A stretch of 64,000 nucleotides of DNA from Gemmatimonadota bacterium (lineage in GTDB: Bacteria > Gemmatimonadota > Gemmatimonadetes > Longimicrobiales > Gaopeijiaceae). The stretch spans positions 374,501 to 438,500 of the forward strand of contig JAUIEJ010000002.1 of the NCBI GenBank assembly GCA_030428885.1, in the 5' to 3' direction. Under the pieces are notes generated by a model that saw only the letters and a list, made by a program, of their open reading frames with translations, made no database searches and was not told the DNA's origin. Shown here piece by piece: positions 1 through 64,000 of this stretch. Within the stretch, counting starts at the first letter, position 1. Each line of letters opens with the position of its first letter. Both the position numbers and the translations under genes were made by a program.

Positions 1-182
1 GGGGGGGACGCGGTGTCGTGGGGTACCAGGGCGAGAAGGCGAGGTGGGAGGGAGCCATCACAGGACCTGCCGTTCGGAGTCATACGGACCGACGTGACCC
101 CTGGAATCTAACGGCATGTTTCGGGCGTTGTTCGGGGCGTTTTGGGCCTTTTCGCGCACCTCGGATGCCCCGGCAGCAGAAA

Positions 183-215
183 CCCACCGGCCGCGGGCGA
201 TCAGCGGCCGGTGGG
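183..215 (-). terminator. Hairpin terminator after the M56 gene
   Basis: A perfect 12-bp stem (183-194 with 204-215) encloses a 9-nt loop, 24 bp beyond the stop of the M56 gene. Read on the minus strand the stem is followed by a short T run (GGGTTTCTG), which fits an intrinsic terminator for the blaI-M56 operon. Nothing convincing was seen in bases 1-182. Confidence 0.6.
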
Positions 216-238
216 CGCGTTGCGGGGGTGTCGGAGCC

Positions 239-1645
239 TCAGCGACTCGTCGACGCTCCGACGAGCTCGAGCTTGAGGAGTTCGTACTCTCTCACCCGCT
301 CTTCGTACAGATCGTGGAGAAGCCCCGCCCGGGTCATGAGGCGCCGGGTGAGTTCGGTGGCCTCGCCTCGGGCCCGTGCTTCCTGCGCCGCCTGGAAGCG
401 AGCATCGATCTGATCGATCTCCGCCGACAGGTAGCCGATCTGCGCGTCGAGTCGCGCCAGGGCCCGCTCCGTGGCCTGGGAGAGAGACGCCGTGCCCGCC
501 ACGGAAACCGACTGATCCACGGAGATCAACCGATCCAGGGACATCGACCCATCCACGGTCCCGACGCCGGCCACCTGACCCACCACCACCGGCTCCGCCT
601 CCACGGCCTCGCCCTCCACCACACTCTCGTTGAAGCTGAAGCACGCCCCCAGAAGGGCCGTGCCGGCCAGAAGCGCAGCCGCCGCCAGCCCCGTTCCCAA
701 ACCCGACGACGACGCGCGATTCTCGAAGTTCTTCATGGTCTCGATCCTCTCTCTCAGATGGGAAACGGGTGTCGCGAGTCCGGCCGCCAGTCCGTAGTGG
801 GGCGGGACGCGAGCACCCAGGGTGAACAGAAGTCCGGCGTACTCCCCGGCGCGGGCCTCGCGGGTGGCCAGCACCTCGAGGTCACACGAGGCCTCCCGAT
901 GCCGCTCGACATCGCGGGTGAGAAGCCGCACCAGGGGATGGAAGGCGAAGAGGGCCCGCACCGAGCTCTCGGCCACGGCCCAGGCGAAGTCGTGGCGGGC
1001 CACGTGAATCAGTTCGTGGACCAAGGTCATGCGGAGTTCATCGGGCCGATCCACCAGCGCCGCGGGGATCACGATCACGGGCCGGCGCCACCCGAAGGTC
1101 ATGGGCACCGAGCCGTCGCCCCCTTGCACCAGCGCCACGGGCCGACGCACACCCAGCCGTCGGCGGAGTCGCTCGAGCATTTCATGGGACGCCGGATCGG
1201 CCACCGGCCGCGCCGATGCACCGATGCGACCCAGGGCTCGCAGTCGCAGGGGGATCCCCACGAGATGGAACGCAGCCAGGAGGAGGGCCCCGGCGGCCGC
1301 CAGTCCCGAGAACACCACCGGAAGATCGACGCCAGGCGCCACACTCGCCCGGGGCGACCCGATCACGGGATGCTCCGCCACCGCGTCCCGTGCCGAGCCC
1401 TGGACAGGAGCCGGCGAGAGCACCGGCTCCACCCCCTGCCCCACCGGCGTCCCCCAGCCCACCAGCAGGGCCAGCGGCAAGGCGAACAACAGCGCCTGCC
1501 CCAATCGGTAGCGGACCAGCGGATGGACGCCCCGCTGTCGCCGCAGCACCACGACCCCCACGCCCGCCGCCACCGTCCACACCCCCATGGGGGCCCACAC
1601 CGCTCCGGCGGCGAACCGCCCCAGGGCCATCAGCCCATCCATCAT
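239..1645 (-). CDS. BlaR1/MecR1-like M56 family membrane metalloprotease
   Basis: 468 residues. Hydrophobic segments lie near residues 5-35 and 48-66, with another near 108-130, followed by a zinc protease motif HELIH at 210-214 and a downstream Glu (E251, in EASCD) that fits the third M56 ligand. A further hydrophobic segment lies near 316-336, and the last 100 residues are helical and charged (coiled-coil-like). Family role: M56 proteases sense a signal and cleave a BlaI-type repressor. The C-terminal region does not show the penicillin-binding sensor domain of true BlaR1 (no SxxK/SxN/KTG set), so the signal is probably not a beta-lactam. The gene starts 10 bp after blaI, with GGAGGGG ahead of two tandem ATG codons (1645 or 1642). 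Confidence 0.85.
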   Translation of the reverse strand: MMDGLMALGRFAAGAVWAPMGVWTVAAGVGVVVLRRQRGVHPLVRYRLGQALLFALPLALLVGWGTPVGQGVEPVLSPAPVQGSARDAVAEHPVIGSPRASVAPGVDLPVVFSGLAAAGALLLAAFHLVGIPLRLRALGRIGASARPVADPASHEMLERLRRRLGVRRPVALVQGGDGSVPMTFGWRRPVIVIPAALVDRPDELRMTLVHELIHVARHDFAWAVAESSVRALFAFHPLVRLLTRDVERHREASCDLEVLATREARAGEYAGLLFTLGARVPPHYGLAAGLATPVSHLRERIETMKNFENRASSSGLGTGLAAAALLAGTALLGACFSFNESVVEGEAVEAEPVVVGQVAGVGTVDGSMSLDRLISVDQSVSVAGTASLSQATERALARLDAQIGYLSAEIDQIDARFQAAQEARARGEATELTRRLMTRAGLLHDLYEERVREYELLKLELVGASTSR

Positions 1646-1655
1646 CGTCCCCTCC

Positions 1656-2078
1656 TCACGGGCCTGCGAGTTCGTCGACGAGGCGCTTGATCTCCTCCCG
1701 GTCGTCGTCCGAGAGGGACTCCCGGCGCACCAACGCCTGCACCAGCGCCGTGGGCGAGCCCCGGAACACCTTCTCCACGAGATCGTCCACCAACGACGCC
1801 CGCACCTCGTCAGCGGGCCGCGCCGCCGCGTAGACGTAGGTCTGCTCCGAGTCGTCCACGCCGAGATACCCCTTCTCGGCCAGCTTCTTCATGACCGTCA
1901 TGACGGTCGTGTAGGCCACCTTGCGGTCCTCCAGGATCCGCTCGTGCACCTCGGCCACGGTGGCTCGCTCCAGATCCCACACGTGTTGCAGGACTTCCAT
2001 CTCGGTCTCCCCCAGCGGGGAGAGAGACCGCCTGCGCTTGCGACTCGAACCCACGTTCGACCTCCCGGGCTGCGACAT
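1656..2078 (-). CDS. blaI: BlaI/MecI/CopY family transcriptional repressor
   Basis: 140 residues, the usual length for BlaI/MecI repressors. A basic N terminus is followed by a winged helix-turn-helix (LGETEMEVLQHVWDLERATV, then VAYTTVMTVMKKLAEKGYL) and a C-terminal helical dimerisation part. Family role: a dimer binds a palindromic operator and is removed by cleavage by the partner M56 protease, encoded 10 bp downstream. The chosen ATG (2078) lies only 12 bp from the strong inverted repeat at 2091-2111; an upstream ATG in frame (2099) would start inside that repeat. No beta-lactamase or penicillin-binding protein gene adjoins it, so the regulon is unclear. Confidence 0.9.
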   Translation of the reverse strand: MSQPGRSNVGSSRKRRRSLSPLGETEMEVLQHVWDLERATVAEVHERILEDRKVAYTTVMTVMKKLAEKGYLGVDDSEQTYVYAAARPADEVRASLVDDLVEKVFRGSPTALVQALVRRESLSDDDREEIKRLVDELAGP

Positions 2079-2090
2079 GCATCGTACGAT

Positions 2091-2127
2091 TACGACCATA
2101 CTATGATCGTAGTACGACGATACGCAA
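2091..2127 (-). promoter_or_regulatory. blaI operator/promoter: 21-bp inverted repeat overlapping the -10
   Basis: TACGACCATA-C-TATGATCGTA (2091-2111) is an inverted repeat with 9 of 10 arm positions matched. The adjoining 2081-2090 (ATCGTACGAT) is itself a perfect palindrome. On the minus strand a sigma70-like promoter can be drawn: TTGCGT (2122-2127), an 18-bp spacer, and TAGTAT (2098-2103) inside the repeat. Repressor binding would therefore block RNA polymerase at its own gene. On the plus strand TATGAT (2102-2107) could serve as a -10 for the divergent FAD gene, without a good -35. Assignment to BlaI is inference from position and symmetry. Confidence 0.65.
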
Positions 2128-2212
2128 GGGTCGCGGCGAACGGGAGGGTGCCCCGTTCGTCGGAGAGGGCGACCGTTTGCGAAGATCGCCTCGGCGACGG
2201 ACCTTGGCGCCC

Positions 2213-3862
2213 ATGCCCTCCGACCCCCACGTCCTCGTCATCGGCGCCGGCCTCTCGGGCCTGGTGGCCGCCTGCGAGCTCCTGGACGCCGGACGACGGG
2301 TCACTATCGTCGATCAGGAGCCCCGCCAGAATCTGGGGGGGCAGGCCTTCTGGTCGTTCGGTGGTCTGTTCCTCGTGGACTCCCCCGAGCAGCGGCGCAT
2401 GGGCATCCGCGACTCCCGGGATCTCGCCTGGCGGGACTGGCTCGGGACCGCCGGCTTCGACCGCGCCGACGACGCCTGGCCCCGGAAGTGGGCCGAAGCC
2501 TACGTCGACTGGGCGGCGGGCGGAAAACGCGCCTGGCTCCACGAACGGGGCATCCGCTTCTTTCCCGTCGTGGGCTGGGCCGAGCGGGGCGGCGGACTCG
2601 CCGAGGGTCACGGCAATTCGGTGCCCCGCTTCCACGTGACGTGGGGTACCGGGCCCGGGCTGGTGGAGCCGTTCGCGAACCGCGTCGAGCAGGCCGAGAG
2701 CGGCGGTCGCATTCGACTCCTGTGGCGCCACAAGGTGACCGACCTCCTCGTCGAGGGCGGGACCGTCGTGGGGGCGCGAGGCGACGTGCTGGCCCCGAGC
2801 GAAGCGCCCCGTGGCACGGGCACGTCGCGCGAGGTCGTGGGCGACTTCGAGATCCGCGCCGACGCCGTCATCGTGGCCGGCGGCGGCCTGGGTGCCAACG
2901 TCGACATGGTGCGCGCATGCTGGCCCGACCGCCTCGGTCCGCCCCCGACCCGCCTCATCTCGGGCGTGCCCGAGCACGTCGACGGCTCCATGCTCACCAT
3001 CGCCGAACATGCGGGCGCCCGCTGGATCCACCGCGACCGCATGTGGCACTACACCGAGGGCATCCGAAACTGGGCGCCCATCTGGAAGGACCACGGCATC
3101 CGGATCCTCCCGGGGCCGTCGTCCCTCTGGCTCGACGCCACGGGGTGTCGGCTCCCTCCACCCTGCCTCCCGGGCTTCGACACCCTGTCCACCCTCGCCC
3201 ACATCGGGCACAGCGGCCACGACTACACCTGGTTCGTCCTCACCCGCCGCATCATCGAGAAGGAATTCGCCCTCTCGGGATCGGAGCAGAACCCCGACCT
3301 CACGGGACGGAGCATCCGGGGAGTCCTCGGCCGGGTGCTCCCGGGGCCCCCGGGGCCCGTGCAGGCGTTCATGGATCGGGGCGAGGATTTCGTGGTGGCC
3401 CCCACGCTGGACGAGCTAGTCACGGGCATGGAGCGCGTCGGCGACCCGGGGGTGCTCGAGCCCGACCGCGTCCGCGCCGCCGTCGAGGCCCGAGACGGCG
3501 CCTTCGCCAACGCGTTCACGAAAGACGCCCAGGTTGCGGCCCTGCGCACCGCCCGGAACTACCGGGGCGACCGCTGGATCCGGGTGGCCCCGCCCCATCG
3601 GCTGCTGGACCCGAAGGCGGGGCCCCTGGTGGCCGTGCGCCTCAACCTGCTCACCCGGAAGACCCTGGGCGGCATCGAAACCGACCTCCACGCCCGTGCC
3701 CTGGACGAGAGCGGGGCGGTCATTCCCGGCCTCTACGCCGTGGGCGAAGCGGCGGGGTTCGGCGGCGGCGGCATGCACGGGTACCGCTCCCTCGAGGGCA
3801 CGTTCCTGGGCGGCTGCCTGTTTTCGGGGCGGGCGGCGGGGCGACACGCGGCGGCTCTGTGA
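2213..3862 (+). CDS. FAD-dependent dehydrogenase (KstD / fumarate-reductase flavoprotein-like)
   Basis: 549 residues. An N-terminal Rossmann motif GAGLSG (about 10-15) follows a beta strand, with an acidic residue (VDQEP) after the second strand. The C terminus has the conserved flavoprotein pattern YAVGEAAGFGGGG near residue 515, then YRSLEGTFLGGC. The length and the insertion between the FAD halves resemble the FAD-binding dehydrogenases related to 3-ketosteroid dehydrogenases. The substrate cannot be named. The ATG at 2213 is chosen because the Rossmann strand begins 6 residues later; the next in-frame ATG, at 2177, would add only a basic Arg-rich tail. No strong ribosome site is visible. 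It diverges from blaI and may share its operator. Confidence 0.8.
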   Translation: MPSDPHVLVIGAGLSGLVAACELLDAGRRVTIVDQEPRQNLGGQAFWSFGGLFLVDSPEQRRMGIRDSRDLAWRDWLGTAGFDRADDAWPRKWAEAYVDWAAGGKRAWLHERGIRFFPVVGWAERGGGLAEGHGNSVPRFHVTWGTGPGLVEPFANRVEQAESGGRIRLLWRHKVTDLLVEGGTVVGARGDVLAPSEAPRGTGTSREVVGDFEIRADAVIVAGGGLGANVDMVRACWPDRLGPPPTRLISGVPEHVDGSMLTIAEHAGARWIHRDRMWHYTEGIRNWAPIWKDHGIRILPGPSSLWLDATGCRLPPPCLPGFDTLSTLAHIGHSGHDYTWFVLTRRIIEKEFALSGSEQNPDLTGRSIRGVLGRVLPGPPGPVQAFMDRGEDFVVAPTLDELVTGMERVGDPGVLEPDRVRAAVEARDGAFANAFTKDAQVAALRTARNYRGDRWIRVAPPHRLLDPKAGPLVAVRLNLLTRKTLGGIETDLHARALDESGAVIPGLYAVGEAAGFGGGGMHGYRSLEGTFLGGCLFSGRAAGRHAAAL

Positions 3863-4108
3863 GAGCCGACGGAGTGAGCCCGACCCGGACAGCCGACAGG
3901 CGACCGGGGGGGACTCCCCACCGGAACTGCGGAGGATTCCCCATGGCGGTGCCGACACCACCCACCCCATCCTGACTCCGGGTACCCTCGGGCTCCGGTC
4001 TTCGAGGCCCCTCCCACGCTCCGCCTGCCACGGCCCCGTTCCGGGACCTCGACCTAGATACGAGACGGGAATGCTTCCCGCCTCCAGGGGCCACTGCGGA
4101 GGTGGATC

Positions 4109-4834
4109 ATGGCCATGGCGAGCCCGCATCCCGTACCCGACGTGTCGGCTCCGACCCTTCCGGCGTTCCTGACGTCGGCCGCTCGACTTCCCTGCCGGAT
4201 CTTCGTCTCGTGGAGTATCGCCGGGGGGCTCGTGTCCGGCGGATTCCTCGTTGCGGCCACGACCCTCGCGGGCGAGGAGGTGGGAAGCGCCGCGGCCCAG
4301 ATCGCCGTGTTCCTCTGGGCCCTCGGTACCGGGGCCGGCCTCGTCCATGGGGCCCTCCTGGGCTACATGGCCCGGGACATCCGCCGACCGGCCCGCAACG
4401 TCCTCCGCGACATGGCCCGTACGCTGATGTGGGTCGCGCCGGGACTCCTCGTGTCGGCGATCCTCACGGTCTGGATCTCCCTCACGGGCCCGGTGCTCCG
4501 GGGGGTGCGCCCCGGCGTGTTCGAGGCCGTGGGCATTTTCGGTACGTGGGTGCTGGGGCTCGCGCTCCTGGGGTGGGCCACCCTGGAGGGAGTGCGGGGC
4601 CTCCGGGCCGTCTACGGGCGGTGGCCCGACCTGCGGTTCGCCTCCGGCCTGGCGAGCGTCGCGTTCGCCGTGCTCGTCACCCTCTTCGTGGTGGATCCCC
4701 CGGAGATCTGGTTCACCGACCTCCGGGTGACCGGGCCCGGAGCCGTGGTCCTGGCCTTCGGGGCGGCCGTCTGGATCGCCCTTCCCGTGGCCGTAGCCGT
4801 TCTGGGTCTGATCCGGCGGTGGCGCCACGCCTGA
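4109..4834 (+). CDS. Hypothetical multi-pass membrane protein
   Basis: 241 residues with about six hydrophobic segments (near 30-52, 60-85, 105-125, 137-160, 172-190 and 205-232). GCGGAGGT lies 6-12 bp before the ATG, so the start is secure. A small hairpin (CGGGAA/TTCCCG, 4066-4080) sits 28 bp upstream. No enzymatic motif or known family was recognised. The gene is convergent with the serine hydrolase gene, leaving 4 bp between their stops. The 246 bp between it and the FAD gene hold nothing else recognisable. Confidence 0.7.
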   Translation: MAMASPHPVPDVSAPTLPAFLTSAARLPCRIFVSWSIAGGLVSGGFLVAATTLAGEEVGSAAAQIAVFLWALGTGAGLVHGALLGYMARDIRRPARNVLRDMARTLMWVAPGLLVSAILTVWISLTGPVLRGVRPGVFEAVGIFGTWVLGLALLGWATLEGVRGLRAVYGRWPDLRFASGLASVAFAVLVTLFVVDPPEIWFTDLRVTGPGAVVLAFGAAVWIALPVAVAVLGLIRRWRHA

Positions 4835-4838
4835 AGCG

Positions 4839-6404
4839 TCAGCGCCGCCGCGTCATCTCCAGTTCTTGGAACCACAGGTCGTCGTTGGGCACGTCGAGTC
4901 GCATCTCGGCCACCGACCCCGACGGATCCAGGACGAACTGGGCCGTGCCCTGACCGAACCAGGCCAGTGTGGTGCGCCAGCGGATCACGAAGGTGTCGTA
5001 GTGCAGGTGCTCCAGGTCGGCCACGAGATCGGGATTGGGTAGGAGGCGAAGGACGAGTCCCCCGTTCTCCAGGTCCACCTCGGCGTCGCCGTACAGGGGA
5101 CCCCCGTACGTTCCCACGTAGCCGTCCAGCCCCAGCGAGGGTGACGTGCCGGCGATGCGGCCGCGCTCCGCGGCGGTCTGGCGGGCCTCGAACGCCTGGC
5201 GTGAGGCGACCCACTGGGGGAGCGCCTCGGCCGACCAGTCCCGGGCCTCGCCGCCGAGATAGGCGTCGAGCACCCGGTAGATCAGGGCCGGGGCCAGTCC
5301 CGTCATGCCGTTGGTGAGGATCACGATCCCCAGCCCCTCGTCGGGCACCAGGGCCACCTGGGAGTACATGCCGTCGTACCCCCCGCCGTGGCTCACCACC
5401 TTCCGGCCCCGGTAGTCCTGGAGACTCCACCCCAGACCGTACCCCCGGAAGCTCGTGGAGGGATACCGGGCCTGGTACTGGGGCGTCACGGCCCGGGGAT
5501 TCACCACGCTCCACATCTCTCGCTGCCGGGCCTCGCTGAAGAGCCGGACGCCGTTCCACTGGCCTCCGGCGAGCTGGGTGCGGAGCCAGCGGGACATGTC
5601 GTGGACGCTGGAGATGATGCCCCCGGCGGCCCCCATGGCGTCCCAGTTGTACCACTCGATGGGGATGGACTCGCCGGCCACGTACTTGTGGGGGGTCGCC
5701 ACGTTGTCCAGGCCCGGGAGGTCACGGGTGGAGGTCACGGAGCGGTCCATGCCCAGGGGCCCGAAGAAGTCGGCCTCCATGACGTCGTGCCAGTCCTCAC
5801 CCGACACCGCCCGCAGCACCTCGCCCGCGGCGATGAACATGAGGTTGGAGTAGCCGTAGCCGTCCCGGAACGAGAAGGCCGGGGGGAGAAGAGCGGCCCG
5901 GCGCACCACCTCCTCGGCCGAATACGGAGTCCCATACCAGAGCAGATCGCCCGAGTACGTGCCGAGCCCGCTGCGATGGGAGAGGAGGTCGCGGATGCGC
6001 ATCTCCTGGGTCACGTAGTCGTCGTACAGCCGGAACCACGGCAGGTGATCGAGCACCCGGTCGTCCCAGTGCAGCCGACCCTCGTCCACGAGGCGGGCCA
6101 GGGCCGCCGCCGTGAAGGCCTTCGAATTCGAGGCGATGGCGTAGAGGGTGTGCTCGTCCACGGGCGCATCGCCCCGGACGTCGGCCACGCCGTACCCCTT
6201 CTCCAGCACCACCTCGCCGTCGTGGACGATGGCCACCGAGAACCCCGGGATCGGCCACGCGGCCAGGGCGTCGGCGAAGTAGGCGTCCAGCGCCGCCACG
6301 TCGACGGCGGCACGGGCGGGCGCGGCGACCTGGGCCGACATCGATACCGGCGCCGCCGCCACGAGGGCGACGAGAAGCACGCGAGACCACCGTCGAGCCA
6401 TCAT
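4839..6404 (-). CDS. Secreted serine hydrolase, class C beta-lactamase / D-Ala-D-Ala peptidase fold, with DUF3471-like tail
   Basis: 521 residues. A signal peptide (about 1-24, ending SMSAQ) is followed by the penicillin-recognising serine hydrolase fold: SxxK at S92/K95, YxN at Y185-S-N187, and HGG at 339-341. The last 100 residues match the small beta domain often attached to this family (DUF3471-like). Members are esterases, peptidases or amidases, and true beta-lactamase activity cannot be assumed. The gene overlaps the TPR gene by 4 bp (ATGA), and its ribosome site (GGAGG) lies inside the last codons of that gene, so the two are probably translationally coupled. Tandem ATG codons leave 6404 or 6401 as start. 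Confidence 0.88.
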   Translation of the reverse strand: MMARRWSRVLLVALVAAAPVSMSAQVAAPARAAVDVAALDAYFADALAAWPIPGFSVAIVHDGEVVLEKGYGVADVRGDAPVDEHTLYAIASNSKAFTAAALARLVDEGRLHWDDRVLDHLPWFRLYDDYVTQEMRIRDLLSHRSGLGTYSGDLLWYGTPYSAEEVVRRAALLPPAFSFRDGYGYSNLMFIAAGEVLRAVSGEDWHDVMEADFFGPLGMDRSVTSTRDLPGLDNVATPHKYVAGESIPIEWYNWDAMGAAGGIISSVHDMSRWLRTQLAGGQWNGVRLFSEARQREMWSVVNPRAVTPQYQARYPSTSFRGYGLGWSLQDYRGRKVVSHGGGYDGMYSQVALVPDEGLGIVILTNGMTGLAPALIYRVLDAYLGGEARDWSAEALPQWVASRQAFEARQTAAERGRIAGTSPSLGLDGYVGTYGGPLYGDAEVDLENGGLVLRLLPNPDLVADLEHLHYDTFVIRWRTTLAWFGQGTAQFVLDPSGSVAEMRLDVPNDDLWFQELEMTRRR

Positions 6405-8509
6405 GGGACACCTCCGTTCATGCGCGTGAGATCGGCCTCCGCCGCCAGCCGTCCGAAGCCCGGCCAGTGGGGGTCGGCGGCGATGCGGCGGAGCAGGAGC
6501 AGGGCCCGGTCCCGGTCGCCGTCGAACCACTCGTCCAGTGCCACCCCGTAGGCCCGGGTCTCGAAGCGGCCTTCGGGGGGAAACGGGAGCACAAGGGGCG
6601 CCGGGTCGGCCCGACCGGTGTGGGCCAGGAGGGCGAGGTGGTAGGCGCCGTTGGCGGACACCCCCATCTCCATGGGGATGGCCTCGGCCACGGCCCGGGC
6701 CTCGTCGTGGCGGCCCGCTTGCCGCAGCGCCCGGTACCGCCACTCCTCCACGGCCACCCGGGCGTCGTCGCTGGTGGCGATGCTCATGCAGGTGCGCTGA
6801 TCGCCGAGGTCCCCGGCGGCGTCCCGGGCCCGGGCGTCGGCATCGCCGGCCAGGGCCACGCAGCGGCCGTACTCGGCGGCGCTGTCGTCGAACCGCCCCA
6901 CCAGGTAGTAGGCGAGCCCCAGGTGGTAGGCCACGTCGAAGTTGAAGGGCGCCAACTCCCGGGCCCGCTCCAGGTCGGCCACCCCCTCGTCGAAGCGGCG
7001 GGTGCTGAGCATCCGGTGCCCCCGGAAGCGCCACGGCCGCCAGTCGTCGGGGGCGAGGTCGACGGCCCGGGTATAGAGCGCGATGGCCTCGTCGTAGCGA
7101 AACGCGTTGCGGAGTTCCCGGGCCAGGGCCAGGACCGCCTCCACGTCGTCGGGGGCCGCGGCGAGGTCGGCCTCCAGGACCTCCAGCACCTTCGGGTCCG
7201 GGTGGGGGCGGGGATGGAGGGGTTCGCCGAAGAGCGAGGTGGCTGCCGCCGGCTGCCGGACACGGGCCCGGAGGAACACCTGCACGCCGTCGGGTCCTCC
7301 ATCCCAGAAGGTCAGCCGGGTGCGGCCGTCGTCCAGGGCGTCCACCACGGCGGGCTGGTCGCTTGCCGTGACGAACCACCCCTGGGGGAGCACCACCTGG
7401 TTGCGGGCGCGGCCGAAGTTGCGGTCCCATACGAGCTCGTCGCCCAGGTCCCGATAGCGGGCCGAATCCACGTACGTCTCGTGGATCCGCAGCCGCACCG
7501 TGGCCGGGGGCACCGGGGCCTCGAAGGGGATCACCACCACCTCGGCGCCGTCTTCGGCCCGTATCGTGGTCTCCACCGGAAGCTCCTGGCCGGTGTCGAG
7601 CACGTAGGCCCGGGGATCGAAGGCCCGGCTCCCGGCCCGGACGACGTTGAGGTAGCGGTCCACCCCGGCCCGTTCCTCGGTGTAGTCGTGGTAGAGGCGG
7701 AAGGCGTGGCTCGCGGGATGCTCCAGGAAGTACACGATCTCCCGGGTCTGGGCGGCGCGCTCCGGGAAGGTCCGGTCGGTGCGGGCGAAGGTGCCGTCGT
7801 ACCCGCCTCGGCTCCCCGAGCCCGGCCCCGCCGAGGGGGCGCCTCGTGGCTCGGCCAGGGCCCGCGCCGCATCGGTGGGCAGGGGGCGGCCTCGTACCCG
7901 GTAGCGCAGCGTCTCTCCCGAGGGGTTCAGGAAGCTCACCCGGATGCGTCCGTCGGCCTCGGTGTCGATCTGGGACGGCAGGTTGACCGACACCAGCTCG
8001 AAGCCCGGGGGCAGCACCACGGCATTCCGGGCGATGCCCAGGGTGCGGTCGAACACCACGTCGCCGCCGTCTTCGAAATAGCTGGCGTCGTCGACGTAGG
8101 TCTTGTCGATGCGGATCCGGGTTTCGGCCCCCGGCGCCACGGGGCCCGGCAGGTTGACCTGGATGTAGTGGGACTCCGCACCCGCCCCCGGCACGCCCCG
8201 CTCACGGGCCACCGTGCCGTCCACGAGTTCCCAGGCGAGGGGGCGGCCCGAGGCCAGGTCGGTGACCCCGTGGACCTCCTCCTCGGCCCCGGCCCGGATG
8301 CCGTTGAAGTACCACCCCTGCCCCGCCCCGGCCGCCGTGACGTCGTAGACGATGCGGAACGCCCCCGAACCCGGTGCCTGCAATTCGTAGCGCGTGTAGG
8401 GGTCGGCCGTGCGCTGAACCTGGCCCGAGGCGGGCACGACAGCGACGGCGACGAGGGCCGCGGCCAGGGGGACCGCGCGGAGGAGGGCGGGTGCGGCGTC
8501 GACGATCAC
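6401..8509 (-). CDS. Secreted TPR-repeat protein of unknown function
   Basis: 702 residues from the GTG at 8509. This start is chosen because it follows GGAG at good spacing and opens a clean signal peptide ending near VVPASGQ; an ATG at 8608 would add 33 Arg-rich residues ahead of it. The N-terminal half holds two related beta-rich segments (each with a pattern like R-I-x-K/E-T-Y-V-D-x-A-x-Y/R) that look duplicated. The C-terminal half (about residues 400-560) has TPR-like helices. A Pro/Gly/Ser linker separates the two beta segments. No catalytic motif was found. It is translationally coupled to the downstream serine hydrolase, so the two products may act together in the periplasm. Confidence 0.75.
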   Translation of the reverse strand: MIVDAAPALLRAVPLAAALVAVAVVPASGQVQRTADPYTRYELQAPGSGAFRIVYDVTAAGAGQGWYFNGIRAGAEEEVHGVTDLASGRPLAWELVDGTVARERGVPGAGAESHYIQVNLPGPVAPGAETRIRIDKTYVDDASYFEDGGDVVFDRTLGIARNAVVLPPGFELVSVNLPSQIDTEADGRIRVSFLNPSGETLRYRVRGRPLPTDAARALAEPRGAPSAGPGSGSRGGYDGTFARTDRTFPERAAQTREIVYFLEHPASHAFRLYHDYTEERAGVDRYLNVVRAGSRAFDPRAYVLDTGQELPVETTIRAEDGAEVVVIPFEAPVPPATVRLRIHETYVDSARYRDLGDELVWDRNFGRARNQVVLPQGWFVTASDQPAVVDALDDGRTRLTFWDGGPDGVQVFLRARVRQPAAATSLFGEPLHPRPHPDPKVLEVLEADLAAAPDDVEAVLALARELRNAFRYDEAIALYTRAVDLAPDDWRPWRFRGHRMLSTRRFDEGVADLERARELAPFNFDVAYHLGLAYYLVGRFDDSAAEYGRCVALAGDADARARDAAGDLGDQRTCMSIATSDDARVAVEEWRYRALRQAGRHDEARAVAEAIPMEMGVSANGAYHLALLAHTGRADPAPLVLPFPPEGRFETRAYGVALDEWFDGDRDRALLLLRRIAADPHWPGFGRLAAEADLTRMNGGVP

Positions 8510-8739
8510 GGGCGATCTCCGGCTCGGGGAACGGCGAAAGGATACGGCCGGGAGAGCCCCTTCGCACCATGGCGCGGCGCCCTTCGCCCGGGGCGCGTAC
8601 GACACCACCGGGGCTCCATGCCGTGGGGGGGTTGCCCCCGCGCGCCCGCGCTGATTGCTTTTTGCCTGAAATATCGTCGGGCCGGGTACCGAGGCAGCCT
8701 CGGAAACCCGGAGAGCGCCCCCACCATTTCCGAGACCTC

Positions 8740-10125
8740 ATGGGCCTCCACAAGGTGAAGAAGGGCCTCGAACTCCCCATTGCCGGGAGTCCGAGGCAGG
8801 TCGTCGCCGACGCGCCGCCGGTACGGCACGTCGCCATCATGGCCGACGACTTCCCCGGATCGAAGGCCGGATTCGAAGTTGTCGTCGGCGACACGGTCCG
8901 GCGGGGCCAGCTCGTGTTCAAGGACCGGCGCCGGGGCGAGGTCCGCCACACGGCCCCGGGAGCCGGCACCGTGACCGCCATCCACCGGGGTCCGCGAAGG
9001 GCCCTGCTCTCGGTGGTCATCGAGCTCAACGAGCGGGAGCGGGAGGGGCGTCCGGCCGACGACGACTTCCAGCCCTTCGAGAGCTACACGGGCGCCGATC
9101 CCGACTCCCTGGACGCCGACGCGGTGCGGGCCCTTCTCCAGGAGTCGGGATTGTGGACCGCGCTCCGGGCGCGACCCTTCGGCAAGGTGCCCCGCCCCGA
9201 CGATCCGGCGCCCCACAGCATCTTCGTCAACGCCATGGATTCGAATCCGCTCACCGCGGATCCGGACGTGGTGCTCCAGGGCCAGGAAGACGACTTCCGC
9301 CGGGGCCTGCGACTTCTGGCCAAGCTCTCGGCGGGCGAGCTGTTCCTCTGCGTGGCCCCCGGATCGAACGTGGCCCGGGGCGCCGAGGGCGTGGCCCGGG
9401 TGGAGGAGTTCACCGGGCCCCACCCCGCCGGCACCACCGGTCTCCACGTGCACCGCCTGGCTCCCGTGAGCCGGAGCCGCACGGTGTGGACCGTGGGATA
9501 CCAGGACGTGGCGTGCATCGGCCGCCTCTTCACCACCGGCCGCCTCGACCTGAACCGGGTGGTGGCCCTGGGCGGCCCGCCCCTCTCCGACCCCCGCCTG
9601 GTCCGGACCCGCGCCGGCGCGTCGACCCACGATCTCCTGGCCTCCGAGGAGTCCCAGTTGGGAGAGGTGCGCTACATCTCGGGTTCGGTGTTCTCGGGCA
9701 AGCGCGCCATGGGCGAGGAGTACGGCTATCTGGGACGCTTCGACAACCAGATCAGCGTCCTCACCGAAGAGCGGGAGCGGGAGTTCATCGGCTGGCTGTC
9801 GCCGGGATTCCGGAAGTTCTCCACGCTGCCGATCTTCGTGTCGAAGCTGACCCGGCCGAAGGAGATGGCCCTGGGCACCGGCACCAACGGGTCGGAGCGG
9901 GCCATCATCCCCATCGGCAACTACGAATCGGTCATGCCCTTCGACCTGGTGGTGACCTACTTGCTGCGCTCCCTCGCGGTGGCCGACGTGGAGACCGCCG
10001 AGCACCTCGGCTGTCTCGAACTCACCGAGGAGGATCTGGCGCTCTGCACCTTCGTGGACGCCGGCAAGAACGAGTTCGGCCCGCTGCTCCGGAAGAATCT
10101 GGAGATCATCGAGAGGGAAGGCTGA
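8740..10125 (+). CDS. nqrA: Na+-translocating NADH:quinone reductase subunit A
   Basis: 461 residues, close to the usual NqrA length of about 450. It opens with a strand typical of the family (LHKVKKGLELPIAGSPRQ) and carries PRHVAIMADDFPG-like sequence and a long conserved centre (LFTTGRLDLNRVVALGGP). NqrA is the cytoplasmic subunit that contributes to quinone interaction in the sodium pump and has no covalent cofactor. The ATG at 8740 is chosen by the family N terminus; a long upstream in-frame extension is Arg/Pro-rich and not gene-like. It is the first gene of the operon, and 230 bp separate it from the divergent TPR gene. No clear promoter was seen there. Confidence 0.95.
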   Translation: MGLHKVKKGLELPIAGSPRQVVADAPPVRHVAIMADDFPGSKAGFEVVVGDTVRRGQLVFKDRRRGEVRHTAPGAGTVTAIHRGPRRALLSVVIELNEREREGRPADDDFQPFESYTGADPDSLDADAVRALLQESGLWTALRARPFGKVPRPDDPAPHSIFVNAMDSNPLTADPDVVLQGQEDDFRRGLRLLAKLSAGELFLCVAPGSNVARGAEGVARVEEFTGPHPAGTTGLHVHRLAPVSRSRTVWTVGYQDVACIGRLFTTGRLDLNRVVALGGPPLSDPRLVRTRAGASTHDLLASEESQLGEVRYISGSVFSGKRAMGEEYGYLGRFDNQISVLTEEREREFIGWLSPGFRKFSTLPIFVSKLTRPKEMALGTGTNGSERAIIPIGNYESVMPFDLVVTYLLRSLAVADVETAEHLGCLELTEEDLALCTFVDAGKNEFGPLLRKNLEIIEREG

Positions 10126-11348
10126 TGAAGCTCATCCGGAAGCAGTTCGACCGAGCCGAGCACCTCTTCCAGAAGGGCGGACGCCTCGAGGCGTTCTACC
10201 CGCTGTACGAGATGCTCGACACCATGGCCTTCACCCCGGGCCACGTGACCCGGAGCGGGTCCCACGTCCGCGACGGGCTCGACCTGAAGCGGATGATGTT
10301 CACGGTGGTGGTGGCCCTCCAGCCCGTGGTCATCTGGGCCATGTACAACGCCGGCTACCAGGCGGCCTCGGCCATCGGCCAGGGCGCCGCGCCGCTGGAC
10401 ACCTGGCAGACCTGGATCTACACCGACCTCCTGGGCCTCGCCTTCGACCCCTCCAACGTCCTCACCTGCTTCATCTACGGCGCGCTGTTCTTCGTGCCCA
10501 TCGCCGTGGTGGTGAACGCCGCGGGTGGACTCGTGGAGGTGGCCTTCGCCATGGCCCGGAAGCACGAGGTCAACGAGGGCTTCCTGGTCACCGGAGCCCT
10601 GATCCCCCTCATCGTGCCCCCGGCCATTCCCCTCTGGATGGTGGCCCTGGGGACCATGTTCGGGGTGGTGTTCGCCAAGGAGGTGTTCGGGGGCACGGGG
10701 ATGAACTTCCTGAACCCCGCCCTCACCGCCCGGGCCTTCCTCTTCTTCGCCTACCCCGCGGCCATGTCGGGCGACGCCCCCTGGATCGCGGCGGACTTTC
10801 GGGGCGTGGACAGTTTCTCGGGCGCCACGATCCTGGCCCAGGCCGCCGCGGGCCCGGTGGACTACTCCAACACCGACGCCTGGTGGAACGCCTTCATCGG
10901 GCTCGAGCCCGGATCGCTGGGCGAGACCTCGGCCCTGCTCTGCCTCTTCGGGGCGGCGCTGCTGATCTACACCCGCATCGGCTCCTGGCGGACCATGGCG
11001 GGGGTCACCATCGGAACGGCGGTGATCGTGCTCCTGTTCAACGCCATCGGCTCCGACACCAACCCCATGTTCGCCATGCCCTTCCATTGGCACATCGTGG
11101 CCGGGGGCTGGATGTTCGGAATGGTGTTCATGGCCACCGACCCCGTGTCCAGCGCCTACACCGACGTGGGCCGCTGGTGGTACGGCATCGGGATCGGGGT
11201 GATGGTGGCCCTGGTGCGGGTGGTGAACCCCGCGTACCCCGAGGGCATGATGCTGGCGATCCTGTTCATGAACATGTTCGCTCCCCTCATCGATCACTTC
11301 GTCATTCGGCAGAACGTGAAGCGGAGGAAGGTGCGCTATGCAGACTGA
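10125..11348 (+). CDS. nqrB: Na+-NQR subunit B (covalent FMN, membrane)
   Basis: 407 residues with about ten hydrophobic helices. The flavinylation motif DSFSGAT places the FMN-accepting Thr at T235, equivalent to the Thr known in Vibrio NqrB. The subunit belongs to the membrane electron-transfer and sodium channel part of the pump. Its ATG overlaps the nqrA stop by one base (TGATG). FMN is attached through a phosphoester bond by ApbE, encoded in the same operon. Confidence 0.96.
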   Translation: MKLIRKQFDRAEHLFQKGGRLEAFYPLYEMLDTMAFTPGHVTRSGSHVRDGLDLKRMMFTVVVALQPVVIWAMYNAGYQAASAIGQGAAPLDTWQTWIYTDLLGLAFDPSNVLTCFIYGALFFVPIAVVVNAAGGLVEVAFAMARKHEVNEGFLVTGALIPLIVPPAIPLWMVALGTMFGVVFAKEVFGGTGMNFLNPALTARAFLFFAYPAAMSGDAPWIAADFRGVDSFSGATILAQAAAGPVDYSNTDAWWNAFIGLEPGSLGETSALLCLFGAALLIYTRIGSWRTMAGVTIGTAVIVLLFNAIGSDTNPMFAMPFHWHIVAGGWMFGMVFMATDPVSSAYTDVGRWWYGIGIGVMVALVRVVNPAYPEGMMLAILFMNMFAPLIDHFVIRQNVKRRKVRYAD

Positions 11349-12117
11349 GGCACTGAAGACCGTCGGCTTCGCCGCCGCGGTCTGCGTGGTCTGTTCGATC
11401 TTCGTGGCCGGCTCGGCGGTGTCGCTGAGGGACCGTCAGGAGGAGAACCGGGTTCTGGACCTGCGCTCCAAGGTCCTGCTGGTGTCGGATCTGGCCGACC
11501 CCGGCGAGGCTCTGGCCCGGGAGGCCATCAACCAGCGGTTCGAGGAGAACCTCACCGCCATGGTCATCGACCTGGAGACGGGAGAGTCCACGGACATCGA
11601 CCCCCTGACCTTCGATCAGCGCGCGGCCACCCAGGACCCGGACCAGAGCGAGGTGGCTCCGGCCAACTCCGCCAAGGTCTCCCGGGTGCCCGACAACGCC
11701 CTGATCTACCAGAAGGTCACCGACGGCGAAGTGGAGCGGCTGATCCTGCCCATCCAGGGCTACGGACTGTGGTCGACCCTGTACGGCTTCATCGCCCTCA
11801 GCGGTGACCTGGAGACGATCCAGGGCATCACCTTCTACGAGCACGGCGAGACCGCCGGCCTCGGGGGCGAGGTGGACAACCCCCGCTGGCAGGCCCTCTG
11901 GCCCGGCCGGAGAGCGTTCGACGAGGGGTGGAACCCCGAGATCGAGGTGATCAAGGGCGCCGCGGGACCGGTGGCCTCCGACCCCTACCGGGTGGACGGG
12001 CTGGCCGGCGCCACCCTCACCTCCCGGGGCGTCACCAACCTTCTGCACTTCTGGCTCGGCGAGAACGGATTCGGGCCGTACCTGGAGCGCTACCGCGCCG
12101 AAAGGGGGATCTCGTGA
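11338..12117 (+). CDS. nqrC: Na+-NQR subunit C (covalent FMN)
   Basis: 259 residues. One N-terminal membrane helix (about 7-29) anchors a periplasmic FMN-binding domain. The attachment site is DGLAGATLT with acceptor T226; the usual Ser before Gly is Ala here, which the known consensus (Ser/Thr only loosely kept) tolerates. The gene overlaps nqrB by 11 bp and has its own ribosome site (GGAGGAAGG) within nqrB. It ends in a 4-bp GTGA overlap with nqrD. Confidence 0.95.
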
Positions 12118-12785
12118 ACAAGAGGGAGCGTGAGGTCCTCTTCGACCCGCTGCTGAACAACAACCCCATCGCCCTCCAGGTGCTGGGCATCTGTTCGGCG
12201 CTGGCCGTCACCACCAAGCTCAGTGTTTCGGTGGTCATGAGCCTGGCGGTGATCTTCGTGCTGGTGGGCTCGAACGTGGCGGTGAGCGCGATCCGCAAGG
12301 GGCTGCCCCCGAGCATCCGCATCATCGTGGAGCTCACCATCATCGCGTCGCTGGTGATCATCGCCGACCAGATCCTCAAGGCCTTCGTCTACGACATCTG
12401 GAAGCAGCTCACGGTGTTCGTGGGACTGATCATCACCAACTGCATCATCATGGGCCGCGCCGAGGCCTTCGCCATCCAGAACCCGGTGAAGCTCTCGTTC
12501 CTGGACGCCGTGGGGAACGCCGCCGGATACAGCATGATCCTGCTGGTGGTGGCCTTCTTCCGGGAGCTGCTGGGCACGGGCCGGTTGTTCGGGTTCACCG
12601 TCCTGACCCCGGTGACGGAAGGGGGCTGGTATCAGCCCAACGGTCTGATGGTCCTCTCGCCCGCGGCGTTCCTCCTCATCGGATGCTTCATCTGGGTGCT
12701 CCGGTGGCGGAAGCCGGACCAGGTGGAGGAGGAGTTCCACGCGGGCCACCTGCTGGAGCCCCACGAGACGGCCCTTCTGAGGTAG
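12114..12785 (+). CDS. nqrD: Na+-NQR subunit D (membrane)
   Basis: 223 residues with six hydrophobic helices. C27 (in LGICSALAV) and C110 (in ITNCIIMGR) match the paired cysteines that, with two from NqrE, hold the intramembrane iron-sulfur centre in known pumps. The start is a GTG overlapping the nqrC stop by 4 bp, with AAGGGGG ahead of it. An in-frame region upstream lies inside nqrC and is not part of this protein. Confidence 0.95.
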
Positions 12786-12791
12786 AGCGCC

Positions 12792-13406
12792 ATGCTACAG
12801 CATTATCTGAGTCTTCTCACCACGGCGATCTTCGTCGAGAATCTGGCCCTCGCCTTCTTTCTCGGCATGTGCTCCTTCCTGGCCGTGTCCAGGAAGGTCG
12901 ACACCGCCATCGGTCTGGGCTTCGCCGTGATCTTCGTCCTGGGGATCACGACGCCGCTGAACCAGCTCATCAACGCGAACCTGCTCAAGCCGGGCTCCCT
13001 GGCGTGGCTGGGCATCGAGCCGGTACCCGATCTGTCGTTCCTCACCTACCTGTTCCTGATCGGGACCATCGCCGCCGTGGTGCAGGTGGTGGAGATGGCC
13101 GTGGATCGCTACGCCCCGGGTCTGTACAGCGCCCTGGGCGTGTTCCTTCCCCTCATCGCCGTGAACTGTGCGATCCTCGGGGGATCGCTCTTCATGGTGA
13201 ACCGGGACTACACCCTGGGTGAGGCCTCCGTCTACGGCGTGGGCGCCGGCATCGGCTGGATGCTGGCCATCGTCGGGCTGGCCGCGGTGCGGGAGCGGAT
13301 CCGGTACTCGAACGTGCCCGAACCCCTCCGGGGCCTCGGGATCACCTTCATCGTCGTGGGCCTCATGTCCCTCGGCTTCATGGCCTTCTCGGGCATCCAG
13401 CTATGA
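12792..13406 (+). CDS. nqrE: Na+-NQR subunit E (membrane)
   Basis: 204 residues with six hydrophobic helices, homologous to NqrD in inverted topology. C27 (in LGMCSFLAV) and C126 (in AVNCAILGG) are the counterparts of the NqrD cysteines. The start lies 6 bp after nqrD and the stop overlaps nqrF by 4 bp (ATGA). Length and motifs are standard for the family. Confidence 0.95.
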
Positions 13407-14626
13407 CGACGATTCTCCTGGGAGTGGCGTTCTTCACCCTCGTGATCCTGGCCCTGGTGGGCCTGCTTCTGGGCGCACGCAGCAAGCTGGTGGCCAGCGG
13501 CGACGTGCAGATCACCATCAACGGCGGGGGCGAGCACGACCTGACCACGGCGGCGGGGAGCACGCTCCTGAACACGCTGGCGGCGGAGAAGATCTTCATT
13601 CCGTCGGCGTGCGGCGGCGGGGGTACGTGCGGCGTCTGCAAGGTCAAGGTGATGTCCGGCGGAGGGGCCCTCCTGCCCACCGAGGAGAGCCACATCAACC
13701 GGGGTGAGGCCCGGGAGGGGTGGCGGCTGTCCTGCCAGGTGAAGGTGAAGGAGGACTGCGCCATCGAGGTGGAGGAGGAGCTCTTCGACGTGCGCCGCTG
13801 GCGGTGCAAGGTCCGCTCGAACAACAACGTGGCCACCTTCATCAAGGAGCTCATCCTCGAGCTCCCCGAGGGGGAGGGCGTGCCCTTCCGCGCCGGGGGC
13901 TACATCCAGATCGAAGCGCCCCCCCACGTGCTCAACTACGCCGACTTCAAGATCGACGACGAGTACCGGGAGGACTGGGACAAGTTCAACATGTGGCAGT
14001 TCAAGTCCATCGTGGAGGAGGACGTCACCCGGGCCTACTCCATGGCCAACTATCCGGAAGAAAAGGGCATCATCATGCTCAACGTCCGGATCGCCTCGCC
14101 GCCGCCCCGGCAGCCCGACCTGCCCCCGGGGCAGATGTCGTCGTTCATCTTCGGATTGGAACCCGGCGACGAGGTCGACATCACCGGGCCTTTCGGCGAG
14201 TTCTTCGCCCGCGACACCGACAAGGAGATGGTGTTCGTCGGGGGCGGCGCCGGCATGGCGCCCATGCGATCGCACATCCTGGACCAGTTCCGCCGGATCA
14301 AGACCGACCGCAAGGTGACCTTCTGGTACGGGGCCCGGAGCATTCGGGAGGCGTTCTACCAGGAGGACTTCGACGCCATCGCCGAGGAGTTCCCGAACTT
14401 CACCTGGAAGCTGGCCCTCTCCGACCCCCTCCCCGAGGACAACTGGACGGGTTCGACGGGCTTCATCCACCAGGTGCTCCACGACGAGTACCTGAAGGAT
14501 CATCCGGCGCCGGAGGACTGCGAGTACTACCTCTGCGGCCCGCCCATGATGAACGAGGCGACCACGAACATGCTCATCGACCTGGGCGTGGAAGAGAAGG
14601 ACATCATGCTGGACGACTTCGGCTGA
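13403..14626 (+). CDS. nqrF: Na+-NQR subunit F (NADH-oxidising, 2Fe-2S and FAD)
   Basis: 407 residues. An N-terminal helix (5-24) anchors a ferredoxin domain whose [2Fe-2S] ligands C70, C76, C79 and C111 are all present. A ferredoxin-reductase module follows, with an FAD-binding pattern (RAYSMANYP) and an NADH-binding pattern ([11 protein letters not shown]). This subunit takes electrons from NADH and passes them through FAD and the iron-sulfur cluster to the membrane subunits. It overlaps nqrE by 4 bp, and its stop is 4 bp before apbE. Confidence 0.96.
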
Positions 14627-14630
14627 TCCC

Positions 14631-15713
14631 GTGCTCCCCCCCCGCCGTCTGAGCGGGAGGGCGAAGGTCCTCCTGCCCCTGGGGCTGGTCGCGCTGCTGG
14701 CCCTGTCGATCCACCGGTTCTTCATCGCCGAGCCGCCGCCCTCGGCGGTGGAGATCCGGGGTCCCACCATGGGGACCACCTTCACCGTGCGTCTCGACGT
14801 CCCCGCCCTGGAGGGCGACGAGCGCGCCCGGGCCACCGAGGCCGTCACGGCCGTACTGGACCGGGTGAACGGGCTCATGTCCACCTACGACTCCACCTCG
14901 GAGCTGTCCCGCTTCAACCGGGCGGGAACCACCGAGCCCTTCCCGCTGTCGCCGGCCACACTGGACGTCCTGGAGGTGGCCGTGGCCGTGGGCCGGGCCA
15001 GTGGCGGCGCCCTGGACGTCACGGTGGCGCCGCTGGTGGAGGCCTGGGGCTTCGGGGCCGCCGACGCACCGCCCGCCGCCCCCGATGCGGCGGTCATGGC
15101 CGAACTGCTGGAGCGGGTGGGGTTCGAGGGACTCCTCATCGACCGGGCCGCCGGGACCGTGGCCCGGGCCCACGCCGCCACCACCGTCGACCTCTCGTCG
15201 GTGGCCAAGGGATACGCCGCCGACCGGGTGGCCGACACCCTGGCGGCCCTGGGCTACCGCCGGGTGTTGGTGGAGGTGGGAGGCGAACTGAAGGCCGGCG
15301 CGCCCAAGTCCGACGGCACCCTCTGGCGGGTCGCGGTGGAGCGGCCCGATCCCGCCGGGCGGGCCATCCATCGCGTGGTCGAGGTGGCCGACGAAGGGGT
15401 GGCCACCTCGGGCGACTACCGGAACGTCCTGGAGTTGGACGGGGTTCTCCATACACACCTTCTCGACCCCCGCACGGGCCGTCCGGCGCGCCACCGGGGA
15501 GCCTCGGTGAGCGTCGTCCACCCGTCGGCCACCGTGGCCGATGCGTGGGCGACCGCCCTGGCGGTTCTGGGCGTCGAGGAGGGGCTGACCGTGGCCGACC
15601 GGGAAGGTCTGGCGGCCTTGTTCATCACACGAGAGGGCGAGGGCTTCGTCTCCCGCCCGTCCGAGGCGTTTCGCGCGCGCTTCGGCGAGTCGGAAACGGA
15701 GGGTCGACCATGA
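14631..15713 (+). CDS. apbE: FAD:protein FMN transferase
   Basis: 360 residues from a GTG. An N-terminal hydrophobic segment (about 12-28) places the enzyme at the periplasmic side. The family core is present: MGTTFTV near 48, a Thr/Asp-rich TVDLSSVAKGYAAD segment, and the C-terminal metal-binding region ATSGDYRN followed by VADAWATAL. ApbE transfers FMN from FAD to the Thr of NqrB and NqrC, so its place in the nqr operon explains its job. It ends in an ATGA overlap with nqrM. Confidence 0.93.
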   Translation: MLPPRRLSGRAKVLLPLGLVALLALSIHRFFIAEPPPSAVEIRGPTMGTTFTVRLDVPALEGDERARATEAVTAVLDRVNGLMSTYDSTSELSRFNRAGTTEPFPLSPATLDVLEVAVAVGRASGGALDVTVAPLVEAWGFGAADAPPAAPDAAVMAELLERVGFEGLLIDRAAGTVARAHAATTVDLSSVAKGYAADRVADTLAALGYRRVLVEVGGELKAGAPKSDGTLWRVAVERPDPAGRAIHRVVEVADEGVATSGDYRNVLELDGVLHTHLLDPRTGRPARHRGASVSVVHPSATVADAWATALAVLGVEEGLTVADREGLAALFITREGEGFVSRPSEAFRARFGESETEGRP

Positions 15714-15886
15714 TCGCCACCATCGCCATCACCATCCTCGCCATCGCCTGGATCATGATCGGGCTGTCGGTCAGCATTCTCGGGGGCCGCCCCGGACTGA
15801 AGGGGTCGTGCGGGGGGATCGCCGGAAGCGCCTGCGCCTGCGGCAAGGCGCCCGGAGAGCAGTGCGGCCTCGACGACGCCGCCTGA
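15710..15886 (+). CDS. nqrM: NqrM, maturation factor for Na+-NQR
   Basis: 58 residues: a single N-terminal membrane helix (about 3-24) then a short Cys-rich tail with C34, C42, C44 and C52. This matches the small DUF539/NqrM proteins needed for maturation of the pump, thought to help deliver iron for the intramembrane centre. It overlaps apbE by 4 bp (ATGA), with GGAGGG nine bases upstream. Confidence 0.9.
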   Translation: MIATIAITILAIAWIMIGLSVSILGGRPGLKGSCGGIAGSACACGKAPGEQCGLDDAA

Positions 15887-15921
15887 CCGCCACCTCACAC
15901 CGAACCACGGGACCGCGAACC

Positions 15922-16440
15922 ATGACCCAGACGCCTCTGTCCACCGCCGCCGACGTCATGACGTCCCGGGTGGTCACCGCCACCCCCACGAGCCGGGTCT
16001 TCGACGTCATGGAGCTCCTCCTCTCCCACTCCCTCCCCGCCCTGCCGGTGGTGGACGACGAGGGGCGGGTGCTGGGCCTGGTCACCCAGCAGGACTGCCT
16101 CGAGGTGCTGGCCGCGGCCACCTACGACGACCAGGGCCGGGAGGAACTGCTCGAGGTGGGCCGCTGCATGTCCGACGCCACGTCGGTCACCTCGGGCACG
16201 GAGGTCTACCGCATCGTGGATCTCTTCCGCGACCGGGCCCTGACCACGGTGGTGGTGTGCGACGACGACGCGCTGGTGGGCGTGGTGTCCCGTCGGGACC
16301 TGCTCCAGGGCCTCAAGGCCATGGAGTCGGAGGTGCTGGCGCACCTGCACCAGGAGCGGCGCGACACCTTGACCCCCAGCAGCTTCTTCGGGGCCACCCG
16401 CCACGACGCATCCGAGGTGGCCTCGAAGCTCAAGCCCTGA
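15922..16440 (+). CDS. Tandem CBS-domain protein
   Basis: 172 residues with two CBS motifs (about 10-65 and 78-140), each ending in the usual G-x-V-[ST]-x-x-D-L/C pattern (GLVTQQDCL and GVVSRRDLL). Such stand-alone pairs bind adenine nucleotides and act as regulatory modules. The last 30 residues have no known partner domain. It follows nqrM by 35 bp on the same strand and may be cotranscribed, but no direct link to NQR is known. It is convergent with the Asp-box gene, 15 bp apart. Confidence 0.85.
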   Translation: MTQTPLSTAADVMTSRVVTATPTSRVFDVMELLLSHSLPALPVVDDEGRVLGLVTQQDCLEVLAAATYDDQGREELLEVGRCMSDATSVTSGTEVYRIVDLFRDRALTTVVVCDDDALVGVVSRRDLLQGLKAMESEVLAHLHQERRDTLTPSSFFGATRHDASEVASKLKP

Positions 16441-16455
16441 TCCCCGAGGGTCCCC

Positions 16456-19400
16456 CTACGAGATGATGGGGATTCCCCGGAGTCGGAGCTGCTCGTTGAG
16501 GGCCGGAAGGTCCACCTGGAGCAGTCGCTCCATCTGAGCCTGGGCCTCCACGAACCGGGCCTTCAGGACGTCGTACACCTCGCTCTGCTGGGTCGTGGGG
16601 GCGAAGTCCGCCGAGAAGCGGCTCACGTCGCTGCCCAGGGCCGACATGCGGCCGTAGAGCTTCATGGGCGCCCGGAAGGCGTCCTCCCGGGCCCCGGAAA
16701 GGCCGAGGTCGAAGAGGCTCGACTCCACCTCCAGAAGCTTGTCCCGGAACTGGGCGGCGGCCTCGGCCACCGCCTCGGCGTCGGCCTCCACCCGACCGAG
16801 GTCCTGGAGGTCCTCCACCTGCTCCCGGATCCACTCCAGACGGTCGATCATCCGGCCCATCTGCTCCAGGTCGTCCCGGAGGGAGAGGGAGAGGGCCACC
16901 TGGGCCCGGATGTCGTCCAGGGTGCCCGTGGAGGTGGGATCCTTGAGGACCTCCACCGGCGTCTCGATGGTCCGGCCGGCCACGGCGATGCGCGCCGTGT
17001 AGGTGCCGGGCACGGCCAGGGGGCCCACCTGCCCTCCCGTGAGGTCCAGATCCCAGGTGCGGAGGCGGCGGGTGCCGTCGTCCTCCATGGCGATCCAGGG
17101 CATGTCGGGCGGCGGCGTGCGCAGCCGCGGCGCCCGGGGGGACTCGTGGCGCAGATCCCACTGGATCCGGTTCAGGCCCGGCGCGGCGCGCCCGTTGAGC
17201 GTGCGGATCACCGTGCCCTGGGGATCCACGATCTCGGTGCGGAGGGCTCCGCCGGCATCGGGCCCCACCCAGAGATCGATGCTGGCGCCGTAGCGGGGAT
17301 TGCGGCCCGAGACGTGGCTGGGGGTGCTCTTCCGCCCCTGGACCGTCTGGAAGCGCCAGGCGGGCCGGGGCGGCACCACGGCCACGGGGGCATCGGCCAA
17401 ATCCGTGCCCAGGGCCCGGAGCCCCGACAGGTCGTCCAGGATCCAGAAGCCCCGACCGTAGGTTCCCACGGCCAGGTCGCCGAAGCGATGCTGGACCGTG
17501 AGCCAGTACACCGGCGCCGCCGGCAGGCCGTTGCGGAGCCGCATCCAGTGGGCGCCGTCGTCGACGCTGAACCAGACGCCGTTGTCGGTGCCGGCGTAGA
17601 GCATGCCCCGCCGGGCCGGGTCTTCCCGCACCACGTGGACGAACGACGACGGCGAGCGCTCGATCCCGGCGTCGATGCGGCTCCACGTGGCCCCGTAATC
17701 CCGGGTGACGTAGACGTAGGGGTCGAAGTCCGCCATCTGGTGCAGGTCCACGGCGGCGTACGCCGTGGCCGCGTCGAAGGCCGAGGGCTCGATGTTGGAG
17801 AACTGGCCGTACTCGGGGAGCCCCGGGAGGTGGGCCGAGACGTTGGTCCAGGTGGCCCCTCCGTCGCGGCTCACCTGGATCTGACCGTCGTTGCTCCCGG
17901 CCCACAGCACCCCCTCTTCCACCGGGGACTCGGCCAGGGCGTAGAGCACCGAACCGTCGAAGGTCATGAGGTTGTCGGTGGTCATCCCTCCCGAGTCCTG
18001 CTGCTTCGACTTGTCGTTCAGCGTCAGGTCGGGTGAGATCACCTCCCACGTCGCGCCGGCGTCCCGGGTGCGGTGCACGTGCTGGCTGCCCACGTAGACG
18101 GTGGTGTGATCGTGGGGCGAGATGAGCACCGGGAAGGTCCAGTGCCACCGGAAACGCAGGTCGGCGGGGCGCCACCCGTAGGCCGCCTCGGGCCAGACCC
18201 GAACGTTGCGGGCGTGTCCCGTGGCCGGGTCGAACACTTCGAGCCCCCCGTCGTAGCAGCCCGACCACACCTCGTTGTTACCCACGGTATCGGGAATGGC
18301 GAAGCCCGACTCGCACCCGCCCACGCCGGTCCACTCGCCCACCGAGATCCCCCCGGCCCGGGTGTTGGAGGGCCCCTTGTACGACCAGCCGTCCTGGCGG
18401 TTGCCGTACAGATTGTAGGGAATCTCGTCGTCGACGAAGACGTGGTACATCTGGGCGATGGGCAGCACCACCCGCTCGAAGGTGCGGCCCCGGTTCAGGG
18501 TGATGGTGGCGCCGCCGTCGTCGGCCACCATGAACCGATCGGCGTTGGTGGGATCGATCCAGATGTCGTGGGTGTCGCCCCCGCCCCGGGGCGGATCGGG
18601 AACCAGACTCCGCCCCCCGTCCTGGCTCATGCCGAAGCGCACCGAGGCGAAGTAGAGCCGGTCGGGGTCGGAGGGATCGACCCGGAAGCGGGTGTAGTAC
18701 GACGCCCGTTCCGCCATGTCGTGGTCCCGGTTCATGAGGCGCCAGGAACGGCCCCCGTCGTCGGACCGGTAGAGGGTGGGGTGGTCGAGTTCCAGGAGGG
18801 CGTAGACCCGGTCCGGATTCGACCGCGCCACGTCGACGCTCACCTTCCCCACCCTTTCGTCGGCGCCTGGAAGCCCCCGGCCGGCGATCTTGCTCCAGGA
18901 GTCGCCGCCGTCCCGGCTGACGTACACCCCGCCCCCGGTCCCGCCGGACTGGAGTCCCCAGGGATCGACCCTCAGAGACCACATCCCGGCGAAGAGGACG
19001 TCGGGCCGCTGGGGATCGATGGCCAGGTCGGCGCACCCCGTGCCGGGATCGACGAAGAGCACGTGCTCCCACGTCTCGCCGCCGTCGTCGGTGCGGAAGA
19101 CCCCCCGTTCGTCCTGGTCGCCGTAGGCGTGGCCCAGAGCGCAGGCGTAGACCACGTCGGCGTCCCGGGGGTGCACGACGATGCGGCCGATGCGGGCCGT
19201 GGCTTCGAGCCCCCGGTGCTCCCACGTCTCGCCCCCGTCCAGGGAGCGATAGATGCCGTCGCCCATGGCCAGGGCCGGCCGGATGATGAACGTCTCCCCG
19301 GTGCCCGCCCACACCTCGTTGGGGGCCGTGGGAGCGATGGCCAGGGACCCGATGGACTGGACCTCCTGGTCGTCGAAGGTGGGACGCCAACTGGCGCCGC

Positions 19401-19611
19401 CGTCTTCGGTCTTCCAGACGCCTCCCGAGGCCGCGCCCACGAAGGCCACCAGGGGATCGCCGGGCACTCCCACCGCGGCGATGGCCCGGTTGCCCTCGGG
19501 CCCCACGTGGCGGAACTGGACGTGGTCGTAGGCGGAGGGGTCGAACTGCTGGGCGGCCGCCGGCGCTCCGACTCCGGCGACCAGGGCGACGAGGGCGGAG
19601 GCGAAGCGCAT
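16456..19611 (-). CDS. Large secreted Asp-box (sortilin/VPS10-like) beta-propeller protein
   Basis: 1051 residues. A signal peptide (1-20, ending PAAAQQ) is followed by roughly ten Asp-box motifs of the form S/T-x-D-x-G-x-x-W (for example TEDGGASW, SLDGGETW, TDDGGETW, SRDGGDSW, TRDAGATW, SVDDGAHW), which form blades of a ten-bladed propeller. The last 300 residues carry a beta domain and a helical tail. Databases often label such proteins glycosyl hydrolases, but no catalytic residues can be assigned here. It begins 20 bp after sdhB, so it may be read through from the sdh operon. The proteins are abundant in Gemmatimonadota and related phyla. Confidence 0.85.
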   Translation of the reverse strand: MRFASALVALVAGVGAPAAAQQFDPSAYDHVQFRHVGPEGNRAIAAVGVPGDPLVAFVGAASGGVWKTEDGGASWRPTFDDQEVQSIGSLAIAPTAPNEVWAGTGETFIIRPALAMGDGIYRSLDGGETWEHRGLEATARIGRIVVHPRDADVVYACALGHAYGDQDERGVFRTDDGGETWEHVLFVDPGTGCADLAIDPQRPDVLFAGMWSLRVDPWGLQSGGTGGGVYVSRDGGDSWSKIAGRGLPGADERVGKVSVDVARSNPDRVYALLELDHPTLYRSDDGGRSWRLMNRDHDMAERASYYTRFRVDPSDPDRLYFASVRFGMSQDGGRSLVPDPPRGGGDTHDIWIDPTNADRFMVADDGGATITLNRGRTFERVVLPIAQMYHVFVDDEIPYNLYGNRQDGWSYKGPSNTRAGGISVGEWTGVGGCESGFAIPDTVGNNEVWSGCYDGGLEVFDPATGHARNVRVWPEAAYGWRPADLRFRWHWTFPVLISPHDHTTVYVGSQHVHRTRDAGATWEVISPDLTLNDKSKQQDSGGMTTDNLMTFDGSVLYALAESPVEEGVLWAGSNDGQIQVSRDGGATWTNVSAHLPGLPEYGQFSNIEPSAFDAATAYAAVDLHQMADFDPYVYVTRDYGATWSRIDAGIERSPSSFVHVVREDPARRGMLYAGTDNGVWFSVDDGAHWMRLRNGLPAAPVYWLTVQHRFGDLAVGTYGRGFWILDDLSGLRALGTDLADAPVAVVPPRPAWRFQTVQGRKSTPSHVSGRNPRYGASIDLWVGPDAGGALRTEIVDPQGTVIRTLNGRAAPGLNRIQWDLRHESPRAPRLRTPPPDMPWIAMEDDGTRRLRTWDLDLTGGQVGPLAVPGTYTARIAVAGRTIETPVEVLKDPTSTGTLDDIRAQVALSLSLRDDLEQMGRMIDRLEWIREQVEDLQDLGRVEADAEAVAEAAAQFRDKLLEVESSLFDLGLSGAREDAFRAPMKLYGRMSALGSDVSRFSADFAPTTQQSEVYDVLKARFVEAQAQMERLLQVDLPALNEQLRLRGIPIIS

Positions 19612-19631
19612 GGGTGAGCCGGGGTTGGGGA

Positions 19632-20399
19632 TCAGGCGTCCTTGGCCCCCACGGGACGGGCCCGCAGGGTGGCCTTCACCAGGTCGCGGTTGAGGCGGGC
19701 GATGTAGTCGACGCTGATGCCCTTGGGGCAGGCATTCTCGCAGGCGCCGTGGTTCGTGCAGTTGCCGAACCCCTCTTCGTCGTGGGTCTCCACCATGCCC
19801 AGGACCCGGTCCCAGCGCTCGGTCTGGCCCTGGGGGAGGAGGCCCAGGTGGGCCACCTTGGCGCTGGTGAAGAGCATGGCCGAGGCATTGGGGCAGGCCG
19901 CCACGCACGCGCCGCACCCGATGCAGGTGGCGGCGTCGAAGGCCTCGTCGGCGAACACCTTGGGCACGGGCACGGCGTTGCCGTCGGGGGCGCTCCCGGT
20001 GCGCACCGAGATGTAGCCCCCGGACTGGATGATCCGGTCGAAGGCGCTGCGATCCACCACCAGGTCCTTGATGACCGGAAACGCCTCGGCACGCCACGGT
20101 TCGATCCAGACCTCCTGACCGTCCCGGAACTGGCGCATGTGGAGCTGACACGCCGTGGTGAGGTCCTGGGGCCCGTGGGGGCGCCCGTTGATCACCATGC
20201 CGCACGATCCGCAGATGCCCTCGCGGCAATCGTGCTCGAAGGCGATGGGTTCACCGCCGTTTTCGGTGATGCGCTCGTTGATGACGTCGAGCAGCTCGAG
20301 AAACGACATGTGCTCGGAGACGTCCGGGGCGTCGAAGGTCTCGAACCGGCCCGCGTCCCGCGGGGTGGCCTGGCGCCACACGTGAAGGGTCAGCCTCAT
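19632..20399 (-). CDS. sdhB: Succinate dehydrogenase iron-sulfur subunit
   Basis: 255 residues. The N-terminal ferredoxin domain holds the [2Fe-2S] motif CREGICGSC with a later Cys in LTTAC. The C-terminal domain holds [11 protein letters not shown] for [4Fe-4S] and [11 protein letters not shown] for [3Fe-4S]. Electrons pass from the SdhA flavin to the membrane heme subunit. The ATG at 20399 is chosen because it begins the conserved strand MRLTLHVWR; longer in-frame extensions lie inside sdhA. One base separates it from the sdhA stop. Confidence 0.95.
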
Positions 20400-20400
20400 C

Positions 20401-22314
20401 TTACTTGTAGCTCCTCTGCGAGAGCTGGACGTTCTCGAACTCGAGGGGTTCGGTGTGGCGTTCGGGCTTCTCGCCCACACCCTTGAATTCCCAGACGGCG
20501 GCGTGGGCGAAGTGTTCGTCGTCGCGCTTGGCCTCGCCTTCGTCGGTGGTGTGCTCCACCCGGTAGTGGGCGCCGGCCGACTCGTCCCGGGTCAGAGCGT
20601 CCCAGCACATGACCTCGGCGAACTCCATGAAGTCGGCCACCCGGCCCGCCTTCTCCAGCGACTGGTTCAGGGTGTCGCCGGAGCCGGGCACGTTGACCTC
20701 CTTCCAGTACTGCTCCCTCAACTCCGGAATCTTCTGCAGGGCGTCCTTCAGCCCTTCCTCGGACCGGGCCATGCCGCAGGCGTTCCACATGATGCGCCCG
20801 AGCTCGATGTGGAACGAATCCACGGTGCGGGACCCGTTGCCCGCCAGCAGGCGCTCCATCCGGCCCTTCACGTCGCGCTCCACGTCGGCGAAGGCGGCGT
20901 GCCCCGTGTCGAGCCCCCCGGGCTTCACCCGAGCCAGGTAGTTCCCGATGGTCATGGGGATCACGAAATACCCGTCGGCCAGCCCCTGCATCAGGGCGCT
21001 GGCCCCGAGGCGGTTGGCCCCGTGATCGGAGAAGTTGGCCTCGCCGATGACGAAGAGGCCCGGAACCGTGCTCATGAGATCGTAGTCCACCCAGAGGCCC
21101 CCCATGGTGTAGTGGGGCGCCGGGTAGATGCGCATGGGCCGCTTGTAGGGGTCCTCGCCGGTGATCTTCTCGTACATGGCGAAGAGGTTGCCGTACCGCT
21201 CGCTGATGGCGTCGGCCCCGAGCCGCTCGATGGCGTGGCTGAAGTCCAGGAAGACGCCGTTGCTGCGCTCCCCCACCCCGTGCCCCGCGTCGACCATCTC
21301 CTTGGCGCGCCGGGACGCGATGTCCCGGGGTGTGAGGTTTCCGAACGAGGGGTAGAGCCGCTCCAGGTAGTAGTCCCGCTCCGACTCGGGAATCTGGGAC
21401 GCCGGACGGGTGTCGCCCTCCTTCTTCGGCACCCAGATGCGTCCGTCGTTGCGCAGCGACTCGCTCATGAGGGTGAGCTTGGACTGGTAGTCGCCCGACG
21501 GGGGGATGCAGGTGGGGTGGATCTGGGTGTAGCACGGGTTGGCGAACCCGGCCCCGCGTCGGTGTGCCCGCCAGGTCGCCGTGACGTTGCACGCCTTGGC
21601 GTTGGTGGAGAGGAAGAACACGTTGGAGTACCCACCGGTGGCCAGCACCACGGCGTCGGCCACGTGGGACCGGATCTCGCCGGTGAGCATGTCCCGGGTC
21701 ACGATGCCCCGGGCCACGCCGTCCACCACCACCACGTCGAGCATCTCGGAGCGGGTGTCCACCGCCACGGTTCCCGCCGCCACCTGCCGCTCCAGCGCCT
21801 GATAGGCCCCGAGAAGGAGCTGCTGCCCCGTCTGGCCCCGGGCGTAGAACGTCCGGCTCACCTGGGCCCCCCCGAACGACCGGTTGGCCAGCAGTCCCCC
21901 GTACTCCCGGGCGAAGGGCACGCCCTGGGCCACGGCCTGATCGATGATGTTCAGGCTGATCTGGGCCAGGCGGTAGACGTTGGCCTCCCGGGACCGGAAA
22001 TCGCCGCCCTTCACCGTGTCGTAGAAGAGGCGGAAGACGCTGTCGCCGTCGTTCTGGTAGTTCTTGGCGGCGTTGATCCCGCCCTGGGCGGCGATGGAAT
22101 GGGCCCGCCGGGGCGAGTCGTGGTAGGTGAAGACCTTCACCCGGTACCCGAGCTCGCCCATGGTGGCGGCGGCCGAGGCGCCGGCCAGGCCCGAGCCCAC
22201 GATGATGACCTCGTATTTCCGCTTGTTGGCGGGGTTCACGAGCTTCATCTCGAAGCGGTGGTTGTCCCATTTCTCGGCGATGGGACCCGAGGGGATCTTG
22301 GCGTTCAGTTCCAC
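20401..22314 (-). CDS. sdhA: Succinate dehydrogenase flavoprotein subunit
   Basis: 637 residues. It has a dinucleotide motif [10 protein letters not shown] near 41-50 and the covalent-FAD segment [15 protein letters not shown] with its His. The substrate-side [12 protein letters not shown] and the catalytic Arg region [10 protein letters not shown] are also present. The length and the N-terminal extension before the Rossmann fold resemble the Bacteroidetes/Wolinella type of enzyme. It oxidises succinate to fumarate in the TCA cycle. It lies 52 bp after sdhC. Confidence 0.95.
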
Positions 22315-22366
22315 GGTTGGAGAACCTCGGTCGGGGTGCGGGTCGCGAGTCGGGGTCGAGGCGCGT

Positions 22367-23062
22367 TCAAAGGCCGATGACCCCGGTCAGGACCAGGACC
22401 GGCGGGGTCATGAAGCCGACGAACACCACCAGGGCGTAGCCGACGGCGAAGGGACGCCGCAGATGGTTGTACTTCGGGTGATTGGCCCCGAGGGTCTGGA
22501 AAACGCTCCACACGCCGTGGTAGAGGTGGAAGCAGAGCGCGATCTGGGCCGCCAGGTAGACCACGAACACCAGGGGGTTCTGGAAGGCCAGCACGTAGTT
22601 GCGGAACACGGCGCCGTGCTCGAACTGGGGATGGGCCTGCCCCGTGGTGAAGTGGAGGATGTGGTAGACGATGAAGAGGGCGAGGATGACCCCGCCGAAG
22701 CGCATGGTCCGGGACGCGTACGAGAACGAGAGACTCTCCTTCTTCTCGTAGCTCCGGGAGCGGGCCGCACCGCTCCGCCGCGACAACTGGACCGCCATGA
22801 CGATGTGGGTGAGGACCGCCGCCAGCAGGATCAGCCGGGTGATCCAGAGCACCCCCTCGTGGGGCACCAGGGGGTAGCCCACGTCCCGGAGGAACTCGCC
22901 GTAGGCGTCCATGGCATAGACGCCCTCGTCGTTCATGCCCTGGAGGATCTTCAGGTTTCCGATCATGTGGACCAGAACGAACCCGAAGAGCACGATGCCC
23001 GAGAGGGCCATCAGGACCTTCTTCCCCACCGTCGATCGGTAGAGCGTCACCACGCGTTGCAT
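22367..23062 (-). CDS. sdhC: Succinate dehydrogenase cytochrome b subunit (single-subunit, B type)
   Basis: 231 residues with five hydrophobic helices, the pattern of the diheme b-type membrane anchor that replaces separate SdhC and SdhD. Candidate heme-ligand histidines lie in the helices (in [20 protein letters not shown] and LYHGVW). The order sdhC-sdhA-sdhB is typical of this type. Quinone type cannot be read from sequence; menaquinone is usual for the class. A terminator-like hairpin lies between it and mdh upstream. Confidence 0.9.
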
Positions 23063-23112
23063 CGAGACTCCCGACGAAGGAAGCGGATGGTCGAGGATCC
23101 GGCGAAAACGGA

Positions 23113-23145
23113 ACGGGGGAGGCGCCCCATGGGCCCCTCCCCCGT
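23113..23145 (-). terminator. Hairpin terminator after mdh
   Basis: A perfect 10-bp stem (ACGGGGGAGG at 23113-23122 with CCTCCCCCGT at 23136-23145) lies 6 bp beyond the mdh stop. On the minus strand it is followed by a short T-rich stretch (TCCGTTTTCG). It could end mdh transcripts or only reduce readthrough into sdhCAB. Confidence 0.6.
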
Positions 23146-23150
23146 CGTCG

Positions 23151-24080
23151 TCATCCCAGAGCCGCCATGGTATCGCGGACGGCGTCGGCGCTGGTGCGGA
23201 GCGCCGCTTCCTCGCTGTCCGTGAGTTCGACCTGGATGATCTCCTTGAGCCCGCCCTCGCCGAGCTTGCAGGGCACGCCCAGGAAGATGCCCTCGTGACC
23301 GTACTCGCCCTTCAGGTGGGCCGCACAGGGCAGGATGCGATTCTTGTTCTTCACGATGGCCTCGGCCATCTGCACCGCTGCGGCCGAGGGCGCGTAATAG
23401 GCGCTCCCGGTCTTCAGGTACCCCACGATCTCGGCCCCGCCCTTTCGGGTGCGCTCGATGAGCGCTTCGATGCGCTCCATGGGCAGAAGCTGGGTCAGGG
23501 GAATCCCCGCCACCGTCGTGTAGCTCACCAGGGGCACCATGGTGTCGCCGTGACCGCCCAGGACCAGCGCCTGGATGTCCTCGACGCTGACGTCGAGCTC
23601 CAGGGCGATGAAGGAGCGGTAGCGGGCGGTGTCCAGGACGCCGGCCATGCCGATGACCCGCTCCCGGGGGAACCCGGTGGTCTCCATGGCCACGTGGGCC
23701 ATGACGTCCAGGGGGTTGGACACCATGATGATGATGGAATCGGGGGCGACCCGGGCGATCTCCTGGGACACGCTCCGGACGATGCCGGCGTTGGTCTTCA
23801 GGAGGTCGTCACGGCTCATCCCGGGCTTCCGGGCGATGCCGGCGGTGACGATGAAGATGTCGGACCCGGCGGCGGCGTCGTACGCCTGGGCGCCCGTGAC
23901 CCGGGCGTCGAACCCCTCCACCGGGGCGCTCTCCCATTGGTCCAGGGCCTTGCCCTGGGGAATGCCCTCGGCGATGTCGATCATGACGACGTCGCGGGCC
24001 AGTTCCTTCTCGGCGAGACGCTGGGCGCAGGTGGCCCCGACGTGCCCGGCTCCGACTACGGTGATTTTGTGGGCGCTCAT
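23151..24080 (-). CDS. mdh: Malate dehydrogenase (LDH-like type)
   Basis: 309 residues. The NAD motif is [10 protein letters not shown] (8-17), with an acidic residue after the second strand (D35 in MIDIAEG) fitting NAD preference. Substrate residues R84 and R90 lie in RKPGMSR, where Arg in the mobile loop marks malate rather than lactate specificity. The catalytic pair is D150/H177 (LGGHGDT). It converts malate to oxaloacetate. A strong sigma70-like promoter lies upstream (24172-24200). Confidence 0.95.
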
Positions 24081-24171
24081 GTGCCTGGACGTTCGGCTCT
24101 GGAGGCGTCACGAAGGGCCCGCGAGGGCGACTTCGCGCGGATGTTGGAAGGGCGGAAGGACCCGCCGTCGC

Positions 24172-24200
24172 AAGCTATTTGGCCACCGAAACGGTGTCAA
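24172..24200 (-). promoter_or_regulatory. Sigma70-like promoter for mdh
   Basis: On the minus strand a consensus TTGACA (24195-24200) is followed by a 17-bp spacer and TAGCTT (24172-24177). The -35 is perfect and the -10 keeps T1, A2 and T6. It would give a leader of about 85 nt before the mdh ATG. It lies just beyond the moaA stop, so it fits a fresh start of transcription for mdh and perhaps sdhCAB. Confidence 0.6.
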
Positions 24201-24206
24201 CGCGAC

Positions 24207-24228
24207 CCGGGGGCCCGTCAGCCCCCGG
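24207..24228 (-). terminator. Terminator-like hairpin at the end of moaA
   Basis: An 8-bp stem (CCGGGGGC, 24207-24214, with GCCCCCGG, 24221-24228) spans the moaA stop codon. No long T run follows, so intrinsic termination is uncertain; position between two operons supports it. Confidence 0.35.
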
Positions 24229-25219
24229 TCTGGGACAGGGCCACGAGTCCGCCCGAACCCGAGGTGCTGCCCTGCACCAGTTCGTGGCGCTCGGGCTTCA
24301 CCCGGAGGGTGTGGCGAATGGCCGGTTCCAGGGGCTCGCCGGCCCGGAGGGGCGTGCGCAGATCGGTCTGGAGATCGCCGAAGAGGCAGGGCCGCAACTG
24401 CCCGTCGGCCGTGAGACGCATGCGGTTGCACCGGTCGCAGAAGGTGTGGCTCATGGGGGTGATGACCCCGATGGAGCCGGCGGCGCCGGGAAAGCGGTAG
24501 TAGGTGGCGGGGCCGTTTCCCGTGGGACCCCCCACGGGCTCCAGCTCCCCCAGGGCCCGGATCCGGCGCAGCGCCTCGGCGCACGAGACGTAGTTGTGGC
24601 GGGAGAGATCGAGGTTGGAGGCCGTGGGCATCACCTCGATGAACCGCACGTGCCAGGGGCGCTCCCGGGTGAGGGCCGCGAAGTCGGCGATCTCGTCGTC
24701 GTTGGTGCCCCCCATGAGGACCACGTTGATCTTCAACGGGGCGAAGCCCACCTCCTCGGCCGCCCGGAGTCCCTCCATGATGCGGGCGTACGACCCGGGG
24801 CGGCGGGCGATGGCGTCGACCCGCTCGGGCCGGAGCGAGTCCAGGGAGACGTTCACCCGGTGCAGGCCCGCCGCCTTCAGCGCCTCGGCGTGCTCGGCCA
24901 GGAGCACCGCGTTGGTCGACAGGGAGAGGTCGTCGATCCCGGGCACCGCGGCCACCATGGCCACCAGCTCCGGGAGGTCCCGGCGCACCAGGGGCTCACC
25001 GCCGGTGAAGCGGACGCGCCGGAGGCCCAGGGGCGCCATGACCCGGACGATCTCGGCGATCTCCTCGTAGGTGAGGAGTTCGTCGCGCTTGAGCCACTCC
25101 AGCCCCTCCAGGGGCATGCAGTACACGCACCGGAGGTTGCACTTGTCCGTGACCGAGATGCGCAGGTACTCGATGCGGCGGCCGAAGCCGTCGACCATCG
25201 CGTCGGGATCTGCGCTCAT
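24218..25219 (-). CDS. moaA: GTP 3',8-cyclase (molybdenum cofactor biosynthesis)
   Basis: 333 residues. Radical-SAM motif C27-x3-C31-x2-C34 binds the first [4Fe-4S] cluster. C261, C264 and C278 bind the second, GTP-side cluster. The FTGGEPL segment and the C-terminal Gly-Gly that family members need are both present. MoaA starts molybdopterin synthesis from GTP. Its ATG overlaps the moaE stop by 4 bp. MoaC, the partner for this step, is not in the window. Confidence 0.95.
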   Translation of the reverse strand: MSADPDAMVDGFGRRIEYLRISVTDKCNLRCVYCMPLEGLEWLKRDELLTYEEIAEIVRVMAPLGLRRVRFTGGEPLVRRDLPELVAMVAAVPGIDDLSLSTNAVLLAEHAEALKAAGLHRVNVSLDSLRPERVDAIARRPGSYARIMEGLRAAEEVGFAPLKINVVLMGGTNDDEIADFAALTRERPWHVRFIEVMPTASNLDLSRHNYVSCAEALRRIRALGELEPVGGPTGNGPATYYRFPGAAGSIGVITPMSHTFCDRCNRMRLTADGQLRPCLFGDLQTDLRTPLRAGEPLEPAIRHTLRVKPERHELVQGSTSGSGGLVALSQTGG

Positions 25220-25659
25220 GGGGTGCCGGGGGTGGGAGGGATACGGCCGGGGACCCAGCGGGAGTCCCCGTCGACGTAGTGCTCGTGCTTCCAGACCGGG
25301 AGGCGTTCCTTGATCTGCTCGATGACGTAGCGCGACGCCTCGTAGGCCGCGTCCCGATGGGGCGTCGACACGGCGATGGCCACGCTGGCCTCGCCCAGTT
25401 CCAGGGCGCCGGTGCGATGGACCACGGCCATCCGGTCGGTCTCCCAGCGCGCCCCCGCTTCGTGGGCGATCTCGGCCAGCACCGCCCCGGCCATGGAGGC
25501 GTAGGCCTCGTACGTCATCCCGGAAACACGCCGACCGTCGGCGTGGTTCCGAACCGTGCCCACGAAGAGGATCACGGCTCCGTCCCGGTGGTCGCCCACC
25601 CGGGCCAGCACCCCGGCGGTGTCGATGGACTCGGGGCCCACGTGGGTCCAGACCGCCAC
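25216..25659 (-). CDS. moaE: Molybdopterin synthase catalytic subunit
   Basis: 147 residues from a GTG two bases after the moaD stop, with GGAGG inside the last moaD codons. Family features are FVGTVRNHADGR, LEYEAY-like MTYEAYASMA, a VHRTGALELGEASV strand, and the catalytic lysines in IKERLPVWKHEHYVDG. It inserts dithiolene sulfur into precursor Z using thiocarboxylated MoaD. Longer in-frame sequence upstream lies within moaD and is not part of it. Confidence 0.94.
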   Translation of the reverse strand: MAVWTHVGPESIDTAGVLARVGDHRDGAVILFVGTVRNHADGRRVSGMTYEAYASMAGAVLAEIAHEAGARWETDRMAVVHRTGALELGEASVAIAVSTPHRDAAYEASRYVIEQIKERLPVWKHEHYVDGDSRWVPGRIPPTPGTP

Positions 25660-25661
25660 CG

Positions 25662-25907
25662 TCAGCCTCCCGCCACCGGGGGAATCAGAGCCACCGTGTC
25701 GTCGGGGGCGAGCCCGGTGTGGAGGGGAGCATAGCGTTCGTTGACCGCCACCGCCGGCGCCTCGGGGAGGCGGTCGAAGGGGTGGCCGCGCGCCCGGAGG
25801 GTCGACACGAGATCGTGGGCCCGGGCGCCGTCGGGGAGCTCCACCGACAGGCGATCCCGGCCCACGGCGTCGCGGTAGACGGCGAAGAAGAGGACGTGGA
25901 CCTGCAT
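25662..25907 (-). CDS. moaD: Molybdopterin synthase sulfur carrier subunit
   Basis: 81 residues with a ubiquitin-like fold pattern and the C-terminal Gly-Gly (PPVAGG) that carries the thiocarboxylate. The ATG at 25907 begins the first strand (MQVHVLFFA); a longer form from 25982 would overlap the upstream gene. It forms an operon with moaE and moaA. The 50-bp gap to the Spy-like gene shows no clear ribosome site, so the start is less sure than the identity. Confidence 0.9.
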   Translation of the reverse strand: MQVHVLFFAVYRDAVGRDRLSVELPDGARAHDLVSTLRARGHPFDRLPEAPAVAVNERYAPLHTGLAPDDTVALIPPVAGG

Positions 25908-25957
25908 GCCCGGAAAGGAATGCCGTTCCGGGGCGGCGGACAAGCCCCCGCCGGCCC

Positions 25958-26512
25958 TCAGTAGAGGAAGGGCCCGGGCCACTCGGCCCCGGGGCCGCCG
26001 CCGGGTCCACCGCCTCCACGCCGGGTGCCGGCGGGCCCGCCCCGCAGGGTGCGCACCCGCTCGCCGAACCGTTCCCGGAGCGTGTAGAAGCGCACGAGCT
26101 GAGGCGGACTCAGGATGCCCAGGAGCGCCTCCTGCTCCCGGGCCAGGAGATCGACCTCGGCCCGCTGGACCGCCACCACCTCGTCCAACACCTCCCGGGC
26201 TCCCGCCTCGTCGAGAAGCGTTCCCGAACTGCCCAGCCGGCGGCGGAGTTCAGCCTGCCGCATCGCCAGATCCCGACGCTCCCCCATGAAGCTCTCCATG
26301 GTCTCGCGCAGGGCCGTGGACGTGGCTTCGTCGATGCCGAGTTCCTCGCGGATCAGGGTCTCGAAGCGCTCCCGGACCTGCCGCTCCAGGCGCTGGCGCG
26401 CCTCCGTGGGGGGCCCCTGCCGGGCCGTCTGGGCCGCCACCGGAGTCGGGGCCAGAGCCGGGAGGCCCAGGGCCAGGGTGAAGAGCAGCGCCGTCGTCGT
26501 CCGCATGTTCAT
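25958..26512 (-). CDS. Spy/CpxP-like periplasmic helical protein
   Basis: 184 residues. A signal peptide (1-28, ending PVAAQ) precedes a helical, charged body rich in Arg and Glu (about 35-150) and a Gly-rich tail. Length, position and helix pattern resemble the LTXXQ/Spy-CpxP group of periplasmic stress chaperones and sensor regulators, but the LTxxQ repeats are poorly kept (LSPPQ at one site). Its ATG overlaps the anti-sigma stop by 4 bp, so sigma, anti-sigma and this protein form one unit. It may tune the anti-sigma factor or be a target of the sigma factor. Confidence 0.65.
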   Translation of the reverse strand: MNMRTTTALLFTLALGLPALAPTPVAAQTARQGPPTEARQRLERQVRERFETLIREELGIDEATSTALRETMESFMGERRDLAMRQAELRRRLGSSGTLLDEAGAREVLDEVVAVQRAEVDLLAREQEALLGILSPPQLVRFYTLRERFGERVRTLRGGPAGTRRGGGGPGGGPGAEWPGPFLY

Positions 26513-27018
26513 CCGCCCATCTCCTCCAGGAGCTGTTCCAGGGCCTCGTCGGAGAGGCCGTCCAGGACCGGGGCGCCGGCCACCATGCCCTCGTCCTCAC
26601 CGAGCCAGGGCGACGGGAGGCTCTCGGTGAGGGCCTCGGCCACTTCCAGGTCGTCGGAAAGCACGCCGGACTCGGTGCCCATGCGGTCCATCAGGACCGG
26701 CGTGGCCAGGGCCAGGACGATGCCCGCCGCGGCGGCCAGCCTCCAGTGGGGCATGCTCCGCCGACGGCCGGCCGCGGCCGCCGGCGCCGCCGTGCGGGCC
26801 TGGTCGGACCGGACCGCGGCCTGGAGCCGCGCTTCCAGCCCCGGAGGCGCGGGGGCGGGGCCCGCCTCGGCCAGGAGGGACACCACACTCCAGGCCTCGG
26901 CGCAGGCGGCGCACCCGCCCAGGTGGGCGCGAATCGCCCCGGCGTCGGGTTCGCCCACCCGTTCGGCCGCCAGCTCCGGCAGCCGGTCGAGGACATGGTC
27001 GCAGGTCATCTCGTTCAT
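26509..27018 (-). CDS. Membrane anti-sigma factor with zinc-finger (zf-HC2)
   Basis: 169 residues. The anti-sigma zinc motif is H32-x3-C36-x2-C39, with C6 in the same domain. One membrane helix lies near 94-111, and a short periplasmic tail is acidic. The gene overlaps the sigma gene by 4 bp, the usual layout for a sigma/anti-sigma pair. Its signal is unknown; the Spy-like neighbour suggests envelope stress. Confidence 0.85.
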   Translation of the reverse strand: MNEMTCDHVLDRLPELAAERVGEPDAGAIRAHLGGCAACAEAWSVVSLLAEAGPAPAPPGLEARLQAAVRSDQARTAAPAAAAGRRRSMPHWRLAAAAGIVLALATPVLMDRMGTESGVLSDDLEVAEALTESLPSPWLGEDEGMVAGAPVLDGLSDEALEQLLEEMGG

Positions 27019-27572
27019 TCGGTCATCTTCTCCCTGAGACGACGGATCCCGTGATGGTAGTTCACCCGGGCCGCCCCCTCGGACGATCCGATGAGCTCGC
27101 CGATCTCCCGGAAGCTCAGTCCTTCGTCGATTCGCAGTGTCACCGCCAACCGTTGCTTCTCCGGCAAGTCCTCCACCAGGGCCCGGGCCCTCCGGGCTTC
27201 GTCCCGGATCACCACCTCCCGATCCACGGGTGCGGCGGTGTCAGCCACCGGTCCCACATCGTCCAACCCCGACTCCCGTCTCCGGGTTCGGCGCCGGAGC
27301 GCCCCCCGAGCCTCGTTCACCACGATACTCAGGAGCCAGGTCCGGAACCGGGCGTCTCCCCGGAATCCATCCAGACTCCGGAACGCCTTCAGGAAGGCGT
27401 CCTGCACGGCGTCGGCCGCCGCGTCCTCGTCTTTCAGCACCCCGAGAGCCACTCGCCAGGCCACCTCGTGATGCCGGGACACCAGCCGGTCCTGGGCCGC
27501 CGGATCTCCCCGGCGGGCCGCCTCCACGAGCTCGGCGTCCGGCTGGGAAGCTGGAGTCGATGGATTCGTCAC
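27015..27572 (-). CDS. ECF sigma factor (RpoE-like)
   Basis: 185 residues with region 2 (DAVQDAFLKAFRSLDGFRGDARFRTWLLSI) and region 4 (LPEKQRLAVTLRIDEGLSFREIGELIGSSEGAARVNYHHGIRRLR, helix-turn-helix). It directs RNA polymerase to stress-type promoters and is held by the anti-sigma factor encoded next. No autoregulatory promoter was identified in the 122 bp before it. Confidence 0.93.
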   Translation of the reverse strand: MTNPSTPASQPDAELVEAARRGDPAAQDRLVSRHHEVAWRVALGVLKDEDAAADAVQDAFLKAFRSLDGFRGDARFRTWLLSIVVNEARGALRRRTRRRESGLDDVGPVADTAAPVDREVVIRDEARRARALVEDLPEKQRLAVTLRIDEGLSFREIGELIGSSEGAARVNYHHGIRRLREKMTE

Positions 27573-27694
27573 CGATGGTGGGATGCGTGGGGGGCGTGGA
27601 ACGTTAAACCGGGATCACCGGGAGATACGATCCGAGGCCCGGAGCGACGGTGCGCTCCCGGGCCCCGGGGATCCTGCGTGGCGGACCGGACCGG

Positions 27695-27994
27695 TCAGTC
27701 GTCGTCACGGCGTGCGCGGGCCACCTTGCCGCTGAAGTGTTTCGACGGCTTGAAGACGGGGACGGCCCGGGACGGAACCTTCACCGGGTCGCCGGTGCGG
27801 GGATTGCGGGCCATGCGGCTCTTCCGGCGCCGCACCTTGAAGGTGCCGAAGCCCCGGATCTCGATGTTCTCGCCGTTGACCATGGCGAGCTTCACCGCAT
27901 TCAGAAAGCCGTCCACGACGAGGGCGCAGTCCTTCTTGGTGATGCCCGGGCCGATGGCCTCGGCCACCTGTTCCACAAGATCCGCCTTCGTCAT
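27695..27994 (-). CDS. HU/IHF family DNA-binding protein
   Basis: 99 residues. The family core is clear: MTKADLVEQVAEAIG, GFGTFKVRRRKSRMARNPRTG with the beta-arm proline, and VPVFKPSKHFSGKV. It bends and compacts DNA. GGAGG lies before the ATG and a promoter-like pair lies about 70 bp upstream. A single short extension (about 9 residues of Arg/Asp) ends the protein. Confidence 0.93.
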   Translation of the reverse strand: MTKADLVEQVAEAIGPGITKKDCALVVDGFLNAVKLAMVNGENIEIRGFGTFKVRRRKSRMARNPRTGDPVKVPSRAVPVFKPSKHFSGKVARARRDDD

Positions 27995-28063
27995 GCCGCG
28001 TCCTCCAACTCGTCATCGCCGTGGAAAGCGGGGCGGCAGAGCGCCAACCCCTTTGCTCCGAGC

Positions 28064-28093
28064 ACCGTACCACCCTGCCGTCCCGAGCGTCAA
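28064..28093 (-). promoter_or_regulatory. Sigma70-like promoter for the HU gene
   Basis: On the minus strand TTGACG (28088-28093), an 18-bp spacer and TACGGT (28064-28069) resemble a sigma70 promoter. It lies in the gap after carA and would give a leader of about 60-65 nt before the HU start. Confidence 0.45.
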
Positions 28094-28139
28094 GGCGCTT
28101 TTGCGCAGGATCGACGCCGCCGGAAGGTCGAGGGCCCGG

Positions 28140-29252
28140 TCAGGCGCCCTGCCGGGCCTCCATGAGGGAGAGGAACCGGTCGAACAGATAGAGGCTGTCG
28201 TGGGGGCCGGGGGCGGCCTCCGGATGGTACTGGACGGCGAACACCGGTCGGGACGTGTGCTCGATCCCCTCCACCGTTCCGTCGTAGAGGTTGCGGTGGG
28301 TCACCCGCAGATCCGGCGCCCCGGGAACCGTGTCGTCGTCGGCCCCCTCCACGGCGAACCCGTGGTTCTGGGCCGTGATCTCCACCGTGCCCCGGTCCAG
28401 GTGCTTCACCGGGTGGTTTCCGCCGTGGTGCCCGAAGGGAAGCTTGTAGGTGCGTCCCCCGAACGCCCGGGCGATGAGCTGGGCCCCCAGGCAGATGCCG
28501 AACACCGGCACCCCTGCCTCGGAAAGCCGGAGGATGGCCTCCCGGGCGTGCTCCACCGCGGCGGGGTCGCCGGGCCCGTTGGAGACGAACAACCCGTCGG
28601 GCGCCTCGGCCACGATGTCGTCGGCCGAGGTGGCCCCGGGGAGGATCGTCACCCGGCATCCCCGCTCGGCCAGAAGCCGCGGAGAGTGGGCCTTCACGCC
28701 GAAGTCGTAGGCCAGGACGTGGAACCGCTCCTCGCCCACCGCCGGCACGACGTAGCGTTCCTCGGTGGTGACGCCGCAGGCGAGATCCAGTCCCTCCATG
28801 AGGGGGTGGGCCCGGATCTTCTCGAGGACCGCGGCCGGGTCCGTGTCGGCGGGCGCGATGGCGCCACGCATGGCGCCCTCGGCCCGGATGTGGCGCGTGA
28901 GGGCCCGGGTGTCGATGTCGGCGATGCCGGTGATGCCGTGCTCCACCAGGTACTCGTGAAGCGACGCCTGGGATCGCCAGCTCGACGGGCGCCGGGAGGC
29001 CTCCCGGACGATGAAGCCCGCCACCTGGGGACCCGACGATTCCCGATCCTCGTCGTTGACCCCGTAGTTGCCCTGGAGGGGGTAGGTCATGGTGACGAGC
29101 TGCCCGGAATACGAGGGATCGGTGAGGATCTCCTGGTAGCCCGTCATGGAGGTGTTGAACACCACCTCGCCCAGGGTCGTCTCGGTGGCGCCGAGGCCCG
29201 TGCCGTCGAAGCGGCGGCCGTCCTCCAGAAGGAGGTATGCTGGTGCGGTCAT
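28140..29252 (-). CDS. carA: Carbamoyl-phosphate synthase small (glutaminase) subunit
   Basis: 370 residues. The N-terminal CarA domain (1-150) has FNTSMTGYQEILTDPSY and is followed by a class I glutamine amidotransferase domain with the nucleophile C254 (FGICLG) and the partners H343/E345 (QYHPE). FGHHGGNHPV is kept. An unusual point is A257 where CLGHQ has His in most CarA and GATase proteins. The subunit hydrolyses glutamine to supply ammonia to CarB for pyrimidine and arginine synthesis. carB is not adjacent within this window. Confidence 0.93.
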   Translation of the reverse strand: MTAPAYLLLEDGRRFDGTGLGATETTLGEVVFNTSMTGYQEILTDPSYSGQLVTMTYPLQGNYGVNDEDRESSGPQVAGFIVREASRRPSSWRSQASLHEYLVEHGITGIADIDTRALTRHIRAEGAMRGAIAPADTDPAAVLEKIRAHPLMEGLDLACGVTTEERYVVPAVGEERFHVLAYDFGVKAHSPRLLAERGCRVTILPGATSADDIVAEAPDGLFVSNGPGDPAAVEHAREAILRLSEAGVPVFGICLGAQLIARAFGGRTYKLPFGHHGGNHPVKHLDRGTVEITAQNHGFAVEGADDDTVPGAPDLRVTHRNLYDGTVEGIEHTSRPVFAVQYHPEAAPGPHDSLYLFDRFLSLMEARQGA

Positions 29253-29330
29253 GCCTCAACCTAGAGGGGGCGGCCCTCGGGTCAAGCGGCTACCTTTCCC
29301 CGGTCCCCTTCCACCCCGCCCCACCCCGCC

Positions 29331-29897
29331 ATGCCCCTCGAAACCGTCCACGTCCACGCCGACGAATCCTGCCTCGGCAACCAGTTCCAGGATCGGGCCA
29401 CTCCCGGCGGCGCCGGCGGGCTCGTGGAGGTCTGGCGCTCGAATCGGTGGATCCGGCGCGACTACTGGGTGGCCGAGGCCGACACCACCAACAACCGCAT
29501 GGCTCTCCGGAGCGCCCTGGAGCTCCTGGCCGTGCTGAAACGGCCCTGTCGGGTACGGTTCGTGTCCGACAGCCAGTACCTGGTGAAAGGCGCCCGGGAG
29601 TGGATGCCGGGGTGGAAGTCCCGGGGGTGGAAGCGCAAGGCCGGCCCCATCGAGAACCTCGACCTCTGGAAGCGCCTCGACGGCGCCATGACGCCCCACG
29701 AGATGGTGTGGGAGTGGGTGCGAGGGCACGCGGGACACCCGCGCAACGAGTACGCCAACGAGCTGGCGACCCGGGCGGCCCGGGTCCAGACCGATTCGGG
29801 GGGGTTGGTGGCGTCGGGCTTCACCGACTGGCTCGAGGCGGAACGGGAGCGGGGGCGCTACCTGGACTTCCACGAATTCCTGCCTCCGCCGAGCTGA
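29331..29897 (+). CDS. Ribonuclease HI-like protein with altered catalytic site
   Basis: 188 residues aligning along the full length with bacterial RNase HI: DESCLGN (D11), NNRMALRSALE, VSDSQY (D80), WKSRGWKRK, RGHAGHP (H133) and NEYANELAT. Of the four catalytic acids in Escherichia coli RNase HI (D10, E48, D70, D134), the first and third are present, but the E48 position is Ala (A58) and the D134 position is Asn (N143). The usual Gly after the first Asp is Glu. Glu48 substitution is known to abolish activity in the E. coli enzyme, so this protein may be inactive or work differently. There is also an N-terminal insertion (QFQDRAT) and a C-terminal extension of about 35 residues. It diverges from carA, 78 bp apart. 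Confidence 0.8.
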   Translation: MPLETVHVHADESCLGNQFQDRATPGGAGGLVEVWRSNRWIRRDYWVAEADTTNNRMALRSALELLAVLKRPCRVRFVSDSQYLVKGAREWMPGWKSRGWKRKAGPIENLDLWKRLDGAMTPHEMVWEWVRGHAGHPRNEYANELATRAARVQTDSGGLVASGFTDWLEAERERGRYLDFHEFLPPPS

Positions 29898-29911
29898 CCC
29901 CCGAACGACGA

Positions 29912-29949
29912 GAAGCCCCCGGTGACAGCACGCCGTCACCGGGGGCTTC
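29912..29949 (+). terminator. 15-bp hairpin after the RNase H-like gene
   Basis: A perfect 15-bp stem (29912-29926 with 29935-29949) encloses an 8-nt loop, 14 bp after the stop codon. It is followed by CATTGTTG, a weak T-rich run, so it probably ends transcription on the plus strand. It could also function on the minus strand. Confidence 0.6.
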
Positions 29950-30491
29950 CATTGTTGCTGGCGAAATCGTCCGGCTCGCTTGAAACCGTCCGCGTGCGGA
30001 CGGCGAACCCGATTTCTTCTCCTTGCGACGACGCGCGGCCGCCTCGCGAGGTGCCCCCAGCGCTCGGGGAGCGTCCGGCGGGGTCCAGCGACCTCCCCTC
30101 CGGGCGAAGAGGCGTTCAAGGTTCCTCTTCGCTGGATCGCCTCGACACCGTCGTGTCCTCGCGATCCCTGCATTCCCTGTCGTCCGGTCGGATGGCCAAC
30201 GCCACCGTTTGAACGAGCCGCATCGTGAATGCACCACCATGATGGCGTCCCCGAGGTCCGGGTGCAAGGCACCGAATCGGGGCTTCGGAGGGCCTTCGGC
30301 TGATCCCGAGTAGCCCTACGGATCGGGGGGTTCGGGCCGTCGCTCCGAATGGTACACAGTGGACTCGGGGAGGAAACGCATGAATCCTCCAGCCGCCGTG
30401 GCGACCCCTCGCCGCTCGCACCGAAAAGAACGAGAAAAGTCCGCTCCGGTCCGGTCCCGTTCCGCCGGCGGACAATGTTGCCTGGACAACG
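29950..30491. other. Intergenic stretch without a convincing gene
   Basis: About 540 bp between the terminator and lipB. Possible frames on both strands are Arg/Ser/Pro-rich, lack ribosome sites and show no family motif. A second hairpin (CCGTCCGC-GT-GCGGACGG, 29986-30003) lies just after the first and is followed by a pyrimidine-rich run. A small repeat GGTGC-AAG-GCACC is near 30260. Bases 30421-30440 are unusually A-rich. No tRNA, tmRNA, SRP, RNase P or known riboswitch core was recognised. Confidence 0.5.
29986..30003 (+). terminator. Second hairpin, possible tandem terminator
   Basis: CCGTCCGC and GCGGACGG form a perfect palindrome with a 2-bp centre, about 37 bp after the first hairpin. 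ATTTCTTCTCC follows 11 bp downstream. It may be a backup terminator or a protein-binding palindrome. Confidence 0.35.
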
Positions 30492-31139
30492 TCACCCGGT
30501 TTCGGACGGGATCCGGACGCGCCCGAACACGTCGGTGAAGGCGTCGACCACCGCCCCTTCCACGACGTGCATGGAGGGCGCGGTCCCGAGCTCCCGGGCG
30601 AGGGAGGTCACGGGCCGATGGGCGATTCCGCAGGGCACGATGGCGCCGAAACGGGAGAGATCGGGATCGACGTTGAGGGCGAACCCGTGGGAGGTGATCC
30701 ACCCCGACGACACCCGGACCCCGATGGCGGCCAGCTTTCCCCCGGGCACCCAGACGCCGGTGAGGCCCTCTTCCCGGACGGCCTCCACGCCGAAGGTCGC
30801 CAGAGCCCGGATCACCACCTCCTCGAGATCCCGGAGATAGCGGTGCAGATCCCGGCGCTCGGCCTCCAGGGCCAGCACCGGGTACCCCACCAACTGACCC
30901 GGACCGTGGTAGGTGACGTCGCCCCCCCGCCCCGCTTCCGCCACGTCGTAGCCCAGCTCCCTGAGTCGGGACTCGTCGTGGAGGAGGTGTTCGTCGTGGG
31001 TCCCCGTTCCCAGGGTCACCACGTGGTCGTGTTCCACCAGGAAGAGGGCGTCGGGGACCTGCCCGCCCCGACGGGCCACCACACGGTCGGCCTGGAGGGC
31101 GAGCCCGGACCGGTAGTCGAGCCGACCGGTCCGGACCAC
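30492..31139 (-). CDS. lipB: Octanoyl-[acyl carrier protein] transferase
   Basis: About 215 residues. Family motifs are RGGDVTYHGPGQL (71-83), the catalytic Lys in GGKLAAIGVR (K135), HGFALNV, and the catalytic Cys in IVPCGI (C170). It transfers octanoyl groups to lipoyl domains, here presumably to the E2 encoded just upstream. The start is uncertain: the GTG at 31139 follows GGAG too closely, and the reading frame continues back to the E2 stop at 31163. It ends the dehydrogenase operon; lipA is not in the window. Confidence 0.88.
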   Translation of the reverse strand: MVRTGRLDYRSGLALQADRVVARRGGQVPDALFLVEHDHVVTLGTGTHDEHLLHDESRLRELGYDVAEAGRGGDVTYHGPGQLVGYPVLALEAERRDLHRYLRDLEEVVIRALATFGVEAVREEGLTGVWVPGGKLAAIGVRVSSGWITSHGFALNVDPDLSRFGAIVPCGIAHRPVTSLARELGTAPSMHVVEGAVVDAFTDVFGRVRIPSETG

Positions 31140-31162
31140 CTCCAGCGGGGGGAGTGGGCCGA

Positions 31163-32542
31163 TCAGGCGTCCTCGGGGAAGTGCTCCAGGACGTCCTTCA
31201 GGCGCGCCAGGAACCGGGCCGAGTCGGCGCCGTCCACCAGTCGGTGGTCGTACCCGATGCTGAAGAGGGACCGCTTGCGAACGGCGATGGTGTCGCTCCC
31301 CGTGGCCTCGTCTTCCAGCACCACCACCCGCTTCTCGATGGCGCCGGTGCCCAGGATCGCCGACGTGCCCTTGGGAATCACGGGCATCCCCACCATGGTG
31401 CCCAGGACCCCGGGATTGGTGATGGAGAAGGTGGCGCCCTGGATCTCCGAGGGCTGGAGTTTGCGGTTCCGGGCCCGGTCGGCGAGGTCGATGATCTTGC
31501 GACCGATGCCCACCAGGGAGAGATCGTCGGCGTCGTGGATCACGGGAACGATGAGACCCGGGTTCAGGTCCACCGCCATCCCCAGGTTGATGTTGCCCCG
31601 GTAGATGATGTTGTTGCCCGAGACCGTGGCGTTGACCATGGGGAACTCCCGGAGAATCCGGGAGCACGCCCAGGCCACGAAGGCCGTGTAGCTCACCCGG
31701 GCCCCCTGCTCCTTCCACCGGGCCTTGTTGGCGGCGCGAATCCGGTCGATGGCCGTGAAATCGATCTCGATCACCGAGTGGACGTGAGGCGCCACCCGCT
31801 TGGCCAGGACCATGTGCTCGGCGGTGAGCCGCCGGATCTTGTCCATGGGCTCGACCCGGTCGGCCTCCCGGACCGGAAACTCGGGATGCTGGACCTGACC
31901 GTAGAAGGCCTTCCACAGCTCCGAGGGCTCCATGGAGGGCGCCGGGGGCGCCGACGCCGCCGCCGGGGCAGCTTTGGGGGCCGGTGCAGCCGCGGGGGCG
32001 GGAGTCCGGGCGGGCCCGCCGGACTCGATGAAGTCCAGGATGTCCTGCTTGGTCACCCGGCCCGCGTGGCCCGTCCCCGAAACCTGGGCGATGTCGACCC
32101 CGTGCTCCTCGGCGATCCGACGCACCACGGGCGTGGACCGGGTACGGAGCCGGTCCTCGGCCGAGTCGGGCTCCACCGGCGCGTCGTCGGAGGAGGCCGC
32201 AGGAGCCGCCGCCGGCGCCTCGGCGGGCGCGGCGGCTTCGGCCGGCGCCGGAGCGGGCGCGGACTCGGCCCCGCCCCCGGCGGAGGCGTCGGGCGCCCCG
32301 CCCTCGGGGTCGATGAAGGCCACGATGGTGCCCACCTCGACGGTCTCCCCCTCCTGGACCTGGATGGCCACGAGGGTGCCGGAGGCCGGAGCGGGAATCT
32401 CGGCGTCCACCTTGTCGGTGGAGATCTCGAGAATCGGCTCGTCGCGCTCCACGGCATCACCGAGGGACTTCAGCCACTTCGAAACGGTGCCTTCGGCGAT
32501 GGATTCGCCCATCTGGGGCATGGGGACTTCGATGCGAGCCAC
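31163..32542 (-). CDS. Dihydrolipoamide acyltransferase (E2) of a 2-oxo-acid dehydrogenase
   Basis: 459 residues from a GTG at 32542, which has GGAG ahead and begins the classical MARIEVPMPQMGES. One lipoyl domain (1-75) carries K44 in TDKVDAEI. Ala/Pro-rich linkers flank a peripheral subunit-binding domain (TPVVRRIAEEHGVDIAQVSG), and the C-terminal catalytic domain ends with the DHRLVDGADSARFL signature near residue 430. It accepts the acyl group from E1 and passes it to CoA. A GTG at 32566 is an alternative start. Whether the complex uses pyruvate or branched-chain 2-oxo acids cannot be read from sequence. Confidence 0.93.
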   Translation of the reverse strand: MARIEVPMPQMGESIAEGTVSKWLKSLGDAVERDEPILEISTDKVDAEIPAPASGTLVAIQVQEGETVEVGTIVAFIDPEGGAPDASAGGGAESAPAPAPAEAAAPAEAPAAAPAASSDDAPVEPDSAEDRLRTRSTPVVRRIAEEHGVDIAQVSGTGHAGRVTKQDILDFIESGGPARTPAPAAAPAPKAAPAAASAPPAPSMEPSELWKAFYGQVQHPEFPVREADRVEPMDKIRRLTAEHMVLAKRVAPHVHSVIEIDFTAIDRIRAANKARWKEQGARVSYTAFVAWACSRILREFPMVNATVSGNNIIYRGNINLGMAVDLNPGLIVPVIHDADDLSLVGIGRKIIDLADRARNRKLQPSEIQGATFSITNPGVLGTMVGMPVIPKGTSAILGTGAIEKRVVVLEDEATGSDTIAVRKRSLFSIGYDHRLVDGADSARFLARLKDVLEHFPEDA

Positions 32543-32647
32543 GCTCGTCGCTCCAGCGTTGTGCACGGGTGAGGGTCGGGCCGACCGTGTGTCACGGCCG
32601 AACGTCTGAGTTTACCGGAACCGCCTCGATAGGCAAGGCGTTCTCGC

Positions 32648-33670
32648 TCAGTATCGGGCGAGGTACCGGGCGGCCTCCACGATGTCGTCCACCGAAGGGA
32701 GGAAGTGGTCTTCCAGTGGCCCGGCGTAGGGCACCGGAGCGTCCAACGCCGTGACCCGCAGGATCGGGGCGTCGAGCCACTCGAACGCCAGTTCGTTGAC
32801 CCGCATGGCCACCTCGCCGGCGATGCCCCCGGTGCGGGTGTCCTCGTGGACCACCAGGATCCGGCCGGTGCGCCGGACGCTTGCGGCGATGGCCTCGTCG
32901 TCCATGGGGAGGAGGGTGCGGAGGTCCACCACGTCGAGGGAGATGCCGTCGTCGTCGGCGAGGCGCTGGGCCGCCTCCAGGGTCCGATGGACCATGGCGC
33001 CGTAGGTCACCACCGTGACGTCGGTGCCCTCCCGGGCGGTGCGTGCCACGCCGAGCGGGACCACGTAGTCCTCGTCGGGAAGCACTTCCCGGAGTCCCGG
33101 GGCCCGGTACAGTCCCTTGTGCTCCTCGAAGATCACCGGCCCGTCGTCCCGGATCGCGGCCTTCAGGAGCCCCTTGGCGTCCCGGGGCGTGCTGGGGTAG
33201 ACGATCTTCAGCCCCGGCGTGTGGAAGAAGGCCATCTCCACGTTCTGGGAGTGGAACGGGCCGCCCCGATTGCCCCCGCCCACGGGCCCCCGCACCACCA
33301 GGGGCAACGGCCCCGCGCCCCGGTAGGCACTGGTGGCGATGTAGTTGGTCAGGACGTCGTAGGCGGGCGAGACGAAGTCCATGAACTGCATCTCCACCAC
33401 GGGGCGAAGGCCCATGTGGGCCGCCCCGGCGGCGGCCCCGGTGAACCCGCCTTCCGAGATGGGCGTGTCGATGACCCGGCGGTCCCCGAAGCGATCCAGG
33501 AAACCCCGAGTGACCTTGAAGGCGCCTCCGTACGCGCCGATGTCCTCGCCCAGGAGCACCACGTCGGGGTCGCGCTCCATTTCCTCGTAGAGGGCCTCGG
33601 CCACGGCCTCCAGAAGGGTCACGGGTTCTCCCCGGGCGGTGCGGGACACGTGCTCGGGTCTCTCGCTCAC
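32648..33670 (-). CDS. 2-oxo-acid dehydrogenase E1 component, beta subunit
   Basis: 340 residues with the usual E1beta blocks: VVLLGEDIGAYGGAFKVTRG, DTPISEGGFTGAAAGAAHMG, VVEMQFMDF with its conserved Glu, GGPFHSQNVE, and a C-terminal transketolase-like domain (DLRTLLPMDDEAI, VVHEDTRTGG). All key residues expected of E1beta look intact. The start is a GTG overlapping the E1alpha-like stop (GTGA), with GGAG eight bases earlier. An in-frame upstream extension lies in the neighbouring gene. E1beta normally forms its active site together with E1alpha, which is degenerate here. Confidence 0.93.
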   Translation of the reverse strand: MSERPEHVSRTARGEPVTLLEAVAEALYEEMERDPDVVLLGEDIGAYGGAFKVTRGFLDRFGDRRVIDTPISEGGFTGAAAGAAHMGLRPVVEMQFMDFVSPAYDVLTNYIATSAYRGAGPLPLVVRGPVGGGNRGGPFHSQNVEMAFFHTPGLKIVYPSTPRDAKGLLKAAIRDDGPVIFEEHKGLYRAPGLREVLPDEDYVVPLGVARTAREGTDVTVVTYGAMVHRTLEAAQRLADDDGISLDVVDLRTLLPMDDEAIAASVRRTGRILVVHEDTRTGGIAGEVAMRVNELAFEWLDAPILRVTALDAPVPYAGPLEDHFLPSVDDIVEAARYLARY

Positions 33671-34587
33671 GACGACTTCTCCAGCGGTTCGGGGGGACTC
33701 CAGGGCGGCGGCAGGAGCGTGTCCGGCGACCAAGGCGACCGGCGGGCGGCATCCGCGCCGGCGGGGGCGGCGCGCCGGGCCTCGTCGGCGGCGGCCCGGG
33801 CCTCGTCGGCGGCGATGCGCCGGAGCTCCGTGACCCGCTGGGCCAGTCCCGGCTCCAGGCGGGCCAGGCGGTCCACCGGATCGTGCTCAACGCCCGGCAC
33901 CACCTCCACCAGTTGGGTGCCGTCGCCGCCCCGGGCCCGCTCCACCGCTTCGGTCACGGCCCGGAGCACCATGCGGGGGTCGTCGCCCTCCACGGTCACG
34001 GCCCGGACGCCGTACGCCGGGGCGCGCACCGAGAGGCGGGGCACGGCGGCGGTGAGGGCGTGACGCCGGCCCCCGTCCATGACCACCACCAGGGGCACGC
34101 GTTGGACCCCGGCGAGGTTCAGGCCCTCGTGCCAGTACCCCGACGCCGCGTCGTCCACATCGTCCACGAGAAGGGCGACCCGGGGCTCGTTGCGGAGGCG
34201 GAAGGCGAGGGCCACGCCGGCCATGACTTCCATCATGGTCCCGGGGGGATCCACGGCGGGCAGGAGGCCGCCCCCGGGTACGGAGGGCACCCCGCCGGGG
34301 CTGCGTCCCTGGGCGGCGGCCTCCCGGGTGCCGGCGGCCTCGTGGGCCAGCGCCGCAGCCGAGACCCCCAGGGAGAGGGCGGCGGCGGGGGAGGCCCGCC
34401 GGAGGCAGAGCACATCGTCGAACTCCGTGCCGCGCCGGGCGGCCAGCGCCGCCTGGACCCCCGGCGTCACCGGGAGGGGGCCTCGCAGCGGCTCGGGCAG
34501 GCCTTCGGGGCGGAGCGTCGCCAGTTCGGCCTCCAGGGCCTGGGCCCGGAGCAGCGCCTCCACCAGCGCCTCGGTGGTGACCTCCAT
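33667..34587 (-). CDS. E1alpha-like subunit with degenerate thiamine-diphosphate site
   Basis: 306 residues from the ATG at 34587, which has GGGGAGGGGG upstream. The body aligns with E1alpha of 2-oxo-acid dehydrogenases: VALAFRLRNEPRVALL, then YWHEGLNLAGVQRVPLVVVM where E1alpha has FxEAxNxAxxWxLPVxFV. The GDG of the ThDP/Mg motif is D143-V144-D145 in this alignment, so the Mg-binding Asp is Val. The Asn and Tyr ligands of the ENNxY segment are G173 and R175. The C-terminal YRYHGHS region is reduced to PGVEHDP. The N-terminal half is short and Ala-rich, and a proline-rich tail ends the protein. It sits directly before an intact E1beta (4-bp overlap) and E2. It may be a structural or regulatory partner; a working E1alpha would have to be encoded elsewhere. 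Confidence 0.75.
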   Translation of the reverse strand: MEVTTEALVEALLRAQALEAELATLRPEGLPEPLRGPLPVTPGVQAALAARRGTEFDDVLCLRRASPAAALSLGVSAAALAHEAAGTREAAAQGRSPGGVPSVPGGGLLPAVDPPGTMMEVMAGVALAFRLRNEPRVALLVDDVDDAASGYWHEGLNLAGVQRVPLVVVMDGGRRHALTAAVPRLSVRAPAYGVRAVTVEGDDPRMVLRAVTEAVERARGGDGTQLVEVVPGVEHDPVDRLARLEPGLAQRVTELRRIAADEARAAADEARRAAPAGADAARRSPWSPDTLLPPPWSPPEPLEKSS

Positions 34588-34609
34588 CAGCGTCCCCCTC
34601 CCCAACGCA

Positions 34610-34647
34610 CGACGACGCGGGCCCCTCGTGGGAGACCCGCGTCGTCG
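34610..34647 (-). terminator. Hairpin between secG and the E1alpha-like gene
   Basis: A perfect 12-bp stem (CGACGACGCGGG, 34610-34621, with CCCGCGTCGTCG, 34636-34647) with a 14-nt loop. No T run follows on the minus strand (GTGCGTTGGGG), so it may attenuate rather than end transcription. Confidence 0.4.
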
Positions 34648-34671
34648 ACGACCTGCGTCATGGAGTCCTGC

Positions 34672-35070
34672 TCAGTTCCCGCCGGACTCGCCGCCGGCGT
34701 TGCCGCCGGACTCGCCGCCCGCGTCGCCCCCGGCGCCGCCGGGGGCCGGGGCCGGCGCGCCGTCGTCCAGTCCCGGAAGCACCGGCGCCGGGGCCGAGGC
34801 CGGGGCGTCGGGCCGCAGGATCGACGTGGGCGCCGCCGACCGGGACGACATGATGGAGAGCACCAGGGACAGGACCATGAAGATCGTGCCCGACGTCCAC
34901 GTGGCCCGGGTCAGGACCGTGGTGGCCTGACGCCCACCGAGGATCCCGTCGGTGGCCGCGGCGCCTCCGCCCATGGCCGCCAGTCCCCCGCCCTTCCCGG
35001 ACTGGAGGAGGATGACGACGCACAGGAAGACCGCGTCGAGGATCAGGACGGTGAGAAGAAATCCGTACAT
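34672..35070 (-). CDS. secG: SecG subunit of the Sec translocon
   Basis: 132 residues. Two hydrophobic helices (about 4-22 and 57-76) flank the conserved cytoplasmic loop LLQSGKGGGLAAMGGG, as in SecG. The C-terminal tail of about 50 residues is Pro/Gly-rich and ends in a duplicated AGGESGGN unit. The ATG at 35070 fits the first helix. secG following tpiA is a common bacterial order. Confidence 0.9.
   Translation of the reverse strand: MYGFLLTVLILDAVFLCVVILLQSGKGGGLAAMGGGAAATDGILGGRQATTVLTRATWTSGTIFMVLSLVLSIMSSRSAAPTSILRPDAPASAPAPVLPGLDDGAPAPAPGGAGGDAGGESGGNAGGESGGN
34675..34722. repeat. 24-bp tandem repeat in the secG tail
   Basis: Two nearly identical 24-bp units (34675-34698 and 34699-34722) code the repeated Gly/Glu/Ser/Asn tail of SecG. 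Repeat number may vary between strains. Confidence 0.7.
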
Positions 35071-35155
35071 AGCGCCCACGGGGGGTGGGGTGGAACGTGG
35101 CAAAGCTCAATAACGTCGCGTCCATCGCCCGGCCCGTCAACGACCGGGCGGCGCG

Positions 35156-35899
35156 TCAGGCGGCGGCGATGATCCCGGCGAAGTCCTCCGCCTTCAGCGA
35201 GGCTCCTCCCACCAGCACCCCGTCGACCCCGAGGGCGTCCATGAGGTCCGCGGCGTTGCCCGGCTTCACGCTGCCCCCGTACAGAATCGGCACGGCGTCG
35301 CTGTCGCCCCCGTGCACCTCCCGGAGGCGGGCCCGGAGCAGCCCGTGGGCCTCGGCGGCATCGTCGGGGGTGGCGGTCTCTCCGGTGCCGATGGCCCACA
35401 CGGGCTCGTAGGCCACCATGTACCGTGCCCCCGCCGGGAGGGAGGCGAGAGCCGCCCGGATCTGTCGATCCAGGACCGCCTCGAGCTGTCCGGCCTTCCG
35501 CTGGTCCAGGGTCTCGCCGACGCAGATCACCGGCTCGAGGCCGTGCTGGAGCACCCGCGCCACCTTGGCGGCCACGTCGGCGTCGGTTTCGCCGAAGACG
35601 TGGCGCCGCTCCGAGTGCCCCACCAGGACCAGCCCGGCACCGGCCTCGGCCGCCATGGCCACCGATGTCTCTCCCGTGTACGCCCCCGACTCGGCGGCAT
35701 GGACGTTCTGGACGCCGAGCTCGATGCGGGCGTCCCGCCCCGGGGCCCCCACGGCGGCCGGCAGGCAGATGGCCGGCGGGAAGATGGCGACCCGGGGCCC
35801 GTCGGGCACCGAGCCCAGAGCCTCGAAGAAGCTCCGGGTCGCATCGGGACCGTGATTCATCTTCCAGTTTCCAGCCACCACTCGCCGCGGCGTGCTCAC
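35156..35899 (-). CDS. tpiA: Triosephosphate isomerase
   Basis: 247 residues, the normal length. Active-site residues are visible: N and K in GNWKMN (near 11-13), H in GHSERR, E in AYEPVWAIGTG, and the phosphate loop YGGSVKPGN. It interconverts dihydroxyacetone phosphate and glyceraldehyde 3-phosphate. The GTG start overlaps the pgk stop (GTGA), with GGAG ahead, so the two are coupled. Longer in-frame sequence lies inside pgk. Confidence 0.96.
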   Translation of the reverse strand: MSTPRRVVAGNWKMNHGPDATRSFFEALGSVPDGPRVAIFPPAICLPAAVGAPGRDARIELGVQNVHAAESGAYTGETSVAMAAEAGAGLVLVGHSERRHVFGETDADVAAKVARVLQHGLEPVICVGETLDQRKAGQLEAVLDRQIRAALASLPAGARYMVAYEPVWAIGTGETATPDDAAEAHGLLRARLREVHGGDSDAVPILYGGSVKPGNAADLMDALGVDGVLVGGASLKAEDFAGIIAAA

Positions 35900-37110
35900 G
35901 AGGCTTCTCCGTCGCTGAGGGCATCGATCCCCGGCAGGGAGCGCCCCGCCAGGAGTTCCAGGGAGGCGCCGCCTCCGGTGGAGATGTGGGTCAGGCGCTC
36001 GGCCACCCCCGCCACTTCCGCCGCCGCCGCCGAATCCCCTCCGCCCAGGACCGTGACGGCGCCCGCGTCGGCGGCCTCGGCCACGGCCCGGGCCAGATGC
36101 CCCGTGCCGTGGCGGAACGGGTCGAGTTCGAAGACGCCCATGGGCCCGTTCCACACCACGGTCCGGGCCGAACGGATCTCATCGGCGAAGAGGGCCTCGG
36201 TGTCGGGCCCCACGTCGCCGATGCGGTCCCCGGCGGCCACCTCGGAGCGGGGCACGATCCGCACGTCGGCATCGGGAGCGATCTCGCGGGCGACCCGGAC
36301 GTCCACGGGCAGGAGGAGCTTGTCGCCCGCCCGGTCCAGGAGGTCCCGCGCCATGTCCACCCGATCGGGCTCCACGAGGGAGTCGCCGACCTCGAGTCCC
36401 ATGGCCAGGAAGAAGGTGTTGGCCATGGCTCCCCCCACCAGGAGTCGATCCACCCGGGGCAGGAGCGCCTCCACCACGTCGATCTTCCCGGAGATCTTGG
36501 CGCCGCCCAGGACCCCCACGAAGGGCCGCTCGGGATCGTCGAGGGCTTCGCCCAGGAAGGTGAGTTCCTTCTCCAGGAGCAGCCCCGCCACGGCGCGCCC
36601 TCCCGCCGCCCGCACCACCCGGGCCACGCCCTCGGTGGAGGCGTGGGCGCGATGGGCGGTGCCGAAAGCGTCGTTGACGTAGAGTTCGCCGTACCCCGCC
36701 AGAGCCTCGGCGAGGCTGGGGTCGTTGGCGGTCTCCCGGGGGTCGAATCGGGTGTTCTCCAGGAGGAGAATCTCACCGTCGCCCAGGGATTCCACGGCGG
36801 CCCGGGCCTCGGGGCCCACGAGATCGGCCACGAACCGCACCGGCGCCTCCAGGGCGTCGTCCAGGGCGCGGGCCACGGGCGCGAGGGAGTACTCGGGGTT
36901 CACGGTGCCCTTGGGCCGCCCCAGGTGGGACAGGAGCACCACCCGCCCTCCGGCGTCGGTCAGACGGCGGAGCGTGGGGAGGCAGGCCTGGATCCGGGTG
37001 TCGTCGGACACGCGCCCGTGGGAGAGGGGCACGTTGAGGTCGGCCCGGACCAGGATCCGACGGCCCCGAAGGTCGCCGTCGGGGAGGGCCGAAAGCAGGG
37101 TCTTCGCCAT
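35896..37110 (-). CDS. pgk: Phosphoglycerate kinase
   Basis: 404 residues. Family landmarks are RADLNVPLSHGRVSDDTRI, SHLGRPKG, LLLENTRFDPRE, NDAFGTAHRAHAS, VLGGAKISGKID and the nucleotide-side WNGPMGVFE and GGGDSAAAA. It makes ATP from 1,3-bisphosphoglycerate. The ATG at 37110 begins the first conserved segment (MAKTLLSAL). It lies 44 bp after the TonB/TPR gene and is coupled to tpiA. Confidence 0.96.
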   Translation of the reverse strand: MAKTLLSALPDGDLRGRRILVRADLNVPLSHGRVSDDTRIQACLPTLRRLTDAGGRVVLLSHLGRPKGTVNPEYSLAPVARALDDALEAPVRFVADLVGPEARAAVESLGDGEILLLENTRFDPRETANDPSLAEALAGYGELYVNDAFGTAHRAHASTEGVARVVRAAGGRAVAGLLLEKELTFLGEALDDPERPFVGVLGGAKISGKIDVVEALLPRVDRLLVGGAMANTFFLAMGLEVGDSLVEPDRVDMARDLLDRAGDKLLLPVDVRVAREIAPDADVRIVPRSEVAAGDRIGDVGPDTEALFADEIRSARTVVWNGPMGVFELDPFRHGTGHLARAVAEAADAGAVTVLGGGDSAAAAEVAGVAERLTHISTGGGASLELLAGRSLPGIDALSDGEAS

Positions 37111-37154
37111 GGCACCTGAAGGGTGGAGCTGGGGGGGGTTGGAGAGCCCGAAAC

Positions 37155-40007
37155 CTAGTCGAGCTCGTAGGCCGCCTCCAGCCCGGCCCCCACCGGGGCC
37201 GACTCGTCGGCCTCGGTCCGGATCCGCACCCCCGCCCGCTCCTCCACCACCTCCGATCCGTCGGGCCGTTCGACCCGCACGCGGATCGTGTAGACGCCCG
37301 ACGCCACGTCGGCGAGATCGAGGGTCAGGTACTCCACCGCCCGCCCGCCCCGCCCTGCGGGACTCCGGGTCCACTCGGTACCGAAGAGGGTCTGCCCCCC
37401 GGGACGGAACGACACCGCTCGGGACGCGCCCCCCTGGGCCGCCTCGAGCTCCACCTTGACCCGGTAGAACCGGTTGCCCTCGGCGGGAAGGTCGTACAGT
37501 TCGAAGAGGATCCCGACCTGGTCGTCGTCCACCACGTCGGGCCGCCCCAGGGGCGACACCCAGGCGTCGGTGCGCCCGATGTCCCGCTCCATGGGCGCCG
37601 CCGGACGCACCACCATGAGGTCGGAGATCCGGCGATCCTCGGTGGCGTCGGCGCCGCGGAAGGCCGGGAGCCGGAGCGCGGCGGCCTGGTGGGTCCGGGG
37701 GTTGTAGAGCTCCACGGCGAGGCCGGCCGCGTCGGCGCCGAAGCCCGTGCGCAGCCGCACCGAGTCACCGGCGATGCGCCGGGTCGTGGCGCTCAGCCGC
37801 GACCCGTCGGCCGCCAGCACGAAGAGCCCGAGATCGAGGGAGTCGCCCTCGAAGGTCTCCAGCGCCTGGGGCACCTCGAGCTGGACGTCGAGTTCCCCGG
37901 TCCCCGGCGCGTCGCCCCGGAAGCGGGCGGCCTGAGCCGGGAGGGAGAAGAGCGACCGGGCCCGGGTGCCGTACCAGTGGGGGAAGACGCTGCGGAGGTC
38001 TTCCAGGTAGGCCGCGGCTTCGGGCGTGTACGTGCGGGTGTCGGAGGTGGCCGGCCTGGAGAAGGTCAGGTCGGGCCCCTGCCCGTAGTCCCAGAACTCC
38101 GTCCGGAGATCGGCCGTGCCGAAAGCCCGCACCGTCTCGGGCCGGCCGTAGCGCAGCCAGAGCCGGGCGGCGTCGGAGTCGAGCCCGCCGAACCGGAGGT
38201 AGGCGTACGCCGCCCGGGCCAGGTGCTCGGTCTCCCGCTCGTTCACCGAGGTGTTGAGGATGGGGTCCAGATTGCGCCACGGATCCTCGCCCTCGGACCC
38301 CGCGTCGAGATCGAGGACCGCCACGTCGCGGAAGGTCGCCTCGACGTCCTCACCCAGCACCACGAAGGCCTGGGAGAAATCGTCCAGGGCTTCTTCGGCG
38401 CGCCCGAGGCGCTGGAGGGCCAGCCCGCTCAGCAGGAAACTGTAGGGATGCCCCTGGGTGGCCCACGCGAACCGACGGGCCCCGTTGAGCACGTCGCGCC
38501 AGATCCCGTCGTCGGCGGCGTCCAGGAGAATCGCCACGTTGGCGCCCACGTGACCCGGGAAGGCGTCCAGGGCGGCCTCGAAGCGCTCCACCATGGCCCG
38601 GCGCTCGGCCGGGCCGTCGCCCACGGGCTCGAAGGAGGCGGCCATGACGGCCCCCAGGTCGGCGGGGCAGACGTAATTCCAGGCCACCAGGGTGCCGATC
38701 TCCGAGCCGGCGCCGTCGCGGCGGGAGCAGGCCAGCCCGTCCAGGGCCTGGGCGGGCACGCTGCCCAGGTGGGCCGACGTGAGCCACGACTCCCGCACGA
38801 TGCTCCCGAGCTCGAAGTTCAGCTCCGCCACCAGGCGGGGCGACACCGGCCGGGCGCCGCGGTTCGCGCGCTCGAGGCCGCGGGCGAGAAGATCCCGGGC
38901 CTCGGCCCGCAGGCCCTGCTTGCGGCGGATGCGGGCCAGGGCCAGGGGCGGCGCCGGGTTGTCGGGGTCCCGGGCCATGGCCCGCTCCAACTCCCGCACC
39001 ACGTCGCTACGCCACCGCAGGGGACTCACCCCCGCCGGCGGCTCCCCGGCCAGGACTCCGTCCAGCGACCCCAGGCGGGCCTCCACCGATTCCTCCGACT
39101 CGCCCATGGCCAGACCCAGGAGTTCCCGGGCCTCCATGCGGATGTTCGTCGGCACCGAGAACGTCAGGGGCCCCTCGTCGGGGAGTTCGTAGGCGAACCC
39201 GTCGGGGAGTTCGGGATCGGCCACCGGCACCACCTCGGGAGGCGTCCACTCCTCCTCCAGGGGCACGGGCTCGAACACCAGGTCGAACTCCACGTAGGTC
39301 CCCACGGGGACTCCGTCGCGGGTCGCGGGGTGGAACCGGAGCGATCGCGCTCCCTGCATGGCGGCGCGGTCCAGCGCCGGCACGCCGGAGTTCCGGTGGG
39401 CCTGGACGTTGTCCACCGACCCGTCCTCGGCCACCCAGAGGAGGAGTCCCACGGTTCCCCCTACCCCGGCCCGCTGGAGGGCCTCGGGGTAGTGACGACG
39501 GATGACCTCCCGGTCGGCGCCTTCGTCCACCAGCGTCGGGAAGGTCATGGCCACCGGGCTGAAGGCCGGCAGTTCCTCGACCGACGCGGCGGTGACCACC
39601 TCCGCGGCGGGCTGGGACGGCGCCGGCACCCGCACCGCGGGGAGGGTCGTGGTGGGCACGGCCTCCGCCGAGCCCTGGGGCACCATCACGGGGATCTCAG
39701 CCACCACCGGCGCCGGAGCCTGGAAGGCGTCCAGGAGCCGCTGGAATCCGTCCACCAGCGACGCCCGAGCCGGCGGCACGGCCAGCCCGGTGAGGGTGAG
39801 GGACACCACCGACGCCGCCACCAGGCGACGCACGAAGGCGCCGCCGGGGCGTCGGGGGCCCCGGATCCACCGCGCCTCGAGTTCGGCCTCGAGTTCGGGG
39901 GCGAACGACGGCCGCTCGGCGGCGGAGAACCGCGCCAGTTCGGCGTCGAGTTCCGCCAGATCGGGCGGGAGCCCGGAGAGGGGCTCGGGGTGAGAAGGCT
40001 GGTTCAT
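37155..40007 (-). CDS. Large membrane protein: anti-sigma-like N terminus, TonB C-terminal-type domain, TPR, GWxTD-like domain
   Basis: 950 residues. A 58-residue cytoplasmic segment (DLAELDAELARFSAAERPSF and acidic helices) precedes one membrane helix (about 61-79). Outside follow a Pro-rich linker and a TonB C-terminal-type domain (about 172-250: PEALQRAGVGGTVGLLLWV, DGSVDNVQAHRNSG, FHPATRDGVPVGTYVEFDLVF). TPR-like helices lie near 320-540, and a GWxTD-like part near 580-690 (ARLWLRYGRPETVRAFG, TEFWDYG). A beta-rich tail ends the protein. The gene starts 28 bp after an ECF sigma gene, so the short cytoplasmic part could bind that factor. This role is inference; no zinc anti-sigma motif is present. 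Confidence 0.75.
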   Translation of the reverse strand: MNQPSHPEPLSGLPPDLAELDAELARFSAAERPSFAPELEAELEARWIRGPRRPGGAFVRRLVAASVVSLTLTGLAVPPARASLVDGFQRLLDAFQAPAPVVAEIPVMVPQGSAEAVPTTTLPAVRVPAPSQPAAEVVTAASVEELPAFSPVAMTFPTLVDEGADREVIRRHYPEALQRAGVGGTVGLLLWVAEDGSVDNVQAHRNSGVPALDRAAMQGARSLRFHPATRDGVPVGTYVEFDLVFEPVPLEEEWTPPEVVPVADPELPDGFAYELPDEGPLTFSVPTNIRMEARELLGLAMGESEESVEARLGSLDGVLAGEPPAGVSPLRWRSDVVRELERAMARDPDNPAPPLALARIRRKQGLRAEARDLLARGLERANRGARPVSPRLVAELNFELGSIVRESWLTSAHLGSVPAQALDGLACSRRDGAGSEIGTLVAWNYVCPADLGAVMAASFEPVGDGPAERRAMVERFEAALDAFPGHVGANVAILLDAADDGIWRDVLNGARRFAWATQGHPYSFLLSGLALQRLGRAEEALDDFSQAFVVLGEDVEATFRDVAVLDLDAGSEGEDPWRNLDPILNTSVNERETEHLARAAYAYLRFGGLDSDAARLWLRYGRPETVRAFGTADLRTEFWDYGQGPDLTFSRPATSDTRTYTPEAAAYLEDLRSVFPHWYGTRARSLFSLPAQAARFRGDAPGTGELDVQLEVPQALETFEGDSLDLGLFVLAADGSRLSATTRRIAGDSVRLRTGFGADAAGLAVELYNPRTHQAAALRLPAFRGADATEDRRISDLMVVRPAAPMERDIGRTDAWVSPLGRPDVVDDDQVGILFELYDLPAEGNRFYRVKVELEAAQGGASRAVSFRPGGQTLFGTEWTRSPAGRGGRAVEYLTLDLADVASGVYTIRVRVERPDGSEVVEERAGVRIRTEADESAPVGAGLEAAYELD

Positions 40008-40035
40008 CGAATCTATGGGCGACCGTGTCGCATCG

Positions 40036-40650
40036 TCAGGTATTCGGAGCGTCGAGCTTCTCGACGGCGGTCTTCAGCCGCTTGAGGGCCCGATGCAGTC
40101 GCACCGCCACGGCGTTGTTGCTGATGCCCAGGGCCTCGGCGATCTCGCTGTTGCCCAGGCCCGCGCCGTAACGGAGGGAGAGGATCTCCTGGTCGGCACG
40201 CCGCAGCGTCTGATTGCCGTTCAGGAGCTTCTGGATGCGTTCCTGCCGCAGCACCCGCTCGTCCTGGGAGGGGACGTCGGCCACCAGGTCGGGAACACGA
40301 TCCAGGGAGACGTGGAGCGACCCCCGGCGCCGAAGCGCCCGGAGGTGGTCCGTCACCGCGTTGCGGGCGATGCGGAGGAGCCAGGTTCGCGGCGAGGCGA
40401 GGTTGGCGTCGTAGCGGTCCAGGGACCGCAGGGCCTTCATGAAGACCTCCGAGGTCACGTCCTCGGCGGCTTCCCGCGTGGCGACCCGGAAGCGCACGTA
40501 CCGGTAGACCACCGAACGGTGATCGTGGTACCAGGCCTCGAAGTCGTGGGGAAGCGCGCTCTCCCGGACCGGAACGCTCCGCCCCTCCCGGGGCCGTACG
40601 TCCGCGTCCTGCCCGGACTCCACCGTCGAACCCACCGCACGTCTCGTCAT
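40036..40650 (-). CDS. ECF sigma factor
   Basis: 204 residues. Region 2 (EDVTSEVFMKALRSLDRYDANLASPRTWLLRIARNAVTDHLR) and region 4 (RADQEILSLRYGAGLGNSEIAEALGISNNAVAVRLHRALKRLK) are clear. About 33 residues precede region 2. No ordinary anti-sigma gene is adjacent; the next gene encodes the large membrane protein with TonB and TPR parts, the likely partner. Confidence 0.92.
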   Translation of the reverse strand: MTRRAVGSTVESGQDADVRPREGRSVPVRESALPHDFEAWYHDHRSVVYRYVRFRVATREAAEDVTSEVFMKALRSLDRYDANLASPRTWLLRIARNAVTDHLRALRRRGSLHVSLDRVPDLVADVPSQDERVLRQERIQKLLNGNQTLRRADQEILSLRYGAGLGNSEIAEALGISNNAVAVRLHRALKRLKTAVEKLDAPNT

Positions 40651-40667
40651 GTCCGGTAGTACGCAAT

Positions 40668-40701
40668 CCGGGGGCGCGGGTTACACAGCCCGCGCCCCCG
40701 G
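40668..40701 (-). terminator. Hairpin terminator after gap
   Basis: A perfect 13-bp stem (CCGGGGGCGCGGG, 40668-40680, with CCCGCGCCCCCGG, 40689-40701) encloses an 8-nt loop. It lies 49 bp beyond the gap stop and 17 bp before the ECF sigma start. ATTGCG follows on the minus strand, a weak T content. It separates the yicC-to-gap run from the sigma gene. Confidence 0.6.
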
Positions 40702-40750
40702 AGCCCGTGGGACGGCCCCGGAGGGCCTGCCGAAACGAGGGGCCTGCGAC

Positions 40751-41761
<1,011 letters not shown>

Positions 41762-41775
41762 GAAAACTCCTTGGG

Positions 41776-42522
41776 CTAGGAGGACGAGCCCACCGGACGG
41801 GGCAGCGCCCGGGCGAATGCCGCAGCGGTGACCCGCCGGGCGCCGAGGCGGGAAAGCACCTCGGTAGCGGACACCGCGGTTGCACCGGTGGTGAGCACGT
41901 CGTCCACGAGAATCGTGTGGAATGGTGCGCCGATCCGATGGGCCTCCGGCCCCGGCTCGAACGCCTCCGAGACGTTAGCCCGGCGCTGGTCCGCGGGCAA
42001 GGCGACCTGGCTCGACGAAGCGGGGTTCCGGACGAGCGCCTCCACCACCTCCAGATCGAGGATCCGGGCCAGGGCATCGGCCAGGATCCGGGCCTGATTG
42101 TACCCCCGTCGTCGGCGGCGGCGCGCCGTGGTGGGCACCGGCACCAGCACCGCCGGTCGGGGCACCCCAGGAGCGGCCAGGCGGGGGGCCATGCGGCGGG
42201 CCATGACGTCGGCGGCCAGGCGCCAGCCGCCGTACTTCAGGGCCTGGACCAGGGCGTCGGCCGGCGGCTCCAGGGCCGCGCCGGCCACGGCCCGCTCCAG
42301 GGCCTCGGGCCACTCGTCGCAGCGGCCGCACCGGACCGGTCGATCCCGGCCCGTGCCCCGGGGCAGATCGCACCGGGGGCACCGGGGGGCCGGAGGGAGG
42401 CGCAGCCGGAGCCGGCAGTCGAGGCAGAGCGCGGGAGGGGAGCCGCCGTCGGAGGGGTCGGCCACGTGGGCCCCACATCCGAGACATCGGAGCGGCAGGA
42501 GAAACCGGAGCAGGCCGCTCAC
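41776..42522 (-). CDS. comF: ComF family protein (phosphoribosyltransferase fold)
   Basis: 248 residues. Four CxxC pairs in the first 65 residues (CLGC, CLDC, CPRC, CGRC) form an N-terminal zinc part. A phosphoribosyltransferase-like domain ends with the PRPP motif [13 protein letters not shown]. ComF proteins assist DNA uptake at the cytoplasmic side in naturally competent bacteria; many non-competent species keep one. The GTG start overlaps the aroE stop (GTGA). Confidence 0.88.
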
Positions 42523-43367
42523 GGACCCCGGAGAGAGAGGGCGCTCCGCATGGCGTCCAGGGGCACCGGATCGCCGAACCAGCGGCGGAAGGCCGCCGCC
42601 CCCTGAAGCACGAGCATCTCCCGGCCGTCGGCGGCGGGAAGGCCCCGTGCCCGGGCGGCGCGTACCAGGGGCGTACCCGAGGGCCCGTACACCAGATCGA
42701 GCACGGCGCCCACCCGCGCCGGCCCGTCCAGATCCACGGGAAGGGGGTCGCCGTCGGACAGTCCGATGGAGGTGGCCTGGACCACCAGATCCAGATCCAG
42801 CCCCTGGAGGGCGTCGAGCCCCCCTCCGACCCGTGCCCGCCCGGCCCCCATCTCGTCGACCAGCGCCTGCGCCCGTTCCCGGGACCGGTTCACCACCACC
42901 ACCTCGCCGGCGCCGTCGTCCACGAGACCGGCCAGGGCCGCCCGGGCCGCGCCCCCCGCTCCCACCAGGGCGACGCGACCGCCGGCGACGCCCCCGGGGA
43001 GGAGGGCCGCCACGGCACCCCGGAATCCCGCCACGTCGGTGTTGTCGCCCCACACCTCCCCGTCCCGGGCCCAGAAGGTGTTGCAGGCTCCGGTCCGCTC
43101 CACTTCCGGGGTCGTCCGGTCCACCGCCGCCGCGGCCCGGGCCTTGTGGGGCACGGTCACGTTTCCGCCGCCTCCGGCCAGCGCCAGTCCCCGGAGCAGT
43201 CCCCCGATCTCGTCGTCGCCGCAGTTCAGGGCCACGTAGACGGCGTCCAGCCCCCGGGCCTCCAGCGCTGCGCCGTGGAGATCGGGCGAGAGGGAGTGCC
43301 CCACCGGCCGGCCCAGGACGGCGAAGACCCGGGTCGCGGCGGTGACGGCGGGCCGGGGCGAGGTCAC
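42519..43367 (-). CDS. aroE: Shikimate dehydrogenase
   Basis: 282 residues. Substrate residues lie in GHSLSPDLHGAAL and NVTVPHKARA with its catalytic Lys; D in WGDNTDVAGF is the partner. The NADP fold has VALVGAGGAARAAL and VVNRSRERA, where N-R-S/T-x-x-R marks NADP preference. The start is a GTG in a 4-bp overlap with the upstream phosphatase gene. Confidence 0.94.
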   Translation of the reverse strand: MTSPRPAVTAATRVFAVLGRPVGHSLSPDLHGAALEARGLDAVYVALNCGDDEIGGLLRGLALAGGGGNVTVPHKARAAAAVDRTTPEVERTGACNTFWARDGEVWGDNTDVAGFRGAVAALLPGGVAGGRVALVGAGGAARAALAGLVDDGAGEVVVVNRSRERAQALVDEMGAGRARVGGGLDALQGLDLDLVVQATSIGLSDGDPLPVDLDGPARVGAVLDLVYGPSGTPLVRAARARGLPAADGREMLVLQGAAAFRRWFGDPVPLDAMRSALSLRGP

Positions 43368-43840
43368 GGATCCAGCACCGACGACAGCCGGTCCAGAGCG
43401 CCGGCCACCAGCACCTCCAGCGCCCGGAAGGTCTCGGCGTACACGATGTCGTCGCCGCCGAAGGGGTCCGGGACCCCGGCGTCGGACTCCCCGGCGAAGC
43501 GGGTGAGGAGATCGACCTTCTCCCCTCCGCCCAGAGCCACCACCCGGGCCACGTGGGACGCGGACATGGTGAGGACGACGTCGGCTTCGTCCACCAGGGC
43601 CGGCGTCAACGCCCGGGCCCGGTGGTCCGTGAGGTCGAGGCCGTGGGCCGCGCCGGCGCGAAGCGATCCGTCCGACGCCGGCGCTCCTTCGTACGCCGCG
43701 GTCCCCGCCGACGACACCGCCACGTGCCTCCATCCCCGGGCGGCGAGTTCGCGCAGGGCCAGGGCCTCGGCCAGGGGGCTGCGGCAGGTGTTGCCGGTGC
43801 AGACGAAGAGCACCCGGTACGGCTCGGGGGAATCGGTCAC
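43364..43840 (-). CDS. Low-molecular-weight protein tyrosine phosphatase family protein
   Basis: 158 residues. The phosphate loop CTGNTCRS (C14 to R20) fits Cx5R(S/T), and the general acid Asp is in VPDPFGGDD. Families with this fold include tyrosine phosphatases, arginine phosphatases and arsenate reductases; the loop and DPF acid favour a phosphatase. The start is a GTG overlapping the tsaC stop by 4 bp. Linkage to tsaC/sua5 is common in several phyla. Confidence 0.88.
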   Translation of the reverse strand: MTDSPEPYRVLFVCTGNTCRSPLAEALALRELAARGWRHVAVSSAGTAAYEGAPASDGSLRAGAAHGLDLTDHRARALTPALVDEADVVLTMSASHVARVVALGGGEKVDLLTRFAGESDAGVPDPFGGDDIVYAETFRALEVLVAGALDRLSSVLDP

Positions 43841-44538
43841 GGGAGTCGGGTCTCCGGTGGCGGAGGAGGGGCGGAGGAGGGGGCGGAGAGACGGGGGAGC
43901 ACGCAGCGCAGCCGATCCAGGGGGACGGCGCCGGAGCGGAGGACGCGAGGCTCGGCGCCGGTGCAGTCCACCAGGGTAGACGGAGGACTGGGCGGGAGCG
44001 TTCCCCCGTCCACCACCACCACGGTGTCGCCGGACGGGCCCGCCCCCTCCAGGACCCGGGCCACGCCCGCGGCATCGGAGGCCGGCGCCGCCCCGGGGAG
44101 GTTGGCCGACGTGCTGGTCAGGGGCTCTCCCAGGGCCTCCACCAGCGCCCGGACCACCGGGTGGGGGCTGCGGCGCACGGCCACGCCGCCGCCCGCCCCC
44201 CGCACTCCCGTCGGGTAGCGCCCGTGGGGATCGGCCAGGACCAGGGTGAGGGCCCCGGGCCAGAACGCCCGGGCGAGCTCCCGGGCCTCGTCGGTCCACA
44301 CCAGGCCCGACACCGCGTCGTCGTGGGGAATCAGGAGCAGAAACGGACGCTCGGGATCCCGCCGCTTCAGCGCCGACAGGGCGGCCAGCGCAGGGGGCGT
44401 CGTGCGCCCCCCGAAGCCGTAGACCGTGGCGGTGGGATAGGCCAGGATGCCGTCGCGCCGGACGTGGGCCAGGGCCGGCGCCAAGGCCCCTTCCAGCGCC
44501 TCGGGGTCCACCTCCAGGCCCCGGACGTCGACCCTCAC
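43837..44538 (-). CDS. tsaC: L-threonylcarbamoyladenylate synthase (Sua5/YrdC/TsaC)
   Basis: 233 residues. The core motifs are ILAYPTATVYGFGG, ALKRRDPERPFLLLI, FWPGALTLVL, VAVRRSPHPVVRAL and PLTSTSANLPG. It makes threonylcarbamoyl-AMP for t6A modification of ANN-decoding tRNAs. No complete C-terminal Sua5 domain is present, so it is the YrdC/TsaC type with a 35-residue tail. The start is a GTG overlapping the ispD stop. Confidence 0.9.
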   Translation of the reverse strand: MRVDVRGLEVDPEALEGALAPALAHVRRDGILAYPTATVYGFGGRTTPPALAALSALKRRDPERPFLLLIPHDDAVSGLVWTDEARELARAFWPGALTLVLADPHGRYPTGVRGAGGGVAVRRSPHPVVRALVEALGEPLTSTSANLPGAAPASDAAGVARVLEGAGPSGDTVVVVDGGTLPPSPPSTLVDCTGAEPRVLRSGAVPLDRLRCVLPRLSAPSSAPPPPPETRLP

Positions 44539-45251
44539 ACGCCCTCCTCGGGGTGGGCCACGTACCACTCGGCCAGGGGGAGGTCGTCGGGACGGGTGAC
44601 CTTGAGGTTGCGGGGGGCTCCCCGGACCATGCCCACCCTCCCCCCCACGGCCTCCACCAGAGACGCGTCGTCGGTGGCCCGGGCCGCCAGCTCGGGACTC
44701 CGGGCCAGCTCCGCCAGGGCGCGCCGGAAGAGGGCCGCGGGAAACCCCTGGGGGGTCTGGGCGTGCCACAGTCCGGCCCGGGGCGGCGTGTCCACGATGT
44801 GGTCGTCGGCGTCGACCCGCTTGAAGGTGTCCACGGCGGGCAGGCCCGCCACCGCTCCGTCGCCCCGGCTCGCCCCCTCCACCACCCGGTGGACCACGGC
44901 GTCGGGGAGGAGGGGCCGGGCGGCGTCGTGGACCAGGATCACGTCGAGATCCTCGGGGAGGGCCGCCACGGCGCGGGCCACCGACGCGGCCCGGGTATCG
45001 CCCCCGGCCACCACGGCGATGCGCGGATCCAGAGCCGGGAGCCAGGCCGGCGGCGAGGCGGCGTCGTCGGGAGAGAGGGCCACGGCCACCGCCACCACGT
45101 CGGGGCGCCTCAGGAAGACGTCGAGAGAGCGGGCCAGAATGGGCCGACCGGCGAGTTCCAGCCAGGCTTTCCGTCGCCCGCCCATGCGCCTCCCCTGCCC
45201 CGCCGCCGGGACCGCCAGGCCCACGCGCACGCCCGAGTCGGACGCCGTCAC
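44535..45251 (-). CDS. ispD: 2-C-methyl-D-erythritol 4-phosphate cytidylyltransferase
   Basis: 238 residues. The nucleotide motif is VPAAGQGRRMGG, with K in RKAWLELAGRPIL, VHDAARPLL, and later TPQGF and ATDDASLVE. It catalyses the CTP-dependent step of the MEP isoprenoid pathway. The GTG start overlaps dnaB (GTGA), so an isoprenoid gene is coupled to a replication gene. IspF is not fused or adjacent. Confidence 0.93.
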   Translation of the reverse strand: MTASDSGVRVGLAVPAAGQGRRMGGRRKAWLELAGRPILARSLDVFLRRPDVVAVAVALSPDDAASPPAWLPALDPRIAVVAGGDTRAASVARAVAALPEDLDVILVHDAARPLLPDAVVHRVVEGASRGDGAVAGLPAVDTFKRVDADDHIVDTPPRAGLWHAQTPQGFPAALFRRALAELARSPELAARATDDASLVEAVGGRVGMVRGAPRNLKVTRPDDLPLAEWYVAHPEEGV

Positions 45252-46675
45252 CACCCCTGTCCGTCGGGCTGGGGACCCGATTCCTCGTCGTGGGACGGGT
45301 CGAATCGGGTGTACTGCTTGTGGAAGTGGAGCCATACCACCCCGGTGGGGCCGTTCCGCTGCTTGGCCACGATGAGCTCGGCCTTCCCCTCCAGGGACGT
45401 TCCGTCTTCGGATACCGCCCCAAAGTAGTACTCGGGCCGGAACAGGAACATGACGATATCGGCATCCTGCTCGATGCTTCCGGACTCCCGCAGGTCGGAC
45501 AGCATGGGCCGCTTGTCGTTGCGCTGTTCCGGCGCCCGGGAGAGCTGGGAGAGGGCGACGAGGGGCACGTCGAGTTCCCGGGCCAGGGCCTTCAGGCCCC
45601 GGGAGATCTGGCTCACCTCCTGGACCCGGCTCTCGGACTTGCCGCTGCCCCCCATGAGCTGGAGGTAGTCCACCACGATCATGCCCAGTTCCTTCCCCTC
45701 GGCCTTGACGTCGCTGGCCAGACGCCGAGCCTTGGCCCGCATCTCCAGGACCGACATGCCCGGGGTGTCGTCGATCCAGATGGGGGCGTTGTTGAGGTGC
45801 CCCGCGGCGGCCCCCAGGCGCTGGCTCTCGTCGGGCGTCATCCCGCCCCGGCGAATGTGCTGGGCGTCGACCCGGGCCTCGGCGGAGAGGAGTCGCTTCA
45901 GGAGCTGTTCCTTGCTCATCTCCAGGCTGAAGACGGCCACGGGCACCTGGTGGTCGATGGCGGCGGTGGCGGCCACGTTCAACACCCACGACGTCTTCCC
46001 CATGGACGGCCGCGCCGCCACGATGCACAGGTCACCGGGCTGGAGTCCCGTACTCATGTTGTCCAGCTTCGGGAATCCCGTGGGGATGCCGGTGATGGGC
46101 GACCCCGACGTCTGGAGCCGTTCGATCTCCTCGAAGGCGGGCCAGAGCAGGTCCTTGATCCGGACGAAGCCCTCCCGCTCCTGGCTCTGGGCCACCTGGA
46201 AGATCCGGGCCTCGGCCTCGTCCAGGATCTCGTCGACGTCGCGCTCGCCCTGCTCGAAGGCGTTGCGGATGGTCTCCTGCGAGGCGTCGATGAGGCGCCG
46301 CAGGAGCGCCTTCTCCCGCACCAGGCGAGCGTGGTACTCGATGTTCGCGGCGGTGGGCACCGAGTCCAGGAGCCACGCCACGTAGTCCACGCCCCCCACC
46401 CGATCCAGATCGTCGGTCTTCTTGAGCTCCTCGGCGGTCAGGATGGGGTCGATGGCCTCGCCCCGCTCGAAGAGGCGGGACATGGTCCGGAAGAGGATCC
46501 TGTGGGACTCCTGATAGAACATGCCCGAGTCCAGAATCTCCACGGCCCGGGCCACGGCGTCCCGATCCTGGAACATGCCGCCCAGCACCGCCGCTTCGGC
46601 CTCCCGCGACCACGGCGGACGCCGGTCCAGCGAGGCGGGACGGTCGGGCACGGGCCCTCCGAGGTCGAAGTTCAT
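45248..46675 (-). CDS. dnaB: Replicative DNA helicase
   Basis: 475 residues. The N-terminal helical domain (EAEAAVLGGMF, DPILTAEELKK) is followed by a linker and a RecA-like motor with Walker A ARPSMGKTS, Walker B IVVDYLQLM and the arginine-finger region. No intein was seen. It unwinds DNA at the replication fork. Its ATG overlaps the uracil-DNA glycosylase stop by 4 bp, linking repair and replication genes. Confidence 0.96.
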   Translation of the reverse strand: MNFDLGGPVPDRPASLDRRPPWSREAEAAVLGGMFQDRDAVARAVEILDSGMFYQESHRILFRTMSRLFERGEAIDPILTAEELKKTDDLDRVGGVDYVAWLLDSVPTAANIEYHARLVREKALLRRLIDASQETIRNAFEQGERDVDEILDEAEARIFQVAQSQEREGFVRIKDLLWPAFEEIERLQTSGSPITGIPTGFPKLDNMSTGLQPGDLCIVAARPSMGKTSWVLNVAATAAIDHQVPVAVFSLEMSKEQLLKRLLSAEARVDAQHIRRGGMTPDESQRLGAAAGHLNNAPIWIDDTPGMSVLEMRAKARRLASDVKAEGKELGMIVVDYLQLMGGSGKSESRVQEVSQISRGLKALARELDVPLVALSQLSRAPEQRNDKRPMLSDLRESGSIEQDADIVMFLFRPEYYFGAVSEDGTSLEGKAELIVAKQRNGPTGVVWLHFHKQYTRFDPSHDEESGPQPDGQGW

Positions 46676-47523
46676 CGACCCTCCACCACCTGTCGGAGCA
46701 ACTGGAGGTCGTCCCAGGTGGGGCGGGTCCAACTGCCGTTCCGGAGAAGGGCCGCCGGATGGTAGGTCACCACCAGGGGCACGCCCTCGTAGGCGTGGAC
46801 CTGGCCCCGTAGCTTCCCCAGGGCCGCGTCGCGCCGGCCCGTGAGGAGCTGGGCCGCGAAGGTGCCCACGGCCAGGATCGCCTCGGGCCGGACCAGCTCG
46901 ATCTGGCGCCGCAGGAACGGCGAACAGGTGTCGATCTCGTCCTGCTGGGGATTCCGGTTCCCCGGGGGGCGACACTTGAGGACGTTGCAGATGTAGACCG
47001 AACGCTTCCGGGAGAAGTCCACCGACGCCAGCATGAGGTCCAGGAGCTTCCCGGCGGCGCCCACGAAGGGCAGCCCGGTCCGGTCTTCGTTGGCCCCGGG
47101 GGCCTCCCCCACCACCATGACCCGGGCGTCGGGAACGCCGTCGGCGTACACCGCCTGGGTCCGGGTCTCGTGGAGTCGGCAGCCCGTGCACCCCAGGACG
47201 GCCTCGCGGAGGGCGCCGGCGTCGAGCTCACCGACCACCGGGAGGGCCGTGCCCGGGTCCGGGATCGCCGCAGGAGCGGCGGGCGTCGGCGCCGCCACGG
47301 CGGCCACCGGGAGCGTCGGGGCCACCGGGGGCCGGGCCGGCGGTGTGTCCCGGACCATGGGGTCCGGGGCGGCGGGCGGGACGGGCGCCCTCCGCGGAGC
47401 CGTGCGCCCGGCCCGGGCCAGGGCCAGGGCCTCGCCCCGGTCGAGCCCCTCGAAGAAGAGGGGGGCCGTGCCCAGGTCGAGGCGCTGGCGGAGGAGCCGG
47501 GCCACTTCGGCGGCGTCGGTCAC
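46672..47523 (-). CDS. Family 4-type uracil-DNA glycosylase (iron-sulfur)
   Basis: 283 residues. The C-terminal 190 residues are a uracil-DNA glycosylase: GCTGCRLHETR, the motif GEAPGANED, FVGAAGKLLD, a CNVLKCRPPGNRNP segment with a later Cys (DTCSPF), and a second active-site motif HPAALLR. The four Cys fit the [4Fe-4S] of family 4 and 5 enzymes. About 90 N-terminal residues are Ala/Pro-rich with no clear domain. The GTG start overlaps the coaBC stop. Confidence 0.9.
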   Translation of the reverse strand: MTDAAEVARLLRQRLDLGTAPLFFEGLDRGEALALARAGRTAPRRAPVPPAAPDPMVRDTPPARPPVAPTLPVAAVAAPTPAAPAAIPDPGTALPVVGELDAGALREAVLGCTGCRLHETRTQAVYADGVPDARVMVVGEAPGANEDRTGLPFVGAAGKLLDLMLASVDFSRKRSVYICNVLKCRPPGNRNPQQDEIDTCSPFLRRQIELVRPEAILAVGTFAAQLLTGRRDAALGKLRGQVHAYEGVPLVVTYHPAALLRNGSWTRPTWDDLQLLRQVVEGR

Positions 47524-48758
47524 GTGTGCTCCCGACCCCGAAGCAGTTCGGCCGCCCGACCCACGATGCGGTCGGCCACCCGCTCCTTGGTGAGCACCGG
47601 AAGGGCCGTGGGTTCGGCCCGGGGTTCCAGCAGGGTGACCCGGTTGGTCTCCACTTCGAACCCCGCCTCGGGATCGCCGGCGTCGTTGGCCACCAGGAGG
47701 TCGAACCCCTTCTCCTCCAGCTTGGCCCGGGCGTGGTCCAGGAGGTCGTGGGTCTCCAGGGCGAAGCCCACGGCCACGGCCCCCTCCTTCCGCAGGGGGC
47801 GGGACTCCACGGAGATGTCGGGGTTGGCCGTGAGCGGGACGGTGGGGGGCCCGTCCAGTTCCCGCCGCTTCATCTTGGCGTCGGCGGGATCGGAGGGCCG
47901 GAAGTCGGCCACGGCAGCGGCGTAGATCACCACGTCGGCCCGGGTCACGGGCTCCCGCACGGCCTCCAGCATCTCCCGGGCCGTCTCCACCCGGTGGGTC
48001 GTCACCCCCACGGGCGCGGGCAGCGAAGAGGGGCCGGACACCAGCGTCACGTCGGCCCCGGCGAGCCACGCCGCTTCGGCCAGGGCGTACCCCATGCGCC
48101 CCGAGGAGCGGTTGCCCAGATACCGGACCGGATCCACGGCCTCCCGGGTGGGCCCGGCGGTCACCAGCACCCGGCGGCCCGCCAGGGGCCCGGCGGCGCC
48201 CAGGGCCCGACCCACCCGGGCCACGATCTCGCCGGGCTCCACGAGCCGCCCCGGGCCGTCGGCCTCGCCCACGGCCAGGGCACCCTGGTCCGGGCCCACG
48301 AGGGTGTAGCCCAGGGCTTCGCACCGGCGCGCGTTGTCCTGCACCGCCGGATGGGCCCACATGCGGTCGTTCATGGCCGGGCACAGAAGCACGGGCGCCC
48401 GGGTGGCGAGGAGGGTCGTGGCCAGGAGGTCGTCGGAGCGTCCGTCGGCCGCCCGGGCCAGCACATCGGCGGTGGCCGGGGCGACACAGACCACGTCGGC
48501 CTCCCGCCCCAGGCGGATGTGGACCGCCGCGCCGTCGGCGGCGAAGGGGTCGGTGTACACGGCTCGGCCGGTCACCCCCTCGAACGAGAGGGGGCGCACG
48601 AACTCCCGGGCCGCCCGGGTCATGACCACGTCGACCGCCGCGCCGAGGCGCGTGAGGTCACGGGCGACCTGGACGACCTTGTAGGCGGCGATGCCACCGG
48701 TCACCCCCAGGACGACGCGACGCCCCTCCCAGGGAGCCCGGGGCCCGTCGACCCGCAC
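47520..48758 (-). CDS. coaBC: Bifunctional phosphopantothenoylcysteine decarboxylase/phosphopantothenate-cysteine ligase
   Basis: 412 residues. The N-terminal CoaC half has GVTGGIAAYKVVQ, a flavin-site APATADVLAR segment and CPAMNDRMW. The C-terminal CoaB half has LVTAGPTREAVDPVRYLGNRSSG and the Lys-containing ADAKMKRRE. Together they make phosphopantetheine for coenzyme A. The start is a GTG 16 bp after rpoZ with GAGGGG ahead. Confidence 0.95.
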   Translation of the reverse strand: MRVDGPRAPWEGRRVVLGVTGGIAAYKVVQVARDLTRLGAAVDVVMTRAAREFVRPLSFEGVTGRAVYTDPFAADGAAVHIRLGREADVVCVAPATADVLARAADGRSDDLLATTLLATRAPVLLCPAMNDRMWAHPAVQDNARRCEALGYTLVGPDQGALAVGEADGPGRLVEPGEIVARVGRALGAAGPLAGRRVLVTAGPTREAVDPVRYLGNRSSGRMGYALAEAAWLAGADVTLVSGPSSLPAPVGVTTHRVETAREMLEAVREPVTRADVVIYAAAVADFRPSDPADAKMKRRELDGPPTVPLTANPDISVESRPLRKEGAVAVGFALETHDLLDHARAKLEEKGFDLLVANDAGDPEAGFEVETNRVTLLEPRAEPTALPVLTKERVADRIVGRAAELLRGREHT

Positions 48759-48774
48759 GCCCCGCCCCTCCCGC

Positions 48775-48990
48775 TCAGTCCTCGCGACGGCGGCGGCCCA
48801 CCAGCCTGAACTCGATCTGACCCGACGTCAGGGCCTCGAGGGACCGGGTGGTCAGCTTCTTCTCCTCGCCCAGGGGCAGGACCTCACGGGGGAGGTTGTT
48901 GAGCTCCCGGGCGTACTTGGCCGCCACCAGGACGCCCAGGTACTTGCTGTACGTGTTCTTGGCCACTTCGGCCGGGGTGAACACCCGCAT
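48775..48990 (-). CDS. rpoZ: RNA polymerase omega subunit
   Basis: 71 residues. It contains the omega signature around NTYSKYLGVLVAAKYARELN and ends in a basic tail. Position between gmk and coaBC is a common bacterial order, which supports the call. It lies 24 bp after gmk. Confidence 0.9.
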   Translation of the reverse strand: MRVFTPAEVAKNTYSKYLGVLVAAKYARELNNLPREVLPLGEEKKLTTRSLEALTSGQIEFRLVGRRRRED

Positions 48991-49014
48991 GTCGTTCTCC
49001 TTGTTCGTGAACCT

Positions 49015-49692
49015 CTAGTCTCCGCCGCTCCCCTCGGGAACGGCGGTCTCCATCTCCTCCAACGCCCGGGCCACGCCCCGCTTCAGGGCCGCCACCCGTT
49101 CCTCCGTTTCCTCGGCGCCGAGTCCCGGGTGCCCGTGGAGCACCACGTCCCGGACTCGCGCCACCGCGTCATCCAGGTCGTCGTTCACCACCACCACGTC
49201 GAACGCCGTCACGTCGTCCAGCTCCCGAGCCGCCGACCGCAGTCGTCGCGCCCGCTCCCCCGGGCCCTCGGTTCCCCGACCGTGGAGCCGCTCCATCCAC
49301 ACGTCCACCGAGGGCGGCAGCACGAACAGCAGCAGGGCGTTGGGCACCCGGTCACGGATCTGCCGCGCGCCCTGCACGTCGATGTCCAGGAGAGGGTATC
49401 GCCCTCCCGCGGCCGCATCGTCCAGATTCCGGATGGGCGTCCCGTAGAGCCGACCGTGTACGCGCGCCCACTCGGCCAGTTCCCCGACCCGCACCATCTC
49501 CTTGAAGCCGTCTTCGTCGGTGAACACGTAGTCCACCCCATCCCGCTCTCCGGGCCGCGGCGCCCGGGTCGTGGCCGACACGGAAAACACGAACGGTCCC
49601 GGACCCTCCACCAGCCGCCGGGCGATGGTGGTCTTGCCGGCCCCCGAGGGAGCCGCCAGCACCACCGGCCGGGCCCGGTCGTCGAGCACCAC
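49015..49692 (-). CDS. gmk: Guanylate kinase
   Basis: 225 residues. P-loop APSGAGKTT, GMP-site SATTRAPRPGERDGVDY, DIDVQGARQIR and FVLPPSVDVW are all present. It phosphorylates GMP to GDP. A GTG start shares one base with the yicC stop (TAGTG); a second GTG three bases on is an alternative. The C-terminal extension is acidic. Confidence 0.94.
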   Translation of the reverse strand: MVLDDRARPVVLAAPSGAGKTTIARRLVEGPGPFVFSVSATTRAPRPGERDGVDYVFTDEDGFKEMVRVGELAEWARVHGRLYGTPIRNLDDAAAGGRYPLLDIDVQGARQIRDRVPNALLLFVLPPSVDVWMERLHGRGTEGPGERARRLRSAARELDDVTAFDVVVVNDDLDDAVARVRDVVLHGHPGLGAEETEERVAALKRGVARALEEMETAVPEGSGGD

Positions 49693-50573
49693 TACTCGAC
49701 GTTCTCCACCTGCTCCCGCAGGCGCTCGATCTCTTCCTTCAGCGACACCGCGGCGTGGGAGATCCGGGCGTCGTTGGCCTTGCTGCCGATGGTGTTCGCC
49801 TCCCGGTGCATCTCCTGCACCACGAACGACAACCGCTTGCCCACGGGCTCGTCGGCGGCGAAGGCCTCCGTGAAGAGTTCGATGTGGGAGCGGAACCGCA
49901 CGATCTCCTCGTTGATGTCCCACTTCTCGGCGAGGTACGCCACTTCCCGCGCAAGCCGATCCTCGTCCACCTCTTCGCTCCCGGCCAACTCAGCCACCTG
50001 GGCCCGAAGCCGGTCGCGCTCCTGCCGGAGCCGCTCCGGCGCCCGCTCCTCGACGGTGTCCAACTGGGCCGTCATGGCGGCCAGGCGCTGGGCCATGTCG
50101 GCCCGGAGCCGCTCCCCTTCCGCTTCCCGATGGCTCACCACCGACCGGGCCGCCCGATCCACCACCTCCCGCACCGCCTCCGGGTCCACGGCGGGGCGTT
50201 CCCTCGCCTCCGGCGCCTGGAAGATGTCTCCGAACCGGAGCAGGGAGGCCACGTCCACGTCGCCGTGAAGCTGCAGGGAGTCCCTCATCTCCCGGAGCAG
50301 CCCGGCGTACCGCCCGGCCCGGGCCAGATCGATCCGGGGCAGGTCGTCGCTCGCCTCCTCCGCGCGGTCGAAGGAGATGGAGACGGAGACGTGTCCCCGG
50401 GACAGGTGGACCCGCAGCCAGTGCTGGATCTCGTGCTCCACCCGATCGAATCCCGGCGGCGTGCGCACGCTGGTGTTCAGGAACCGGTGGTTCACCGTCT
50501 TGATCTGGACGCGGAGGAGCCCGTCCTCCACCGGGTGCTCGGCCTCGCCGAACCCGGTCATGCTGCGGATCAT
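49692..50573 (-). CDS. yicC: YicC family endoribonuclease
   Basis: 293 residues, the usual length. The N terminus MIRSMTGFGEAE, the internal VNHRFLN, and the C-terminal KRLSFVVQEMHREANTIGSKAND are family signatures. YicC proteins cleave RNA and affect small-RNA turnover. It is the first gene of the gmk-to-comF run. Confidence 0.92.
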   Translation of the reverse strand: MIRSMTGFGEAEHPVEDGLLRVQIKTVNHRFLNTSVRTPPGFDRVEHEIQHWLRVHLSRGHVSVSISFDRAEEASDDLPRIDLARAGRYAGLLREMRDSLQLHGDVDVASLLRFGDIFQAPEARERPAVDPEAVREVVDRAARSVVSHREAEGERLRADMAQRLAAMTAQLDTVEERAPERLRQERDRLRAQVAELAGSEEVDEDRLAREVAYLAEKWDINEEIVRFRSHIELFTEAFAADEPVGKRLSFVVQEMHREANTIGSKANDARISHAAVSLKEEIERLREQVENVE

Positions 50574-50629
50574 GGGGCACTCCCGACGTGATCCGGAAAC
50601 CCTCCCGTGGAACCCGGAAACCTAATCGG

Positions 50630-52759
50630 TCAGTTCCAGAGGGTCCACCGGACGCCGTAGACCGACCGCGTCTGGAGCAGCAGGCGGTCGGGAAAGTCCT
50701 GGTTGGACCGGCGCAGGGTCACGTTCTCGGTGCGGATGAAGATGCGCACGGTCTGGACCCGGACCTGGAGCCAGAAGTCCCACGACTGGTGGAACGGCAC
50801 CACGGGGTAGACGACCTGGTCGTCGACGGTTTCGGGCCAGGGCAGCACCATGCCGTCCCGCCCCTGCACCTGGAGGGACGTCCAGAATTCCAGGTTGCCG
50901 TTCTTGAAGACGTCGTGGAAGTCGAGCCCCCCGGTGTACCGGCGTCGGGGCCGGTAGAAGCCCCCGGTCTCCCACTGCATGAGCGACCCGGTCAGGGCCA
51001 GTCCGTCGAAGAGAATGGGGAGCCCGAGTCGCCCCGACACCTCGTACCCCGTCACCTCCTGGCCCGGGACGGCCTCGCCGGCCCGGGTGCCCAGGATCTC
51101 CACCGGCAGAATCGAGTCCAGGTCGACCCGATGCCAGGCCCCCACCACGTCCAGCGGTCCCAGAGCCACCCGCGCCCCGGCCCGCAGGGCGGTGCGGTCG
51201 GAGAGGTGGAAGTCGGGGAGGGTGTCGGGCACGGGAGGAAGGGTGTCCACCGCCGTCGTGTCGGGCTCGGGCACCAGGATCCGAGCCGATTCCATGCTCG
51301 ACCCCCGCACCCCCGAATCCCAACCGGCGAAGAGGGAGACCCCGAAGACCGGCGCGGTCCACGCCCGCACGCCCCGGGTCGTGGCCGAGAGATCCCGGAC
51401 GGGATCGGCCCAGGCGCCGCTCCGGAGCTCCACCGCCACACCCCCCAGGGCGTTCCAGTCCAGGCCGGCCTCGGCCACGAGGCTCCGGGACGGGAGGTCG
51501 CCGGAGAAGAGGCGTCCCTCGGCCAGCGCCCAGAGGCGACCGTCGGCCACCATGACGGGGGGTGGAGGGGGGGGCGGTGGCGCGGGGGTGGCCGCCGGTT
51601 CGGCCACGACCGAATCGGCCACCGCCGGATCCACTGCGGTCGTGTCGGCCACGGCCGGGGGCACCATGACCGTGTCCGCCGCGGTCGTGTCCGCCGCCAC
51701 CGTATCCGCCGCGGTCGGGTCGACCACCACGGCCTCAGCGGTGTCCACGGGCGCCGGACGCGCCCCCAGGGGCCGGTCGAACGACAGGCGGGCGCCGTGC
51801 TGGCGCTGTCGACGGTCCACGGGGGTGAGACCGTCGTCGTCGGCGGTGAGGTTCGCCGAACCCGTGAAGGCCTCGGCCACGAGTCCCTCGGCCAGCCGCG
51901 CCCGGGCCCGGACGGTCCAGGTGGTGCGATCCAGCGATGCGGGAATCGAGTCCAGGGCCACTTCCGTGGTGCTCTTGCGGAGATCGAAGGCCAGGGCGAG
52001 ATCGTCGCCCCGGTGCACGGCGTAGCGGAACCACACCCCCTGACGCGAGCCCGGCTCGTTGCCGCCCCGGCCCTGGGTGTCGTTGCGTTCCATACTCAGG
52101 CCCACGGTCCCCCCCAGGGCCCGAGGGTGCAGGAAGGTGCCCCGGAAGAGGTTGGTGTCCAGATCTCCGGTGCCGGCCTCCACCCGGGACATGGGGCGGG
52201 AGTCGAAGGGCTCCAGCGAGGTGAGTTCGATCCGGATCTCTCCCCCGCCCCGCTCCACCCGCACCTCCTGGATCCCGGCCAGCGACACCCGGGACAGATC
52301 GGTCACGGCGCCGGTGAGGGGGGTCTGCTCGAACCCGTCCACCAGGACCCGGATCCGCCCCCCGGCGGCCCCGGGCCCCACCACCGCCTCGGGGGCGCCG
52401 TAGTCGCCGTAGCGCAGAGGCAGGAGGTCGGGTTCCCGGCTCAGCAGTTCCAGCAGGGTCAGGGCGGGCGTGCCCAGGAGGGCCTCGAGATCCCACACCG
52501 TGACCCCGGACTCGGGCCGAGCCGGGGCCCCGGAGACCAGCCCCGGGAGGGGTCGGAACACCGAGTCGGGATGCACGGTCACCACGGTGTCCACCACCAC
52601 ACCCGAGTCCAGCGCCACCACGCTCACCCCGGGCTCCAGGGAGTCCGGTAGGGTCAGCACCCCGGTGGAGTCGGGATCCTGCCCCCGCACCGAACCGGGC
52701 ATCGCCCCGAAGGCGACGAGGAGCGCGAGCCCGGGGCCCGCCCGACGAGGCGATCTCAC
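50630..52759 (-). CDS. Outer-membrane TonB-dependent receptor-like protein
   Basis: 709 residues. A signal peptide (1-27, ending GSVRGQ) is followed by a plug-like region (IRVLVDGFEQTPLTGAVTDLSRVSLAGIQEVRVERG near 130-165) and a long beta-rich barrel part with an aromatic C-terminal residue (W-N). The middle (about residues 340-405) holds a low-complexity Asp/Thr/Ala/Val/Pro stretch. The length suits a smaller barrel than classical siderophore receptors. No TonB box was found. It overlaps pepA by 4 bp, which suggests cotranscription and a possible link to peptide use. Confidence 0.7.
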   Translation of the reverse strand: MRSPRRAGPGLALLVAFGAMPGSVRGQDPDSTGVLTLPDSLEPGVSVVALDSGVVVDTVVTVHPDSVFRPLPGLVSGAPARPESGVTVWDLEALLGTPALTLLELLSREPDLLPLRYGDYGAPEAVVGPGAAGGRIRVLVDGFEQTPLTGAVTDLSRVSLAGIQEVRVERGGGEIRIELTSLEPFDSRPMSRVEAGTGDLDTNLFRGTFLHPRALGGTVGLSMERNDTQGRGGNEPGSRQGVWFRYAVHRGDDLALAFDLRKSTTEVALDSIPASLDRTTWTVRARARLAEGLVAEAFTGSANLTADDDGLTPVDRRQRQHGARLSFDRPLGARPAPVDTAEAVVVDPTAADTVAADTTAADTVMVPPAVADTTAVDPAVADSVVAEPAATPAPPPPPPPPVMVADGRLWALAEGRLFSGDLPSRSLVAEAGLDWNALGGVAVELRSGAWADPVRDLSATTRGVRAWTAPVFGVSLFAGWDSGVRGSSMESARILVPEPDTTAVDTLPPVPDTLPDFHLSDRTALRAGARVALGPLDVVGAWHRVDLDSILPVEILGTRAGEAVPGQEVTGYEVSGRLGLPILFDGLALTGSLMQWETGGFYRPRRRYTGGLDFHDVFKNGNLEFWTSLQVQGRDGMVLPWPETVDDQVVYPVVPFHQSWDFWLQVRVQTVRIFIRTENVTLRRSNQDFPDRLLLQTRSVYGVRWTLWN
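51587..51735. repeat. Low-complexity repeat region in the receptor-like gene
   Basis: About 150 bp of imperfect repeats with a recurring GCGGTCGTGTC-type unit code alternating Asp-Thr/Ala-Val and a run of seven or more prolines. It may be a flexible or extracellular loop of the barrel. Confidence 0.6.
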
Positions 52760-54252
52760 CCGGCGCGACTCCGGACCCACTCCACCAGCAGGCGCGTGGG
52801 GACTCCGTGGCCGCCCTTCCGCCGGTACGGGACGTCGTCGATCTCGCCGTAGGCCGTCCCGGCGATGTCGAGGTGGGCCCAGGGCACGTCGCCGACGAAT
52901 TCCCGGAGGAAGGCGGCGGCGGTGATGGTCCCGGCGGGGCGCCCGCCCACGTTCTTGAAGTCGGCGGTCTCGCTGGACAACTGCTTCCGGTACTCGGCGT
53001 AGAGCGGCAGGGGCCAGCACCGCTCCCCGGTGCGGTCCCCCGCCTCCCGGAGTTCGGCCACCACGCCGTCGTCGGTGCCCAGGACCGCCGAGGCCTGATG
53101 CCCGAGGCAGATCACCGCGGCCCCCGTGAGGGTGGCGCAGTCGACGATGGCCTCGGGCTCCATGCCCACCACGTAGTCCAGGGCGTCGCAGAGGATCAGC
53201 CGGCCTTCGGCGTCGGTATTGATGACCTCCACCGTCTTGCCGTTGCGGGTGGTCACCACGTCGCCGGGCTTCACCGCCGACGCTCCCAGGAGGTTCTCCG
53301 ACGAGGGGACCACACCCAGCACGTTCCGCTTCACTCCCAGCTTGCCCACGGCCCACATGGCCGCCAGCACGGCGGCGCCCCCGGACATGTCGAATTTCAT
53401 CTCCTCCATGCCCTTGGCGGGCTTGATGGAGATGCCCCCGGCATCGAAGGTCAGCCCCTTCCCCACCAGGGCCAGGGGCGCCTCACCGTCGGCCCCGCCA
53501 TGGTGGCGCAGGACGATGAGTCGCGGCTCCTGGTCCGAACCGGCGGTGACGGCCAGGAGGGCACCCATGCCTTCCTCCCGCATGCGCTCCGGCCCCAGCA
53601 CGTCGATCTCCAGCCCCACCTCCTCGGCGATGCTCCGGGCCTCGGCGGCCAGGTGTTCGGGCGTGGCCACGTTTCCGGGGCGCGACTGGAGGTTGCGGGC
53701 GCGGTTCTCCGCCGCCGCCACCACCGAGCCCACCTGGACCGCGTCCCGGGCCGCGTCCACCGACGCCGCCGGCGAGATCACCACCCCCGACTCCACGACC
53801 GTGGGGGCTTCGTCCTCCCCCGCTCCGGTCTTCAGTTCCCGGAAGCGCCACGATGCCAGCACCAGGCCCTCGGCCGCGGCCCGGGCCGCGGCGGCGACGC
53901 CGCACCCGGGGTCGTCGGGAAGGAGAACCGCCACCGACGTGAGGCGCCGTTCCTCGGCGAGCCGCACGCCCCGGGCCGCGAAGCGTCGGAGGTCTTCGGC
54001 GCCCAGGGCGTCGCCGCCCGGGCCCACGCCCACGAAGGCCACCCGGGCGGTGCCCGGGCCGGCCGACACCCGGGCCACCACCGTCCGGCCCACGGCGCCC
54101 GACAGGTCGTCGGATTCACGATCGGCCACCCCTCCCACGGGGTCGGGGAGCGGGGGCAGTTCGGGGCCGTCGGCTCCGGCGACCACGGGAACGACGAGCA
54201 GGGGAGTGTCGAGGTCCGCGAGGTCGGCTCGGGACGCGGTGCGCACGTGCAT
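52756..54252 (-). CDS. pepA: Leucyl aminopeptidase (M17)
   Basis: 498 residues. Metal ligands lie in LVGKGLTFDAGGISIKPAKG (K, D), FDMSGGAAV (D) and NTDAEGRL (D, E), all intact. The N-terminal domain is divergent, as is usual. It removes N-terminal residues from peptides in the cytoplasm. The ATG at 54252 begins the first clear helix region. It starts the operon with the receptor-like gene. Confidence 0.93.
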   Translation of the reverse strand: MHVRTASRADLADLDTPLLVVPVVAGADGPELPPLPDPVGGVADRESDDLSGAVGRTVVARVSAGPGTARVAFVGVGPGGDALGAEDLRRFAARGVRLAEERRLTSVAVLLPDDPGCGVAAAARAAAEGLVLASWRFRELKTGAGEDEAPTVVESGVVISPAASVDAARDAVQVGSVVAAAENRARNLQSRPGNVATPEHLAAEARSIAEEVGLEIDVLGPERMREEGMGALLAVTAGSDQEPRLIVLRHHGGADGEAPLALVGKGLTFDAGGISIKPAKGMEEMKFDMSGGAAVLAAMWAVGKLGVKRNVLGVVPSSENLLGASAVKPGDVVTTRNGKTVEVINTDAEGRLILCDALDYVVGMEPEAIVDCATLTGAAVICLGHQASAVLGTDDGVVAELREAGDRTGERCWPLPLYAEYRKQLSSETADFKNVGGRPAGTITAAAFLREFVGDVPWAHLDIAGTAYGEIDDVPYRRKGGHGVPTRLLVEWVRSRAG

Positions 54253-54386
54253 GGGACTCCGGGTGGGCGGGAACACGGAAGGTGGTAGCCGGGGGACCCG
54301 ATGGGGGTTCCGCCGGTACCGGTGGACGGGGCGCCGGAAGTTGGCCGCGGCGCGAGTGGGGATCAAGGCATCCAGGAGGCAGGACG

Positions 54387-55085
54387 ATGGCACGGCGGAC
54401 GAGTCTGGTGACCGGAGGCACGGGGGGGCTGGGAACGGCCGTCGTGCGGGCCCTCCTCGCCCGGGGCGACCGGGTATGGGTGCCCTGGATCGTCGCCGAC
54501 GAGCGGGACCGCCTCGCGGCCACGGTCGACGCGGGATCCGCCCTCACCCTGGTGGAGGCCGACGTGACCGATCCCCGTCGCCTCGACGCCCTGGCCGGAC
54601 GCCTCGGCGACGAGGCCGGCGGCCTGGACGTGCTGTGCAATCTCGTCGGTGGATTCACCATGGCCCCCCTGGGCGACACCACCGACGACGACTGGGAGCG
54701 GATGATGGCCCTCAACGCCCGGAGCGTGTTCGCCGCGACCCGCGCCATGGCGCCGCTCCTGGCGTCCTCGGGGCGGGGGCGGGTGGTCAACGTCGCGGCG
54801 GCCCCGGCGGTGCACGGCGGGGGTGGCGGCATGGTGGCCTACACGGCTTCGAAAGGCGCCGTCGTAGCCCTGACCCGGGCCCTGGCCGACGAACTCGGCG
54901 ACGACGGCGTGAGCGTCAACGCCGTCGCCCCCACCACCATCGACACCGGCGCCAACCGCCGCGCCATGCCCGACGCGGACCGGAGTCGCTGGGTCACCCC
55001 CGAGGAGATCGCGTCGCTCCTGGTGTGGCTCACGGGCGACGACGCCCGCGTGGTGACGGGCAACGTGGTGGTGCTGGGGCGCTGA
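54387..55085 (+). CDS. Short-chain dehydrogenase/reductase family protein, catalytic Ser not seen
   Basis: 232 residues. The nucleotide motif is TGGTGGLG (9-16), with D59-V60 in EADVTDP and N110 (MALN) as usual. The active-site pair is Y152-x3-K156 (AYTASKG). The catalytic Ser, normally 13 residues before the Tyr, is Ala here (A139). The protein may be inactive, or a neighbouring residue may serve. An excellent ribosome site (AGGAGG) lies 8-13 bp before the ATG. The 134 bp before it hold no gene. Confidence 0.82.
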   Translation: MARRTSLVTGGTGGLGTAVVRALLARGDRVWVPWIVADERDRLAATVDAGSALTLVEADVTDPRRLDALAGRLGDEAGGLDVLCNLVGGFTMAPLGDTTDDDWERMMALNARSVFAATRAMAPLLASSGRGRVVNVAAAPAVHGGGGGMVAYTASKGAVVALTRALADELGDDGVSVNAVAPTTIDTGANRRAMPDADRSRWVTPEEIASLLVWLTGDDARVVTGNVVVLGR

Positions 55086-55159
55086 CGGCGGCTTCCTTGC
55101 GTCGACAGGTGTGGACGAATAGCGTGGCGGAACGCCTTCCCCACCCCGGGAGTCCACTC

Positions 55160-56392
55160 GTGCGCCATCGCCTCCACCCGCCCCTCGGCGTGGCCGTCAC
55201 GGCCGCCTGCGCCGCCCTCGTCGCCTGCGGAGGCGGACGGGAGTCCAGTCCCGACGACGACCCCTTCGCCCGCCCCCCGGCGGTCCTCCAGGGCCCCGAA
55301 CTCCGCATCGGGTCCGTGGACGACCCCGACTTCGCCTACACTCGGATCAGCGCCCTCCTTCCCCTGCCCGACGGCCGGGTCCTGAGTCTCCACCCCGAGG
55401 AGGCGATCCTGCGCCGCTGGACGGCGGAGGGGCGGCCCGACGGCACCATCGGGCGCCAGGGTGAGGGGCCCGGGGAATTCCAGCGCCCCTTCGGCCTGGG
55501 CGCCTTCGGGGACTCGGTCTGGGTGTTCGACCTCGGGGCGTACCGGGCGACCTACGTCGACGCCGAGGGCGCGCTCCTGGGCACGGCGACGCCCGGGGTC
55601 GACCTGGGCCTTTCCTCTCCCGATGCCCCACCCCCTCCCCGACCGACCACGCCCCTGCGGGACGGCACCTGGATCGGCCAGTCCCCCGCGTGGTCCCAGG
55701 CCATCGCCGAAGGCACCCTCACGGAGGTCCCCACCGTCCGCCTGTCCGCCGACGGAGCGGTCCTGGATACGATCTGGATCCAGGACTACCGGACCCAGGA
55801 TGTCCTGGCGCTCCTCCGCGAAACCGGAGGCACCTTCACCCGACAGCCGTTCGGCGACGGCTCCATGGGATTCCCCGGTCCGGACGACGTCTTCACCGTC
55901 CTGGATCGTCGGGTGAGCCCCACCGCGGCAGAGAGCGCATTCCACCTCACCCGGATCGCCCCCACCGGCGACACCGTGGCCCGGCGGACGGTGCCGTACG
56001 ATCCCGTGCCCCTCGATCCCGCGCGGGCCGACAGCGCGGCCGACGCCCAGGCGGCCGGCATGATCGAGTTCATGCAGCGGGTGTCTCCCGGGGCATCGGA
56101 GGCGTCGCTCGCCGCCGACCTCCGGGAGGCCATGTACGTGCCCCCGTTCGAGCCGTGGGTGCGCTCCATGAAGCTGACCCGGGAGGGGGGCGTCTGGCTG
56201 GAGCGCCAGAGCACCGACGGGTCCGGCACCGAGTGGTGGCGTTTCGACGGCGACCTGGAGCCCCGGGGGCGGGTCCGAACGCCCGAGGGTCTGACCGTGC
56301 TCGCCATCGACGGCGACGACGTGTGGGGGGTGGAACGGGACGAGTTCGACGTCGACTACATCGTGCGTTACCGCATCGCCGAGGGCGGCTGA
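55160..56392 (+). CDS. Six-bladed beta-propeller lipoprotein
   Basis: 410 residues from a GTG with GGGAG upstream. A lipobox LVAC puts the lipidated Cys at C23. The body has repeated beta strands with the pattern common in NHL-like propellers (GRQGEGPGEFQRPFGLGAFGDSVWVFDL). Several such lipoproteins occur in Gemmatimonadota, usually without known function. It lies 65 bp before the tricorn-like protease gene. Confidence 0.75.
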   Translation: MRHRLHPPLGVAVTAACAALVACGGGRESSPDDDPFARPPAVLQGPELRIGSVDDPDFAYTRISALLPLPDGRVLSLHPEEAILRRWTAEGRPDGTIGRQGEGPGEFQRPFGLGAFGDSVWVFDLGAYRATYVDAEGALLGTATPGVDLGLSSPDAPPPPRPTTPLRDGTWIGQSPAWSQAIAEGTLTEVPTVRLSADGAVLDTIWIQDYRTQDVLALLRETGGTFTRQPFGDGSMGFPGPDDVFTVLDRRVSPTAAESAFHLTRIAPTGDTVARRTVPYDPVPLDPARADSAADAQAAGMIEFMQRVSPGASEASLAADLREAMYVPPFEPWVRSMKLTREGGVWLERQSTDGSGTEWWRFDGDLEPRGRVRTPEGLTVLAIDGDDVWGVERDEFDVDYIVRYRIAEGG

Positions 56393-56457
56393 CCCCTTGC
56401 CCCCAGCCGGCGGCCGATGAACGGTGGGGCGAGCCCCACCCCATCGGAGTCCGCCCC

Positions 56458-59400
56458 ATGATCCGTCCCCTCGCCGCGGCCGCCCTCGGTCTCGCCCTCA
56501 TCGCCCCCGCCCTCTCCGCCCAGGGCAGTCGCTTCCTGAGGGAGCCCGACGTCGGCCCCGAGTCCATCGTCTTCGTCCACGCCAACGACCTCTGGACCGT
56601 GGGCCGGGACGGCGGCGACGCCAAACGTCTCACCAGCGACGTCGGGGCCGAGAGCGCCCCGGCGTTTTCGCCCGACGGACGCTGGATCGCCTTCTCCGGC
56701 GAGTACGGCGGGGACGTGGACGTCTACGTGGTGGCCGCCGAGGGCGGGCAGCCCCGGCGCCTCACCTGGCATCCCGCCGACGACGTGGTCCAGGGCTGGA
56801 CCCCCGACGGGCGGGTCCTCTTCCAGTCGGGTCGGGCCGGCCAGCCCACCCGACTGTGGCAGTTCTACACCGTCGACCCCGCCGGCGGCTTCCCCGTGGA
56901 CGTGGGAGCGCCCCAGGCCTTCGACGGCGAGATGAGCGACGACGGAGCCTGGCTCGCCTACCAGGAGATCGGCTTCTGGGACCCCGAATGGCGCAACCAC
57001 CGGGGCGGCCAGGCCCAGCCCGTCAGCGTGGTGTCCCTGGACACCTGGGAGCGGCGCACGCCGCCGTGGGAAGGGGAACGCCACATGACCCCGGTCTGGC
57101 TGGACGGCGTGGTCTACTACGTCTCGGAGCGGGACTGGGCCGCCAACGTCTGGTCGTGGGACCCGGCCACGGGTCAGGAGACCCAGCACACCTTCCACGC
57201 CGACTTCGACGTGAAGAGCCTGGGGGCGGGGCACGGGGTGGTGGTCTACGAGCAGGCCGGTCGGCTCCAGGAGTTGGACCCTTCGTCCGGGGAGACGCGC
57301 ACCATCGAGGTGCGGGTCCGGGCCGATCAGAATCAGGCTCGTCCCCGCTGGGAGGACGTGCCGTCGAACGGGCTCACCAATCCCCGGCTGTCGCCCACCG
57401 GCAAACGGGCTCTCTTCGAACACCGGGGGGAGATCTTCACGGTGCCCGTGGAGAACGGGAGCTGGCGCAACATCACCCACTCCCCCGGGACCGCGGACCG
57501 GCACCCCGTCTGGTCGCCCGACGGGTCGCACATCGCCTGGTTCAGCGACGAGGGCGGCGAGTACGGACTCGTGGTGGCGGATCAGGACGGACGGAACGCC
57601 CGTCGGGTGGCGCTGGAGAACCCGTCGTTCTACTTCGTGCCCGCCTGGTCGCCCGACGGCACTCGCCTGGCCTTCACCGACACCGACTACCGGCTTCTGG
57701 TGCTCGACGTCGAATCCGGGGCCGTGACCCACGCCGACACCGACCGGTTCGCCCACCCGGAACGCTCGCTCAATCCCGTGTGGTCGCCGGACTCGCGCTG
57801 GATCGCCTACGCCCGGCGCCTGGACAACCAGTTGCGGGCCATCTTCGTCTACGACACGGCGTCGGGCGAGACCCACCCCGTCACCGACGGCATGGCCGAC
57901 GCCGTCAGCCCCGTCTGGGATGCGTCGGGGGACTACCTCTGGTTCCTGGCCAGCACCGACTACGGGCTCAACACGGGCTGGCTCGACATGACGTCGTTCG
58001 ACCGCCCCGTGACCCGGGCCCTCTACCTGGCGCTTCTCGGCGACGACACCCCCTCCCCCTTCCTGCCCCGGAGCGACGAGGAGCCGGTGGAGGGCGACGC
58101 GGACGCGCCGGCCTCCGCGCCGGCGGACGGCGACGGCGACGTCCCCCCCGTCACCATCGACTTCGACGGCCTGGCCGAGCGGATCCTCGACGCGCCCGGC
58201 ATGCCCGTGCGCAACCACCTGGGCCTGGTGGAGGGTCCCGCCGGACACGTCTTCGTGCTCGAGAGTCCGGCGGGGGGAGGGGGGCTGACGCTGCACCGCT
58301 ACGCCGTGGACGACGCCGAGGCCACCTCCTTCCTGGAGGGGGTGAACGGCGCCGTGGCCTCCCACGACCGCTCGACGCTGCTGATCCGCGACGGGTCGGC
58401 GTGGTCGGTGGTGGGGACGGCGGGCGGACCCCCCGGCAACGGAGGGGATCGCCTCGACGTCGGCGGTCTGCGGGTGCGGGTCGACCCCCGGGCCGAGTGG
58501 GCCCAGATGCTTCGCGACGGTTGGCGGTTCATGCGGGACTTCCTGTACGTGGACAACGTGCACGGCGCCCCGTGGAACGACGTGTGGGACTGGTACTCGG
58601 CGTGGCTCCCCGACGTGCAGCACCGGAGCGATTTCAACCAGCTCCTGGACATGGTGTCGGGAGAGGTGGCGGTGGGCCACTCGTACGTGCGGGGCGGCGA
58701 CTATCCGGATCTCGACAACCCCCGGACGGGGCTCCTGGGCGCCGACCTGGAGGAGGTGGACGGGGCGTACCGCATCGCCCGCATCTATTCCGGTGAGGGC
58801 TGGACGCCGGGCCTCACGGGGCCCTTGTCCCTCCCGGGGCTCCCCGTATCGGAGGGGGATTGGCTCCTGGCCATCGAGGGCCAGGACCTCCGTGCCCCCA
58901 CCAATCCATATGCGCTCCTGGAGGGCACCGCCGGCCGCACGGTGGTGCTCACGGTGGCCGACGCCCCCGACGGCACCGGCGCCCGGGACGTGGTGGTGGA
59001 GGCCACGGGGAGCGAGTCCCAGCTCCGGACCTGGGCCTGGGTCGCCGAAAACCAGCGCCGGGTGGACGAGCTCAGCGATGGGCGCCTGGCCTACGTCTGG
59101 CTGCCCAACACGGGTCAGGGCGGCTACACCTACTTCAACCGCATGTATTTCGCCCAGCAGGACCGGGCCGGCGCGGTCATCGACGAGCGCAACAACGGAG
59201 GCGGCTCGGCGGCGGACTACATCGTCGAGGTCCTGGACCGTGAGCTCACGGGCTACTTCAACTCCCGGGCGGCCGATCGGCGGCCGTTCACCCAGCCCAT
59301 GGCGGGGTTGTGGGGGCCGAAGGTGATGGTCATCAACGGGCGCGCCGGATCGGGCGGCGACCTCCTGCCCTATCTCTTCCGCTTCAAGGGCATCGGACCC

Positions 59401-59721
59401 CTGGTGGGCACCCGCACGTGGGGCGGACTGGTGGGCACCTGGGACACCCCGCCGCTCCTGGACGGCGGACGGTTCGTGGCCCCCCGAGGCGGGTTCTTCG
59501 ACGTGGACGGCGAGTGGGCGGTGGAAGCCGAGGGCGTGGCCCCCGACATCGAGGTGCGCAACGACCCGGCCGAGGTCCGGGCCGGGGGCGATCCCCAGCT
59601 CGAGGCCGCGGTGGCCGAGGCGCTGCGCCTGCTCGAAACCGAGGCCGTGGAACTCCGAGCCGAGCCGGCTCCGCCGATCCGCTGGCGGCGCCCCGACCGG
59701 CGCGGAGGGGGCGGCGGCTGA
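56458..59721 (+). CDS. Secreted tricorn-type S41 serine protease
   Basis: 1087 residues. A signal peptide (1-21, ending PALSAQG) precedes a TolB-like beta-propeller with many SPDG-type motifs, a second propeller part, then a PDZ-like region (near 790-860) and the S41 catalytic domain. The Ser nucleophile is in NGRAGSGGD at S965 and a candidate His is H741 (VGHSYVRG). An acidic linker rich in Asp, Ala and Pro lies near residues 540-570. It probably degrades peptides in the periplasm or outside. The C-terminal tail is Arg/Gly-rich. Confidence 0.9.
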   Translation: MIRPLAAAALGLALIAPALSAQGSRFLREPDVGPESIVFVHANDLWTVGRDGGDAKRLTSDVGAESAPAFSPDGRWIAFSGEYGGDVDVYVVAAEGGQPRRLTWHPADDVVQGWTPDGRVLFQSGRAGQPTRLWQFYTVDPAGGFPVDVGAPQAFDGEMSDDGAWLAYQEIGFWDPEWRNHRGGQAQPVSVVSLDTWERRTPPWEGERHMTPVWLDGVVYYVSERDWAANVWSWDPATGQETQHTFHADFDVKSLGAGHGVVVYEQAGRLQELDPSSGETRTIEVRVRADQNQARPRWEDVPSNGLTNPRLSPTGKRALFEHRGEIFTVPVENGSWRNITHSPGTADRHPVWSPDGSHIAWFSDEGGEYGLVVADQDGRNARRVALENPSFYFVPAWSPDGTRLAFTDTDYRLLVLDVESGAVTHADTDRFAHPERSLNPVWSPDSRWIAYARRLDNQLRAIFVYDTASGETHPVTDGMADAVSPVWDASGDYLWFLASTDYGLNTGWLDMTSFDRPVTRALYLALLGDDTPSPFLPRSDEEPVEGDADAPASAPADGDGDVPPVTIDFDGLAERILDAPGMPVRNHLGLVEGPAGHVFVLESPAGGGGLTLHRYAVDDAEATSFLEGVNGAVASHDRSTLLIRDGSAWSVVGTAGGPPGNGGDRLDVGGLRVRVDPRAEWAQMLRDGWRFMRDFLYVDNVHGAPWNDVWDWYSAWLPDVQHRSDFNQLLDMVSGEVAVGHSYVRGGDYPDLDNPRTGLLGADLEEVDGAYRIARIYSGEGWTPGLTGPLSLPGLPVSEGDWLLAIEGQDLRAPTNPYALLEGTAGRTVVLTVADAPDGTGARDVVVEATGSESQLRTWAWVAENQRRVDELSDGRLAYVWLPNTGQGGYTYFNRMYFAQQDRAGAVIDERNNGGGSAADYIVEVLDRELTGYFNSRAADRRPFTQPMAGLWGPKVMVINGRAGSGGDLLPYLFRFKGIGPLVGTRTWGGLVGTWDTPPLLDGGRFVAPRGGFFDVDGEWAVEAEGVAPDIEVRNDPAEVRAGGDPQLEAAVAEALRLLETEAVELRAEPAPPIRWRRPDRRGGGGG

Positions 59722-59737
59722 CGGGATGTCCGATTTC

Positions 59738-59771
59738 GGAAGCATTCGACGCCACCTGATCGAACGCTTCC
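59738..59771 (+). other. Inverted repeat after the protease gene
   Basis: GGAAGCATTCGA (59738-59749) and TCGAACGCTTCC (59760-59771) match in 11 of 12 positions with a 10-nt loop. It lies between the protease stop and the next ATG with no T run, so a terminator, leader structure or protein-binding site are all possible. Confidence 0.4.
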
Positions 59772-59787
59772 CCAACCGGAGACTCCC

Positions 59788-60429
59788 ATGCACCCCGCCC
59801 TGCGTGTCGCCACCGTCGCCGCCGGCCTCCTCCTCGCCGGCGGCACGGCCCTCGAAGCCCAGGTCGTGTCCGGGGCGCGCCTCGTGCGCCCCGGATCCGC
59901 GACTCCATCGTCCGAACTCACCTGGACCGTGCAGGGGGGCTGGCGCGGCCCCACGGGCTTTCCGGGAGAGTCCCAGCAGACGTGGACGGCCGACTCCGAC
60001 TGGGCCCTCACCTCCATGAACTGGCGGGAGCGCAACGACGACCCGGTCTGGTTCGAGTTCGTGGGTCGACAGGTGTGCGCCGACACCTCCTGTGCCTACT
60101 CCATGCTGCACCGGTACTCCCTGAGCGGCGGCAATCTGATCTCCCAGAGGAGCGTCCCGACCGGCGACGAGCACTACGCCACCTCGCTGGCCGTCTGCAC
60201 GTCGGGCAGCGGCAAGATCAAGGGCGTGCGCCTCTGGTACGCCCGGATCCGGGCCGACCGCACCCTGGAGCGGGCGTCCCAGCCCAACACCTTCCAGCGC
60301 ACCAACTGCAGCAACTGGCACGCGGCCCAGCAGTGCGGAGCCCGGCAGGTGATCGTGGGCATCCGGGCCCACTACACCCAGCAGAAGGGCTACACGGGCC
60401 TCTCGATCCGGTGCGGGCGCATCGCCTGA
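59788..60429 (+). CDS. Secreted six-cysteine protein of unknown function
   Basis: 213 residues. A signal peptide (1-24, ending ALEAQ) precedes a mostly beta-rich body. Six Cys residues (in RQVCADTSCAYS, AVCTSG, NCSNW, QCGARQ and IRCGRI) could form three disulfides. The tail QCGARQVIVGIRAHYT and GYTGLSIRCGRI resembles short repeats in various secreted proteins that read C-x-x-x-Q-V-V-x-G-[IL]-R. No catalytic motif or family name was recognised. It lies 66 bp after the protease gene on the same strand. Confidence 0.65.
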   Translation: MHPALRVATVAAGLLLAGGTALEAQVVSGARLVRPGSATPSSELTWTVQGGWRGPTGFPGESQQTWTADSDWALTSMNWRERNDDPVWFEFVGRQVCADTSCAYSMLHRYSLSGGNLISQRSVPTGDEHYATSLAVCTSGSGKIKGVRLWYARIRADRTLERASQPNTFQRTNCSNWHAAQQCGARQVIVGIRAHYTQQKGYTGLSIRCGRIA

Positions 60430-60506
60430 CGCGACGAGGACGGTGATCCCCCGGGGGGCCGCGGCACGCGTGCCCCTTCGAACGGCACTCGTGCACGGGG
60501 GACTCC

Positions 60507-60950
60507 ATGACGGTCTATCGATACGGCTGGCTCGCCTGGGTGTGGCGTCTGATGGGGATCGCCGCCCTGGCCGCGGTGGGATTCCTGGCCGCCATGGCGG
60601 TGAAGTTCGGAAGTTGGAGCTTCGCCGCCATGGCGCTGCCCCTGGCCCTCCCGCTGGTCCTCCTGCCCATGGTGGCCACGCGGGTCGAGGTGGAGGGCGA
60701 CACCGTGCGGGTAGCCACCCTGGCGTTTCTCACCCGCGTCGTGGATCGCCGCGCCCTGGGCCGACCCCGGGCGCGGCGCAAGGCCACGGCCCTCCTGACC
60801 CGGGTCCACGCCCCCCGGATCTGGGTGCCGGTGCGGGGCGGACTTCCCATCTATCTCGACCTCCTGGCCGACGTCCCCGACCCCCCGGCCTTCCGTCGGG
60901 TGTTTCCCCTGCCCCGGGACATGGCCCGGAACCTCGGCAGCGACCCGTGA
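60507..60950 (+). CDS. Small membrane protein, possibly PH-like domain
   Basis: 147 residues. Two adjacent hydrophobic helices (about 8-30 and 36-54) are followed by a beta-rich region (ATRVEVEGDTVRVATLAFLTRVVDR) that could be a bacterial PH-like domain. No motif was recognised. The ATG at 60507 is preceded by a weak GGGGG-type site. Confidence 0.6.
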   Translation: MTVYRYGWLAWVWRLMGIAALAAVGFLAAMAVKFGSWSFAAMALPLALPLVLLPMVATRVEVEGDTVRVATLAFLTRVVDRRALGRPRARRKATALLTRVHAPRIWVPVRGGLPIYLDLLADVPDPPAFRRVFPLPRDMARNLGSDP

Positions 60951-61056
60951 TTTCCCCGCACCACGTGCCGGGCATTCCCCGACATGCATGGAGCCCCCGG
61001 TGGATACAGACTGGACGAGGAGTTCGTGCGTCCACCTCGCGTCCCGGAGGTTTCCC

Positions 61057-63768
61057 GTGGAGAAGTACGTCTACCTGTTCTCGGAACTCGACGAAGCCGA
61101 AGCCGCCGTGGACGGCGATTGGGATGCGGTTCGGGGACTGCTGGGAGGCAAGGGGGCGAACCTCGGCGACATGACGCGGCTGGGCGTGCCCGTGCCCCCG
61201 GGGTTCACGGTGACGACCCGGGGATGCAACGCCTTCCTGGAGAGCAACGGGTCGTTTCCCGACGGACTCTGGGAGCAGGCCACCGCCGCGGTGGCGGCCC
61301 TGGAACGGGCCGTGGACCGGGGCTTCGGCGACCCGGAACGCCCCCTCCTCGTGTCGTGCCGCTCCGGCGCCAAGTTCTCCATGCCGGGCATGATGGACAC
61401 GGTGCTCAACATCGGCCTCAACGACGACGTGGTGGAGGGCATCGCCCGCCTCACCGACGATCGGCGCTTCGCCCTCGATCTCTATCGTCGACTGCTCCAG
61501 ATGTTCGGCTCGGTGGTACTTCGGATCCCCGACGACGCCTTCGAGTCGGTCATCGAGCAGCACCGCCGGGAGGCCGGGGTGAAGGGCGACGGCGAGCTGA
61601 GCGCCTCGGCGTGGGAAGCGGTGGTGGCCCGGTTCAAGGAGATCGTGCGGATCCATACCGGCCGGGACTTTCCCGCCGACCCGTGGGAGCAGTTGCGGAT
61701 GGCCACCGAGGCGGTCTTCCGGAGCTGGGACGGCAAACGGGCCCGGGACTACCGGGACGCGGCCGGCATCGACCACGATCTGGGCACGGCGGTGAACGTC
61801 CAGACCATGGTCTACGGCAACATCGGCGACAACTCGGCCACGGGCGTCTGCATGTCCCGCAACGGCACCACGGGTGAAAAGGTGCTGGAGGGCGACTTCC
61901 TGGAGAACGCCCAGGGCGAAGACGTGGTGGCGGGAATCCGGGCCACCAGCCCCCTGGCGGTGCTGGGCGATCGCCATCCCGACCTCTACGCCGAGCTGGA
62001 GACCATCGCCCGGTCGCTGGAGAAGCACTACCGCAACATGCAGGACCTGGAGTTCACCATCGACCGGGGCCACCTGTGGGTGCTCCAGACCCGGGACGGC
62101 AAGCGCACCGCCGAAGCCGAAGTGCGCATCGCCGTGGAGATGGCCGAAGAGGGACTCATCACCCGCCAGGAGGCCCTGACGCGGGTGTCGCCCGCCCAGG
62201 TGGACGTCTTTCTCCATCCGAGGTTCGACCCCGAGGCCATGGACGGCGCCGAGCCCCTCTGCACGGGGCTGGACGTCTCGCCCGGGGCCGCGGTGGGCAT
62301 GGCGGTCTTCGACTCCGACGTGGCGGAGCGGTGGGCCGCCGAGGGCAAACCGGTGATCCTGGTCCGCCCCGACACCAAACCCGACGACGTCCACGGCATG
62401 CTGGCGTCCCGGGGGATCCTCACCACCCGGGGCGGACGCACCAGCCACGCCGCCCTGGTGGCGCGCCAGTTCGGGAAACCCGCCGTGGTGGGGGTTTCGG
62501 AGCTGGAGATCGACCTGGTGGTGGGCGAGGCCCACATCGGCGACTCGGTGATCCGGGAGGGCGACTGGCTCTCCATCGACGGCACCCGGGGGGAGGTATT
62601 CACGGGTGAACTCCCCACCGTGGTGGCCGACCTCGACAACCCGTTCCTCAACCGGCTCCTGGAGTGGGCCGACCAGGAGCGGCGCCTGGGGGTGCGGGCC
62701 AACGCCGACTATCCCCGGGACGCCGAGCGGGCCCGGAAGAACGGGGCCGAGGGCATCGGACTGTGCCGCACCGAGCACATGTTCTTCGAGACCGACCGCC
62801 TGCCCATCGTGCAGCGCATGATCATGGCCGACGCCCCCACGGACCGGGAGGCCGCCATCACCGAACTGCTCCCCCTCCAGCGGGGCGACTTCGCCGGGCT
62901 CTTCGGGGCCATGGACGGGCTGCCGGTGATCGTGCGCCTCATCGACCCCCCGCTCCACGAGTTCCTCCCCGCCCACGGAGAGCTCCTCTCGCAGATCGCC
63001 GACCTGAAGGTCCGGCTCCAGCACGTGGCCACCCTGGACGAGATCGATGCCCTCCTGGAGCAGCTCCGGGAGAAGGAGCGGGTGCGGGAGCGGGTCGAGC
63101 AGCTCCACGAGGAAAACCCCATGCTGGGGACCCGGGGCGTCCGCCTGGGCATGCTGATTCCCGACCTCGTCCGCATGCAGGTCCGGGCGGTGTTCGAGGC
63201 GGCCTGCCGTTGCGCCGCCGACGGCGTGGCCGTACACCCCGAGATCATGATTCCCCTGGTGAGCCACGTGAACGAACTCCGCACCATGCGGTCCATCCTC
63301 GAGGCCGAGGCCCGGACCGTCATGGACGAAACGGGCGTGGAGATTCCGTATCGCTTCGGCACCATGATCGAGATCCCCCGGGCGGCCCTCACGGCCGGGG
63401 AGATCGCCGAGGTGGCCGAGTTCTTCTCGTTCGGCACCAACGACCTCACCCAGACCACCTTCGGGATCTCCCGGGACGACGCCGAACAGGGGTTCCTGGT
63501 GGATTACCTCAACTCGGGGGTGCTCCCGGTCAATCCCTTCGCCACCCTGGACGAAGCCGGCGTGGGACAACTCATGGATTGGGCGGCCCGGGCGGGGCGC
63601 GAGGCGCGACCCGAGCTCGAGGTGGGCATCTGCGGGGAGCACGGCGGCGACCCCGAGAGCGTGGCCCTCTGCCACCGACTCGGCCTGGACTACGTGTCGT
63701 GCTCGCCGCTCCGGGTGCCCATCGCCCGTCTGGCCGCCGCTCAGGCCGCCATGGCCGACCCGTCGTGA
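61057..63768 (+). CDS. ppdK: Pyruvate phosphate dikinase
   Basis: 903 residues from the GTG at 61057, which follows CGGAGG at good spacing; an ATG at 60988 would add 23 residues outside the family. The nucleotide-binding half has GGKGANLGDM and SCRSGAKFSMPGMMDT. The swivelling His domain has TTRGGRTSHAALVAR with the phosphorylated His, and the PEP/pyruvate half has GLCRTEHMFF, SFGTNDLTQTTFG and GICGEHGG with the catalytic Cys. It reversibly makes PEP from pyruvate, ATP and Pi. It overlaps the next gene by 4 bp (GTGA). Confidence 0.95.
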   Translation: MEKYVYLFSELDEAEAAVDGDWDAVRGLLGGKGANLGDMTRLGVPVPPGFTVTTRGCNAFLESNGSFPDGLWEQATAAVAALERAVDRGFGDPERPLLVSCRSGAKFSMPGMMDTVLNIGLNDDVVEGIARLTDDRRFALDLYRRLLQMFGSVVLRIPDDAFESVIEQHRREAGVKGDGELSASAWEAVVARFKEIVRIHTGRDFPADPWEQLRMATEAVFRSWDGKRARDYRDAAGIDHDLGTAVNVQTMVYGNIGDNSATGVCMSRNGTTGEKVLEGDFLENAQGEDVVAGIRATSPLAVLGDRHPDLYAELETIARSLEKHYRNMQDLEFTIDRGHLWVLQTRDGKRTAEAEVRIAVEMAEEGLITRQEALTRVSPAQVDVFLHPRFDPEAMDGAEPLCTGLDVSPGAAVGMAVFDSDVAERWAAEGKPVILVRPDTKPDDVHGMLASRGILTTRGGRTSHAALVARQFGKPAVVGVSELEIDLVVGEAHIGDSVIREGDWLSIDGTRGEVFTGELPTVVADLDNPFLNRLLEWADQERRLGVRANADYPRDAERARKNGAEGIGLCRTEHMFFETDRLPIVQRMIMADAPTDREAAITELLPLQRGDFAGLFGAMDGLPVIVRLIDPPLHEFLPAHGELLSQIADLKVRLQHVATLDEIDALLEQLREKERVRERVEQLHEENPMLGTRGVRLGMLIPDLVRMQVRAVFEAACRCAADGVAVHPEIMIPLVSHVNELRTMRSILEAEARTVMDETGVEIPYRFGTMIEIPRAALTAGEIAEVAEFFSFGTNDLTQTTFGISRDDAEQGFLVDYLNSGVLPVNPFATLDEAGVGQLMDWAARAGREARPELEVGICGEHGGDPESVALCHRLGLDYVSCSPLRVPIARLAAAQAAMADPS

Positions 63769-64000
63769 CGGACTCCCTGGCCGGTGTGGCCGCCGCGCTC
63801 CGGGCGGGAGCCACATCGGCCGGGGCCCTCCTGGACGAGGCCCTGGCCCGCCACGACGGGCGCGCGCCGGCCCTCCACGCCTACGTCCACCTGGATCGGG
63901 ACGGGGCCCGTGCGGCGGCAGCCGAGGCGGACCGGCGCCTGAGGGGACGGGGTCCGCCGCCGGGCCCCCTCTGTGGGATCCCGGTCTCGGTGAAGGATCT
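63765..64000 (+). CDS. Amidase family protein (GatA-like), cut by the window end
   Basis: The first 78 residues from a GTG overlapping the ppdK stop by 4 bp. The N-terminal helical region leads to LHAYVHLDRD and then LCGIPVSVKDL, the start of the amidase signature with its catalytic Lys. The family covers aminoacyl-tRNA amidotransferase subunit A and other amidases; the Ser-Gly-rich core lies beyond the window. Which amidase it is cannot be decided. Confidence 0.75.
   Translation, partial: MTDSLAGVAAALRAGATSAGALLDEALARHDGRAPALHAYVHLDRDGARAAAAEADRRLRGRGPPPGPLCGIPVSVKD

Follow-up and report, generated by a model that had tools for sequence, protein, structure and literature searches.

Gene order at the locus

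The window analyzed here (the whole stretch of 64,000 nucleotides from a Gemmatimonadota bacterium) contains on its minus strand the gene of an ECF sigma factor, which is followed after 28 nt by the gene of a large membrane protein (hereafter, the partner). Features and coordinates are shown in Table 1. A first-pass annotation of this DNA had described a sigma gene followed at this distance by a single-pass membrane protein, with no separate anti-sigma gene. Both descriptions were confirmed: the two open reading frames were recovered, hydropathy analysis revealed one membrane segment (residues 62-78) and no other in the 950 residues, and no separate anti-sigma gene adjoins the sigma gene because its only neighbors are gap and the partner gene. 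A new finding is that the pair sits inside a gap-pgk-tpi-secG operon.

Table 1. Features of the sigma-partner locus (window positions, with partner residues where applicable)
Feature	Position	Strand	Basis or remark
secG	34672..35070	-	sequence, start chosen by eye; gene order conserved
tpiA	35156..35899	-	sequence, start chosen by eye
pgk	35896..37110	-	directly downstream of partner, 44 nt
Putative anti-sigma/TonB-domain sensor, 950 aa	37155..40007	-	
Optional region: weak GWxTD-like stretch at 576-641, followed by beta-rich domains from about 685 to 930	37221..38282 (residues 576-929)	-	TIGR04514 below cut-off, AF2
TPR-like helical array, optional in relatives	38331..39149 (residues 287-559)	-	Pfam, AF2, fold match
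TonB C-terminal domain	39270..39554 (residues about 152-246)	-	Pfam TonB_C, fold match
Membrane helix (57-76), PPARAS motif, second helix (78-95)	39723..39839 (residues 57-95)	-	AF2, hydropathy
Candidate anti-sigma domain (clamp)	39858..40007 (residues 1-50)	-	conserved motif, predicted helices
ECF sigma factor, 204 aa, BldN-like	40036..40650	-	Pfam/NCBIfam
Predicted ECF-type self-promoter	40660..40685	-	motif match upstream of sigma
gap (GAPDH)	40751..41761	-	directly upstream of sigma

The sigma factor and its predicted promoter

Sigma regions 2 and 4 could both be identified in the window sigma factor (Pfam Sigma70_r2, E 2.5e-17; Sigma70_r4_2, E 1.2e-11). Its closest solved relative was sigma-BldN of Streptomyces (6dxo_A, E 8.3e-15), and its score against the BldN family model TIGR02952 (129.3 bits) was under the curated cut-off of 206.45. 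Upstream of the gene lie a -35 box TGTAAC (40680-40685), a 16-nt spacer and a -10 box CGTA (40660-40663), 9 nt upstream of the start codon of the sigma gene (ATG); the transcript is thus predicted to be leaderless or nearly so. The strict motif was present in 32 of 51 orthologous gap-sigma intervals, compared with 0.03 expected, and a loose version in 37, with 14 genomes lacking even the latter. No strict motif was found before gap (0/47) or before pgk (0/46). The boxes resemble the BldN motif CGTAACN16CGTTGA, as given in an excerpt of PMC2375139, and related pairs in another family (f4) carry [TCG]GTGAC-N16-CGTA boxes. Judging from these motifs, the promoter is presumably recognized by the sigma factor itself.

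A wider regulon was considered and rejected. In five genomes, 10 non-self sites fitted the strict pattern and 9 fitted a reversed-pattern control, unevenly distributed (5 versus 0 in the control in genome G003), and a scan with one mismatch and a spacer of 16 only gave 106 matches in all versus 199 in the control. Because there was no overall excess over the control, no wider regulon is claimed, and the operon of the sigma factor itself is the only visible target. Genes preceded by different boxes, or a small number of genes in G003, may still be under its control.

Architecture of the partner protein

The usual core of the partner comprises a cytoplasmic domain, a membrane helix, a proline-rich linker and a TonB C-terminal domain. 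All 48 partners of at least 150 aa had a membrane segment close to the N-terminus (a second TM-like segment was flagged in four), and the N-terminus is predicted to lie in the cytoplasm. The first ~50 residues, here referred to as the clamp, hold a conserved motif, LPPxLxxLDxxL...ExRxSFxPEL, and AF2 predicted two helices in them (residues 15-25 and 36-48) with low confidence. The short acidic-helical cytoplasmic end noted in the first-pass annotation is indeed acidic, and its helical character appears in the same low-confidence prediction. Residues 1-58 matched no Pfam or NCBIfam family, and the best match of the clamp profile among solved structures (E 0.16) was not an anti-sigma protein; the candidate anti-sigma domain thus lies outside the sequence libraries used. 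We also folded a natural sigma-partner read-through chain with AF2 from alignment A4, alignments A2 and A3 being set aside for their few or misaligned clamp rows. The model had a pTM of 0.40 with a low-confidence clamp, and its VIA-align matches covered residues 3-176 with sigma and RNA polymerase folds only.

Beyond the membrane, a disordered proline-rich linker (residues 95-151) leads to the TonB C-terminal domain. The TonB-like region proposed earlier was well supported by both sequence (Pfam TonB_C, E 2.1e-14, residues 171-246) and fold, as the domain model matched TonB in complex with TbpA (9dc4_T; Z 11.3, rmsd 2.0, 86 aligned) and in complex with FoxA (6i97_D; Z 10.9, rmsd 2.1, 90 aligned). 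The TPR region, also proposed earlier, is solid as a fold, and the structure model of the 950-residue protein matched mostly TPR proteins, with its beta domains and clamp hardly covered by the comparison. The proposed GWxTD-like region is a hint only (NCBIfam TIGR04514, 18.2 bits versus a cut-off of 28), and a literature search for 'GWxTD' returned no paper.

Partner size varied greatly among relatives. Almost half of the partners (24 of 51) were only 250-277 aa long and lacked the TPR array; partners of ~265 aa lacked the GWxTD-like stretch and beta domains as well, and partners of ~700 aa retained the GWxTD-like stretch without the beta domains. It should be noted that these lengths are accurate to a few residues, the starts being taken from the profile match, and that contig ends truncate the partners in G004, G007, G023 and G133. 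With 24 of 51 partners lacking it, the TPR/GWxTD part cannot be the core sensor. The enlargement by TPR and beta domains was seen in the genus of the window; elsewhere, relatives of these domains are separate proteins with signal-peptide-like starts.

Conservation of the sigma-partner pair

Among 121 genomes of the family, 51 had a match to this sigma factor and 70, some of them incomplete, had none. The clamp domain directly follows the sigma factor in 50 of the 51 sigma-bearing genomes, a recurrence that excludes chance pairing and bears out the adjacency that the first-pass annotation had proposed to check across relatives. In family f4, 7 of 8 genomes have the same clamp behind a related sigma factor (42-46% identity), joined to a different periplasmic part; in one of these (G160) the pair is duplicated in tandem and both copies are still paired. 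The clamp was retained in G012 although TonB_C was lost. In genus g13 both genes appeared to decay jointly, as read by eye: in G090 the DNA running from sigma region 4 into the partner tail appears to be deleted, and G017 has stops in both genes. A mirror-tree analysis gave a partial correlation of 0.32 between sigma factor and clamp (0 of 2000 permutations, 41 genomes) and of 0.11 between sigma factor and TonB domain (232 of 2000). The bystander SecG reached 0.27 with the sigma factor in a 21-genome subset (10 of 2000), which weakens the co-evolution signal. A weak clamp match in family f5 (G174, E 6.7e-4) was dropped as chance because the locus has neither a sigma factor nor a receptor homolog.

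A gene for a TonB-dependent receptor directly follows the pair in all seven f4 genomes that have it. In the family of the window (f1), no such receptor was found adjoining the pair among the identified genes, the neighbors being gap and pgk. Pfam and NCBIfam revealed no FecR- or STN-type periplasmic domain in the partners, and no STN match was found in five scanned f4 receptors. Judging from its fold and from the f4 receptor genes, the TonB domain probably binds TonB-dependent receptors of the outer membrane or some other component of the envelope. The earlier suggestion that the partner may read outer-membrane contact fits this domain and the receptor genes beside the f4 pairs.

The glycolytic operon

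The position of the pair between gap and pgk is kept over 16 genera, as judged with gap, pgk, SecG and PdhB queries, on which all statements on neighboring genes across genomes rest. All 51 loci have gap upstream of the sigma gene. The pgk start, placed by alignment, was at most 140 nt from the partner stop in 43 of 44 measured loci; the distance was at most 40 nt in 24 of them, with a 4-nt overlap in five, and the exception was G139 (2453 nt). In relatives lacking the sigma factor, gap adjoins pgk in all 19 with a pgk match (20 examined). Neither gap nor pgk was seen in the five f4 loci searched for them. Termination of transcription downstream of gap was considered and rejected as a general feature, given that a hairpin with z>2 was present in only 9 of 51 loci. 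The locus in the window is one of these nine (z 2.4), and single genomes have strong hairpins. Because the hairpin stands out in so few loci, pgk could also be supplied by transcription that continues from gap.

Proposed mechanism and alternative explanations

We consider it fairly probable (about 0.75) that the locus encodes an ECF sigma factor and a membrane anti-sigma factor with a TonB docking domain, which together tune their own operon. The first ~50 residues of the partner would clamp the sigma factor in the cytoplasm, and the membrane helix and proline-rich linker would tie the clamp to the periplasmic TonB-type domain. A change in docking would allow the partner to be cleaved by proteolysis close to the membrane, releasing the sigma factor, by analogy with FoxR and RsiV. 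The free sigma factor would then transcribe its operon from the TGTAAC-N16-CGTA motif before its start codon, and the transcript would very likely continue into pgk, tpi and secG, since these genes follow closely. The one-piece anti-sigma sensor suggested in the first-pass annotation gains strong comparative support from the recurrent pairing, the portability of the clamp to f4, the joint decay in g13 and the self-promoter motif; the interpretation as a whole holds in part. A further-reaching proposal, which we regard as speculative, is that a TonB-shaped protein has turned into an anti-sigma factor that samples outer-membrane TonB-dependent receptors without energizing them, and that the sigma factor, dedicated to its own operon as far as is visible, sets the expression of lower glycolysis (pgk, tpi) and secG and so wires nutrient uptake at the outer membrane directly to central carbon metabolism. 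The cassette would have entered the gap-pgk operon by insertion or, in the relatives without it, have been lost cleanly.

The fold of the TonB domain and the proline-rich linker are genuine, and the partner might accordingly be a further TonB energy transducer with an incidental cytoplasmic tail, the neighboring sigma factor controlling something else. This explanation is very improbable, as the tail is kept where TonB_C is lost (G012) or the periplasmic part differs (f4). Moreover, TonB uses an S-x-x-x-H motif with ExbB/D, and a His was present in the 17-residue membrane core of none of the 48 partners and S-x-x-x-H near the core of only one. A different question is how the anti-sigma factor would be released. 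The P-x-A-R-A sequence after the membrane helix could be the site-1 cut of signal peptidase, hidden by helix 78-95 until a periplasmic ligand binds. In favor of this, AF2 placed that helix directly after the membrane helix, a script found the -3/-1 rule of signal peptidase satisfied around the first Arg past the membrane core in 41 of 48 partners, and a strict A-R-A was present in 35. A precedent is RsiV, whose signal-peptidase site is shielded by amphipathic helices according to an excerpt of PMC6066255. However, seven partners missed the rule, three of them reading GTRDA; the rule is easily satisfied in alanine-rich sequence, and the amphipathicity of the next 18 residues was only mildly above that of shuffled sequences (z averaged 0.99 and exceeded 1 in 26 of 48). 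The window protein also had no Pfam match to an RsiV-type domain. Signal-peptidase release was rejected as the main mechanism when A-R-A, present in 17 of 18 aligned partners, met more exceptions once genus g25 was added, and we keep it as a rival that is possible but rather unlikely.

The remaining alternative accepts a genuine pair but sees its location as historical and without regulatory meaning, with gap and pgk driven by an upstream housekeeping promoter. The lack of a general terminator after gap, the 70 of 121 genomes without a sigma match and the direct gap-pgk junction in 19 of 19 measured relatives all agree with such a passenger. Against it stand the conservation of the place over 16 genera, with gap always upstream and pgk nearly always close by (within 40 nt in 24 of 44 loci), and the absence of an overall excess of other promoter sites, which leaves the pair's own operon as the only visible target. 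We regard the passenger explanation as doubtful, and prefer a sigma factor and docking anti-sigma factor that tune the operon in which they lie.

In the titles and abstract beginnings of the literature matches listed, neither an anti-sigma factor bearing a TonB C-terminal domain nor an ECF sigma gene placed within gap-pgk was described. Of interest are the candidate anti-sigma domain outside the libraries used, a TonB docking domain directly on a putative anti-sigma factor and an ECF sigma factor within a central glycolytic operon. If the preferred reading is true, it becomes testable whether a bacterium can set glycolytic gene expression by reading the engagement of outer-membrane receptors; confirmation would link central metabolism to the cell surface.

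Comparison with known systems

The proposed arrangement resembles FecI-FecR-FecA and FoxI-FoxR-FoxA, which an excerpt of PMC11637429 describes as an ECF sigma factor with a single-pass anti-sigma factor whose periplasmic part contacts TonB-dependent receptors; the f4 pairs also have such a receptor next to them. In contrast, the window protein has a TonB C-terminal domain and no FecR/STN-type match in Pfam or NCBIfam, and the window operon holds glycolytic genes and no receptor. Sigma-BldN and RsbN share the nearest solved sigma factor, similar promoter boxes and spacer and, in an excerpt of PMC8103513, a membrane-bound helical anti-sigma factor. They differ in the family score given above and in their periplasmic part and neighbors, and the clamp profile matched no RsbN chain. 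The short two-helix class II anti-sigma domain of CnrY (PMC7406223, in excerpt) is similar to the clamp in predicted helices alone, with no sequence match. RsiV (excerpt of PMC6066255) and RsiP are anti-sigma factors cleaved by signal peptidase, and the partner may resemble them in a possible signal-peptidase site that immediately follows its membrane helix and precedes a further helix; Pfam revealed no shared domain, and the site misfits in 7 of 48 partners. Finally, VreA of the PUMA3 system of Pseudomonas aeruginosa has, according to an excerpt of PMC2729926, a TolA/TonB-like C-terminal domain in ECF signaling, but there the domain is on a separate periplasmic receptor and not on the anti-sigma factor.

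The sigma factor and its membrane partner

The ECF sigma gene lies in a minus-strand row with its membrane partner, between gap and pgk, in a host genome of 5.39 Mb in 23 contigs. A domain search found both sigma regions; the best NCBIfam model was the BldN family, with a score under the cut-off, and the nearest solved relative was sigma-BldN (6dxo_A, E 8.3e-15). Among named relatives, the closest ones found were a Longimicrobiales metagenome assembly and a Gemmatimonadetes one (65% and 64% identity in the best segment of the 950-aa protein).

Features of the window locus and of the 950-aa protein (AF2 model: pLDDT 76.4, pTM 0.60)
Feature	Position	Strand	Basis
gap	40751-41761	-	sequence
ECF sigma	40036-40650	-	sequence; regions 2 and 4 found
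950-aa protein	37155-40007	-	sequence
pgk, tpi, secG		-	further genes of the same row
Two short clamp helices	residues 15-25, 36-48		AF2, low confidence
Membrane helix	residues 57-76		AF2
Helix after membrane segment	residues 78-95		AF2
Disordered linker	residues 95-151		AF2; 20% proline over 45 residues measured
TonB C-terminal domain	residues ~153-245		AF2
TPR-like array	residues 287-559		AF2
Mostly beta structure	residue 625 onward		AF2

The first-pass annotation had placed TonB-like, TPR and GWxTD-like regions in the outside part, and fold comparison agreed with the first two. The TonB domain matched 9dc4_T (Z 11.3, rmsd 2.0, 86 aligned) and 6i97_D (Z 10.9, rmsd 2.1, 90 aligned), both TonB domains solved in company of outer-membrane receptors, and the TPR array gave matches up to Z 15.2 (rmsd 4.5, 172 aligned), an arrangement that is common. 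The GWxTD assignment (TIGR04514) was weak; two other stretches of the same genome (G000:C5:184135-184404 and G000:C8:112093-112266) outscored the protein on this model.

Distribution and gene neighbourhood

A search of 121 genomes of the window's family found the sigma factor in 51, always as a single copy, and these accounted for every occurrence among the 154 genomes of the order. All 51 loci, window included, were read. The adjacency across genomes that the first-pass annotation had proposed to check was indeed conserved: a gene with the clamp-like N-terminal domain directly followed sigma in 50 loci. Partners were of 250-277 aa in 24 genomes (clamp, helix and TonB domain only), 699-707 aa in seven (TPR and GWxTD-like stretch, without the beta tail) and 938-955 aa in 12; those of G012 and G139 had 545 aa (without TonB_C) and 779 aa, four were cut by contig ends (G004, G007, G023 and G133), that of G017 was broken and G090 had none. 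Because of the short forms and those without the tail, the TPR and later parts are additions to a core. Relatives of the added part were found elsewhere as stand-alone proteins, with secreted-protein-like starts in five loci read by eye.

Upstream of sigma, gap was found in all 51 loci. The pgk start, placed by alignment, lay at most 140 nt after the partner stop in 43 of 44 measured loci (at most 40 nt in 24, with a 4-nt overlap in five), the exception being G139 (2453 nt). Among 20 sigma-less family members, gap adjoined pgk in all 19 with a pgk match (spacing 12-185 nt). Thus, as judged from gene order, the pair is a cassette inside an otherwise joined gap-pgk, which may have been gained or lost in individual lineages. 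The parts (ECF sigma, putative anti-sigma, TonB domain) are ordinary and their build and place unusual. By eye, a small ORF with a zinc-ribbon look (CPVCG...C..C) seemingly lay between gap and sigma in four genomes (L042 of G005, L049 of G007, L121 of G115 and L107 of G139).

The partner as a putative anti-sigma factor

We read the partner as a putative anti-sigma factor of the adjacent sigma, because its clamp pairs with sigma in nearly all loci, recurs after a related sigma on another periplasmic part, has conserved residues and belongs to a protein that decays jointly with sigma. In a 23-row alignment, E38 never varied, and L24, R32 and S34 were almost fully conserved. In both members read of genus g13 (G017, L047; G090, L120), sigma was broken and the partner broken or missing, with gap and pgk alignments spanning nearly the whole length. 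However, a profile search found no sequence relation between the clamp and solved anti-sigma domains, and the co-evolution test of sigma against clamp was weak; both count against this reading. AF2 on a natural read-through chain of sigma and clamp gave pTM 0.40, with the clamp at low confidence.

The recurrence concerns f4, a second family of the same class, in which eight genomes carried the clamp, seven of them after a related sigma. Its periplasmic part differs from the window's, having CCxDxDGxG.xDDG repeats, and gave no Pfam match in two proteins scanned. G160 (L207 4125-9073) showed a tandem arrangement of promoter, sigma, clamp, sigma, clamp and TonB-dependent receptor. In the eighth genome, G187, the clamp gene (L101 5021-5641) was preceded by CGTGAC-N16-CGTA, and no sigma homologue was found beside it. 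A 73-aa ORF upstream of sigma in G213 (L103 3893-4114) resembles a shortened second clamp copy.

Proposed signal and release

A TonB-dependent receptor gene directly followed the f4 pair in 7/7 genomes (Pfam barrel and plug in five scanned; the other two identified by similarity to one of those five); in the window's family the pair is flanked by gap and pgk, and the putative anti-sigma factor itself bears the TonB domain. The membrane helix of TonB carries an S-x-x-x-H motif, which was found in the membrane helix of only 1 of 48 partners. We therefore infer that the partner's TonB domain acts as a passive reader, not a motor. For FoxR, contact with the receptor's signalling domain is reported to protect against proteolysis (PMC11637429). 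We favour a similar protection-by-docking logic here, in which docking of the TonB domain would protect the partner from proteolysis; alternatively, sigma would be released by a signal-peptidase cut as in RsiV.

Predicted promoter before the sigma gene

The pattern TGTAA[CG]-N15..17-CGTA occurred between gap and sigma in 32 of 51 genomes (37 with the first T dropped), compared with 0.03 per 51 expected from first-order resampled sequences, and within 250 bp upstream of gap (0/47) or pgk (0/46) it was absent. From the CGTA end to the first in-frame start codon of sigma, the median distance was 9 nt (37 loci). For BldN, the reported recognition sequence is CGTAACN16CGTTGA (PMC2375139). In five genomes of the window's genus, the strict pattern had one to six matches per genome, always including its own site; the 10 non-self sites compared with 9 for a reversed-pattern control, and one mismatch gave no excess over control. 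By eye, an 11-bp G+C inverted repeat lies at 40670-40699 (minus strand) of the window, and the -35 box falls largely within its loop; hairpins between gap and sigma were no general feature among relatives. In f4, a [TC]GTGAC-N16-CGTA box lay near the mechanically chosen start in 5/6 loci; the box was TGTGAC in G160 and GGTGAC in G391, and in G151 the only site stood before the receptor gene instead.
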